Below are positions 1 to 64,000 of a stretch of 64,000 bases of DNA, piece after piece. Position 1 is the first letter of the stretch. Every line of letters starts with the position of its first letter. Below the pieces are notes generated by a model that saw nothing but the letters and a program-made list of their open reading frames with translations, did not search any database and was not told the origin of the DNA. Both the position numbers and the translations under genes were made by a program. The stretch comes from Cucumis sativus (lineage: Eukaryota; Streptophyta; Magnoliopsida; Cucurbitales; Cucurbitaceae), in assembly GCF_000004075.3 (NCBI RefSeq), contig NC_026658.2, positions 10,962,075 to 11,026,074 of the forward strand, read 5' to 3'.

Positions 1-448
1 TAAATGCTACTTTGTATGAACTAGTTTTGACAGCTTGCAATATGACGTAATACTGAGAAATTGTTGTATGGCAGACCTATATCGGTGTCTTGCTTCTGAG
101 AAGTATGAAATGCTTGTAAAATTGTATTTTGAAGGAACTTTGGAACCAAACATTTCTACGTCTTTATATGGTAAACGTTATATCAATTATCACTTGCGAG
201 ACTGATACAAGTTACGTTCTCATTATCAAAGCCAGCTCATTTACAGGGAATTAAAGCTGATAAATGTGTAGCTATCAAATTATTACATGCACAAGACTTT
301 TGACTTGGTCCTGATTATCTGAATGTTAAGAAGCACCTTTTAAATTATGGATGAATTGCCATTTTCTTCTATGTATTTACCTATAAATTTAAGTGTCCAA
401 ATATGGCTACTACCTTTTACTTGGTTTTTGATCTGTTTAATCAACTAG
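1..448. other. intron / non-coding sequence upstream of the first visible exon
   Basis: AT-rich sequence with no exon-like reading frame that fits the lysyl-tRNA synthetase gene. It ends in an ordinary acceptor (CTAG before the exon at 449). It is best read as the 3' part of an intron of the gene that enters from the left edge. Confidence 0.6.
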
Positions 449-5167
<4,719 letters not shown>

Positions 5168-6283
5168 TTTTAGGACGATTGACATGATAGGCTCAAGGTT
5201 TGTTCCTAAATTCCAGGTTTTGTTGGGCAGTAGGATCAGTTAGATGGCTTAAGTTCAAATTTATGCTACTGGATGGCTATTTGAGGCTTGCCGTCCATTT
5301 CTGTCATCCATTTATTGCCGTAAAAGGGCACTTCAGTTTTGCGGATTGGATTGAGATTTTGAAATAATAAAATTAATGTATGATTATGAATTTCCTTTTG
5401 TAATTCAAAAGCCCTGGATGATTGGGGGTGGATGAATAGGACTTCGAGTACCCTATCTGATAGGCAATGAGCAAGTTTGCATTTCACCTCCTCAGAATTT
5501 ACTTCTTAGCAGTTCTTTTCTTCTTTAGTCGTGGATTACGGATGTTTTGCGGAAAAGAAGTCCAAATATAGCCAGGGATAGTACATGAATCTTTACCTTT
5601 CTAAGGAGTGTAAGCAGTTAGGTTTGGCTCTCTAACCGAAACTGAACTGTCTGTGTGTGTATATATAGAATAACAAAAATTGAAACAAAACCGCCGAAGA
5701 AATACAATCAAACTGCTCCAAACTGATAGTTGATTTGATCAAACCGATTTGCCTTGATTATAAGCCAAGTGCTGGGGTTGTAGGTTGGGGCAAAATGGGT
5801 CATAGACAAGGTAAGGAGTGACGATACATAATCAACAAACAAAACATATAATTGACCATACCCCAAACTTGCACCCCTCATGGATGCTAGAACGCTTCAC
5901 GACCAACTTACTGAAACTGGAAAATCAAACAATTCTCAAACTGACTTTGATTTGGTTGGGGTTTTTTAGTTGCCGAAGGTTTAACATTAACTTTCATAAC
6001 CTAAACTTAAAATCAAGTTTCAGCTTCCGGATAGAGAAAACTGGCTATTTTGGAATTAATTGAACACAAACAGGTCTCTTCAACGTAGCTATACTGTGTA
6101 TAGAATCGCCAATATGCATATGTAATCTTTTTTTTTTTTTTTTTTTTTTTTTATGGGAACAAATTCCCTTGAAATTCTTTTGTTACTCGTCGAAAAGCTA
6201 GAAGCTCAGGATACTTATATACAAGTTGTGACAACAAGAATGTGAATTGTTTAATAAACAATTAAATGTAGAAGAGTCTGGTT
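5168..6283. other. convergent intergenic region between lysyl-tRNA synthetase and MET1
   Basis: Contains the 3' untranslated regions of two converging genes. A 25-base T run lies at 6128-6152. On the MET1 coding strand this is a downstream A run, so it could also be a relic of a retroposed sequence. I see no gene. Confidence 0.6.
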
Positions 6284-9014
6284 TCATGTTTTGAAGCCGA
6301 ATAGCGACTTAATGGCATTGATGGCATTCTCATTGATAAATGATTCGTCAAACCTTTTCACAAGAGGCTCAAATTCCTCTAATGTCCTTATGTTTGATAG
6401 ATCAGGATCCGTCCGAACTCTCTGGCAAACATACAGAGTAATACTTTCACAACTTCCACCCAAATTACCCAATGCAAGTAATATTATCTGAATATCAAAA
6501 CTTGAAGTGGTTGTTACCTTAAAGTCTTCAAATCCTGCTTCCAAGGCGTCTTCAAGTGCTGATAGCCCAGCTTTTAACTGTTTGAGCATTTATATAGGGG
6601 CACTGATCAGTTATTCCCATTTTGTGCGATTTTGTCTAGGAAGATGGAAACGTAAACAAACAAATGGGTCTACACAAATTATGGTAAACTAGTCATGGGA
6701 TTGCGTACTTTGAAATAATAAGGCTTGTAGCTAAATCTCACTAACCTAATATTCATTTGCTAAATTCTATTATTTCTTTCTAATTTAAATTTGTAGTTTA
6801 GTCAAATACTGTTTTTATTTCATCTCACAAATGACTTTTCTAAATAAAATATTGGCAACAATTATTTTATAATTTACATCAACCCCAATCTAAGCCGAAG
6901 TTTCAGATTGCAATTTTAGATTTTGTTGCAACAAATTCCACATTAAAGCAAAAGCATTACCTGATTTAGTTGGGAATAACAGCATGCAACATTGTAACTA
7001 GCAACCGAAGCTTCGTCTGGAGTTGGTTTTGATCCCAACACTGATTCGAATTTCTCTAATGCTTCCTCATATTTAGCATTCCTTGAGGGGAAAAAACAGA
7101 AAGAAAGTAGGAGTTGGGGCATTGATGTGTCTGCACTTCAAAAGTAAACAATACGGGGAGCGGATAAGTTGGATATACAACACATACTTATAGAGACGCA
7201 GTCCTTGGCGTAGGTCGTTTTCTCTGCGTGCTTTCTGCTCCTTCATTCTCAAGGCATTTTGCAACTGTAACAACAATTAGACCTATAATATGTTAACAAT
7301 ATAGCAGAGATTTATTTTAAATGCTAAATCAATGTTTTGCAGATCATATTTTCCAGACAAGTCCCTACTGACATTCTGCTAACTGCGAAGTATTGCATGG
7401 TACTTACTTGCCAAGCTTAGAAAAATGAGGAAAGAGAAGGGAGATGTTACTTGCCTCAATAGGATACTATTAGCTTAGAAAACATTCACTTACTTGAATT
7501 TCTCTCACTTTATTACTGACTACGCCCGAGTTTCTTTCTGCTCTGATTATCTCCTTTTCCGTTAACTCACCGAAACTATCTGTTTTTCCTGAAAAAACAA
7601 TCACAAACAATTTGTAAAGGATGTTAAGAGTATTATGTCTTTTAGTGAACTAAGATATATACAAGTCATCAGCCAATTTAAGATAAGAAATCTGATCATC
7701 CTTCATTTTCATTTGTTATGGGTTATTCATGTGTTGAGTGTGATTGATAACTAACCATATCTCTTCTGCATTTTCATGAGTAATGGACCAATTCTTTGCC
7801 GAATTGTGTACATTGTCCTTCCGTATTCAGCAGCGGGCCATATTTCTGTCCCAAATACTGCACTGCATAGATGAAACGATTTTGTTTATCATATTCCAAC
7901 CATGGAAGAAAAGCTGCAAATGTTTCTGCTAGGATTTTTCGTCACACATTTTCATTCTAGGCTATGCCACGTTTGTTTGGAGATATGTAGAAATCATGCA
8001 AACTAGTTCTTTTCTTTTTCTTTTCTTCTTTTAACTTTCTTTTGAAACAAAAATACACCACGCAACAACAAGAAGAAGACAGAAGTTATGAGCACACGGC
8101 ATTATAATTCACCCTTCGTTAAAACAGTTGGGTCAATTAAAGTCCTAACCTGTGGAAGCTCCATTTTACTTCCATTAGGATGAATACACAAATCAACAAG
8201 AATCCAATTTTGAAGCATTGTTCATCTTTGTCTTTAGTGTCAAGGATATGAGTTGCATGTTGTATTATTGTAACCGATCTAGATTGTGATAATTTCAACG
8301 TCGTAAGTGATGAATGTTGCAAAATAAGCTTTTAGTCTCATATGTGATTTTGAACATAGCAACGAAAGCGCATAAGTTTAATATAACGGAGATGGTGACC
8401 ACTTTATCTCGGGTCATCCAGGCGCCACGAATAAAGATTTAGGGACGGTGTTTAAAGAAAATGTTATGCATTGACCCTGCATACACCGTTTTGAAAAGTC
8501 GCAGGTAATGGACACAAGCACATCCTACAGTTTTTTATTTGAGAATACAAAATGCTAAGCGTAGGAAATAAATAGTTATTGATGAGGGAAGAAGTTGAAT
8601 TGAGAGGAACCTGGTAGCAAGAACTTTATCACCAACAGTGAACAATCCAGTCTTGTCGGCAAAACCACCAGGTGCAATGGCGTCGATATAAGTTCCACCA
8701 TCTCGGCCCTTGGCGAATTTCAAACCATAAGGCTGCTCCAGCTCCACTTCATACTCTTCATAAGGTTGTTGGTTAGGATCATCTGAATCAGTGTCGGTTT
8801 TGGATTCTGTATCGGATGCTCTGAGGATGAAAGGTGAGTGTTTAAGGGAATGAGAAGTTGAAAAGGAAGTGGAGAAAGGTAGATGAGAGAGTTTGGGATG
8901 GGAATGGGATTGAGAGCATAGAATGAAGGAAGAGGAAGAGGAAGAGGAATGGTTAGGAGGGCAAATTTTGGGAAGTAAGTGTGAAGAATAGAGATAAGGA
9001 GGAGCTAAAGACAT
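6284..9014 (-). CDS. MET1: MET1/ZKT-like PDZ and TPR domain protein, chloroplastic
   Basis: Plastid protein of the MET1 (ZKT) family, known from Arabidopsis to be a thylakoid stroma-side factor that helps photosystem II supercomplex assembly. Exons on the minus strand: 9014-8611, 7862-7756, 7588-7494, 7264-7188, 7081-6961, 6577-6518, 6421-6284. All junctions are GT-AG and the frame is continuous (333 residues, the family's usual length). Residues about 1-70 are Ser-rich and lack acidic residues, as in a transit peptide. The PDZ-like part contains KGRDGGTYIDAIAPGG and FTVGDKVLAT. A charged helix (LRMKEQKARRENDLRQGL) is followed by TPR-like helices with YNVACCYSQLNQ. The end is the conserved FDESFINENAINAIKSLFGF. 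I chose the ATG giving MSLAPP at 9014 because the family starts there and the pseudogene copy keeps it; an in-frame ATG lies five codons upstream (9029). Confidence 0.93.
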
Positions 9015-9087
9015 GGTGTTGAACATCAAAATTCTTCACTGCTCACACTCAAGGGGATTAGATGTAATAATGAAAGCATTTCCAAGC

Positions 9088-9122
9088 AAGGAAGGAAGGA
9101 AGGAAGGAAGGAAGGAAGGAAG
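9088..9122. repeat. (AAGG)n microsatellite just upstream of MET1
   Basis: About eight uninterrupted tetranucleotide units, roughly 75 bases upstream of the MET1 start codon, so probably in its 5' leader or core promoter. Confidence 0.9.
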
Positions 9123-10583
9123 AGTGGGACTTCCGTTCGATTTCTTTGGTCCTAAATAACAGAATCGGATTGCACCCGCGTTTGTGGCTCTTATGACTTC
9201 CCACATCCATCCAATGCGCTTCCAATACGTGTCCATCTTTTCATTCTTATTTTCCATTTTTCTTTGAATGTAATTAAAATTACCGAGAATTTGAACCTGG
9301 TTAGAATGAGTAGAAATGAAAGTTGCATTAACACGGTGGCAACAATATCCTTTCCAACTCGACCGCAACAACCATTAATCCTCGCCAACTTAGCTAGAAA
9401 GAAAAAATTGTTGAGAGACGTAACATTAGAAACAGCCAATCTGGTTAGCCGAGTGTCCACCCAAATTATAAAGAGCAAAAACGAGAGACAAACACATAAA
9501 GACCTATGTCTGACAATTTTTTTTATAAATAATAGCGGTAACGTGTGTATTTTTGTCTATTTGCTTATAAACACAACCTTTAGTTTGGAAATTGTGTTTT
9601 AGAAGATAATTTAAAATTTTGCAGACGCAACCATATTTCCAATCTCAAGATATTTTTAATTTAGAGTTATTTTTTCATAGAAATATTAATAGTTTTGGTT
9701 AATATACTAATTGTGTGAGAGTAGTCTTTTAACTCTTTTTTCTTCTTCTAAATTAAGGGCTATTTTTGAAAACTTACAATAGTCTAAAGGTATTTTTTAA
9801 ATAAAAACAATTTCCATCTAAAACTAAGAGTAACGTATTGTTGAACCTTTTCGTTTTATAGTAACTTTACAAACATAAGTATAAGTACAACTTTTAAAAC
9901 TTAAGCTAAAATGTCTTGGCAGCCTTCTCGCCTACGCTTGAACGCTTACTTCCTGAAAGATGCGATTTGAAAACGTAAGTCAACAAGCTCAAAAAGATTT
10001 TAAGAAAGCCTTTTTGTGAAACACCTTTTGTAAACATCATTTCTCTAACATAACAAATCACATAATTTCATCTTTTCACATAAACATATCATTTCACATC
10101 ACTTAAATATACATTACACATATCACACATTAGTCAAGTCATTTCTTTTGCCAAAAATCTCAAATAATTCTCTACGCAAGGACTCATCATCCTGCGTTTA
10201 GATTCCTGAGACGACCTTTTCATCATCCGCATATGAGAATATCCTTATTCGATCTTGCTACTCAGACCACTAAACATAATACAGTCATTTTCTACATTGG
10301 TCAACTTCACTCCAACATACAGTCATTTTCTATGTTAACTTATAATAGGAAGTAGACTAATGGTTTGAACACCATTTCATAAACAAATCATACTTTTAAA
10401 AGATAACATAAGCTTTAAATATAAATATTTTTAATACATTTGAATTGAAACCAATTAACTCAAATCAATAAAAACTTTAATTATAAGAAAGCTTTTAACA
10501 TAAAACATTTAACCAAGCTAAAACCCAAAATGCTTCTCTTCTTCCACTTCTAGCGTAGTCACTATGGCAGCATTTCAATCCTT
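9123..10583. other. MET1 upstream region and AT-rich intergenic DNA
   Basis: The first few hundred bases presumably hold the MET1 promoter, but I cannot point to a convincing TATA box. From about 9880 to 10560 the composition changes to a CA-rich style (repeated ACATATCATTTCACA-like words) that resembles decayed LTR-retrotransposon sequence. No coding frame supports this. Confidence 0.4.
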
Positions 10584-10584
10584 T

Positions 10585-11620
10585 AGAGCCCGTTTGGTAT
10601 CGATTTTGTTCCCTATTTCCTGTTTTTTTTTTTTTTTTAAAAACGGAAGTGTTTGGTAAAGTTACCTGTTTCTCGTTCTAAAAAAAAAAAAAAAAGTTTA
10701 TCATTTTATAAGGAATTATTGATAAAAAAATAGTTTTTCTCATTTCCGTTTCTCAATTATTTCTATTGATTTCCTTTTCATTTTTCTTAATTACTTATAT
10801 TAGTTTCCATTTCCTTTTGCTCAGTTCTTTTTATTGATTTCCTTTTTCTTTTTCTTAATTCTTTTTATTGGTTTCTTCTTTTTTTCAATTCTTTTTCTAT
10901 TTCGTTATCTTCTCGTGATTTTCTTTTTCTTCCTCTTATTTCCATCTTCTTCCCTAAATAACCACTCTCCACGTGGTTTCCTTTTTCTTTCTCTTATCTC
11001 TATCGTATTTTTCAAATAACCATCATCTTCATCTTCCTCTCATCGTCTTCATTGTCTTCCTCTTCGCCTCTCATCTTCTTCTTCTACACGACGCCTTCCT
11101 ATTTGCTGGATCTGAATTTTCCTCTTCCTCTTTGCGTGAATTGTGTTTTCGTTGTAGGCGTTTGCTAAATTTGTGGGTTTTGCCAAACCTATGAGTTTTA
11201 GATGTAAGTTTTTGTCTTCTTTGCCATGGGTTTCAATCCTCCTCTTCATCGTGAGTTTTCGTCTTCCTCTCGACAACTCTGTCCTTCAGATCCCTATCTT
11301 CATCTCGTTCTCCATAAGATTACAAGAAGATCTTCCTATCTAGGTTTGATAATTTTATTTTTTATGTTTAATGGATGACATATTTTTGTTTGATGTTTAA
11401 TTGAATTAAATGTAAATTAAATTAAATTAAATCTTAAATAAAATCAAAATCAAGAAACAAGAAACAGTTACCAAACCTTTTTCTGTTTCTGTTTCTTTTT
11501 TTCAAGAAACAAGAAACAGTTATCAAATACATTCATATTTCTTGTTCTAAAAAAGAAGGAACGGGAAACCGATAACCGGGAACGTGGAACAGTAAATGGA
11601 AATGTTACCAAACGGGCCCT
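10585..11620. mobile_element. fold-back element with terminal inverted repeats (candidate DNA-transposon derivative)
   Basis: The left end reads GAGCCCGTTTGGTATCGATT and the right end is close to its reverse complement (GTTACCAAACGGGCCC), so a 1.03-kb segment is bounded by inverted repeats of about 17-25 bp. The GGGCCCGTTTGGT end is a well-known style among plant non-autonomous DNA elements. Internally there is a 450-bp pyrimidine-rich tract (10800-11060) and paired copies of GAAACAAGAAACAGTTA near 11453 and 11503. There is no transposase frame; the open frames in the C/T-rich tract are low complexity. I could not define a clean target duplication. Confidence 0.55.
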
Positions 11621-12349
11621 TTGCTTTCTCTTCAAATTTTCAAAGTATAAATAATCTAGGTGAGAACCCCTATTTATACAAATTTCAAATCGGCTTAGTC
11701 ACCCTAAAACCCTAGGTATCACCCCAACTTCTACTCTCACTGGTGCACGTGTAAGCTTAAGGTTTAACCTTAACTAATATCTGCACGTGGCCATTACAAC
11801 ACTTAGGAAAGTTTTCCGTAAGTTTCCTTCCTTCTTCTCGCCGCCAAGTTCCATTTCACAAAGAACTCTAATCGCCTAACCTTCCATCTCGCAAAGTTTC
11901 TTAATCACATAGTAACACTTAAATGCCAAGAAGTCCTTCTCGCGTAACATTTCCTCAACGCATACTTTAACCTAAATGTTGACTTGTTATTGCATAACCC
12001 CAGTACCTAAATGTTGACTTGTTATTGCATAACCCAGTCAAAACACCTTTTCTTAGACACTTAGTCAAATTTACTCCTTACTTAGTTAGGAATCTAACAG
12101 AAAATATCCATTCACTCCTCATATTAATATCAAAACCGTTTTGAAAACGTAGAAATATTGATGAAAATATCAATCCGTCATAAAAAAAAATTAATACAAT
12201 GGATAAAAGTATTTTTATTCCATAAACTGTAGATTCACGTATATTTCTACATATATGTAATATAAAAATAAAAAGTCATGCGGCAGAAATGCACGGGGAG
12301 ATACGGAAAATTTCCATACATTGGTAGCATAGGAAAATTCCCCACTCTT
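11621..12349. repeat. intergenic DNA with a 35-bp tandem duplication
   Basis: Two nearly perfect 35-bp copies lie at 11970-12004 and 12005-12038 (core AAATGTTGACTTGTTATTGC). Read on the minus strand, the block near 11645-11675 has a TATAAATAGGGGTTC-like core-promoter look, which might be a remnant LTR. The last 200 bases would be the MED21 3' untranslated region. Confidence 0.5.
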
Positions 12350-14366
12350 TCAATCTGCTTTCTTTAAGTTCAAGCAATTATCTGCCACTTGGCTGAACAG
12401 CTCCTGAACTTGTACTAATTCTTTCTCTGAAACACAGTTTGGGTAAGATTGTTAGTTGCGCAAAATATCCTTATGTTCAATAGAATGAAGTGAACATGAG
12501 AAATTTACATTTAGGGCTAAAATTATTAAATAGAATTATTTCAACTAAAGTAAGTCGCCAGCCAAACAACATCAGTCTTATGTAACCACACCGGGGCACG
12601 GTTTGAAAATGTAGAGATTAACAAGAAGACAGAGATAACACCTGCTGCTTGTAGCTGTTTTTGAAGTTCTTGACCTACAACATCGTTCTCAGCCTGAAAT
12701 ACATACTGAGAGAAGTAAACAACACAACAACTCTTGATCTTATATCAACATCAGAATATGAGAATTCATACCTGTAGTTCTGCAATCCTTTTCAACTGCT
12801 CTTCTTCACCTCCATCAGATAGAGGCAATGCTGCAACCAATGCATCAAACTGTGCTAGAAAATATTGACAATAATTTTTTTAAGAAAAGGTACACATGTT
12901 CAATTGGATAATTGCAAATAAATGAAGCAAGATCCCATCCCTTTCTTTTGTTCAAAATGCTGATAAATTTTGTTTTTGATGTACAACTAGACTTTTGTTG
13001 AAAAACAAGGTGAAAGAATACATAACCATACAGAATGGTGTTCACAGAAAGTGTAGCTAACTATAAGAAGGGGAAGGGCTCCAATCAAGTGAAATGTGAC
13101 TAAGCGATTAATTATTAAAAACGAATCTTCAAGATCCAAGATTCGGTTATTTCTCCCTTGAAGATTCTATCATTTCTCTCGCACCCCAAACCCCACAAAT
13201 TAGCATATACTCCAACCTACTATGAAAACAGCCATTTCTCCGAGAGAGAAAAGTGGATGGAGGAGAAATTCCTCAGTTGGCTCCTTGCAACTCCTCAAAA
13301 AACTAATAAAATAACATACCAATCAAGAGGTAAACGTAAAAAATACAGAAAATGAGAGAATATATAGAACAAATCTAACTCGTTGTAGAATCACATCTAG
13401 AAGTCATTAAAAGTCCAGCAGAGTTGGAAAACTTTGTACGTTTCTATTACTTAATACTATCACACTGAGATTTTCAAACTTAACGTGGACAGAATCAGTC
13501 TATTTTATAATTCTATATAATCCTTAAAAGATTATTCGGAAGAACAAACCTAAATGCATTGCTGAGTTCGACGATGGAAACTTGTGAAAATCAAAACTCT
13601 CTCAGCAAAATTGCTCAAATACAGGGTTTGAGTATCAGATTCCAAAATATCAACACTTAAAGAACACCTTAAAGTGGGCCTAAATATACATAACAAGCAG
13701 TTAAAAAGTAAAAGGATAACTAAAAAAAAAGAACCATAGTACTTTGTTTTATTGCCGATCGAATAGCCATACCTACCTCAGTAGTATTTGATGTTAGATG
13801 GGAAAAATAGACTGAAGTTTTCAATACCAAATTTGTGGATTGTATCATATATCATAGCATTAGAATATGTACTCATCTCAAACAAGTAGCATGAAACCTG
13901 CTGCCTTGATTTTTCTTTCTCTTCCAACCTCAACACAAGGGTGCTTCAAGTAGATACTGCATTCTCGGCTACTTACCCAGTAGACACTAGACAGAATGCA
14001 TGTAAAGTTAATCTAGGACACTGAATTTCCTCAAATGGAAAATGCAAATATTTTTCTTGATGTTTCAATGCGTGGAAAGTTTATTAACAAGAGGTACTCT
14101 AACTCATTCATATTTTCCACCCCGAAGTATTAAAGTGCAGAATAAATGATACGCACCTGCTTAGCAGCTTTCACCAAAGCGGCACTCATAAGCTTGGGCT
14201 GCTCTGCGATGGTTGCATTATCCTCTGTAGGCTCCTGAGACGGTGGTTCGGGATAATTAGGGGATAAACGAACTGGAGGAGCATCTCTTTGCAATGTCCC
14301 AAATGTGTTGAAAGCTAAAGCAGCAATTGTGTTAACTTGTTCCTGCAATTGGGAAATTATATCCAT
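12350..14366 (-). CDS. MED21: Mediator of RNA polymerase II transcription subunit 21
   Basis: MED21 sits in the middle module of the Mediator complex, where it forms a coiled-coil heterodimer with MED7. Exons on the minus strand: 14366-14157, 12849-12772, 12693-12642, 12426-12350, giving 138 residues, the plant family's usual size. The first exon starts MDIISQLQEQVNTIAALAFN and includes the conserved AEQPKLMSAALVKAAKQ helix. The later exons supply FDALVAALPLSDGG, a heptad-like coiled coil (QLKRIAELQAEN) and a C-terminal helix ending LNLKKAD. Another ATG lies two codons upstream (14372), but family proteins begin at MDII. Intron 1 is 1.3 kb and holds nothing I can identify. All splice sites are GT-AG. 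Confidence 0.94.
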
Positions 14367-14372
14367 CTTCAA

Positions 14373-16196
14373 CCTTATCCCTAGGATGAATTGTTCAGAA
14401 GATGATTCCGCAAATAATACACATATCGCTCCTTTTAATCAGCAAATCAGTTCCAGAAACTGAGTGAGTGAGAGTACGATCCGCCGTTTATCTCAAAGGA
14501 CTGTCATCGAGATGCTACCGGAGACAAGGAAGGGGCTGGGCGGTTGAACGTGAGTCGGAGAAAAAGCAGATGAATTAGGGTTCCTTCTTTTCCTTATACC
14601 TTCCTAATTTTCTAGTTTTAGAACGTCAAGTCGTCAATCACAAAATGTTTCGAAAATAGCAGAATGAATTAAAGTATTATTGAGATGTATTTCTAACTAT
14701 TTTCAATAATTTTCACATATAATAATTAAAAGGTGTTTCAGATTTTCTATTCCAATAAACAAAATTTATGCTAAGTTCACCTTTCCAAATAGAATTGAAA
14801 TCTTTATATCCCACATTTACCTAAAACTTGTACAAAGACCCAATTTTTAACTTGAAAATATTACTATGTTCAATAAGATATAATGTATCGAACGATATGA
14901 TAAAACTAATTACTATATAATGACTAATTATATGAATTTTCAGGACATGATTGTTTAGAAGAAGCAACAAAAAAAGAAAAAAGAAAATATGAGGCTAGCG
15001 ATCAAGATAGTTTGGAGATTATCGATTGTCGTGATCGATCAATCATCAATGGTTGATTGTGAGGTTGACCAACTTTTGTTGCCAATTGTCATAAATGATC
15101 ATTCACGGGAGGTTGAAGTGAATTTTTTTCTAAAAGTTATGACATTCAATAACAAAAAAAAACCATATTTCAAACTCAAGCGTTTGATTTTTTAATCCAA
15201 ATAATTTTATTTCAACTGTACAAACATGAGTATGGCTTCAAATGTCAAACCACGCTAATTCCAAACTCATGAGCCAAACAGTCCCTTTGTGTTTTGCTTA
15301 TACTATCATTAAAAAAAAAACATTACTAAGATGCCATTGTTTTATTTTATGTCCTCTCCTGATTTATTTTCTCTATCTTCCTTTTTTTTTTTTTAGTTGT
15401 AGAGATGTTACTGACCATATGTTCTGACAATGCTAATCTCGTTCTTTATCGCTCATCTGCTTGCTTCCAAAACTCTTTCTAGGGTCGGTATAGATAGAGA
15501 AGCTACCCTTCCTAAGTAGGGCAGAGACAAGAGGTTTGGGTGGGTCGGCTGTATGACCAGCTCTTTCGGTTGAGGAGATAGGAAAGACCCCTACGTAGCG
15601 GGAGAGGATGCAGGTGCCATAAGACAGGTCCGAAGGACTATCCATTAGGGATTTGATGAGTGCAGAATTAGCACAGTTGGATGTGTTGGTAGGTCGTCAA
15701 AGTGGGATTGAACTATTCGTTGTACGGGGCTATCAGAAAGCAAAAGAGCTCTCGAAGCATCATATTTGTGAACGAGTGTTACAAAGACAAAAGAGCAAGA
15801 AAAGATTGAGATGGGTGAACATTGAATGAGTTGCCAACTAGAGAACAAGAAAGAGGAGAGACCGAGAGTGAGAGGAAATCAAAAGTGAGGAGATCCAGAG
15901 TGAAAGTGTGAGAGAAGCAAAAGAACAGTAGTGTGATAGCGAGAGACCCAATCTAAATCTACATTTTGGTAATTTCACCTGATACAATATAAACAAAAGG
16001 ACAAATCTTAAAATTTACAAACTAGATCAATTCTCATTCCAACCTATTATTTTGGATCATCTCTACAATTATCCCAATTGTTAAAGTTTTATTCAATGGT
16101 TAAGTTTCCGCACTTTGAAAATATTTTCTTCACGTATTATTCTCAATTACACAATGAAATAGTAAAAATTAAATATATGTGCAAAACTTGGTATAG
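14373..16196. other. MED21 upstream region and intergenic DNA, no gene seen
   Basis: The first 200 bases are the likely MED21 promoter and leader. At about 15430-15940 a GC-richer block with AGAGAG/GAGAGA-rich flanks interrupts the AT-rich background and looks transposon-derived. Its short open frames match no family I know. Nothing else is recognisable. Confidence 0.45.
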
Positions 16197-16298
16197 TTGA
16201 ATGTGAGATTGAAAATAGATACATTCTACTAGATTCTTAATCAAAATTTGAATGTGAGATTGAAAATAGATACATTCTACTGTATTCTTAATCAAAAT
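16197..16298. repeat. 51-bp direct tandem duplication
   Basis: Two adjacent copies, 16197-16247 and 16248-16298, differ at only a few positions (core GAATGTGAGATTGAAAATAG). Confidence 0.85.
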
Positions 16299-16357
16299 TT
16301 GATTACTACCAATATGCATGAATGACATCCTTAAATAAATTGAATGGTATTTTTTTT

Positions 16358-16640
16358 AAGGATAGTTGCAAATTTAACAATTAGATTCAAATTAATTAAG
16401 TATATAGCAACATTTTAAAAAATTTGCAAATATATGAAAATTTGTCAAATTCTATCAATGATAGAAGTCTATCACCGATAGACTATGCTACAAATATTGG
16501 TCTATCACTGATAGACCATACGAAGTCTATCAACGATACAAGTCTATTGGTGATATTTTTGCTATATTTGCAGTTTTTTTAAAATTTTGCTGTATCGTTA
16601 ATTATTATTGCTGAAATGTTTATTAATTGCAATTTTCCTT
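16358..16640. mobile_element. MITE-like element carrying internal TCTATCA/TGATAGA palindromes
   Basis: The 283-bp segment begins AAGGATAGTTGCAAATTTA and ends with an imperfect reverse complement (TTAATTGCAATTTTCCTT), so the ends can pair. Its centre contains several short palindromic units (CTATCAATGATAG, GGTCTATCACTGATAGACC). It has no coding frame. Target duplication is unclear, so the class is uncertain. Confidence 0.5.
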
Positions 16641-17995
16641 TCTTAATTACACTTTTAGTGAAAAGAACATTGTACTCTAAAATAGCTCATTGTATTTGGG
16701 ACGTGTTAATAAGATAGTGTGGATAAAGGTTATTTTAACCATTGTTTTGGTATAACAATATTTACCGTTCAATGATTAAAATAACCAACTCTCTCTTCCA
16801 ATGTTTTTGACGACTCCATCTATCTATCAACGACCATCGACGACTCCATCTATCAATGACCAATTCCGTCAATCGCTTCAACAACCAACCTCAACATAAA
16901 CCACTTTCTAGCCCAGTTTTAGAGACCACCACTTCTGATAGCAACTCTAACAACAATCTATATAGACAACCAACACTGACAACACATGACTCATTCTGTT
17001 TCTTATATTTATTTTGTATACTGATCTTTTTAGAACTAATTATTCTTAAAAAGTGATTTTATGAGGATGCAGCATGGTAATCAATCTATTTTTGCCTTTT
17101 CCAACTATTTGTAATTTCATGAGGATGCAGCAGGGTAAGATTTAAATTAGAAAAATAAATTAACGATCTTCCTCCATTAAAACCCTGTTACAATACTTGT
17201 TTTTGCACTTCAAACAAGCCAGCCAACTTAACTTCTGATTCATCGTTAGTCTATCAAGTTTTTTCTTGCAACGTTTACTTGATTGCAAGAAAACTGTTTT
17301 AGAAAACGGAATGAGAAAAAGTTTTGGAAAACATATGAGATAAACAAAACAGACTTTCTTAGCACACAACTCAGAATAAGAAGGATTACCAACTAACCTT
17401 ACCCCATAATACGTTTTGAGCCACATGCAAAGTAGTGAGGAATCACACAAAAATAAATGCAAAGTAAAATACACATAATGAAAACATGATAAACAGAGGT
17501 TGGTACAAACGAGACATCACACCTTTATCAAAACTTCATACACTGATAATATTGTGCATATAATAACATGTCGCCCAGTACTGGGTAAATCTGACTACTC
17601 ATTCTCTCACACTCATGCACCTCCATTACTCAACTCTATGGATAATCAAATATAACAGAAATCCACCGCAACATGGAGAACGGGAGAGAAATTCTAACTG
17701 AGGATTGCGGCAAGCACAAGGGATTCTTCAAATCACTTCACTTTGGCTGCTGTTGACTGTAACAAGTTCCGAGCATGTTTGAAAGTGATTCTGAAATGAT
17801 GAAAATTACTTTGAAATATATTTTGTCATTCAAAATCAATTCTAATAATATAAAATTGTATTTAAAAGTATAAAATTAAATATTAAATTGATTGAATGAT
17901 CACATCCATCCATGTTTCGAAATTATTTTAAACATGGTAAAAGAAATTTTAATCATTTCAAAATCACTCTCAACCATGCACGTTAACAAACTATC
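16641..17995. other. intergenic DNA downstream of the NusB-domain gene, no gene seen
   Basis: AT-rich. A short duplicated phrase (GACGACTCCATCTATC) occurs near 16810 and 16840. The region up to about 18000 probably includes the 3' untranslated region of the NusB gene. The minus-strand open frame near 17160-17474 has no recognisable domain. Confidence 0.45.
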
Positions 17996-18178
17996 CAAAA
18001 GTTCAGATTTCAGAAATGCTTACTTGCACCACAGCATGAGTTGAGTCAAATTCTTCGATATCCTTACAAAGGTTCTGAGGCACCCCAAAAGTTCAGGGTC
18101 ATGCACGGACTTCTTACTTCTCTCGAGCAGGCATTGAATCAATCTCTTTGATGTCCTTTACAAAGGTCCTAAGGCACC
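17996..18178 (-). repeat. tandem duplication of the 3' end of the NusB gene's last exon
   Basis: On the plus strand, 17996-18084 and 18085-18178 are two diverged copies of one unit of about 90 bp (both begin CCAAAAGTTCAG and end ACAAAGGTxCTxAGGCACC). The right copy contains the real end of the coding exon ([12 protein letters not shown] then stop). The left copy, downstream of the stop, still reads GCLRTFV but loses frame through a one-base deletion. Confidence 0.8.
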
Positions 18179-21100
18179 CATTAATAATACGAGGTGCTGC
18201 TCCATCACAGAATCGTTTTGCAAGATCAACGGCCTTCATCAATAACCAAGAACGATATATTTTTTTTTAACAAAAAAATAATTTATGTTAGAAAAGGGAG
18301 TAATCTTAGACAGATATCAAACAGACATAAGAGATGTTGGTTTTGACCTTCATGTAAAACATCTTAAGACATATTTACCTCATTAATGACAATCTGATGC
18401 CTTGTTCCAATAACCGTTATTTCAGACATGGCCAGGTGGAGAATACAAAGCTCTAGAATCCGTCCTGCTGGCTTGTTCTGAAATATATACGAATGCATGA
18501 GATATTTAATCTCCTTAACTATTACAAATCTTAAACATTCTAAAAAATTTGCAAATTCAAGAAGTTCAAGTCCAAGTGCATGATCCTTGCTTTGTATCCG
18601 TGCAACTGATATGTCTGAAGATGGAATGATTTATGGAATAGAATAATAAAACATGTTGTGCAGAATGTATTTTCTGTTATTTCTCTTCGAAAGAAAGGGT
18701 TTTATTAAATAGAAGAAATACCCAATACAAAATAGGAAAAAACAAATACACAAATGTTTCTTTAATACAATGAAAATATTAACAATAAAGGAAATAATCA
18801 ACACTCCCCCTCAAGTTAAGATATCATCCATAGCCAACTTTTCAATTAAGTTGTTGAATAGCTATTTTGGAAGACCTTTAGTTAACACATTTGCGATTTG
18901 TTTTGTTCTCAAAAGATAAGGGATGCATATTATCCCTTGAACAATCTTTTCCTTCATAAAGTGTTTATCACCTTCACTATGTTCCGTCCTATCATGAAGG
19001 ACTGGACTGTGGGCAATGGAAATTGTTGCCTTGTTATCACAATAAATGAGCATAGGCATTTTCTGGGAGAATCTCAATTCTTCCAATAGTCTTCTTATCC
19101 ATATGCCCTTACAAATACCATGGGTTGATGCTTTAAATTCTGCTTCTGCGCTACTCGCAACCATGCTCTATTTTTTGCTTCATCAAGTAACTAAATTTCC
19201 TCCAACAAAAGCAATAACCAGAAGTGGCTCTTTTATCAGTTGTACTACCTAACCAATCTGTATCAGTGTACACTTCGACATTTAGTGGTCATGTTTTTAA
19301 AACAATATGCCTTTTCCTAGAGTACTTTTCAAATATATTAGAATTCTGTGAACATCAAAGTGAGCTGGTCCAGGAGCATGCATGAACTGACTTCCCATAC
19401 TAAGTATTCACTGCGAAAGCGATGTCAGGACGTGTGTGATCGAGATATGTAAGTCTCCCCACAAATCTCTGATACTTCTCTTTTTCTTTTATTTCTTTTT
19501 CAACAACTTCTAATTTCAAGTTCTGCTTAATAGGAGTTTCAACCACCCTACAGCCAAGTAAACCTATTTCTTTCCGTAGATAAAAAATATACTTCCTTCG
19601 GTTGACAAGAATGCCACTTCTGGACCTAGTAAACTCCATGCCTGGTTAATATTTCATAGTTCCTAGGTGTCTGATTTGAAAATCATCAACTAACTTTTTC
19701 TTCAAGAAAGTCATGTCTCATCAAAAATGATATCATGAACATAAACTATCAAAAACATAACCTTGTCATTTCCTGTATGTTTATAGAGCATAGTACGATT
19801 GACTTGACTTTGACTAGATCCATAGCTTGTGACTGCTTTTTTAAAACGTTCAAACCAGACTCTAGGAGACTCATATAATGATTACTTTAACTCACACTTT
19901 GTTAATCCTGAGATCACCTCAAAACCAGGTAGCAAACGTATAAATACCTCTTCTTCATGATCCAATTGAGAAAGTCATTCTTAACATCCAGTTGATAAAG
20001 TGGCAATCAAAATTAACTGCAACATGTAGCAAAATTCTTATGGAATTAATTTCAGCAACTGGAGCAAATATTTCTTGATAATCAACTCCATAGGTCAGAG
20101 TAAATTTCTTAGCAACCAATCTGACCTCGTACCTTTCAATACTACCATCAGCTTTACATTATACAGTGAACACTCGCTTACATCCAACCGTTTTCTTGTT
20201 TTTAGGTAGTTCAACTATGTCCCATGTGCAGTTTTGTTTCAGTGCATTCATCTCTTCCATTACTGCCACTTTCCAATTCAAATCATTTAGGGCCTCCTGT
20301 GTATTCCTTCTAACAAATAGGTGGTTTATTTTGGATGTGAAGGCTTTATGACTGTTAGATAATCTGTGATAAAGAAAGATAGTTTGCAATGGGATATTTG
20401 GCACCTTTACGGGTGATTTTCCTATGGGCAATTGGAATGTCAAGATTAGAGACATCGGGTAAGGAGAACTAGGAAAATTATGAGAAGTACTGGGAGAATT
20501 ATGAGAAGGAGATGTATGTTACCTAGATCTGCAGAATCATTCATCGAAGAATTAGATTGGTCCTATGATAGATCAACTGTTTATTCTCAATTACTTTGAG
20601 GCAAGGTTTTTCTAGTATAAATCTGAAGTTCAGGTTTTTGTAGTGTTTCTTCCCTAAAGAAGAACTTTCCACACTTGGCATCAAGGGATTATAACTCATA
20701 ATTTCAGGACCAATGATGTCTGGGGTAAGTGAAGTGTCCTAGAAATTATCTTCGAGGTTAGATGTCTCCCTTTGAAGACAGAAAGGCACGTCCATACTCT
20801 CCAAAAACTTTTTGGTTGAAGGGTCAAAACATTTGAAAGCCTTCTTATGGGAGACATAGCATACAGAAATGTATTTAACGGCTCAAGGATCAAGTTTAGT
20901 TAGTATAGGGTAAAGAATATGAACATAAACAATACACCCAAATACTTTTATTGTTAAGTCAGAAAACAATCTAACAGTAGGAAAAAACCCGTTTTGAAGC
21001 GACTCAAAGGAGTTTTAAAATTCAAAATCTTGGTTGGCATTTGATTTATGAGGTATGCAGCAGTAAGGACTGCATCACCACACAAATATTTTGGTACATG

Positions 21101-24100
21101 CATAGAAAGCATAAGGGCACAAGCAACTTCAAGTAAATATCTATTTTTTCGCTCAACGACGTCATTTTGCTAAAGAGTATCTTGACATGTAGCTTGATGG
21201 AAAAATACCCTTATCTTGCAAAAAATAAGTTAATTGTTTGTTAAAATATTCAGTACTATTATCAGAGTGAAGAATGCGGATTTTAGTTTGAGACTAGGTC
21301 TCAATCATATTGTAAAACCAAACAAAAACCTCTTCTACCTTCATTTTTTTTGTTAAAAGATAAAATCAAGTTAAACAAGTGTGATCAAGGTAACAAACCA
21401 ACCCAACTCAACGCTTACCACTATAAGCCAACACTCTAGACGGACCCCACACATTAGTGTGAATGAAGTAAAAAGGCGAGGAACCCTTACAAGGTTTGGG
21501 TCGATGATGTTTAGCAGAAATGCAACTTTCACTTTAAAAGATTGAACAATCAAAATCTTTAAATAAATTTGGAAACAAAGAGGGCCCTCCCCAACAGAAG
21601 CTAAAGAATAATCACCTTCCAATTGTTGAAAATCATAGAAAGGCTGTAATTACAGAAGTCTTTGGTGTAATTCGTACTCCACTAAGAAGTTGTGTGTTGC
21701 AACACAGTCCAAAAAGAATCAAAAGAGTTATAGCTATCTTAAAAAATTCTACTATTCCTTTATTTCCAAATGCACCACAAAAGAAACTGGGTAGCACATC
21801 TCCATAAGATGTTTCCTTTCGAACTATAACCTCTAATGTTAAGCCCTTCCAGCATCCAACTATCAACCTTACTAGGAAGACAAAGCTCCAAATCAAAATT
21901 CTAAACAAATTGTTCCAAGCTTTCCTAGTAAAGAGAGTGCAAAAATAAGTGGTTTAGGGTCTCCTCATCTTTGAAACAAGAACAGAACATTGAGGGGCTG
22001 AGCATATGTGTTGGATTTTTTTTTTTTTTTTTAAATTTTCTCACGAGTGTTAGACTTCTATAGGCGAGCGACCAAAAGAAGAATTTCACCTTTTTCGAGA
22101 TTTTAGTTTTCCACATGTGGTGAATCGGAGGAGCAGCATGGAGGGAGATCTCTTGGTAAAATTACGGAAAGTAGACTTTGTAGTAAAGCTGCCATTAACG
22201 TTAGAAGTCCATTTAAGACTATCACCACCATCTGAGGGGGCCAAGGATGGAAATTTTTTAGAATTGAGGCCACGTTGTCAAGCTCATTATCGAGCACATT
22301 TCTTCTAAGGCCCAAGTTCCACGAATGAGTAACATTACACCAACATTCAGACACAAAAGCATCTTTGTTCAGTGCCAAGGAGAACAAGGTAGAGGAATTT
22401 TTATGCAAGCGGTTCCACGCCACACCAACTATCTTTCCAGAATCTGATTTTTGTTCCCTCTCCCAACAAAAAAGCTGTGAATTTATAAGTCTCCTTATGC
22501 TTCAAAATAACGGCCCACAATCTATAAGACCTTCCTCTGTTCGGAGCTTTAGTAGACCACCCTCTCCTCTAAGCGGTAAATGGCCACAATTAAGCGCCTC
22601 CATTAAGTGGTTTCTTCCTTACTAAACCTTCAAAGCCATTTATTGACAAGAGCAGTGTTCTTTTGCCTAAATGATCCAATCTCAAGGCCACCATAAGAGA
22701 TTAGGCGAGAAGAACAATCCCATTTGACAATGTGGAAAACCGAATTAATAAACCCTATCCAAACAAAATTTCAAATAATCTTTTCCAGTCTATTGATAAC
22801 ACCAACCGGGGCTTGTGCAAGGGAAAATAAGTAACAAGGAAGGCTGTTGAGAACCAATTGCATAAGAGTTAGCCTACCCCCTTTGGAGAGGGACATAATC
22901 CTCCACCTATCAATTCAGGAGGAGTATTCTAACCACATGATAACAACATAAAGAAGAGAATCACAAAATAAAATAGTAAACAAAAAAAAGCTTTTTTCAC
23001 GACCTTCCAAGTTGGAGGAATGACTTTTTCAATTTTAAGCGCACGACTGTCCCATCCGTCCCCAACTGCAACCAAAAGTTTTCGTGTAAACCTGAAAACC
23101 ATGAAGAAGATCGCTTGCCTTATTTCATTCTTAAAGTGAATAATATTGATAAAATAGATGAAAGTGATACAAAATTTTCATCTTATCATCCTCTGCCAAA
23201 GGTAGGGGAGTATAAACCAAGTTTACCGTAAGATCAGTTTGCTGTAGACAATCTTTGGTGGGGCTGCGAGGATTTCTGCCTCTGAGGTAAGTCATGCAGA
23301 AAACAGAATTTTAATACTAACCGCAATAAAAGAGGACTTGGAGGCTAGACAATACTGAATTAGCAATTATAGTAAAAACATGGGAAAAATTGAAATACCC
23401 TTAGTCCCTAATTATGGATTCGGTTGGATTTTTTTAATAAAAAATTAATTTATTGATGAATGAAATAATCCAAAGAAGTAGACGAAATGAAAAGAATAAA
23501 AAAGAAGCCCAAAAGAGAGGGAAACATTACAACTGAAAAAGAAGTAGACAAAATGAAAAGAAGTACAACCAAATGTGTTGGATTAAAACAAAAAAAAAAA
23601 ACAGAGAGCCCCTAATGTAAGAAGACTAGAAGTTAATTGGGTAATTAGTTACTATTCTAGGTTAATTCCCTCTCTACCCACCACTTGTAATAAACTCTAT
23701 AAATAAGAGCCTTCCCCTCTTGTCTGAAACACATTATTCATTCTAATAAAAAGATTTACAGTCTTGGTTCTTGGATAATTACTCCTTAAGGTTACTTAGA
23801 CTACATCATTTTAGTTTCAGAGCGGCCACCTGGGCCAACGTTGACTACAAACGATGGAAGATCGAGAAACTTTTGGTGACGCCAATCACTAGAAGGAGCT
23901 TCATGAGTTGTGCTTATTGTCGAACACACATCTAATTTGGGGGAACCTTTAAAATTTCAAGAAAGAAAGAAGAAATTGGGGAGGAAAGGACTATTACCAA
24001 TCAAAGAAGATGTCCAAGAAAAACACAGCAGTTTGTATAGGCAAGAAAATCAATTTTACTTCCAAAAACAGTGCTGGAATTTTGACTAAAGTGATTCCGA

Positions 24101-27100
24101 AGAAGAATTTCAACTTGCTATTTTTACCTATGTTCAATCTATTAAACCACCAATTCACCCAAAATATTAAGCTAGTGGTTGAAGGCAAATTTAATTACAA
24201 TTACTAACACTCCCCTTACTTGTGGGCTCGAAATATCTGAAAGGCCTAACAAGTGGAAATTAATTTTAATTGGGGAGGAAACAACAATGTAGAGGCTTAA
24301 ACATAGGACCTCCTGGACCACCTGCTCTGATACGATATTAAACCACCAATTCACCCAAAAGCTTAAGCTAGTGGTTGAAGGAAAATTTAATTATATATCA
24401 CTAAACAATCTTCTCAAAGAACCTATCATTATCCACAAAGGAAATTTGATTCTAGTGATTCTAGTGACTCCGATGATATTTCTAAGAAAGCTTGGGATGG
24501 AATAAGAAGACGGAAATATCGACAAACGGCCCAATGATTCGATCAAACCCATTTTTTAAGAAATCAACGTAGAACTTGGGAGTTCAATGAACTAAAGAAT
24601 CGTCAAGAATGGATTTTTACAACCCTAGAAGAACGCTCAAGACTCAAAATTACTCTTTTGGTTATGAAACACGATCAAGAAAGGTTGATTCAAGAAAGTC
24701 AATGGATGAGTCTTATACCCACTATGAGATTTAAACATATTCAATTCCCTAACAAAATGACTACTTTTTTCTTCTTTTTTTTATCCAAAGAACGATTAGA
24801 GAGAAAAAAAAACAAAAACAAAATGACTACTTTGATCCCTTAGGCCGTAGCACTGGAGGAAATAAAGAAAATAACAAAAGAAATCCAACATATTGGGGAA
24901 AATGACTCACATATCGATCAACTATCAATTCATTTGCAAGATTTCAAGAACAAATTGGTTTCACATACGGAAGAAAAAACAAAGGAATCATAGTTGGAAA
25001 ATTTTCAAATAGAAAATCTGGACGATAAAATTGAAGGAAAACAAGAATTTGAAAATGTTGATCTGGAAATAGTCTCAAGTGAAGAAAAATCCAACTAAGA
25101 AGATTGGAAGAAAGGACGAACACCAAGCAAAAATCAAATAAGAAAATGACACATTGATTGTAGTCGAAATGGATCATCGAATCGTTGAAGAACTTGAAGC
25201 GCATGATAGAGAAGACATGATTCTTGAACGATTCTCTTTGGAATGTGGTGTTCTAGACTTTGAGTGATTGGTCCATTGAATGTGGTTTTGAATGAGCATG
25301 AAGGAAAAGATCTTTTTTGGCTTTACGGTCAATGGAGAGGTTCCTCTTTTGGTGGAAATATTGGATTTTTTGTCTCAACTTAATCTAATTTATCATAATA
25401 TTTTTGTATAAAACATCGGAGGTTGGTTTGGTCATATTCCATTGAACAAGTTTATTTCATTAATTATTTGCTTCATAATTTTTTCCTTCTTAAAACTCGA
25501 GAACAGGTTTTCTTTTTGGAAGGGTAGAATGATGTAAGAAGAATAGGGGTTAGTTGGGAAATTAGATAATATTCTAGGTTAATTCCATTTTTACCCATCA
25601 CTTGTAATAAAACTCTTAAATAGGAGTATTATCCTCTTGTATGAAGCACATTATCCATTCTAATAAAAAGATTAACAATCTTGGTGCTTAGATAATTACT
25701 CTTTGAGGTTGCTTAGGCTACATCAATCAGCCCTAGTACAAAGGCAGCAAGGAGACAAAATGATGGAGCACGTCTAAAAGGAAAAATGCCAAGTTTGATG
25801 AAGATCGCTACTGATGAATGATGGCTCAAAAAACAGGTCTCTAAACCCCGTTTCAAAAAATCAAGGTGGGAGTCAATTTGCACAATCAAGTTGATGATGG
25901 CCCTTCTCAAATCAAATCTTTAGCTCTTTTCTCACATGATATAGAGCTTTCTTATGGAACCTAATACAGTACACTGTGCTTAGCCCCTCGATGTGTTGCC
26001 TTTGCTTCAAAGGAGAGGAAACCTTGGACCACATATTTTTGCACTGTCTTTTTACTAGGAAAGCTTGGAACACTTTGTTTAGAATTTTTTATTTGGAGCT
26101 TTGTCTTCCTAGTAAGGTTGATAGCTGGTTGATTGAAGGGCTCAACATTAGAGGTTATAGCCTGAAAAGAAACATGTTATGGAGATGTGCTACTCGGTCC
26201 CTTTTGTGGTACATTTGGAAAGAAAGGAATAGAAGAATTTTTTAGAATGACTATAATTCTTTTGATTCTTTTTGGACGGTGTTGCAACACACAACTTCTT
26301 GGTGGAGTATGAATTACACCAAACATTTTTGTAATTATAGTCTTTCAATGATATTCAGCAATTGGAACGCCATCATTTTTTAGTTTCTTCTGGGGAGGGC
26401 CCTTTTGTCCCTTGCCCTTAGGTTGTTCTATTTTGTTATATGAATACATATGTTTCTCATCAAAAAAAAAAAAAAAAAAAAATGGAACCTAATACAGTAT
26501 TGATATAACGTGGATATCTCATCTTGACAAAGAATTGGTTCACACTCAGAAGAAGAAACTTCTTTGTCAAATAAAGTTAACCAAACTAAAGATCGTAATT
26601 TGTCAGCAACACTTGCAGTATTTCGAGATCTACTCCAACTTCTATGGGCAACTCAACGTTCATACCGATGCTTGATGTTAATCTATTAGTTCTTTGTTAA
26701 GCTTTTAAGTAAATCAATCATTTGTTATGGTTTGTGGAAACTTAACATTTTTCTGCTTTTCTTTTTCCTTTTTACTCCTTTGAGAGATTTTGTATCTTTT
26801 GAGCATTAGTCTCTCTTTTACACTTTTCATCTTTTCAATGAATAGTTGTCTCTTCTAGCCAATCATGTTTTTAATATAAAGTAATGGGTGAATTAAGAAG
26901 AAGAAATAATGTGTGTGTGTGTGTGTTATATGAAGGTCAAATAATTGTTTACCAATTGTAGAATCCCTTTCATCCTTACGTAAGAGCTCATCTGCCTCTT
27001 CAATTGTTTCAACGGTAACCGGCGGACCTCCAAAGCTCATATGATTATATTCCATCAATGATGTCTTGTCAAATTCATATCCTGATTCTGAATTGTACAA

Positions 27101-27785
27101 ACAAAGAAAAAAAAGCAAGCAGGATTTTATATTTGAGTGACATCTATTTCCCCAGCACGATCTTTTTTATATTAAAACACACACACCAAATAGTATATGG
27201 GGTAACAGAAAACCATGTATCATGTCTCTACCATAGATTACCTCGTCGGGCATTTAACCTTTTCTCAAAAAGCCGAACAGGATCAGAGCCTTCTAAACAA
27301 GCTGCATAAACAATTGACCTGCCATTGAATAATCTAGTAGAATTAGAATTTATCACAAGTCTAGAAATTAAACAAATTCTTAGCCCATATCTTGGCAAGT
27401 AAGCCAACTTTTTGAATACGTAAAAGGTAGAGAGGAGATATTCATATGTTGGAGAAAAAAAAAGGTGAAAAGGAAGTAGTGGATCTTACAAAGCAAGCTC
27501 TCTAGCAGCTCTCGGACTACAAAATTTGCCGCTCTTGTCAACCTTTGGAATCATCTCAATGGAAGATATTGAAATAGAACTCCTCTCTTCAGCCACACGA
27601 TTTTCAGAAAAAGAAGTAGAAGCCCGAAGCGAGGCTTGACAGCAGAAACGTGGCATGGAATCTTTTATGTGGGGAACAATTGAACTAGCATGAAATGGGA
27701 ACTGACATATTCCAGAAATGTGGTAGGAGAAATGAAAATTAGGCCTGAAGAAAAGAGAGGATGAGCAAGAATGAAAACTAAGCAT
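18114..27785 (-). CDS. NusB/antitermination-domain protein, predicted chloroplastic (seven exons)
   Basis: Plastid protein with a bacterial NusB fold (Arabidopsis At4g26370 type). Bacterial NusB binds boxA RNA with ribosomal protein S10 during rRNA transcription antitermination; the plant role is not well established. Exons on the minus strand: 27785-27490, 27318-27242, 27087-26953, 23281-23227, 23091-23004, 18477-18379, 18233-18114. They join in one frame (289 residues). The N-terminus is a Ser/Phe-rich transit-peptide-like segment. Then follow [80 protein letters not shown] and the most conserved block [15 protein letters not shown] with [21 protein letters not shown]. Introns of 3.7 kb and 4.5 kb are filled with retroelements but keep GT-AG borders. 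The start at 27785 is the first ATG of the frame. Confidence 0.9.
18654..18803 (-). repeat. 3' LTR of the copia element
   Basis: On the minus strand this 150-bp block starts TGTTGATTATTTCC directly after the polypurine tract and ends CTGCACAACA. The TGTTG/CAACA ends form the expected short inverted repeat. Confidence 0.7.
18654..21585 (-). mobile_element. degenerate, 5'-truncated Ty1/copia LTR retrotransposon
   Basis: Lies in an intron of the NusB gene, in the same orientation. Reading on the minus strand, recognisable pol pieces appear in order. The pre-integrase zinc region ([21 protein letters not shown]) is followed by the integrase start ([17 protein letters not shown]). Reverse transcriptase pieces come next ([20 protein letters not shown]). 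RNase H is last ([40 protein letters not shown]). Many stops and frameshifts interrupt the frame, so it is dead. The purine tract TTGAGGGGGAG is directly followed by the 3' LTR. Gag, protease and the 5' LTR are missing. Confidence 0.85.
21586..22905 (-). mobile_element. LINE (non-LTR retrotransposon) 3' fragment, fused to the copia remnant
   Basis: Minus-strand translation gives the C-terminal part of a plant L1-type ORF2 with stops. It includes [37 protein letters not shown], a [18 protein letters not shown] stretch, then the zinc-binding region ([20 protein letters not shown]). It closely matches the LINE at 25972-26481 but stops abruptly in GGGGAGGGCCCTC, where copia pol sequence begins. 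There is no poly(A) tail. Confidence 0.8.
23425..23615 (-). mobile_element. probable LINE 3'-tail fragment
   Basis: On the minus strand the sequence GGATTATTTCATTCATCAAT followed by an A/T-rich tail resembles the typical 3' end of plant L1 elements (TTTCATTxATCAATGAAA style). It is short and non-coding. Confidence 0.35.
23616..25725 (+). mobile_element. non-autonomous LTR retrotransposon with 193-bp LTRs
   Basis: Direct repeats at 23616-23808 and 25533-25725 are about 85-90% alike, both 193 bp, both starting TGTAAGAAGA and ending CTACATCA. After the first comes a primer-site-like TTTAGTTTCAGAGCGG. Before the second is a purine-rich GGAAGGGTAGAATGA. The 1.7-kb interior has Lys/Glu-rich gag-like frames broken by stops and no pol. 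Another small element is nested at 24141-24406. Flanking 5-mers differ (CCTAA and ATCAG), so there is no target duplication. Lies in an intron of the NusB gene, in antisense orientation. Confidence 0.75.
24141..24406 (-). mobile_element. miniature LTR retrotransposon (TRIM/SMART-like), copy 1
   Basis: A 266-bp insertion flanked by (C)AATCT on both sides (24135-24140 and 24406-24411). Its ends are direct repeats of about 69 bp (24141-24209 and 24337-24405). Read on the minus strand, the first repeat is followed by CGTATCAGAGCAGGTGG, a near match to the primer site complementary to initiator tRNA-Met (TGGTATCAGAGC). The second repeat is preceded by the purine tract AAGTAAGGGGAG. The interior is only about 127 bp and non-coding. 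It sits inside the 193-bp-LTR element, so it is younger than that insertion. Confidence 0.75.
25972..26481 (+). mobile_element. 5'-truncated LINE insertion with poly(A) and 18-bp target duplication
   Basis: The 510-bp insert encodes the zinc-binding C-terminus of a LINE ORF2 ([32 protein letters not shown]). It continues through the 3' untranslated region to ATGTTTCTCATC and a run of about 20 A. The 18 bases ATGGAACCTAATACAGTA occur directly before (25954-25971) and after it (26482-26499). This is the signature of target-primed reverse transcription. Host is an intron of the NusB gene, antisense. Confidence 0.92.
26911..26926. repeat. (GT)8 microsatellite
   Basis: Perfect dinucleotide run in an intron of the NusB gene, close to the exon ending at 26953. 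Confidence 0.9.
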
Positions 27786-28317
27786 GCTAAGTTAAGTCAT
27801 GTTTTCTGGAAAGATGTAGTAATCATGGAGCCTATATCTTTTCTTTTTCTTTTCCCTTTTTCCTTTCTTTAAGAAAAACTAGGCAAAACAACAATATGAC
27901 AATTTCCTTGCCTCTAGCAGTTGTCTCAATTAATATCCAATTGTCTAGAGTGTCAATAATATAAATTACTCACTAAATTTGCCATAACCCACGAGAGAAT
28001 GAAAAATAAAGTTGTTTAGTTATGGACCCACAATGTAAGGAGTTAATAAATCATGAAATTGATGCTAATGAATCGGGTGATCTACAATGTGTTTAATAAC
28101 TCCTGCGGCCAAACAACTCCACCCCACCCAACTCCTCTCCCCAATCAGCCCTTAACCTCTTAAGCTTGTTGAGTTCAGGAGCAACTCGAAGCTCGCAAGT
28201 GAAAGAGTATCAGGAAGAACAAGGTTTTAGTTTCAGTAGTGTTTTTCTACATAGTAACCATAGGTTGAATTACATAAAACCAAGTTCGTTACTGTTGACC
28301 AGTATAAGATGGTGGTC

Positions 28318-29229
28318 GTGTTATCTCGGTGCTCATCCAGGTGCCACATCTGGTATAGTCCAATTTTAGACTACTAAGGAAATATCCAAAACTGATATTT
28401 AAAGCAAATGTTCACTGACCCTGCATCCACCATTCTGGAAAGTTGTAAAGATGATGCAAGTATTTAGAAGGAGTAACTAGTATGAAGTGATGAAGCATGC
28501 CACATCCTACCGCCTCTATTTCACAATTCAAATTGCTAAGCGTGAGAAATTAACAGAGAGGTCAATTGTTGTTGGTGAACTGATGTAGCCTAAAGGACCC
28601 AAAGGAGAAAATTATACAATTATCAACTTTCAAAACTTAATATGAATCGAAGTTGTAAAGGTACACGAGAGAGGACTCCAGAATATGGAAAATGAAATCC
28701 CAAAATGAAACTAAAAAGGAATTCAAATTCAAATAAGAAACTAAAAAATGATTAGCATGAATTTACCCAAGATTTACCACTAATTCCTTAACTCCCCTTA
28801 CATGGTGAGCAAGATTTAGAAAGCAGAGTTTAAATGGAAAAAGGAAAGAGGGGAGTAGGTAAAGAATAGAGAACAGAAGAAGTGGAAGGGCAAAGGAAAA
28901 AGAAACCTGGTAGTGATAACTTTATCCCCAACGGTGAAGAGTCGAGTCTTGTGGGCAGAAGCTCCAGGTGCAAATTTCAAACTATGAGGTTGGTCAGCAT
29001 CATGGGAATCTCCGAGTCCAGTGTCGGTTTTGAAAGCTGAGTATTTAAGGGAGTGAAGGGTTGAAAAGGAGGTGGAGAAACTAAGATGAAAGGGAAAGCA
29101 TAAGGAAAAGAAGTTGGGATGGGAACGTTGAGTAAAGGAAGATAAATGGGATTTGGGGAGGGGATGAGAGTGGGAAGAATAGGGATAAAGGGAGGTGGGT
29201 GGAGCTAAAGACATTGTGAAATGCCCCAA
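28318..29229 (-). pseudogene. decayed partial duplicate of MET1 (exon 1 plus part of intron 1)
   Basis: The frame at 29229-28905 begins MGHFTMSLAPP and follows MET1 exon 1 through the Ser-rich transit region (STSFSTLHSLKYSAF) to LFTVGDKVITT and the same splice-donor context. The PDZ block is gutted: MET1 has LKFAKGRDGGTYIDAIAPGG, whereas here LKFAPGASAHKTRLF follows directly. Intron 1 sequence is also duplicated (28318-28560 resembles 8390-8570, for example GACCCTGCATxCACC and CACATCCTAC), with an unrelated insert of about 250 bp. No other MET1 exons follow. The retained intron rules out retroposition and points to a DNA-level copy. It lies head to tail upstream of NusB. Confidence 0.85.
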
Positions 29230-30240
29230 AATCAGCTCTCGTTACTCACAGAGGACTTGGAGGCAGAGCCATTTCCTAGTGGAAGAAGAAGGAAGCTCCT
29301 CCGACTTGTTTGGTGGTGCGTAAGCCGTCTCGGATGGATAATCCAACATTTTTTCGAATGATATTATTAATATTTAATATTTTTTTTAGATTTTTTATAA
29401 ATTTTTCAAAATATTTAAGAAACTATACCAAATTTTATTATTTAAAATGTTTTTAAAAATATCTCCGTAAAAAAGTCTTTCGTCTAACCAAATGAAACAG
29501 AAGTCGATTATTTTTCTAAAAATATTATAATTTCTTTTTCTTTTCATTGTATTTCTTCCTTTTACGATTATTTTTCTTTTCACAGTCTTTTTCTCTTAAT
29601 ATTTACGATTTAGGGTTATTTATTTATTTATTTTAATTTTTAAGTATATTATTTATTAACTTAAAATATTTAAATTTGTCTTTAATATATTTTTTTGATA
29701 ATTAAAATTTTATAAAACCGAAATGATCTAAAATGTTAAGTATTAAGATTCAATATATTGTTTACAAACTTCACAGAATTATAATATTTATAAGTTTGTA
29801 ATATAATTTTAACAATATTAAAATTTCGAATTGAGTTAAGTGAATATGTAATTTTAAAACGTAAGTTTAGTTCAATGTAACTAAGAAAAGAGGTAAATGT
29901 TTCGTTTAAAATCAATATTCAATACTTGCTGAATAAAAAATAATATATAAAAACGAGTGATTAGTGAAGTTTGATGAACAGAGATATCACCAAAAACAAA
30001 ATCAGGTTTTTACTAAAACTTACACGATCGCTAGGGTAGGGGTTATTTTTGCTTTGCAATTTTGTTTTTTAGGGCAAATTCTTATTCCTCAGTCTAGTAG
30101 GAGTCGCAAGCTTGCAGGCACCTCTCGGGATCTCTCTCCATTTTTGAAGGGTGCAATATATTGGCCATAGAGATTTGATTGGGGAAGAACACTTGGAAAG
30201 TAGGCAGTCGCTCACTTTTCCGATTGTCAGTTTCAACACG
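29230..30240. promoter_or_regulatory. intergenic region upstream of glucosidase II beta
   Basis: Very AT-rich (29340-29940), becoming more balanced from about 30000. The last 250 bases must hold the promoter and 5' leader of the glucosidase II beta gene. I cannot single out a TATA box with confidence. Confidence 0.4.
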
Positions 30241-33200
30241 ATGAAACAACGGGGAGGCTTTAATTCAGAATCTCTAGTAACCTTATGGGTATTTTGCACA
30301 TCTCTAGCTCTAGCTCTAGCTCTAGCTCTAGCTCCAATTGTTGGATCAGTTTCGTCTCCAACGCACCAGTTCCGTGGAATTTCTCCTCAAGGTTCTTCGG
30401 TTTCCATCCCTTACACAATCTACTGAATCTTCAATTCATCATTCCTTTAATTTTAGTTTTCGAAATATTTCTGGGCACTGAGAATCTTTATCTTAACGTA
30501 GATGAGATGTATTACAAATCGTTCGACATGATCAAATGTAGAGACGGTTCCAAAAAATTTTCCAAGGCTCAGCTTAACGATAATTTCTGCGATTGCCCTG
30601 ATGGCACAGATGAACCTGGTATCGATTTCTCTCTCTCCTCTCACTACATTTCCTTTTCTTTTTTCAATTCCTTAGGCCTTGATCTGCCTCAATCTTATAC
30701 GTATTTAGTTCTTACTAGCATCTTAGTTGGTCAATGGGTTGTTATAGAAATTGCAGAAACTGCTATCGTTGCTTCCAGGCGTATTGTGATTTACTTATAT
30801 CTTCGCTAGCCATTAGGTAGTGCAATTTTCATTGTTCTTGACAGTATGCATGTTCGCGGGTCTTCATTTCACTCCTCATATAATCTCCGGTATAACTTTT
30901 GGGCGAAGAAGCAAAATTATGACGTGGATTTGCAATGGGGTTTCGTTTTGGTTTCTTTATGAGTTATCAACAACTTTCTTCCATAGTTTTGTTAAATTGG
31001 CTCCGTTTGATGTGGGCTAGTTTATTGCATTTTCTGTAGTATATCATTTGTTCTATAAACCTTCAGTTTTTGGAGAGAAAGTTTTGCATTGTTTCAAACT
31101 CTCATGCGTATTGCTGACTTACTTTCATGATTGAAGGCAGATCTTTCAATTTTTTTATTATTTTTTTAATAAAGGTCTGCAGTCTGCACTGTTTCAAATT
31201 TTCATGCGTATTGATGACATACTTTCGTGATTGAAGGCACATCTGCATGCTCGAATGGGAAGTTCTATTGTCGAAATGCAGGGCATGTTCCACTGTTGTT
31301 GTTTTCTTCAAGGGTGAACGACAATATTTGTGGTAAGTTACTTCTCGACGGCAGCATCTCTCCATTTTGTAACCTTTAGTCCTTTTAGAATTCTAGTGTC
31401 TTTTGCAGCATGAATCCTGTAAGCTCATGCACTGACTGTATTGTGTGTTTGTTTTTATCTGTCAATTACATGCAGATTGTTGTGATGGAAGTGACGAATA
31501 TGACAGCAAAGTCAAATGTCCAAATACGTGTTGGGAGGCTGGGAAAGTGGCAAGAGATAAATTGAAGAAAAGGATTTCAACCTTTGAAGAGGGTGTTAAA
31601 ATTAGAAAACTAGATGTTGAGCATGCAAAAAAGGCAATAATCAAAGATGAGGCAGAGCTATTGGAGTTGAAAAATGAGGAAAAAGTATTAAAAGGGCTCG
31701 TTGAACAACTTAAAGGTCTAGTCATCCATACTTTTATGTTATTGTTTTTTCATTGTACTTCATTTTCATCATGACATGGAAAAACTTCCAATGTTTAAAA
31801 TTTCGTGGCAGTGCCTATTGTTTGGTTAGAACTGTTGGAAATATTTTCAAACAGTTTATCAATCTCGATTGGGACCGTTTGGGCAATTTAAAAAATAAAC
31901 TCAAAATATAACATCGGGATAAAATGTTTGCAAAAATAGCAAATGTTGATTGGTCTACTCAGTAAATTTTTTTAAAATGCCAAGTTTGCCATTCGTGCAC
32001 GATTTTCATTGATAACCACTGTCAACGATAGCAATGGATAACACATTTCTCAAATTGAAAGCTATCACTAATAGCATCTCCCTTCCCTACCAGCACTGGG
32101 AAAACCATTAGCCACCTTACTCCCTCCTCCATCAAGCCCCTTCACTAGATGCCGACCCGATCTACTAAAAAAGTAATAACGACTTAGATCTCTCTTCCTT
32201 TCCAAAGCGCACTATTTTTCACCCTGACACCAAACACTCCATGACCATTGCAGTGCTGCCATCGGGTGTTGATTCAGATGCTTTTTTTATCTAGCCTAAT
32301 GCCGTTATCTCCTTTATATCACATAGGAAAATGGTCTGACTATGATCTTCAAAATCGTTATGGTTTTTTCAACTTGACACCTCACTTGATGACCTTGGCC
32401 CCATGGTTTAATGAACCAGGCCTTTGCATAAAGGTGATCCCTGTGAGAAGACAACCCAACCAATTATCATTGAAGAGAAAAAAGGGAATGAGAGAAGTTT
32501 GAAATCTAGAAAGTTTTATCTCTTATGACAAAAAAGCAAAAGCTCTACTTAGAGAAGATTTTACATCAACTTGACTCTACGTCTTTTGACTATAGGGTTT
32601 CTACAAAGATAAATCTTCCTTTTTGGGCGTTTCATCAATCAACGTGCTTTTTATCTGCTTTTGTTTAAGGAAAATAACTTTTAAATCATACTTGACTTTT
32701 ATGTATGGCCTATGGGCTCCCTCTCCTCCTTTTATGTTCATCTCTTCTTATCAATGGGGTTTTCTTCTCCTCTTTTCTTGGGTTTCTATGTATCTATCAT
32801 GGTCCTCTCTTTGAACCACTCTGAATATTTCATTCATCGATGAAATGTTTCTTATCCAAAAAAGTTCTTATTGGTGTTCAGTTGGCTCCAATCGCAAATC
32901 TTCTTTGGATTAATGGTATTTTCTTTTTATGAAAAGAAAATGAAGCTTTGGATTAATGTTGCTAAAGCTCTCCTATCATCATTATGGTTGGAATGAAATC
33001 AATATTTTTTTCCCTCCAAAATTATTATTTTTCTAGGTATGATCGATTTGATTCGTCTAAGAAGTTTCTTCTTGGTATTCTCTATGGTTCTTTCAATCGA
33101 GATATTTCTCGAAGTTGGGAAGCTTTTTGTTTTCCCTTGTAATATTTTGTTACCAATGTTTTTATTTGACTTTTGCTTTGTGTTTTATTTGTACTAAGAC

Positions 33201-35900
33201 ATCCTGTTTTGTTTTGTTTGCCACATTCATTGTATTTTGGGTCTGGTATCTATTAGATGATACATAATTAAATTTACCTTTAGCCATTAGCTTAAGCTTT
33301 TGGGTTAATTTGTGATTTAAGATGATATCAGAGCAGGTGGTTCAGGAAGGTCTTGTGTACAAGCCCTTGCAATGATATTTTTTTCTCAGTTAAAATTGAT
33401 TTTCACTTGTTGGACCTTCATATTTTGAGCTTAGATGATATATAATTAAATTTATCTTCACTCATTAGCTTAAACTTTTGGGTCAATTGGTAATTTAGGA
33501 GTATCTTTTCATTCCTTTAATGAAAAGTTCTGTATTTTATCAAAAAGTATTCTAAGTATACTTTTTAAGTGATTCTTTTTGTTTCTTGACTTGTCCTTTG
33601 TTCTTTTTATATCTTATGGTAATTTAATTTAACCTGCATTGTGTTGTATACAGAGCGCAAAGAGCAAATTGATAAGGTAGAAGAGGAGGAGAGATTATTG
33701 AAAGAAAAAGAAGCAAAGAAACATTTGGAGAGAGAAAATGATGAGACTAGAAAAATTGAGTCAACAGAAACAACTGATGTTGGGGAAAGCAAAACTCACG
33801 AGGAAGACAATTGGGAGAAAAATGAAGCTACAAAACATTATGACAAGGAGTATAAACAAGGAGAAGGCAACGATGATGATAAAATTGGTAATTGGGATGA
33901 CTCTGCTTCAGATAAGGTTAGAAAAGTTTGTTTATTTTGAAGCTTAGACATCAGAAACCTTCAACATTTTTAGCATATGATGCTGAACGCCTACTACTTG
34001 TCTCTTATTCTGCATGTTTTGTTGGTTATTGTAGCTCATTTCTTTCCTGATACGTAATCCCCTCAGGCCACATCCTTTATGTTTTCTTATTCTTTCTTTA
34101 CACTAAGATATTGTTTGGTTCCAAATTCAGGTGGTTAGTTTGTCTAGGTTGATCAGGAAAGAAAGACTGTAACACTGGATTTTTCCATAGAGTGGCTAAT
34201 GGGAGAAGGAATAAGGATCTCATTGATCTTTTGATCCTTGATAATGGTATTATATTAGTACAAGAGACAATAAGGAGATTGAGGAGGAGATTGAGGAGGA
34301 GATTATGAAGTCCTATAATCTCCTCGGCCCTGAAGTGAGTGTTAAGCCTTTTTTGGAAGGTATTGATTGGAACCCCATTCTGCCTAGGGAGGATGAGGAG
34401 CTGATGAAGCCTTTTGCTCTGGAAGAGATTAAAACGACAGTTTTCAGTTGTGAAGGCGTCAAATCTCATGAGGCGGATGGGTTCTCTATGGCTTTCTTCC
34501 TAAAGAACTGGGATCTGGTTGAAAGGGAATTTGGAAGGGAGTCTTTAAGGAGTTCTTTGAAAGGGGTATTTTGAGTAGTTCGATGGTGGAAACTTCTGTG
34601 TCTGATCCCCACAAAGGATAATGCCAACAGAGTTAGGGATACCAAATCCTAAGTACCATTATCATTGTTAGGCATTCACCTCTTCAATCATCACACTGCG
34701 CCAGCCAGAATGAGACAATGTTTCATGAACGGTCTTAGGTATCGAGATAGAATCCAGACGAACCCGAAGGACAGAAGTCAAAGAAAGTTGGTCACGTTCC
34801 TCCACGTGCCAGCGTGTGTGATGGTGGGCAGCAACTTCTGGCAGCGCGTGTGACTTAGACACAGACTATTTTCTGGCTAAATTTTAGATTCTTGTAGATT
34901 GGCAAGTGGGCTTTTTTCCGAGTTGGGCGATGATGGAAAAAAAAACCACGCTGTATGACAGCGGATTCTGGTGATGGTGGCGAAAATGGTAGGGGATTTC
35001 AGCGACGGCAATGGGTCTGGACAACAAAGGAAATACTCCAGACCAAACTATTTTTTTAAAAAAGCTCTAAACCTAAAACTCTAAGGGTTCACAAATCTTC
35101 AAATTACTCTCAAAGCCCTCATTGCCCTAGGAACCAATACCCAGAGCTCTAATACCATGTGAAAGTTAGAGCAAAATATAAATATGAGAGAACTCCTTAC
35201 TTCATTCTATAGAATAGAATTCAATATATATATGTAGAAACCCTAAATAAAAACTAGTAAATTATAATAAAGGACAAAAGACTAATAAGCTCCTATAATT
35301 ACGTATATACTATCACACATCATATCATGAGAAGGTTTGTTTCTTTATTGTTTTCTGGGGTGTGTGCTATTATGTTAGATTGTTGGGGTGAGTGGAAGAA
35401 TCATGTGGTTAAAGGGTTGGATAGGGATCTTAGTGATGTTTGGTCCCTTGTAGTTTTCACGTTTTCTGCTATGTATTGATTTCAAAGACCTTATGTAACC
35501 ATTTTTAGGTTCTATTTTTATTTTGTGTGGTTGAAGTCCCTTCTTTTAGCCTATTGCATTTAATCAATAATTTGTGAGATAAGATATAGTATGGTCTACT
35601 ATCTATATCTAAAATATGCAAATTATTGGCTGAATGCTATAGGCTATGGATTTTGAAATATTTGGGCACAATGTTCTCTTCCTTCATGTTCTCATATTGG
35701 CACCTCTTTAGCAGGCTAGGATGGAAGAAGTTGATTCAGAACTTGAAGCTCACCTTTCTAATAAACCTGAAACAGAAGCATCATTGCCGAAAGAGGTAGA
35801 AGAGGTGAAATCTTTATGTTTGAATGTTTAATCTCTCGTTCTTGCGTCCATCAGTGATCAGTCAATGGCGGTGTTCTATACTGAATCATAGATTCTTTTT

Positions 35901-35938
<38 letters not shown>

Positions 35939-38531
35939 TTTAAATATGTTTTGATGTAGGATACAGCAGTAGAGAAGGACCCACTGGCTAAATCTGAAAC
36001 TGGAGAAAGTGCTGAAACTAAAGAATCATCTGAAGAAGTCCTGAAAAAGGTATTTATTTCTATTTAACAATATTTTCTTTCAGGAAACTTGATTGAAGTT
36101 TGGCATCATTTGATAATGTGGTTGCTGTGCTACTTTATTAAGTCTATTTGATGACATTAGTATGAAAATTTTGGCCGGTATGTTGGTCCTTTCATAGAAT
36201 CCTCTATGCTTTTTCTTATAATAATTATTAATGAATATCAATGACAGAATATTTAGACAAAATATATTGTAAAGAATTGTTCAATCGATATCGTGAGGTC
36301 ATTTTGTTTGATGAATGCTTGGTACAAGAGATATAGGAAACCTTTGATGCAAAAGTGAGACTAGAAAATGGAGGATGCTTAGAAAACGGGAGTACTTGAT
36401 AAGTTCAAATTTGGGTTTTAGTGTCAGATAAAGCAAGAACTTTTTGACTTCCAATAACTCTTTGGAAACTCCTTTATTTCTGATCTTAGATTGGTTTACT
36501 TGCTCTCTGTTTCTTTTGCTCTTCCAGTTATTTGTTTAGGTCAGCAAACCATTTTTTTTTTCTCAGCCAGAAATATGACTTTTGCTTCTCATAATATGTT
36601 TGTGTGCAGTACGTCCTGGATTGGATTTCAATTTACTCCTATTTAGTCCATCAGAAATTCAATTCTTAGTCTAAAGATTCAAACTTTAGCTCATAAATTC
36701 AATAGATCCTTTAACTTAAATCTTAAAGGCCATCTGTTCCACTGTTCATTTAAATTCTATGATTTCTGTCCCTGGTTCAATTGTATTCAATTTTGGTGAA
36801 ATTTTTGGCAGAATGATGGTAGTCCAGAGTTGTCTAAGGAAGAGTTGGGCCGCCTTGTTGCTTCTCGTTGGACAGGAGAAAATACTGAAGAACAGTCGAG
36901 AAACAAGGATAGTACGAATGATAGTGATGAGGAAAGTCATGATATCTCAAAAGAAGCCTATGAAAATGACGGTTATGCTTCAGAGACCGATGATGATAAC
37001 CAAAGATACGATGATGACTTAGAGGGTGATTTGGAAGATACCAGAGACGAATTTCATGATGATTCTACTTCATCTGAGAGATATTATTCAGATACAGAAA
37101 TGGATTCAACAGGTTGAAAATCGGTTTCTCTTATCCAACTCATTTAATTTATAATATTGCTTTAACTGCCTCTGGTTGTGAATTTTTTTATTATTTATTA
37201 ATTATTATTTGTAATTGCGTGTCTAGATGTGGAAACCCAAAGTAACCCCTCCTGGCTTGAGAAGATACAAAAAACAGTTCGAAATGTCCTCAAAGCTGTT
37301 AATATATTCCAGGCTCCAGTGAACCAATCAGGTAAAATACAAGCTTACAAATTCATGGTGTTCAACACTTGGCATTCAGAGTTAACCACATGAAAATGGT
37401 TGTGTTGCATTTTCATTCATCAGATGCTGCTAATGTGCGCAAGGAATATGAGGAGTCCAGTGCCAAGTTAACGAAAATTCAGTCAAGGATCTCAAGTTTA
37501 TCTCAAAAGCTAAAGAATGATTTTGGTTAGTGCAAGATGTACTGTTTCCACGTTTATTATGCAACACCAGCTTAGAATATGAAAATTTAATTCAATATTC
37601 TTCTGTTGTCTGATTGTAGGTCCAGAGAAGGAGTTCTATTCATTCTATGACCAATGTTTTGAAATCAAGGAGAACAAGTAGCTAATTTTTCCCTTCACTT
37701 TTTTTTAAAAAAAAAATTCTAGGATTTTTCCAATGCTAATTGAATTTGTATGTTCGTCTGCTTAATATCAAGTATTGGTTTCTTTGTCCAGATACGTTTA
37801 CAAAATCTGTCCTTACAAACAAGCTTCACAGGTTGAGGGGCATTCAACAACTCGTTTGGGGTAGGTATTTAGTAATCGATGATCTATATATTTATTTCGT
37901 CAAATAATCTTTTGTGTAAATTTGAGTTACTAGACTGCTAGGATACTGATTGGAGCTCATGCAAGCGTCAGAGTCTCCTCTCACACAGATTTAGTCCCTC
38001 GAGTAGACTAGTACACGTAGTCTAGACTTCTTTTGTTTTACTTTGTTGTCCTTTTCCCAGATAAAATCTCAAGTTATTAGCAAACTTAGTATGACTATTG
38101 ACTCTACTCTTCTTTCTTAACGTGATATATTTTTTTTTAACCAGGCGCTGGGATAAATTTGAAGATTCATACAGGGTTATGTTTTTTTCAAGTGGGGATA
38201 AGTGCTGGAATGGACCTGATAGAAGCTTAAAGGTGTCTTGTGAATAATTTTACTTGTGAAAATTTAGAACTTGCCATAAAGACATTGTTGAACAGAGTAT
38301 AATAACTACTTCCTGATAATATGTTTGACAAAACTTAGACGTAAGATTAGTTCAGGTATATTGAAGGCAATCGCCTATCAAATAGCAGGAGTGGAGAACC
38401 AACTTCCGTCTCTTTGACAGTTTCGTGTTTATTTTCCAGGTTAAGCTAAGATGTGGGGTTAAAAATGGCATAACCGATGTAGATGAACCAAGCCGTTGCG
38501 AGTAAGTCTCTCCCTCCCTCTCTCTCCCCTT

Positions 38532-38565
<34 letters not shown>

Positions 38566-38803
38566 TGTGACAGCACATTGTGAGTTTGTGACAGGTACGT
38601 GGCATTGTTATCAACCCCAGCTGTTTGTGTAGAGGAAAAGCTTCAGGTTTCATTTATTGTTTTTTCATGTCCCCAATTCATTACGATGTTAGATAATATT
38701 AGACTTTCCACACTGACGACACCCACTTAATGTTCCATAGGAACTGAAAAACAAGTTGGACATGCTGAGTAAAGAAGAGGCAGAGAAGCATGATGAACTT
38801 TGA
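30241..38803 (+). CDS. glucosidase 2 subunit beta (ER glucosidase II, 16 exons)
   Basis: Non-catalytic subunit of ER glucosidase II, which trims glucose from N-glycans in glycoprotein quality control (Arabidopsis PSL4 type). Exons: 30241-30391, 30502-30618, 31237-31332, 31476-31715, 33654-33916, 35715-35795 (or -35804), 35960-36049, 36812-37112, 37227-37331, 37424-37525, 37620-37677, 37792-37860, 38145-38232, 38440-38501, 38595-38646, 38741-38803; 645 residues in one frame. Features in order: signal peptide with a Leu-Ala repeat, two LDL-receptor class A-like cysteine modules ([23 protein letters not shown]), a Lys/Glu coiled coil, an acidic linker, [16 protein letters not shown], and a mannose-6-phosphate-receptor-homology domain ([24 protein letters not shown]). 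The last residues are KHDEL, an ER-retention signal. Introns 4 and 5 carry retroelements. Confidence 0.96.
32690..32865 (+). mobile_element. probable LINE 3'-end fragment in intron 4 of glucosidase II beta
   Basis: Ends with TTCATTCATCGATGAAATG, then TTCTTATCC and a short A run, the usual look of plant L1 3' tails. No frame is preserved. Confidence 0.4.
33252..33500 (+). mobile_element. miniature LTR retrotransposon (TRIM/SMART-like), copy 2
   Basis: A 249-bp insertion in intron 4 of glucosidase II beta, flanked by GTATCT on both sides (33246-33251, 33501-33506). Direct terminal repeats of about 70 bp lie at 33253-33322 and 33431-33500. TGATATCAGAGC follows the first repeat immediately (33323-33334), matching the tRNA-Met primer site at 11 of 12 bases. 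The interior (about 108 bp) is collinear with copy 1 (GAGCAGGTGGTxCAGGA, then TTAAAATTxATTTxCACTTG). It has no coding frame. Confidence 0.78.
34135..34680 (+). mobile_element. LINE reverse-transcriptase fragment in intron 5 of glucosidase II beta
   Basis: Shifted frames give [20 protein letters not shown] and then a long stretch with [35 protein letters not shown] and [15 protein letters not shown]. These are the linker and start of the reverse transcriptase of plant L1 elements. A duplicated GAGATTGAGGAG motif near 34273-34300 suggests local slippage. Neither a tail nor a target duplication is visible. Confidence 0.75.
35146..35317 (-). mobile_element. LTR plus primer-binding site of a truncated LTR retrotransposon
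   Basis: Positions 35158-35317 form a 160-bp block with TGTGA/TCACA ends. Adjacent at 35146-35157 is the reverse complement of TGGTATTAGAGC, close to the tRNA-Met primer site, so this is the 5' LTR of a minus-strand element. GC-richer interior sequence (about 34690-35145) continues leftward, but no second LTR is visible. Confidence 0.6.
35903..35936. repeat. (AT)n microsatellite
   Basis: Near-perfect AT dinucleotide run in intron 6 of glucosidase II beta, a few bases upstream of the exon at 35960. Confidence 0.9.
38535..38562. repeat. (CT)n microsatellite
   Basis: About fourteen CT units inside intron 14 of glucosidase II beta (38502-38594), where they lengthen the pyrimidine-rich stretch before the acceptor. 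Confidence 0.92.
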
Positions 38804-39555
38804 ACTTCAGAGATTGAATTTTCTTCAGAATACAACGGGTGGGAAGAGTGTCTGGCTGTGTTAGATCATCGTTCTACTCTAGTGGTAGTTGGTGTTATTT
38901 AAGAGTAGTTTTTCTTCTTGCAGGCTAAAGGAAAGGTTTTTTTTTCTAAATCAGGTGTAGTTCTTTTATGGGTCGCGGGAGTGAAATTTACCTCATCCCC
39001 ATTTTCGGACGTGGGATCTGCGAGACTAGTTTATGCAATTAATCTCGATAACCCTATCAGGCCATCTTCTTTGTGGACTAATTTATACTAATAGACGGAA
39101 TGTCCAAATTATGACGAACAAAATGGAGACTTGTACTAGATCAGTTATATATACATACACACATTCATTTGAATTTCTTTCATATTTGTACTCCAATTTG
39201 TTTGATTTTATTTTCTTTATTTTAACAGTAATACCATAGAACTTCCATTGAATTTTCTAGTGGTCAATAAAAAACGAGTTTAAGTTACAACAATGACTAT
39301 CTACTAGATATAATATTCACCAGGGGTTTGAAGATTTGGATTGTAACAAGAATTACTGAGATTTAAAGAAATATTGTCATAAAATGAGTGATTTTATGAG
39401 TTTGACTGTAAATGAGTCTAAATTTATTTAATATTAAATTTTGGATTATATTATATTATGTTTCTATTTCATCATAGTTCAACGAGGGTCTTGTTGAAGT
39501 ACATGGCCTTACCCAAAGGATTTCTCAAGTCTATGTAAGGTTGCCACAGTGCTAA
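38804..39555. other. 3' untranslated region of glucosidase II beta and intergenic DNA
   Basis: Non-coding. The first 200-400 bases are the likely 3' untranslated region. Nothing else is recognised. Confidence 0.5.
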
Positions 39556-39715
39556 GCTTGAATACATGTTGAGGCTAAACCAAAGAACTCCCAAAAAGGG
39601 AATGTCTTATCGAAGATCTAGCTTAGGAAATAATTCTCGGCTTGAATACATGTCGAGGCTAAACCAAAGAACTCGCCAAAAAGGGAATGTCTTATCGAAG
39701 ATCTAGCTTAGGAAA
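39556..39715. repeat. two direct 75-bp copies separated by 9 bases
   Basis: Positions 39556-39630 and 39640-39715 are almost identical (core AGGGAATGTCTTATCGAAGA). The 84-bp periodicity indicates a tandem duplication. Confidence 0.9.
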
Positions 39716-40518
39716 TGGAGATAAAATAAAATAAAAACAATAATTTAAAAACCACCTGAAAAATGATTAGACCATCGACGGATTTGGATTTAGTAAAGGT
39801 TTAGGGGCAACTCCTTAATTCTATCGTTTTTATATAATATATATAAAAAACTATTTTTAATACCGATCGATAACTTAGTGATTACTCTACATATCCATTT
39901 AAATTAAAGCTATTCAACTTCATCTATTTTATTATTTTTATAAAATGCAATATCCTTTTGTCGTTCAAACTTGTTAGTCTTGAATATCACGTTTAAAGTT
40001 ATTCACTAATATAAATCCATGATATAAAAGTAAGCTTATTTTAATATAAAAGACATCACGTTTAGCAAAAACATTTTTGAACTTCTATGTCAATGGACAC
40101 ATTAATTGATTCAAATAATTTCGTAAAAATTGAGCGTCTATATTTCCATCAACACCCCACCTTTGAGCACAAATTACAAAAAAGTGTGATTTAAGAAAAA
40201 AAAATGAAAAAAAGTGTGTGAACGTACGCGATGCGATGAGGTAGCGCCACGCCTTCACAGTTGACCTCAAAAACCCGAAAATGCTCCTCCTGCCTTTCGA
40301 TTCTGATTTACTAAACCTTGTCCTCGCTCTTCATTCAATCGAAGCCTTTTCAATATCTTCCATCCGATCAACGATCCGCCCTTTTTTCTCTGTTTCATCT
40401 AATCCATTCTCCACTTTTCTGGATCTTCTTCTTCTTCTTCTTCCTCCTCCTCCAGGAAAGATTTAACCCTTTGATCTTTCATTCCCTCATCATTCACGTT
40501 CACAATCAACCACAAGAA
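39716..40518. promoter_or_regulatory. upstream region and leader of the pyruvate kinase gene
   Basis: AT-rich until about 40240, then GC-richer. A (CTT)n/(CCT)n run lies at about 40424-40456, some 65 bases before the ATG, typical of plant 5' leaders. I do not identify a TATA box with confidence. Confidence 0.4.
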
Positions 40519-43398
40519 ATGGACGGATTAGTGATTGAGAAGAAACCCAAAACTAAGATTGTCTGCACCCTAGGGCCGGCATCCAGGTCCGTGCCCATGA
40601 TCGAGAAGCTCTTGAAAGCTGGGATGAATGTTGCTCGTTTCAACTTCTCTCATGGATCCCACGCTTATCACCAGGAGACGCTCGACAATCTCAGGGCCGG
40701 AATGGAGAATACTGGTATTCTCTGCGCCGTCATGCTTGACACCAAGGTTTCTCTCATCCTTCTTTCCCTTATTTTTACAATATCATCATCTTATCATTCT
40801 ACTTGATGAAACCCCCCCATTTCTCGCTCTTCATTTCTACGTATCTACTTTCCTCTTCTGATCCAGATAATCTGAAATTTCTCTTCATATCTCTACGTTT
40901 CATTTTTCTTTTCTTTCTTTCTTTATTATTATTTTGTTTTAGTTTTTTTCTCTTAGACTCACAGATATATTGGTATTTTTCTAGTTATGCTTTGGATGTT
41001 TCCAGATAATCTAAAAGTCGCTTTCCTTGTGACAATTTTCCTAAAACTGCTCAATTTGTTTGGTATAGCTTACGAGTACTAATCTGTAGCCACTTACACC
41101 TTTACACAAACTTATTATTTGCAAAATTATCAGTCGATTTCCAACATATTTTTTACAGGAAAAACATGAACAAGTAGATCAACACCTCGACTTTTTATGT
41201 ACTTGCAAAATTCATTTTGTGACATACCATTCTTATTCTCTGTTGTGTAATACAACTACATCTGAAGTTTTAAACTTATCAATGAATCATGTCTATAGTA
41301 ATGACACCGCCATTATTTGGAGATGCACCGTCCGTATCTTTCACCTCTCAATTTAAAGGAATGCATGAAAACAACTGTTTTTAGCCTTGAATTTCATATG
41401 AAAACAGGGCCCAGAAATTCGAACTGGATTTTTGAAAGATGGCAAACCCATCCAACTAAAACAAGGGCAGGAGATAACCATATCTACCGACTACAGCTTG
41501 AAGGGTGATGAGAATATGATATGTATGAGCTACAAAAAGTTAGCCGAGGATGTAAAGCCAGGGAGCGTAATACTTTGCTCGGATGGTACAATCTCATTTT
41601 CAGTTCTATCTTGTGACAAAAAATTGGGTTTGGTACAATGTCGCTGTGAGAACTCTGCAGTTCTTGGTGAAAGGAAAAATGTTAACTTGCCTGGAGTTAT
41701 AGTGGATCTCCCTACCCTTACAGAAAAAGATAAGGAAGATATACTAGAATGGGGAGTTCCAAATAAAATTGATATGATTGCTCTATCTTTTGTTCGGAAA
41801 GGTTCTGATCTTGTGGAGGTCCGGAAGTTGCTTGGAAAGCATGCCAAAAGTATTCTTCTCATGTCAAAGGTACATTCAGTTACATGAAAATTTTCCGTGA
41901 AAATAAGTTTCTATTCATGACGATGTCAAAATTAAGAGTTTAATTTTCCGTGAAATAAGTTTCTATTCGTGAGGATGACAAAAGTTAAAATTTTTGCATG
42001 TATAGAAGAAGGTTAAAATAGCATTTTGGTCCTTGTATTTCAGATTTTGTTTTGTCTTTGTACGTTCACTTGTTCAATTTTAGTCTTTTTTATTTTCAAT
42101 TAATCTTATAATTATTTATTGTAGTTAGCTTCTTGTTGATTGTTCTTGAAAGAAAATTCTCTTAAGAGCATCTCCTTTATAAATTGTAAAAATTATATTA
42201 CGTAGTGTCATCATTTAATCAATTTTTATGAAAATTAAATTTGGTGGAGTAAATCTAAGATTTTTTTATCTTTTATCTTTTTTACTTTTAAATAGACAAC
42301 TTAATTTAAGATTCATTGAAAGTACATGGACTAGAATTAGACCAGGGACCAAAATGGAAAAATGGAACAAAACCTAAAGTACAAAATCAAAATAGTATTT
42401 TAACTAAAAATTACTTAGCGGGATTGTAGCCTTAATATTGAAATTTCCCCTGAAATTCTAAAATGTACTAAAGAAGAAAACCAAGCAGGACAAATGATAT
42501 TTGGGATCGCTTATTCTATGTACTGTAACATGTCTGTACTAAAAGCAATTTCAGCCCTGTTATCTATCTGGAATTTGACCCACAGGTTGAGAATCAAGAA
42601 GGTGTGGCAAATTTTGACGACATACTGGCCAATTCAGATGCATTCATGGTTGCAAGGGGTGACTTGGGAATGGAAATTCCAATTGAGAAGATATTTTTGG
42701 CGCAGAAAGTGATGATATACAAGTGCAACATCCAGGGAAAACCTGTTGTCACAGCAACACAGATGCTGGAATCAATGATTAAATCTCCTAGGCCAACTAG
42801 AGCTGAAGCCACTGATGTTGCAAATGCTGTTCTTGATGGGACAGATTGCGTAATGTTAAGTGGTGAAACGGCTGCTGGAGCATATCCTGAACTTGCTGTT
42901 AGAACAATGGCAAAAATATGTGTTGAAGCTGAAAGCACCCTTGATTATGGTGATGTCTTTAAAAGAATTATGGAACATTCACCAGTTCCCATGAGCCCAT
43001 TAGAAAGCCTGGCTTCTTCTGCTGTTAGGACTGCAAACTCAGCCAAGGCAGCTCTTATACTTGTCCTAACTAGAGGAGGAAGCACAGCAAAATTGGTGGC
43101 CAAGTATAGGCCAGGAACGCCGATCTTGTCTGTAGTTGTCCCTGAGATTAAGACAGATTCATTTGATTGGTCATGCAGTGATGAAGCTCCAGCAAGGCAT
43201 AGCTTAATCTTTCGAGGTTTGGTACCGGTTCTTAGCACAGCCTCAGCAAGGTCGTCTCATGCAGAGACAACTGAAGAAGCAATAGAGTTTGCTATTCAGC
43301 ATGCAAAGTCCAAGGGCCTCTGCAAAAATGGAGATTCTGTGGTGGCTCTTCACCGGGTCGGTACAGCTTCTGTTATCAAGATATTGACTGTGAAGTAG
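40519..43398 (+). CDS. pyruvate kinase, cytosolic isozyme
   Basis: Converts phosphoenolpyruvate and ADP to pyruvate and ATP in the last step of glycolysis. Exons 40519-40746, 41408-41869 and 42586-43398 give 500 residues with GT-AG junctions. The start MDGLVIEKKPKTKIVCTLGP has no transit peptide, so a cytosolic isozyme is expected. Visible landmarks: ARFNFSHG (nucleotide site), MLDTKGPEIRTG, the B domain, the pyruvate kinase signature ILLMSKVENQEG split exactly by intron 2 between K and V, MVARGDLGMEIP (metal and substrate site), TATQMLESM and MLSGETAAGAYP. The C-terminal domain is complete to TASVIKILTVK. An upstream in-frame ATG exists, but the peptide it would add is leader-like and absent from the family. 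Confidence 0.96.
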
Positions 43399-44873
43399 TA
43401 ATCATGCGGTGTGAAGTATTTTTTTTTCTTGCCATTCACCACGATCACAGATTAAATCAAATAATTGCTCTTGATTTTCATCATTGTTTTTGGGGTCGTT
43501 GAGACCACCAGTTTAACTTACACTCTATCCTCTGTGATACAGGCAATGTCGTGTTACTGGAAACCAAACACTATTTTTGTTTTGAAACAATTATGCTTTG
43601 TTCATCAATAAATTGTTACCGTTTGCCAGGCATCTTGGATGTTAAATTAGAAAAGATTCTCCCGCGTTTGTTTGACTGCTGCCATCAAGTGGATAGAAAT
43701 TTCAATTATATTATTGTTTCCGAGCTTATGAACCAAGAGACTTCAGTTGAGAGTCCCTTTTTAACTTTCGCGGGTCACCATATCATTTATTTTTTCTTTA
43801 CGACTGTTCATCACTCTTTTTAAGATTTTGATCTTTACATTGCTTTATTCTCAATAGAACGCAATGCTGCAGATGATTTTTGATAATGAATTTAACATCT
43901 TAATGCACCAGGGGAAGGCCATACCAGCTTTCTGTATGTCTATACTATATACTAAAGCTTTAAAGGGATCCTTCTCAAGGGAAAAACGAGTTGAGAAGGG
44001 TCTATTTTCTATTTAGGTAAATTGCAAATTAATTTATTGACAATTAAATACATATTTAATATTTGACATTGATCTCATAGTTTTTCATTCTCGTGAACTT
44101 GTACCTATTCTGCTTTAGGATTCCGTATGTATTAGCTATAATTATTTCAAGCAACGAAAAAATATATATATAATAAACCAAAACAATAACTCTCCCTCTC
44201 TCTATATATTCGTAGTTAATAATAAACCACTTCTTTCTACCGTTTCAAAATATGAAATGAAGATTAAACTCCAACCAAGAATATGCTAAAATAATCACAT
44301 TTTTTTCTTCTTTTAATATTATATAACTCACTGTGAATTTTTAAAAGTGCATCATAGGTAGAAATTTAAATTAAAACTAGAGGGATGACTATATCGCAAA
44401 AAAGAAGACTATTTACAAAATAAGGTAAAAATATAGCAAAAATTTCAAATCAGCTACAAAAGAGTAATAAATTTTGGTATATTTTTTGAAAATGTTCCTC
44501 AAAATTACATAGCCTACAAATATCATTCCCGTTATATGTTTCAAAATCACTGGGGATGAAAGTTATTATTCCTACAGACACGCATATATATGGGCGAGTA
44601 CGCAGCCAATATCGTTGACCCTGCCACAAAACACAGAGTGAGATGATATCTGTAGTTGAATTTAAGGTGCAGGTGTTTTCGGAGGTCAAGAAATAGAAAC
44701 AAAAGCAGAGATAAGGGTGCAAAGGCATATACAATATTGGTAAAATATTAAGAAGAGAAATTGTTCTACTGAGAACAGGAGGCAAAACATCTGTATAGTA
44801 TAATTAATATAAGTATAACACACACACATACATACACATACATAAGCAAGCACGCAGAGCAGAAGCAGGATAT
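43399..44873. other. convergent intergenic region, no gene seen
   Basis: Holds the 3' untranslated region of pyruvate kinase on the left and that of the RING gene on the right. A (CA)n/(CATA)n run lies at about 44819-44846. The open frames here have no recognisable domain. Confidence 0.55.
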
Positions 44874-45961
44874 TCAAATGGAAGTGTGATCCCTTTGAGA
44901 ATCACTTGCACTTCCAGCCGAGGAGTTTCCTTGGGAAGTAAACAAGCCATTAAAAGGCCATGGAAACGAAAACCTCCTCCCAGACTCAGATGAATTTCTC
45001 CCCTCAATCTCCCCGCTGCCATTGCCATTACCATTATTGAGGTCGCTCATGAACCTCGCAGCAGACCCACCATCAACATCACGCTTGGATTCATCCCCAG
45101 GCAATTGATGCCTACAAACTGGGCAAGAACTATGCAGCTCCAACCATGGCAGAATACAACCTGTATGAAATTTATGCTTACATGGCATCTCCTTGGCTTC
45201 TTCATCCACCTCAAACTCATCCAAACACACTGAACATTGCAAACAGCTATCCTCCTCAAGTTCAACCCTCACGGTGGGCAGCGCATCAACTGCCTCCTTC
45301 TGTGCTGGTGGAGTGCCATATCTGTTGGGATCATTCTCGGCTATATGTTGCAATAACAAATCCAAACCAGGTCCTACGAAATAATCACCCAGCGACCCAA
45401 TGGAGTTTTGGTTTTGATTTTGATTCTCACCTCCTTGAACTACAATGGTCTGATTGAAGGGATTTATAAGAATAACCCTCTCTCTTTCTCTGCTCCTCTC
45501 TCCTCATAACTATTCTCTGATTCAGCAGTTGCAATTCCAGCCCTGATACCTTGGAGCAACTGAAGAATGGTAGCTGAACTTCTCCTCCTCCTAATGACTG
45601 AATCAAGCTCAGTCGTCTCACTACTCACACGATTCCCCTCGCCATCCTCATGCTCATTATCATCATCGTCGTCGTCAAACTCTAGATGTCTGAATCTTCG
45701 TCGCCCGCGGGGATTTCCCATCATACCCAGCAAGATCGGAGCCCAGAGAGACAAAGCTCGCTCCGACCCAAAATCGGATTCGAGCTCGTTGTTATTATTG
45801 TTATTGTTGTTGTTATCGTTATTGTCGCTGGAAATACCATTTCCTATCTCCTCAACAAAGCCGCTGCGGCAGAAGGGGCATTTAATTTCCACGTCAACGA
45901 TGGGATTCACCATTTGAGAACACATGTGACACCAATATCTGGTTGCAATTAACTCGTCCAT
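44874..45961 (-). CDS. RING-H2 E3 ubiquitin ligase, RING1-like, with an internal frameshift
   Basis: Single-exon gene for an E3 that would transfer ubiquitin from an E2 to target proteins. The N-terminal zinc ribbon (YWCHMCSQMVNP, IKCPFCRSGFVEEI) is followed by an Asn run, an acidic Asp/Glu tract and RRRRSSATILQLLQGIRAG. The RING-H2 domain has all eight metal ligands (CSVCLDEFEV, MPCKHKFHTGCILPW, SCPVCRHQLP). The tail contains GRRFSFPWPFNGLF, as in plant RING1-like proteins. The frame from 45961 runs into a stop at 45464, while family sequence (RVILINPFNQTIVVQG, GSLGDYFVGPGLDLLLQH) continues in another frame from about 45478 to 44874. The shift falls in a GA-rich run near 45472-45492. Either the sequence has a two-base slippage error or this allele is broken. 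Family assignment is firm; intactness is doubtful. Confidence 0.85.
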
Positions 45962-48859
45962 CGTCTCCTCAAAAAATTGTATTGTAGTAGTGGGATGATC
46001 ACTCGCAGCCTTCCGGTATTATGTTTTCTGTAGAAATGTAAGAAAATGGTCACAAACCGTACATGTAGCCAGGTGATGGGGGGGAATCCGTCCGATCAGA
46101 TGTGAGACGTGGAACGCGCAAAAACTTGGAAACCGTACACAGATCCCAGATCCACCGTTAAAGGGTCAACCGTCAAAAGAAAAGGATGAAAAGTGGAAAG
46201 AACAAAAAAAAAAAAAAGCAAGCAATAGCAAGAAGGATGGGAGGAGGAAAACAAAGAAGAAGAAGGAATTACTTAAAAGCGAAGCGTATGATGAGGAATT
46301 CCAGGAATCTGTGCGGTCGGTCCGACTAGGAAACGGCGAATTGAATTGAATAAGAGGAGGCCGTGGCGAAGGAGAGAGAGAGAGAATTCAACGTTATAAA
46401 CAACAAAAAGGTAAATAATAAAAAGATCCTCTCTCCCTCTCTCTTTCTCTGGACAACCCGACCCTTCCTATCCGCTTCTTCAAACTCTCTTTCTCTCTCT
46501 CTCTCTCCCTTTATTGCATTTATTTTACTATTTGTTATTGTTATTTTCTTATTTAACCAAAAAGAAAAGAAAAGAAAAAAAAAAACTGTTTACTATTTCA
46601 TTTTTTCCTCTCTAATCTACATTCCCATTGCCCATTTTTTCCTAATTCACATGTAATCTTTTTTTAGATTAAAAGTTTTATCACTCATCCATAATTATTA
46701 TACTAGTTTTTAACTCGTCTCTAGCTTTCTTTTTTCTTCGCAATTAATTTTTCTTCCGATTGTTGTTTAAAATTAAACTCATAAACAATTCTTAAAATGT
46801 TATAATGATTACTAGACAATTCTACGTTGCAACCGTTAAAAAAGTTAATTAACTATACAACATTAATTTACCATACTAAATTACATACATTTTTAAAGAA
46901 AAAAGTTGATGAATGGATAAAAAGTACAAATTAAGAAACGATGACAAACTAACTCAAAGTTTTTTCTTCCTTATATATGCACATATAGATATTCTTAAAG
47001 ATGTCAATTGATGAGATTTTTTTTTTTTTTTGATAAAAAACATTGACTTCATAAATCATATACTATTAATTAATGATATGTTTTTCTAATTTCTATTGTT
47101 GTTTGTATTGGTCTTCGTATATGCTTTCATTTGTATCGATTTCTTGGATCAAAGCCAACAACTTCTTGATTTGATCATCAGCCTAGCCCCTTCGTGGGTA
47201 GATCGATTGAACACTCGACGACTAATGGAGATTCTAAAGTGCATGTTTTATGTATCAACTTGAAATGTAAAAGATTTTCAAGATATATATTTTTTAAATA
47301 AACACATCGAAAAAAGCATAAAAAAACCAAAAAGGAAAAAAAGAATAGAAAGAAAATGAACAACCTTCGGCTGTAAACATACAATGAAACTGAGATATTC
47401 CTTCTTATTTGGAAGACTATCTAGATTGTGCAAATTGACGTAGAAAAAGAGCTTTTATAGGTATCCATATTTAAGAGTTCCTAAGATGAATTTTTTGACT
47501 TCCTTAACTATGAAAATTCATTAGTTACAACTTTTAATTCTCTTGGGCTCGTACAAGTTGGAAAGTTTTTTTGTTTTATTAAGCTATTAGTTATTTCCAA
47601 GTTACAATTAACCTAATTAATTCATAATTAAATCATCTCATTTTTTTTTTCAATTAGCATAAAAATAGGAGAGGGCAACATTGCCATATAACTAATTATA
47701 GAATACTTCTAAAGAAAGGTAAAAAATGGAAGAAAAAAATTTCTATTCGCTAAAGCTTTTATATATACTATAGATTACATTCTTTTTTAGTAAAACAATT
47801 ATAGGGTAGGAATTTATACTTTCGACCGGTAAAGAAGAATAACGGTTTCCTCTCAGTGAAATATATTTCACGTAAGAGGGCACTTTCGATGTTCACATTC
47901 ATACATCATCAGGCTATGGATGAACTGTTCAACTTGATGACTCAGTCAAAACCCTAATCCAATTTCAAAATAAAGGTGCGATGAATAATTTTCACGTTTT
48001 TTTTCGTCCAACATTTGATCGCGAAGGGGAAGCCAAGCTCAACTTGATGACTTATATTCAAAGTCTTGACTTGATTTTAAAGTGAAAACACAATGAATAA
48101 ATGAAAAGAGTTATGAGATGTTTCCTAATTGATCGAGATGGCGACAACGATAAACATTCCAGCTTTACTGTGGCTTAGCTCTGACTCGATGCAATGTCTC
48201 GAGTTTGAAAAGGAGATATGAATGAATCAGAATTGCAAACAAATGAGAGAGATCCTGAACACAGACAAATGTAATTAAGAAATGATAGAAAGAATTGAAA
48301 GTCACTATTCTATGCTGATCCTACTACGCCTTCAAAAATGACTAAGACTAAGTGGAATTGTTTTTTTACACTTTTAAGTCTTGACATTTACAAATTTTAA
48401 ATTTACTCCATTTTTTTTAGGTGTTTAAGATAACCTAATTGTGGATTAAAAAAATATTAATTATTTAGTTTTAGAATTGATTTATGCATTATAATTATTT
48501 AATTAATATATAAAATACAATTATCATAAACTATTTATTATCTTTTTAAATTTTCACATTCATATAGTTATAATATGAAAGGTTTTGTTTCTTTATTCCT
48601 ATAATTTAATTTATAAAATCTATGATTTATATACATTTAATGATGAGATTGGAAGAGGTTTGGTAATTTTTATCATTTACAGCTATATATATATATAAAA
48701 GACTCTCTCTTTTAACTTTTTTTTTTTTTACCAAATATATTTGAATAATTTCTCTTCTATATATGTTTGTTTTACTTCTTGTTTTCTTCACTATTTGTTT
48801 GTTTTACCTTATAAGTTCTATTATATATTGATTAACCAAACTTCATTTATATTATTGAC
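45962..48859. other. RING gene upstream region and long AT-rich intergenic DNA
   Basis: The first 400 bases are the likely RING promoter and leader, including GA/CT microsatellites at about 46372-46388 and 46490-46507. From there on the DNA is AT-rich with scattered homopolymers. I see no exon-like sequence, transposon ends or RNA gene. Confidence 0.45.
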
Positions 48860-49920
48860 AATAGAAGCTATCATATTGATAGTATTGTTATTAGTGATTC
48901 AAAGCTCTTACCGATAGCATGTTAATCCAATCTCTTTTCTTTGTCTAATTATGCTAAAACCAAACAACCACAATATCAATTTAGAGTAGCATTAATTACA
49001 TTGATATCAATGATATGTAGTAGCCTATTAGAAATATTACTTATAGATGCTGTCGGTGATATATCCTTACGTTGCTATTACTGAAAAATTTTACATTAGT
49101 GATAGCAATAGAAGAATATGTCATTATAGTAGCTTAAAAAATATCGATTAATAGGCTAATTAAACCTTATCAATTTAAAATTGATATATTTACTAAGGAG
49201 AGATATCACTTAAAAAAATATCCTTATAATGATATCACTTATAGTTTCGCGTTTAGGGATATCCTTTTACGCCTTTATTGATAGATAATGTTAGTGATAC
49301 CATTTTATGTTGATAGCAATATATAAAAATTACTTATACTAGCTATTTGGATTATCAATTGATGGCAACATCACTGATAGAAGATATTAGGTGATCATAT
49401 AGCAACCGATACCATATTTCTCAAACTGAAAATTACTCTACCTTTTAGTGGCTATTATTGATAAAAGCTATCATTGATAAACACTATCAATTATATCAAC
49501 CGATAACATATTTATCAAATTAAAAGCTATTAATGATAACATCTATTAGTGATAGCAACATACAACAACTATCAATAATAACTTTCAAGTTAAGAAAAAA
49601 CGATGATATTCACTAATTGTATTGTATAACAACCGATAACAACTATCAATGTGATATTCGCTAATTGTAGCTTTTAATGATAGCTTTTAACCTGAAAAAA
49701 ATCAAGAAGTGTGAAATAATTATTTTTCAAATTGAAAGCTATTAGTGATAACATATATATCACTCATAGCAATTATTATCGTTGATATTCACTAATTGTA
49801 GCTTTTAATGATAGCTTTTAACCTGAAAAAAATCCAGAAGTGTGAAATAATTATTTTTCAAATTGAAAGCTATTAGTGATAACATATATATCACTGATAG
49901 CAATTATTATCGGTAATAGT
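48860..49920. repeat. field of degenerate GATAG-type palindromic repeats, ending in a 131-bp tandem duplication
   Basis: Short words such as AGTGATAGC, GCTATCATTGATA and ATATCACTGATAGC recur dozens of times in both orientations, giving many small imperfect palindromes. At the right end two copies of a 131-bp unit lie side by side (49653-49783 and 49784-49914), differing by few bases. Similar words occur at 16430-16560 and 31980-32090. Confidence 0.65.
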
Positions 49921-50711
49921 TTTTAAATTTAGAAATCTGAAAAAAAAAAAAAAAAAAGTCTTGTGGTTGGACGTAAGTATTTTAGTCTTTTACCATTTGC
50001 TATATATGCAACCATTTTATTCCTCCATCAATAATTTTACGTATTTTAGTCTTTTACTATTTTTTTTTGTGCTATATATGCAATCATTCTATTCCTCCAT
50101 CAATATTTTGCTATATTTATAAAATTGAAACATAATCATAAGCTATATTTAATTGGCTACCTAATACAATTTTCCATGCAAAAAAAAAACTAACAAAAGA
50201 ATTAGAGTGAAAATATTATTTTCTGTCTATTTTGCCTATTTGATCTATTTTTGACTATTTTTTTTTAATTAAGAAAATTAACCATTAAATCTAAATAAAT
50301 ATTGAATTATAATTTAATATGCACATAAGATGATTTGAAAATGTAATATGATATAAATAAAAGATTGCCCTATTAGGTAACATATTTGAGTTTATATATT
50401 AAATACGTTCGTAAACAAGAGTTGTTTCTAAATTAATTGAGCCAAACATATTTAGTCTTACCAACCTTAGTTAATAAAAATGTATGTTTAATTTTATTTC
50501 AAAATTCATCATAAGAAATCGAAAGAAAAAAAAGCACAAAACAAAGGGTCTCTATACTACAAAGATATAATTAATTATCAGAAAATATTCTTTTATACTT
50601 TACTCGCAACCAATCATATACATGAAAAATCAACCTCTCCAAAATTATTTGAGGTGTATCATATTTTCACATTTGGAGTGAGGAATAATGGTGGATTTAC
50701 TGTCTCAAATC
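49921..50711. other. AT-rich spacer and 3' flank of oxidase-like gene A
   Basis: No gene. The last about 150 bases (from 50560) are shared with the 3' flank of copy B (55045 onward), so they belong to the duplicated unit and probably contain the 3' untranslated region. Confidence 0.5.
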
Positions 50712-52559
50712 TCAAATAGTATATGGCTTGGGCAATGGCATGTCCTTCACTAAACCACAGAGTAAAGTGTTGTCGGGGATGTTGTACTCATCTCTGAGGG
50801 AGCGAGCTGGTGAAGGAACACTGACATAGAGTTGGCTCCCCAAGTAACGATTTTCCGTCAACTCAGACCTCAAGTTCCACATTCCAGCATTGTCAAATGT
50901 AAGAAGTATGGCTGCCCATGACTTAGGAAAGACTTGAATTGTATGCCTGCTCACGGCATCAAGAAGATTGTAGTTGGCTCGTTTTTCCGGAGACCATCTC
51001 CCAGGCTCAATGCTGCATAAACATTGAACAGGAATTCGTTAGTCATTCCTAAGTTGGGGATTAAAATATGTAACATATTAATTATTTAAGACCACCAAGA
51101 TACTTACGCAACAGCGAAGAATGAGTAGCCATCCAAATGCCATGATTGAAGGCTCTTCTCATGGTTCTCAAAAACGATTTCTATGAAATTGCGGAAGGTT
51201 GCATTGACAACATTAGGAGCGACTGTCACAGTGGTTGCGCCTTCTGCTAGCCCCTCATCGGAAATGATATCGTACTTGAACACCTTGTCTGCTATTTCAA
51301 AGTACTCTGCAAGCTTCAATGGAGTTTCAGGATCAACATGAGAGACACCGTTGATGGCATATCGCAACTTACCATCCACTTTACTAACTGAATTGACAAG
51401 CTTGATGGTACGAGTAATGTTGATGGAACCATAATGGTAGGAGCCTTGAGGATTAGGCCTTGCAGCACTGGCAGTGAGGTTCCAACGAAAGGTACGGAAT
51501 TGATTGAGGGACCAAGCCCAACCCACTGGGGCCTCGGGGATTTCAGGAGATGCATGGCCTTTTCCATCGGTGTATCGAACAATGCCTTTACCAACAAGAA
51601 TGCTCTTAATAAACCTAGTTGATGCAACCATATAATAGTCTTTCGGCTCCTGGTTTGCGGTGACTAGCACCGAAAAACATTGCCCCACATGGACGTCAAG
51701 TGATTGGTAATCGTTTTGCACGGTATGAGACCCTTCCATCTCTACCAGCTTCATGGTGTGTCCTTGGAATCTGAAGTTGAGAGATGACTTGAGACCCACA
51801 TTGCAAACTCGATACTTGTAAGTCTTTCCGGGCTTCATGGTGAAGAGTGGCTCATCGGTTCCGTCACCCTTTGCGGTCTTTCCATTGATGAGGACACCGT
51901 CGGGTCTAGCAATGGAGCGACCACTATCCAAAAATTGCTTAAGTGCGGTGTGGCTCTTGGTGTACCAGTCACCAATAAGGACAGTGTAATCATCTTCAGG
52001 GTCAGCATAGGGAACAGGAATGAGTAAACGACTATTCACACGGAGGCCACCAAAGCCTCCAGCTGCCCTGTGCATGGCAGTTGATGGATAGTAGAAGAAG
52101 CTTCCAATTTGGTCCTTAACTTGGAAATGGTAGGTGTAGTTTGTTCCTGGTAGGATTGGGCAATTGGTTCCAAGTAGCCCATCTTGCCAAGAGTTCTTCC
52201 TGTGCTGAATTCCACTCCTGCAAGTGTCATTCCAATTTATTAATAATTTTAAAAAGAGTTACATTAGTAAATATGATGAGAATACAAGTGGCAGTTCCAT
52301 AAATATACCAATGTAGAAGGAAAGGTTCGTCGAGATTATTGAAGACGTTAATGACTAAGTTATTGTTGGACGTGGAGTTTATATTAGGTCCGGGGAATTG
52401 ACCATTGATGAGAATGCCTTGTTGGGGAACGCCCAAGGGAGAGATGGTGCCATAGGTGACATTCCATGTGAAGAAGAAATAAGGGTCTTCACCCCGGACC
52501 GTCACTGTCATTGCTGCAGCCGAGAGGCAAAGCAGCGCGGTAAACATCAACCCAGCCAT
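50712..52559 (-). CDS. SKU5-similar / L-ascorbate oxidase homolog (NTP303-like), copy A
   Basis: Multicopper-oxidase-fold secreted glycoprotein, closest in my memory to tobacco NTP303 and Brassica Bp10, which are expressed in pollen and pollen tubes. Exons on the minus strand: 52559-52309, 52217-51108, 51012-50712; 553 residues. A signal peptide (to about residue 23, before EDPYFFFTW) leads into three cupredoxin domains (about 30-140, 155-300 and 370-500). Landmarks: TYGTISPLGVPQQGILINGQ, GIQHRKNSWQDG, VEMEGSHTVQNDYQSLDVHV, LTASAARPNPQGSYHYG, SWHLDGYSFFAVA and FDNAGMWNLRSE. Residues that bind type 2/3 copper in true oxidases are replaced (HWSG for HWHG, MWNLRSE for the HCH region), so it is expected not to be a redox enzyme. 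There is no GPI-signal-like tail (ends PLPKPYTI). It lies in tandem with copies B and C. Confidence 0.94.
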
Positions 52560-52687
52560 CTTCTACCTCTCCCTTCTCTCTCTTTCAATATTTTTCTTTT
52601 CAAATCACCGCTCTTATCTCGAGCAGGCTAAGTATCCCTAAATGGATTATTGTTCGTTCCCTGATGGCTAATCCTTCCAATCCTTCA

Positions 52688-52695
52688 TTTATATA
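52688..52695 (-). promoter_or_regulatory. TATA box of copy A
   Basis: TATATAAA on the minus strand, about 130 bases before the ATG. It is conserved at the matching position of copy B. Confidence 0.65.
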
Positions 52696-52869
52696 CAATT
52701 TCTCAAACATTTTGACTCCAAGTTTTTTTCTAACTGCCCCCTCTTTCTTGGGGCCTTGCATATTTCCCTACCTCTCCTTTTTTAGAAGAGTGCCAACATC
52801 CCCGGTCCAAACTATATGTTTCATTCAATAATTAGATTGGGTTGACTCTCCAAATATAGTGGATTAATT

Positions 52870-54120
52870 GAGAGACGAGCTAACAAAGATTATTTTCAAT
52901 TTTTCACTTTATTTAAACTTTTTAAATTCTAGTTTCATAATTTAAATGCTTCCAGTCAATGTTATTTCTAACCAATTATTTTTGTTTATAAAGTAATATG
53001 ATTATATTTAGTACAGAATAACTACAACAATTACCTGTAACAAAGTAGTCCTAAACTTTCAAGTTTTCATTAATGCTAACTCTAGGAAAAAGTTATAAAA
53101 AAACGTACCCCTCATGGTTTATAACACTTCCAGGTCATATTTGTGTTTTTGATCAATTTAATTCAGTACAGTGCTATACTCACACTCCAAGAAGGATTAG
53201 TTCGACTCGTTTTTGTCTCATTATATATATTTTGTAATCAAGTTTTTAATGAGGTTTAATTTATTTAATACAAATGTTGTTGCAGAAGTGATTTGCTATG
53301 AATCCAATAAAATTTGTTGTGATGACAAATGGTGACCTAGGGTCGATGTTGACACTTCTCCGGCCATCACATCTTCATCTTTTGGTTTTAGTTGATGAAT
53401 CAAGAGGCCGGGGTGTAACATGCAATGGACATAGCAAGGAATGAGTATTAGCATGATCAAAATATATATAATTTCATGAACAACGGACTTTTACTGAGTG
53501 TTCAATCAAGATTTGTTTATTTTAATCCTGAATCCAATAAAGTTTGTCGTGATTAACAAATTTTGACTAAGATATGGTGTGTGAACTTTAGTTTTATGAT
53601 TATACAATAAAATCCTAACATTGTGTATAATAATAAATGTTAAGATTTTTGAACTAGATAGTTTTTTAAATTAAATTTAGATAAAGAATGTATAACATAT
53701 TTTGATCCACGAATAATCTTTAGGATTTAGGATTTGTGCTAAGGGTGTTCAATTTGTTTGAAATTTTCTTAAGTTAGAAAAGAACTAATTTTAAAATAAA
53801 TTATATTTATATCCTCATTTTTCTCGCATTTTCTTTTATTTTTCAATTCTTACCTTACACCCATTTTCTAAATAACCAAGATAAAAATAAAAAAATTAAG
53901 TTAAAACCTAAAATCCACAAAATTTGACCAGGGCTAAAATCAAAATCTCAACTTAAAACATTACAAAGATAGATAGTGAAATAAAAAAGTAGTTAAGTTA
54001 TTAACACACTCAGCTATTAAAATACAATTTTGTTAAAATATTTAAGTCAATTCTAGCGGTGAAGTCCCATTCACATAACAAACTTAATTAAACTCTCCAT
54101 TAAAGTTTCAAATTAATCCA
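52870..54120. other. spacer between copies A and B, no gene seen
   Basis: AT-rich. A phrase near 53298-53325 (GAATCCAATAAAATTTGT) recurs near 53530, suggesting an old duplication. There is no coding signal. Confidence 0.5.
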
Positions 54121-54490
54121 CTACTTAACCAATGAAGAGATGTTTGAAACACCCAAAACCAAGACCTGACTGCTTGGTGAGTATTAGTTCAACACTACTT
54201 AATCAATGAAGAGATGTTTGAAACACCCAAAACCAAGACCTGAGGGCTTGGTGAGTATTAGATCATCACTACTTAATCAATGAAGAGATGTTTGAAACAC
54301 CCAAAACCAAGACCTGAGGGCTTGGTGAGTATTAGATCATCACTACTTAATCAATGAAGAGATGTTTGAAACACCCAAAACCAAGACCTGAGGGCTTGGT
54401 GAGTATTAGTTCATCACTACTTAATCAATGAAGAGATGTTTGAAACACCCAAAACCAAGACCTGACGTCTTGGTGAGTGTTAGTTCATCA
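54121..54490. repeat. 74-bp minisatellite, five units
   Basis: Units begin at 54121, 54195, 54269, 54343 and 54417 with exact 74-base spacing and very few differences. Each contains an ACCAAG...CTTGGT inverted repeat. In the last unit the stem is lengthened to ACCAAGAC...GTCTTGGT. Confidence 0.95.
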
Positions 54491-55185
54491 GACACTCGTT
54501 CACAAAATAAGACGAACACACATAACACTCTTTTCTTGCTCTACAACTCTCTAAAAATCAAAATTCTCAAGAAACAAAGATGTTCCATCTTAAAGGTGGG
54601 GAAATCCTAGCAAGAACAGTTTGTTACGTCGGATGAAGTTTTATTTGACGTTAACAGTATATTGCCGGACGGTGGAAATAGTCTTGGGTTCTTGCAGTGA
54701 GGTGGTGCGTTATAATTGGTGCGTTATAATTGGTTAGAACAGTTTTCTCAAGATAAATTAAAGAGAAAAATATAATTGTATTAGACTAAGAAGAAAAGGG
54801 TTATTAAAGAATGAGTTGGATATGTAATATAAATGCAAACAAATGATTGCCCTCTTCCTTAGCTTACACATATTTGTAGCTTATCTAGTACATACCTTTT
54901 TAAAGGAGCATTATTATTGTTTCTGAATTATTGAATCAAGTCTTATAGAAGTTCCATAATAAAAGTATACATTTATTTTTATTTAAAAACTCATCATATA
55001 AAATCGAATAAAAAAACATGCACACAAACAGTATATACAAAAAAGATATAATTAATTATCAGAAAATATTCTTTTATTGTTTACTCGCAACCAATCATAT
55101 ACATGAAAAATCAACCTCTCCAAAATTACTTGAGGTGTATCACATTTTCACATTTGGAGTGTGGAATAATGGTGGATTTACTGTC
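54491..55185. other. spacer downstream of copy B
   Basis: AT-rich; contains a short tandem duplication GGTGCGTTATAATT at about 54704-54732. From about 55045 it matches the 3' flank of copy A. Confidence 0.5.
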
Positions 55186-57041
55186 TCAAATAGTATATGG
55201 CTTGGGCAATGGCATGTCCTTCACTAAACCACAGAGTAAAGTGTTGTCGGGGATGTTATACTCATCTCTGAGGGAGCGAGCTGGTGAAAGAACACTGACG
55301 TAGAGTTGGCTCCCCAAGTAACGATTTTCCAACAACTCGGACCTCAAGTTCCACATTCCAGCATTGTCAAATGTAAGAAGTATGGCTGCCCACGACTTAG
55401 GAAAGACTTGGATTGTATGCCTGCTCACGGCATCAAGAAGATTGTAGTTGGCTCGTTTTTCCGGAGACCATCTCCCAGGCTCAATGCTGCATAAACATTG
55501 AACAAGAATTCGTCAGTCATTTCTAAGTTGGGGATTAAAATGGGTAACATATTAGCACATTAATTATTTAAAACCACCCAGATACTTACGCAACAGCGAA
55601 GAATGAGTAGCCATCCAAATGCCATGATTGAAGGCTCTTCTCATGGTTTTCAAAAATGATTTCTATGAAATTGCGGAAGGTTGCATTGACAACATTAGGA
55701 GCGACTGTCACAGTAGTTGCGCCTTCTGCTAGCCCCTCATCAGAAATGGTATCGTACTTGAACACTTTGTCTGCTACTTCAAAGTACTCTGCAAGCTTCA
55801 ATGGAGTTTCAGGATCAACATGAGAGACACCGTTGATGGCATATCGCAACTTACCATCCACCTTACTGATTGAATTGACAAGCTTGATGGTACGAGTAAT
55901 GTTGATGGAACCATAATGGTAGGAGCCTTGAGGATTAGGCCTTGCAGCACTGGCAGTGAGGTTCCAACGGAAGGTACGGAATTGATTGAGGGACCAAGCC
56001 CAACCCATTGGGGCCTCAGGGATTTCAGGAGATGCAGGACCTTTTCCATCGATGTATCTAACAATGCCTTTACCAACAAGAACGTTCTTAATAAACCTAG
56101 TTGATGCAACCATATAATAGTCTTTCGGCTCCTGGTTGGCTGTGACTAGCACCGAAAAGCATTGCCCCACATGGACATCAAGTGATTCGTAATCGTTTTG
56201 CACGGTATGAGACCCTTCCATCTCTACCAGCTTCATGGTGTGTCCTTGGAATCTAAAGTTGAGAGATGACTTGAGACCCACATTGCAAACTCGATACTTG
56301 TAAGTCTTTCCGGGCTTCATGGTGAAGAGTGGCTCATCGGTTCCGTCACCCTTTGCACTTTTTCCATTGATGAGGACACCATCGGGTCTAGCAATGGAGC
56401 GACCGCTATCCAAAAGTTGCTTAAGTGCGGTGTGGCTCTTGGTGTACCAGTCACCAATAAGGACAGTGTAATCATCTTCAGGGTCAGCATAGGGAACAGG
56501 AATGAGTAAACGACTATTCACACGAAGGCCACCAAAGCCTCCAGCTGCTCTATGCATGGCAGTTGATGGATAGTAGAAGAAGCTTCCAATTTGGTCCTTA
56601 ACTTGGAAATGGTAGGTGTAGTTTGTTCCCGGTAGGATTGGGCAATTGGTTCCAAGTAGCCCATCTTGCCAAGAGTTCTTCCTGTGCTGAATTCCACTCC
56701 TGCAAGTGCCATTCCAATTTATTAATAATTTAAAAAAGAGTTACATTAGTAAATATGATGAGAATACAAGTTGCAGTTCCATATATATACCAATGTAGAA
56801 GGAAAGGTTCGTCGAGATTATTGAAGACGTTAATGACTAAGTTATTGTTGGACGTGGAGTTTATATTAGGTCCGGGGAATTGACCATTGATGAGAATGCC
56901 TTGTTGGGGAACGCCCAAGGGAGAGATGGTGCCATAGGTGACATTCCATGTGAAGAAGAAATAAGGGTCTTCACCTCGGACCGTCGCAGTCATTGCTGCA
57001 GCCAAGAGGCAAAGCAGTGCGGTAAACATCAACCTAGCCAT
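55186..57041 (-). CDS. SKU5-similar / L-ascorbate oxidase homolog (NTP303-like), copy B
   Basis: Same structure as copy A: exons 57041-56791, 56699-55590 and 55486-55186, 553 residues, all junctions GT-AG, frame intact. Protein differences from copy A are few and mostly conservative (KQLLDSG for KQFLDSG, KNVLVGKG for KSILVGKG, FEVADKVFKYD for FEIADKVFKYD). The introns, about 300 bases of promoter and about 150 bases of 3' flank are also shared with copy A, so the duplication is recent and includes regulatory DNA. The same copper-ligand substitutions are present. Tissue of expression cannot be read from the sequence; pollen is the family expectation. Confidence 0.94.
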
Positions 57042-57169
57042 CTTCTACCTCTCCCTTCTCTCTTTTTCAATATTCTTCTTTTAAAATCACCGCTCTTATC
57101 TTGAGCAGGCTATGTATCCCTAAATGGGTTATTGTTCGTTCCCTGATGGCTAACCATTCCAATCCTTCA

Positions 57170-57177
57170 TTTATATA
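57170..57177 (-). promoter_or_regulatory. TATA box of copy B
   Basis: TATATAAA on the minus strand in a block nearly identical to the copy A promoter. Confidence 0.65.
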
Positions 57178-57344
57178 CAATTTCTCAACCATTTTGACTC
57201 CAAGTTTTTTTCTAACTGCTCCCTCTTTTTTGGGCCTTGCATATGTCTCCACCTCTCCTTTTTTTAGAAGAGTGCCAACATCCCGGTCCAAACGATATGT
57301 TTCATTCAATAATTAGATTGGGTTGACTCTCCAAATATAGTGGA

Positions 57345-58080
57345 TCAAGAGAGAGACGAGCTAACAAAGATTAATTTTAAAGTTCTACTTTATCTAAACT
57401 TTAAAAGCTTAAATATTATATTTATTTTTTTTTGTATAAAATAAAATTTACTTAATATGTTTTTTAAATTCTCGTTTCATAATTTTAAATGCGTTTCTAA
57501 ATTCTAGTTTCATAATTTTAAATGCTTTCAGTCATTGTTATTTGAATGTTATAATAATTATAGTCTTTTATCTCTATAGATTATAAATTATTTAAGTTGT
57601 ATGGCAGATGTTGGTCATTTATGTTTCTATTTACATTTTAAGATTCATAAACTTAAAACTATAAAAATAACATGAACAGATAATTCATTAATTATGTACG
57701 AGTTCTTTTAACATAAAATCCAACCATAACTTTGATATCAATGATTTATGGTTAAAACTCACCTACCAATAATAATGTGAATGGTAAGATAATTATTAAT
57801 TTTTTCCTTTTTCCTCCTATGTCACAAAATATCACAATTAACCACAAATTTTCAACCATATTTAAACCAAAAAGAAGAAAAAAAAATCAATACTCAAAAT
57901 TATACGTGTGAGTCTCAAGAGCCCATTAAGCTTATTAGTTATTAACCGATTAGCATACTATCTATCAATGGTGAGGGATGTATTGTTGAAGGGCGTGAAC
58001 ACACCCTTTGCAAAAACTTTCAATTAGAGATGTCCAATGGGGATGCCATTATATTTCCCGTCCCCATCCCCGATTTTCAT
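57345..58080. other. spacer between copies B and C, left part
   Basis: AT-rich, no gene. Near-duplicate phrases TAAATTCTAGTTTCATAATT at about 57465-57525 show a small local duplication. Confidence 0.45.
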
Positions 58081-58815
58081 TTCAATTCTTGTCTCCAAAA
58101 TTTTCAGATCTTGCTAAATGATCGTTTGAATCTATTACTTGTCTTGTCTCAATATTTAAATGATCATGGTTTACATATTCTTGTATCAAATCTAAATGAA
58201 CTTGTACCAAATCTAAATGATATTCGTACATAATTTTGGTATTTGATACACGATCGTTTGGAGATCTTGTACAAAATCTAAACGATCTTAGTAAATGATC
58301 GTCGTGTACCAAGATTATTTAGATTTATCATTTATCCATTTGGGATAAATAGTGATCTATCTCTATCTATCTGGAATAGATGACTGATCGTTTATATTTT
58401 GGTACACGATCGTGTATGAAAAAGGAAGATGAGAAAAAAAAGATGAGAGATAACAAAGAAGGAAGAAATTCTGGAAGAGGACATGAAGAAATCACGAACA
58501 AGAAGAAGAAGTAATAATATAAAGAAGATGCACAAAAATTTGGAATAAATAATGATCTATCTATCTATTAATTGAGATAGATAGTAATCAATCTATGTCT
58601 ATATGGGATAGACGACTATCTATCTATTTGGGAAAGAAGCAATAATAGTGATAAATCACTATTTATCTATTTGGAATTAAATAATGATCTATCTCTATCT
58701 ATTTGAAATAGATAAATGATTTGTTTATATTTTGGTACATGATCGTGTAGCAGACAAAGAAGATGAAGAAATTCTGGAAGAGAAAATGAAGAAATCGCAC
58801 ATAAGGAAGTAGTGA
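58081..58815. repeat. GATCGT/GATAGAT repeat block with a duplicated GA-rich unit
   Basis: Words built on AAATGATCGT and ATCTAAACGATC recur between 58090 and 58320. They are followed by runs of ATCTATCTCTATCTATTTGG. A unit with TTTGGTACACGATCGTGTA and then AGAAATTCTGGAAGAG and ATGAAGAAATC appears twice (about 58370-58510 and 58680-58810). It is non-coding and probably a repetitive-element remnant. Confidence 0.6.
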
Positions 58816-60592
58816 GAATATGTATTCATCCCAAAAAATATTTAAATATATGTCAATATAGTCCTACATTTGAATTATAATTTGGTTTTGTTTTTGAAAT
58901 TTGGCTAAAATTATACTCCTTCTACTTAAAAAAGATGTAAATAATATTCATTCTAAGAAATTAGAAAAAAATAAATTTAATTTTAAAAATTTAAAATAAA
59001 AAACCAAATTGTTACCCAACTCGAGAAAAATAAAAAATGAGGATATCCGTACAATTTAACTCTAATCTTATCAACTTATATCAATTTTAACCTTATATAG
59101 TTTAAATTTCATCAAATTTCATCATTTAGTTATGATCTATTGCAATCTTAACCCTGAACTTTAACAAGGGTTGTTGTTTATAACACTCTCATAAGTTCTT
59201 GCTTCAAATATTATTGTCAAAACAATACTTTCTTGATATGTTATCATGAATATAAAAGGAACACTTGTAAAAATAGCAAAAAAAAATTATGATAATATGA
59301 CACATGTCAATTGTAAAAGTATCAAATTTAAAAGCCGATAATTTTCTGATACCCATTTGATTATCGTATGATATCACTAATTAGTTGTCATATTTGCAAT
59401 ATAAAAAAAGAGGTGTCACGAGTTGTTTTTATTTTTTCTAAATATATGTTTTTATCATATGATGCAATTTTTCAATATAAAACATATGTATATTAATTGT
59501 TTGTTAGCTAGGTAAACACGAGAATGAAAAAAAAAATTGAGTATATCACTTGAACTAGAGGCTAGTTTATTAAAAGGTCATTGGAGAATTTGTCCCTCCC
59601 AATAATGATTTTTATAATTTAATATTAGTTTTGAAGGATCAGATAACAATATATATTAAATAATGATTTATTTTAAACAAAGTAAGTGATCTTCCACCCT
59701 CTCAACAATATAGCATGAAAGATGTATTTTTCTTTTTCCTTTTTTCTATCTGATGCAATTTTTAAATTCACATTTACATTATATTTATTTTATTTAATTT
59801 TAGAATTATAGGCTATAAGATAGTTTTTTTTTGTTCTATATAAGTTAAGTTCAAATTCTTATCTTTTTAGTTTTAAGACTTTTCAATCTAGGTGGTTTGC
59901 TTTATAGTTTATATTGAAAAAAAATTATTTGATAAATTAGATAATAAACTCATTGTGGATCGATTTAAAAACATACAAACTTGTACAAAATATTCGTAAC
60001 ATGTGTGTTCATTAATACCTTCTAATTTTGAAGAATCTTATATTAACTGTTATTATATGTTGATAGAAAAAACAATGACGATGATGTATAATTGTAAAAA
60101 GAATACCCTTCAATGAATTAGTATGGGTACGTAGAAAATAAAATACATGCATGTAGGATGATATTCGGGGGGGGGGGGAGAAATGAAAAAAAAAAAAAAA
60201 ATGAACCTATATAGTCTCGTTAATAATACCACAAATAACTAAACAAAAATAGGAGGAGATTTGACCATTGATCACATTATTGTAGAATATAATATAACTA
60301 CATGAAATGAGTAATTAGTAATAGGACTATTGAATCAAACATTTTTTTCTTTAGAAAATTTAATTGATGCAAAATGAATCTGTGTTTTATTTCAAAATTC
60401 TTTATATGGAAAGCAAAAAAGACAAAAGAAAAACAAGAAGGCTCAATACTACAAATGAAAAATTATAAGAAGAGATAATCTTACATTTTTAATTACTTGC
60501 AACATTCATGCATGGAAATTTAACCTCTCCAAATTACTTGATGGTAGCATATTTTCACAACTGGAGTTTAAAAAGGGTATTTGGGAATAGTT
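58816..60592. other. spacer between copies B and C, right part, no gene seen
   Basis: AT-rich with homopolymers, including 13 consecutive G at 60167-60179 followed by a run of A. The part from about 60500 probably is the 3' untranslated region of copy C. Confidence 0.45.
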
Positions 60593-62464
60593 TCAAATGG
60601 TATAGGGCTTGGGTAATGGCATGCCCTTCACCAAACCGCAGAGTAAAGTGTGGTCTGGGATGTTGTACTCATCTCTAAGGGAGCGAGCTGGTGAAAGAAC
60701 ACTGATATAAAGTTGTTGTCCCAAGTAACGATTTTCTATCAACTCAGACCTTAAATTCCACATTCCAGCATTGTCAAATGTGAGAAGAATGGCTGCCCAT
60801 GAATTAGGAAATACTTGGATTGTATGCCTGCTCACAGCATCTAGAAGATTGTAGTTTGATCGTTTCTCTGGGACCATCTCCCAGGCTCAATGCTGTAAAA
60901 TATTGAACAAGAATTTATTACTCAACCATCAATTTCAGATCCACAATTTATACTTATCAACACACATTGATTGTTTCAAGCAAGTGATACTTACGCAACA
61001 GCGAAGAAAGAGTATCCATCCAAATGCCATGACTGGAGGCTCTTTTCATGATTCTCAAAAATGATCTCTATGAAGTTGCGAAAGGTTGCATTAACAACAT
61101 TAGGAGCAATAGTCACAGCAGTCGCACCTTCTGTTGGCCCTTCATCAGATATCATATCGTACTTGAAGACCTTTTCAGCGATTTCAAAGTACTCTGCAAG
61201 CTTCAGTGGAGTTTCAGGATCAACATGAGAGACACCATTGATTGCATATCGCAACTTACCATCCACCTTAGTAGCTGAATTGAATAGCTTGATGGTTCGA
61301 GTAATGTTGATGGAACCATAATGGTAAGAACCTTGAGGATTAGGCCTTGCAGCACTAGCAGTTAGGTTCCAACGGAAGGTGCGAAATTGATTGAGGGACC
61401 AAGCCCAACCCATGGGTGCCTTAGGGATTTCTGGAGATGCAGGACCTTTGCCATTGGTGTATCGAATAATTCCTTTACCAATAAGAACATTCTTAATGAA
61501 CCTGGTTGATGCAACCATGTAATAATCTTTGGGCTCTTGGTTGGCTGTGACTAGCACTGAAAAGCATTGGCCAACATGAACGTCAAGTGATTGGTAATCA
61601 TTTTGCACGGTATGAGACCCCTCCATCTCCACCAGCTTCATGGTGTGTCCTTGAAATCTAAAGTTGAGAGATGTCTTTAGTCCTACGTTGCAAACTCGAT
61701 ATTTGTAAGTTTTTTCAGGCTTCATGGTGAAGAGTGGCTCATCGGTTCCGTCACCTTTCGCAGTTTTCCCATTAATTAGGACACCCTCAGGTCTAGCAAT
61801 GGAGCGATGACCATTGTCCAAGATCTGCTTAAGAGTGGTGTGACTCTTGGTGTACCAATCACCAATAAGGACAGTGTAATCATCTTCAGGATCAGCATAG
61901 GGAACAGGAATGAGTAAACGACTATTCACACGGAGGCCACCAAAGCCTCCGGCTGCCCTGTGCATGGCAATTGGTGGGTAGTAGAAGAAGCTTCCAATTT
62001 GGTCCTTAACTTGGAAATGGTAGGTGAAGTTTGTTCCCGGTAGGATTGGACAATTGGTTCCAAGTAGTCCATCTTGCCATGAGTTTTTCCGGTGTTGAAT
62101 ACCGCTCCTGCAAGTCCCATTCCATATTGTTGTTGTATTATGCCATCGAGATAACCACTAAATAGAGTTTTAAATGTGTATGCATGAGATGTAAATAATA
62201 AACATAATTGGTATACCAATGAAGAAGAAAGGGTTCGTTGAGGTTGTTGAAGACGTTAATGACTATGTTATTGTTGGATGTGGAGTTGATATTAGGTCCG
62301 GGGAATTGGCCGTTGATGAGAATGCCTTGTTGGGGAACGCCCAAGGGAGAGATGGTGCCATAAGTGATGTTCCATGTGAAGAAGAAATATGGGTCTTCAC
62401 CTCGAACCATCGACATTGTTGCAGCCGAAAGGCAGAGTAACACAGTAAACATCATTGTAGCCAT
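60593..62464 (-). pseudogene. SKU5-similar / L-ascorbate oxidase homolog (NTP303-like), copy C, frameshifted in the last exon
   Basis: Exons 62464-62217, 62107-60995 and a third starting at 60892 follow copies A and B in structure. The protein is more diverged (start MATMMFTVLLCLSAATM, one extra residue in LDNGHRSIARPEG). In exon 3, copies A and B read GGAGATGGTCTCCGG, whereas copy C reads GGAGATGGTCCCAG, one base shorter. The spliced frame therefore ends at a TAG at 60841-60843 after about 470 residues. The remaining family sequence (NYNLLDAVSRHTIQVFPNSW to PLPKPYTI, ending at 60593) is intact but in another frame. I found no alternative acceptor that restores phase. It is either a young pseudogene, a truncated protein lacking the end of cupredoxin domain 3, or a sequence error. 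Confidence 0.8.
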
Positions 62465-62604
62465 CGTTAACTCCCCTTTTTTCTTTGATTTCTTTTCTTA
62501 TTGCTGTCAAATCGGTGCTTTTGTTCTCGGAGTAGACTATATATCTAAAGACATAAGATTGATTATTATTTTGTTTCTCTGTTCTAGCCCTTCCAATCCC
62601 TTCG

Positions 62605-62612
62605 TTTATAAA
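62605..62612 (-). promoter_or_regulatory. probable TATA box of copy C
   Basis: TTTATAAA on the minus strand, about 140 bases upstream of the ATG, in the same relative place as in copies A and B, although the surrounding promoter is much less conserved. Confidence 0.5.
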
Positions 62613-62699
62613 CCCATTAGAAGTCAATTTCTGTACCATTCACACTGCTACTTTTGCTCTCTAACCTCTCCCTTTTTCTAGCCTTGCATATTTCCCTAC

Positions 62700-64000
62700 C
62701 CCTCGTTTATAACAAAAGAAAAAATGCCAACACCACTCTTCAAATTTAATGTTCCCTTCCATAAATTAGTGGTTGACTCTCCCGAGAATGTGGATTAAAA
62801 ACCACAGGTGGGGCAATTATTTTTTAACTACCACTCCATTCTAATTCACTAATTGAAAAGCTCATTATTTCATATTTATCTCGAAATTTTAGTGTCCTAA
62901 TTTTAGAACTAATACATTCTGATTGAAATTGTTTGCATGTTGATTGCTTTTATTTTAATATTGTGATCACAAAGTTGTTAATATATATTTTTAATTTAAT
63001 CTTATATATGATTTAGGTGGATAACCGGGTGATTTTAAACCAAATGTTATTATTGATATTTTGAAATAACAAAGTCGAGAAAAAACATGATATAAACTAA
63101 AGAGACAATTAGAAGTGCCTAGTAAGGGGTTGTTTGGGCCAAGCACAAGCTCGTTGTCGAGGTCGAGGCTGTTTTAAGACCAAGCTTTGCCGAATGTTGG
63201 ATGGAGCATATTTTACGCATGCCCACTTTTCAATATATTGCCCGAACAAGAACATCGATCGACCTTCCCTATTTGTCATGCTTTGAACCATTCAACTTAA
63301 AAGATAACATACATATGAGCTACAACTATGAAACTCATATGCTAGTTTTAGTTGGACAAAGATAAGCTTTATATCAAATCCCCTATAAATACACTCCATT
63401 ATGACTACACGATGTAACTTACACTTTTGACTTTTTTTTTTTAATTTTATTTTATAATTCTCTTACTTGATATAGGCATCATAACTCTTTCCTTTTCCTA
63501 AAGTCACGTACACTTTAGGTCTTGTTTTGACCTCTTAAACCTACCTCATGTACTTTAGATTTAGAATTAAATTTAGAATTGACTTGCTTCAATCTAACCT
63601 TTAGTGTGTTATTTTCTTTCATGAGATTTCTACTTGGGTCCAATATTACTCATTGGACAAATTAAATAACTATGATGTGCTTGATATGTGTGTGCCCGCA
63701 CATAGAAGCGAGTCTTCTTCAATTGTGCAAGTGCAGTTGGACTTATTTTGTATTGCCTTACAAATTTGTATTTAAATACAATAATCATTTTTCTATTTTT
63801 GCTCCACATTCATAATAAACAAGTATCTCATATATCTTTCACTTCACATAATAATAAAACTACAGAAAATTCTCCACATTTCAACCATGGCTCTCAAAAT
63901 TTCAAAGTTTTACTTTCACATTTAAATATTAAATTTTATTTCAAAATAAGTTTTCGGTCGAAGTCTTTTGTTACAGTCGATGAGAGAAATGTAATGACAG
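62700..64000. other. upstream DNA of copy C to the window edge, no gene seen
   Basis: AT-rich. A GC-richer segment at about 63110-63270 stands out but contains no recognisable domain. No exon of a further gene is evident before the window ends. Confidence 0.45.

Follow-up and report, generated by a model that had tools for sequence, protein, structure and literature searches.

The 266-bp unit at 24140–24405 of the window (the whole 64,000-nucleotide stretch of Cucumis sativus DNA analysed here) is almost certainly a miniature LTR retrotransposon (TRIM). It is probably a non-autonomous element of the Ty1-copia type that draws its machinery from Ty1-copia families with LTRs of a type referred to as LTR_A. 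An element of this kind is already known and ordinary, near the small end of the range; what is new is the evidence on its helper, provided by insertions in which a copia-type LTR is joined to the TRIM interior.

Structure of the window copy

On the minus strand, the copy reads LTR, primer-binding site (PBS), interior, purine tract and LTR in the 5' to 3' direction. The features of the window are as follows.

24140..24405, minus strand: complete TRIM, 266 bp; bounded by the family ends and the target duplication, matching many genomic copies at 91% identity, with empty paralogous sites
24336..24405, minus strand: 5' LTR, 70 bp; outer end one base short
24324..24335, minus strand: PBS, TCGTATCAGAGC; 11/12 of the family motif TGGTATCAGAGC
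24210..24221, minus strand: polypurine tract, AAGTAAGGGGAG, just before the 3' LTR
24140..24209, minus strand: 3' LTR, 70 bp; differs from the 5' LTR at 7 of 70 aligned columns
24135..24139, no strand: target-site duplication CAATC, left; 5-bp deficit at paralogous empty sites
24406..24410, no strand: target-site duplication CAATC, right; 5-bp deficit at paralogous empty sites
33251..33500, plus strand: second, diverged TRIM copy, 250 bp; 74% identical over the matched part

The direct repeat spans 24140–24197 and 24336–24393 (58 nt, 95% identical), and the entire LTR–LTR match has 91% identity across 69 columns, which bears out the terminal repeats proposed in the preliminary description. The same holds for the primer site adjoining the first repeat (24335–24324), which we take to match initiator tRNA-Met, and for the purine tract ahead of the second repeat (24221–24210). 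The proposed size of 266 bp also stands, and the LTRs, put at about 69 bp, are 70 bp here with a family mode of 71 bp. The hexamer CAATCT lies at both ends of the copy, so that a single copy cannot fix the boundary, and we took it from other copies. The family ends TGTTGG...TTTAATA place the element at 24140–24405 with the duplication CAATC, and both the ends (24141–24406) and the duplication (AATCT) given earlier were therefore off by 1 bp. As its 5' LTR lacks one terminal base, this copy scores as a miss in our automatic duplication count.

A TATATAAT box locates near the start of the 71-bp LTR. The element has no sizeable reading frame, the longest stop-to-stop frame wholly within it being 72 aa (among frames of at least 45 aa). 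At a substitution rate of 1.3e-8 per site per year, which is a rice-type rate and not cucumber's, the LTR divergence of 7/70 would mean an age of roughly 4 million years. The second copy of the window, also reported before, is flanked by the exact duplication GTATC (33246–33250 and 33501–33505).

Insertion into a dispersed repeat

The left and right 400 bp flanking the insertion were searched separately against the genome, and the best 40 of 173 and the best 40 of 95 candidates, respectively, were scored. All 43 non-self left-flank rows and 41 of the 43 non-self right-flank rows were used. Thirty-five left-flank rows extend far enough to reach the site, 21 of them with a neighbouring right-flank row in the same orientation; the other 14 have no right-flank row among the matches listed. 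None of the 21 paired paralogues carries the insertion. These empty sites are shorter than the two flanks together by 5 bp in 13 of the 21 cases and by 6 bp in five, the remaining deficits being 7, 9 and 42 bp in one paralogue each. Empty paralogous sites with a 5-bp deficit indicate that the TRIM entered a dispersed repeat already in place, with duplication of 5 bp, in agreement with the nesting proposed earlier. The window copy is an old insertion within this unrelated repeat.

This repeat occupies 23400–25300 of the window and has at least 43 other left-flank matches, at 68–86% identity. No Pfam match was found among the three frames tried in it. Separately, a LINE-like remnant with a zf-RVT domain (E 8e-7) lies at 25940–26242.

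The TRIM family in the cucumber genome

A first look returned 1040 candidates for the TRIM, the best 40 of which gave 50 matches. Across the whole assembly, a 33-base LTR piece has 586 matches (up to 3 mismatches), the LTR–PBS joint 234 (up to 1 mismatch), and the purine tract–LTR joint 346 (up to 2 mismatches), each with a reversed-pattern control of 0. The cucumber genome has hundreds of related TRIM copies.

In the fetched, flanked copies we found 104 TRIM units, leaving out two loci that repeat others, and scored 96 of them for duplications; eight were dropped, with one end not recognised. An exact 5-bp duplication is present at the ends TGTTGG...TTTAATA in 59 of the 96, a share that is not a genome-wide rate, the sample leaning towards copies close to the query. 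When the flanks were re-paired 1000 times, the mean was 0.9 and the maximum 7. Other end offsets give fewer duplications, at best 18 when both ends are moved by one base in the same sense. At the family ends, counts for 4 or 6 bases are 0, because the script then compares outer against inner letters. The 59 duplications comprise 54 different 5-mers, and one pair among them, L082/L083, is a segmental duplicate. Dispersed copies with the same ends and differing 5-bp duplications are what the preliminary description had anticipated.

Flank sequence shared beyond the ends, which would have spoken against insertion, is restricted to known duplicates and is not general: among the loci compared, long shared flanks occur in L047/L048, L082/L083 and one group of 18 loci out of a set of 30. 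The 18 loci of this group (L103, L106–L116, L120, L122–L126) share at least 1.5 kb of flank, and many lie on small contigs. The group is an old TRIM copy amplified within a larger repeat.

The LTR is 71 bp in 153 of 170 cases. Among the 64 two-LTR units, the commonest element length is 270 bp (25 units), and in a longer form of 318–328 bp (12 units) a block is repeated ahead of the purine tract. The PBS motif is exact in 42/64 and has one mismatch in 17/64, the purine tract is within two edits of the family tract in 57/64, and the two LTRs are identical in 24/64, again in a sample leaning towards the query's close relatives. Two tandem arrays each carry one exact outer duplication, with six LTRs in 769 bp (L049) and three LTRs in 524 bp (L032).

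Some copies are rearranged. Three loci (L041, L053, L088) have half LTRs placed head to head at the palindrome AAGCTTAAGCTT within the TRIM LTR, perhaps through self-priming or fold-back during reverse transcription. In L044, a full copy stands immediately beside a second TRIM match, which is inverted and diverged (73%).

One might read the window unit as no LTR element at all, being a chance repeat, a tandem duplication or a SINE-like unit. The unit is indeed very small and without coding capacity, and by eye the region around 24300 has a vague likeness to a tRNA B box. Such a reading is nonetheless extremely improbable given the terminal repeats, the PBS, the purine tract and the 5-bp duplications. 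It is also opposed by the single-LTR copies, of which 8/22 have exact duplications. Five of these 22 follow a purine tract (L053, L056, L075, L078, L088) and two precede a PBS (L009, L095), so that these seven are visibly parts of longer elements rather than solo LTRs.

Searches for RNA features point the same way, in that a tRNA search of the window found none and neither a 5S rRNA- nor a tRNA-derived match is present among the four weak Rfam hits in 24000–24550 (E up to 5; nothing above the gathering score). The LTR folds mildly better than its shuffles (z -1.63), 14 of 200 shuffles being at least as good. RNA structure in the LTR, with the stem AACCAC/GTGGTT, was considered and rejected: the commonest variant (GTGATT, 15 LTRs) breaks a pair, with no compensation. 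Retrozymes carry a hammerhead ribozyme in the LTR; the Rfam search of 24000–24550 gave no hammerhead hit, and this sets the window TRIM apart from them. Cassandra, Helenus and Ajax are described as TRIMs with a 5S rRNA or tRNA-like promoter (PMC10886601), and the LTR sequence of this derivation that characterises them was not found in the window TRIM.

In size, the element falls within the published TRIM range as reported in the two accounts compared here, 233–292 bp with LTRs of 52–85 bp (PMC4717578, PMC3281118). It was first described as near the minimal size. The small end of the range is correct, but it is no record, since CcaRetroS9, the smallest TRIM given in PMC4717578, has 233 bp and 52-bp LTRs. 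Plant TRIMs are characterised in that survey (Gao et al., 2016) as under 1 kb, without retrotransposase, with 5-bp duplications and with tandemly arrayed forms; the cucumber family agrees with them, as described, in size class, 5-bp duplications, tandem arrays and the lack of retrotransposon proteins. The cucumber entry of the same survey counts four subfamilies, 30 complete elements and 2,816 copies in all, and our family may be one of the four. SMART (FRetro129; Gao et al., 2012, PMC3281118) is an element of 292 bp with 85-bp LTRs and a 5-bp duplication. According to that account, it is reported from grasses only and ends in TGT...ACA; by this description, the cucumber TRIM with its ends TGTTGG...TTTAATA stands apart from it.

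Hybrid insertions between copia-type LTRs and the TRIM

A 29-base pattern consisting of a copia-type LTR end, the PBS and the TRIM interior has 93 matches in the genome (up to 2 mismatches; control 0). Nine are single places and 84 have the PBS variants CCGAGC or CTGAGC. The nine single places were all examined, together with L149 and L150 from the 84; these two share flanks at 95% over 682 nt. The 84 were counted as one event, on the assumption that the 82 unfetched matches belong with L149/L150. There are thus 10 distinct junctions, in which the 3' end of a copia-type LTR meets the TRIM interior at the common PBS. The full TRIM 3' LTR is reached in eight of the 10, the exceptions being L144 and the L149/L150 class. 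This class (L149, L150 and the 82 pattern matches) lies mostly at C1 13 Mb, C4 11–13 Mb, C5 16–17 Mb and on small contigs, and seems to have been amplified together with its flanks.

The clearest hybrid is L075. It consists of TTTAC, a 254-nt LTR_A running TGTTGGAATTC...TTTCAATA, the PBS, the TRIM interior, the purine tract, the TRIM LTR and again TTTAC. Both ends could be read for duplications in five of the 10 junctions, with the end positions set by a fuzzy script. The outer 5-mers are exact in L075 (TTTAC/TTTAC) and L147 (AGAAG/AGAAG), match at 4/5 in L145 (AATTG/AATTA), and are exact in L148 (GTTTC/GTTTC) provided that the first T of its LTR has been lost; L056 has no outer duplication. 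Unrelated flanks match by chance in 0.3% of cases for an exact 5-mer and in 3.3% for 4/5 or better, so two exact of five would arise about 8 times in 100,000 (binomial by hand). Among the other junctions, L139 retains an LTR tail only, which abuts broken copia pol. L143 and L146 have a TRIM 3' LTR that is followed by a PBS and a different interior, and the right end is therefore not scoreable.

The hybrids might instead reflect exchange at the PBS between a copia and a TRIM that were both already integrated, through DNA recombination or gene conversion, in which case the TRIM is real and the hybrids are uninformative on its helper. The common stretch of about 15–17 bp at the joint is in line with such an origin, as is the missing duplication of L056; the Triticeae account (PMC1950507) attributes three-LTR complexes that lack matching duplications to genomic recombination. 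We consider it unlikely, however, since recombination of two independent insertions should not give the same outer 5-mers, which are exact in L075 and L147 and nearly so in L145 and L148. It should also produce reciprocal and mirror joints about as commonly. The reciprocal joint (TRIM LTR, PBS and LTR_A interior) has two matches, one being L146 and the other known by pattern. A pattern search for the mirror junction (TRIM purine tract and LTR_A start; up to 3 mismatches) gave no true case, both hits at 3 mismatches being ordinary TRIM starts. These counts of 2 and 0 compare with 10 distinct junctions of the main type.

Nesting of a copia element inside a TRIM copy is the true arrangement at one locus, L029. 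There, an LTR_A copia lies in a TRIM LTR with both duplications exact (copia ATAAT, TRIM ATACA), and we rejected it as a hybrid. As an account of the PBS hybrids, nesting is very improbable: they are without a TRIM 5' LTR, and the joint runs exactly from LTR end to PBS, which insertion does not give.

The TRIM also has PBS joints with another copia-like LTR (L078) and with another small element (L013, L041). These indicate that LTR_A is not the sole partner and that the helper is not unique, although an outer duplication was established at none of them. The small LTR-like element, with the tail ...CAAATTTAACA, is seen in L013, L041 and L139, followed in L041 by TGGTATCAGAGCCCA.

The LTR_A family as candidate helper

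The best 40 of 764 LTR_A candidates were scored, and every one of them matches the query LTR at 98–100% identity; the family to which LTR_A belongs is young. Among these 40 are eight neighbouring same-strand pairs, seven spaced 5251–5314 bp and one 4598 bp. The 5' LTR is followed by TGGTATCAGAGC, and the 3' LTR is preceded by CCCAACTTGAGGGGGAG. A 1.5-kb piece from between the LTRs of one pair is open throughout, and its single frame (499 aa) has the domains SH3_retrovirus (1.4e-24) and RVT_2 (8.6e-56), by which the LTR_A family is assigned to Ty1-copia. The TRIM and the LTR_A copias have in common the terminal motifs TGTTGG and TT(T/C)AATA, the PBS and the GAGGGGGAG tract, and apart from their ends the two LTRs have little in common. 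In L056, L143, L147 and the L149/L150 class, the LTR is a shorter relative of LTR_A that matches it in part. On the common features and the hybrids, the helper of the TRIM is probably to be sought among LTR_A-type copias, a reading drawn from one assembly.

The larger relative with matching LTR ends that the preliminary description foresaw is therefore realised in part. A Ty1-copia family with matching terminal motifs, PBS and purine tract forms hybrids with the TRIM, but no larger element flanked on both sides by the whole TRIM LTR was established. Six LTR–PBS joints without a listed purine-tract joint nearby each proved to contain TRIM sequence, L131 being cut off by other sequence. Of six purine-tract joints without a listed PBS joint, five are TRIMs and the sixth, L133, is decayed. 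L133 has coding-like sequence with in-frame stops before a TRIM LTR, which by eye resembles copia RNase H. It adjoins L139, the two together spanning C1:30431700–30435760, and L139 holds copia pol fragments between two TRIM LTRs, with Pol_BBD (1.1e-7) and RVT_2 (3e-14), and rve at 2e-4, below its cut-off. This locus is decayed and rearranged and is no established helper.

Discussion

From the common motifs and the hybrids, we infer that the machinery of the TRIM probably comes from Ty1-copia families with LTR_A-type LTRs. In the proposed cycle, TRIM RNA would be transcribed from the 71-bp LTR and primed at the PBS adjoining the 5' LTR; cDNA synthesis would take place in the particles of a Ty1-copia element that codes for proteins, and integration would duplicate 5 bp of the target. 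In the retroviral pathway, plus-strand strong-stop DNA carries the LTR and a PBS copy and must anneal to the minus-strand PBS. Within the same particle, copia plus-strand strong-stop DNA could anneal to the PBS of the TRIM minus-strand cDNA. The product would have the donor (copia) LTR at its 5' end and the recipient (TRIM) LTR at its 3' end, joined at the PBS, and the copia integrase would accept both ends. We infer that the hybrids fit such a transfer of copia strong-stop DNA onto TRIM cDNA in a shared particle. Strong-stop transfer from another RNA predicts few mirror joints, and no true one was found.

Several known systems can be compared with these hybrids. The Triticeae complexes (Sabot and Schulman, 2007, PMC1950507) are chimeric insertions with one 5-bp duplication, attributed to co-packaging and template switching, and the authors propose that unlike plant elements are packaged together. 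As described there, the complexes have two similar outer LTRs and a switch between R regions, whereas the cucumber hybrids have unlike outer LTRs, a joint at the PBS, and a coding family and a TRIM as partners. The same plus-strand transfer has been put forward to explain the asymmetric LTRs of some HIV-1 proviruses (PMC9278108); those, as presented, involve one virus with one LTR deleted, in contrast to the two different element families of cucumber. Wheat Cereba and Quinta (PMC11302176) are autonomous and non-autonomous partners with identical PBS and LTR termini. They are Gypsy elements, Quinta encodes GAG, the pairing is by shared motifs, and template switching is mentioned in the passages considered here only between Quinta lineages. 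The candidate Ty1-copia helper of SMART, FRetro64, is described as having a common PBS and purine tract and common internal sequence at 96% (PMC3281118); the candidate helper here shares terminal motifs, PBS and tract instead. In the plant survey (PMC4717578), larger relatives are given for 11/289 TRIM subfamilies on the basis of sequence similarity, and no retrotransposase-encoding relative for 278/289, while the partner here is deduced from hybrid insertions. A literature search for hybrids between a TRIM and its helper gave no paper that we recognised as on this subject among the matches listed.

The hybrids nominate LTR_A-type Ty1-copia helpers through physical linkage in single insertions, not through similarity. 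If PBS hybrids with unlike LTRs and one common duplication arise as a by-product when elements are co-packaged, helpers can be identified through them without sequence similarity, and the joint-pattern search is applicable to any assembled genome. More tentatively, the TRIM and its copia helpers may swap LTRs at the common PBS during second-strand transfer. The hybrids would then record the copying element, and swapping would continually make non-autonomous elements with LTRs unlike the helper's. On this reading, structures with a TRIM LTR, the PBS and a copia-type interior (L146; C4:8911504 by pattern; L143, for a related family) would be the reverse exchange. If true, such LTR swapping would explain why similarity fails to find most TRIM helpers.
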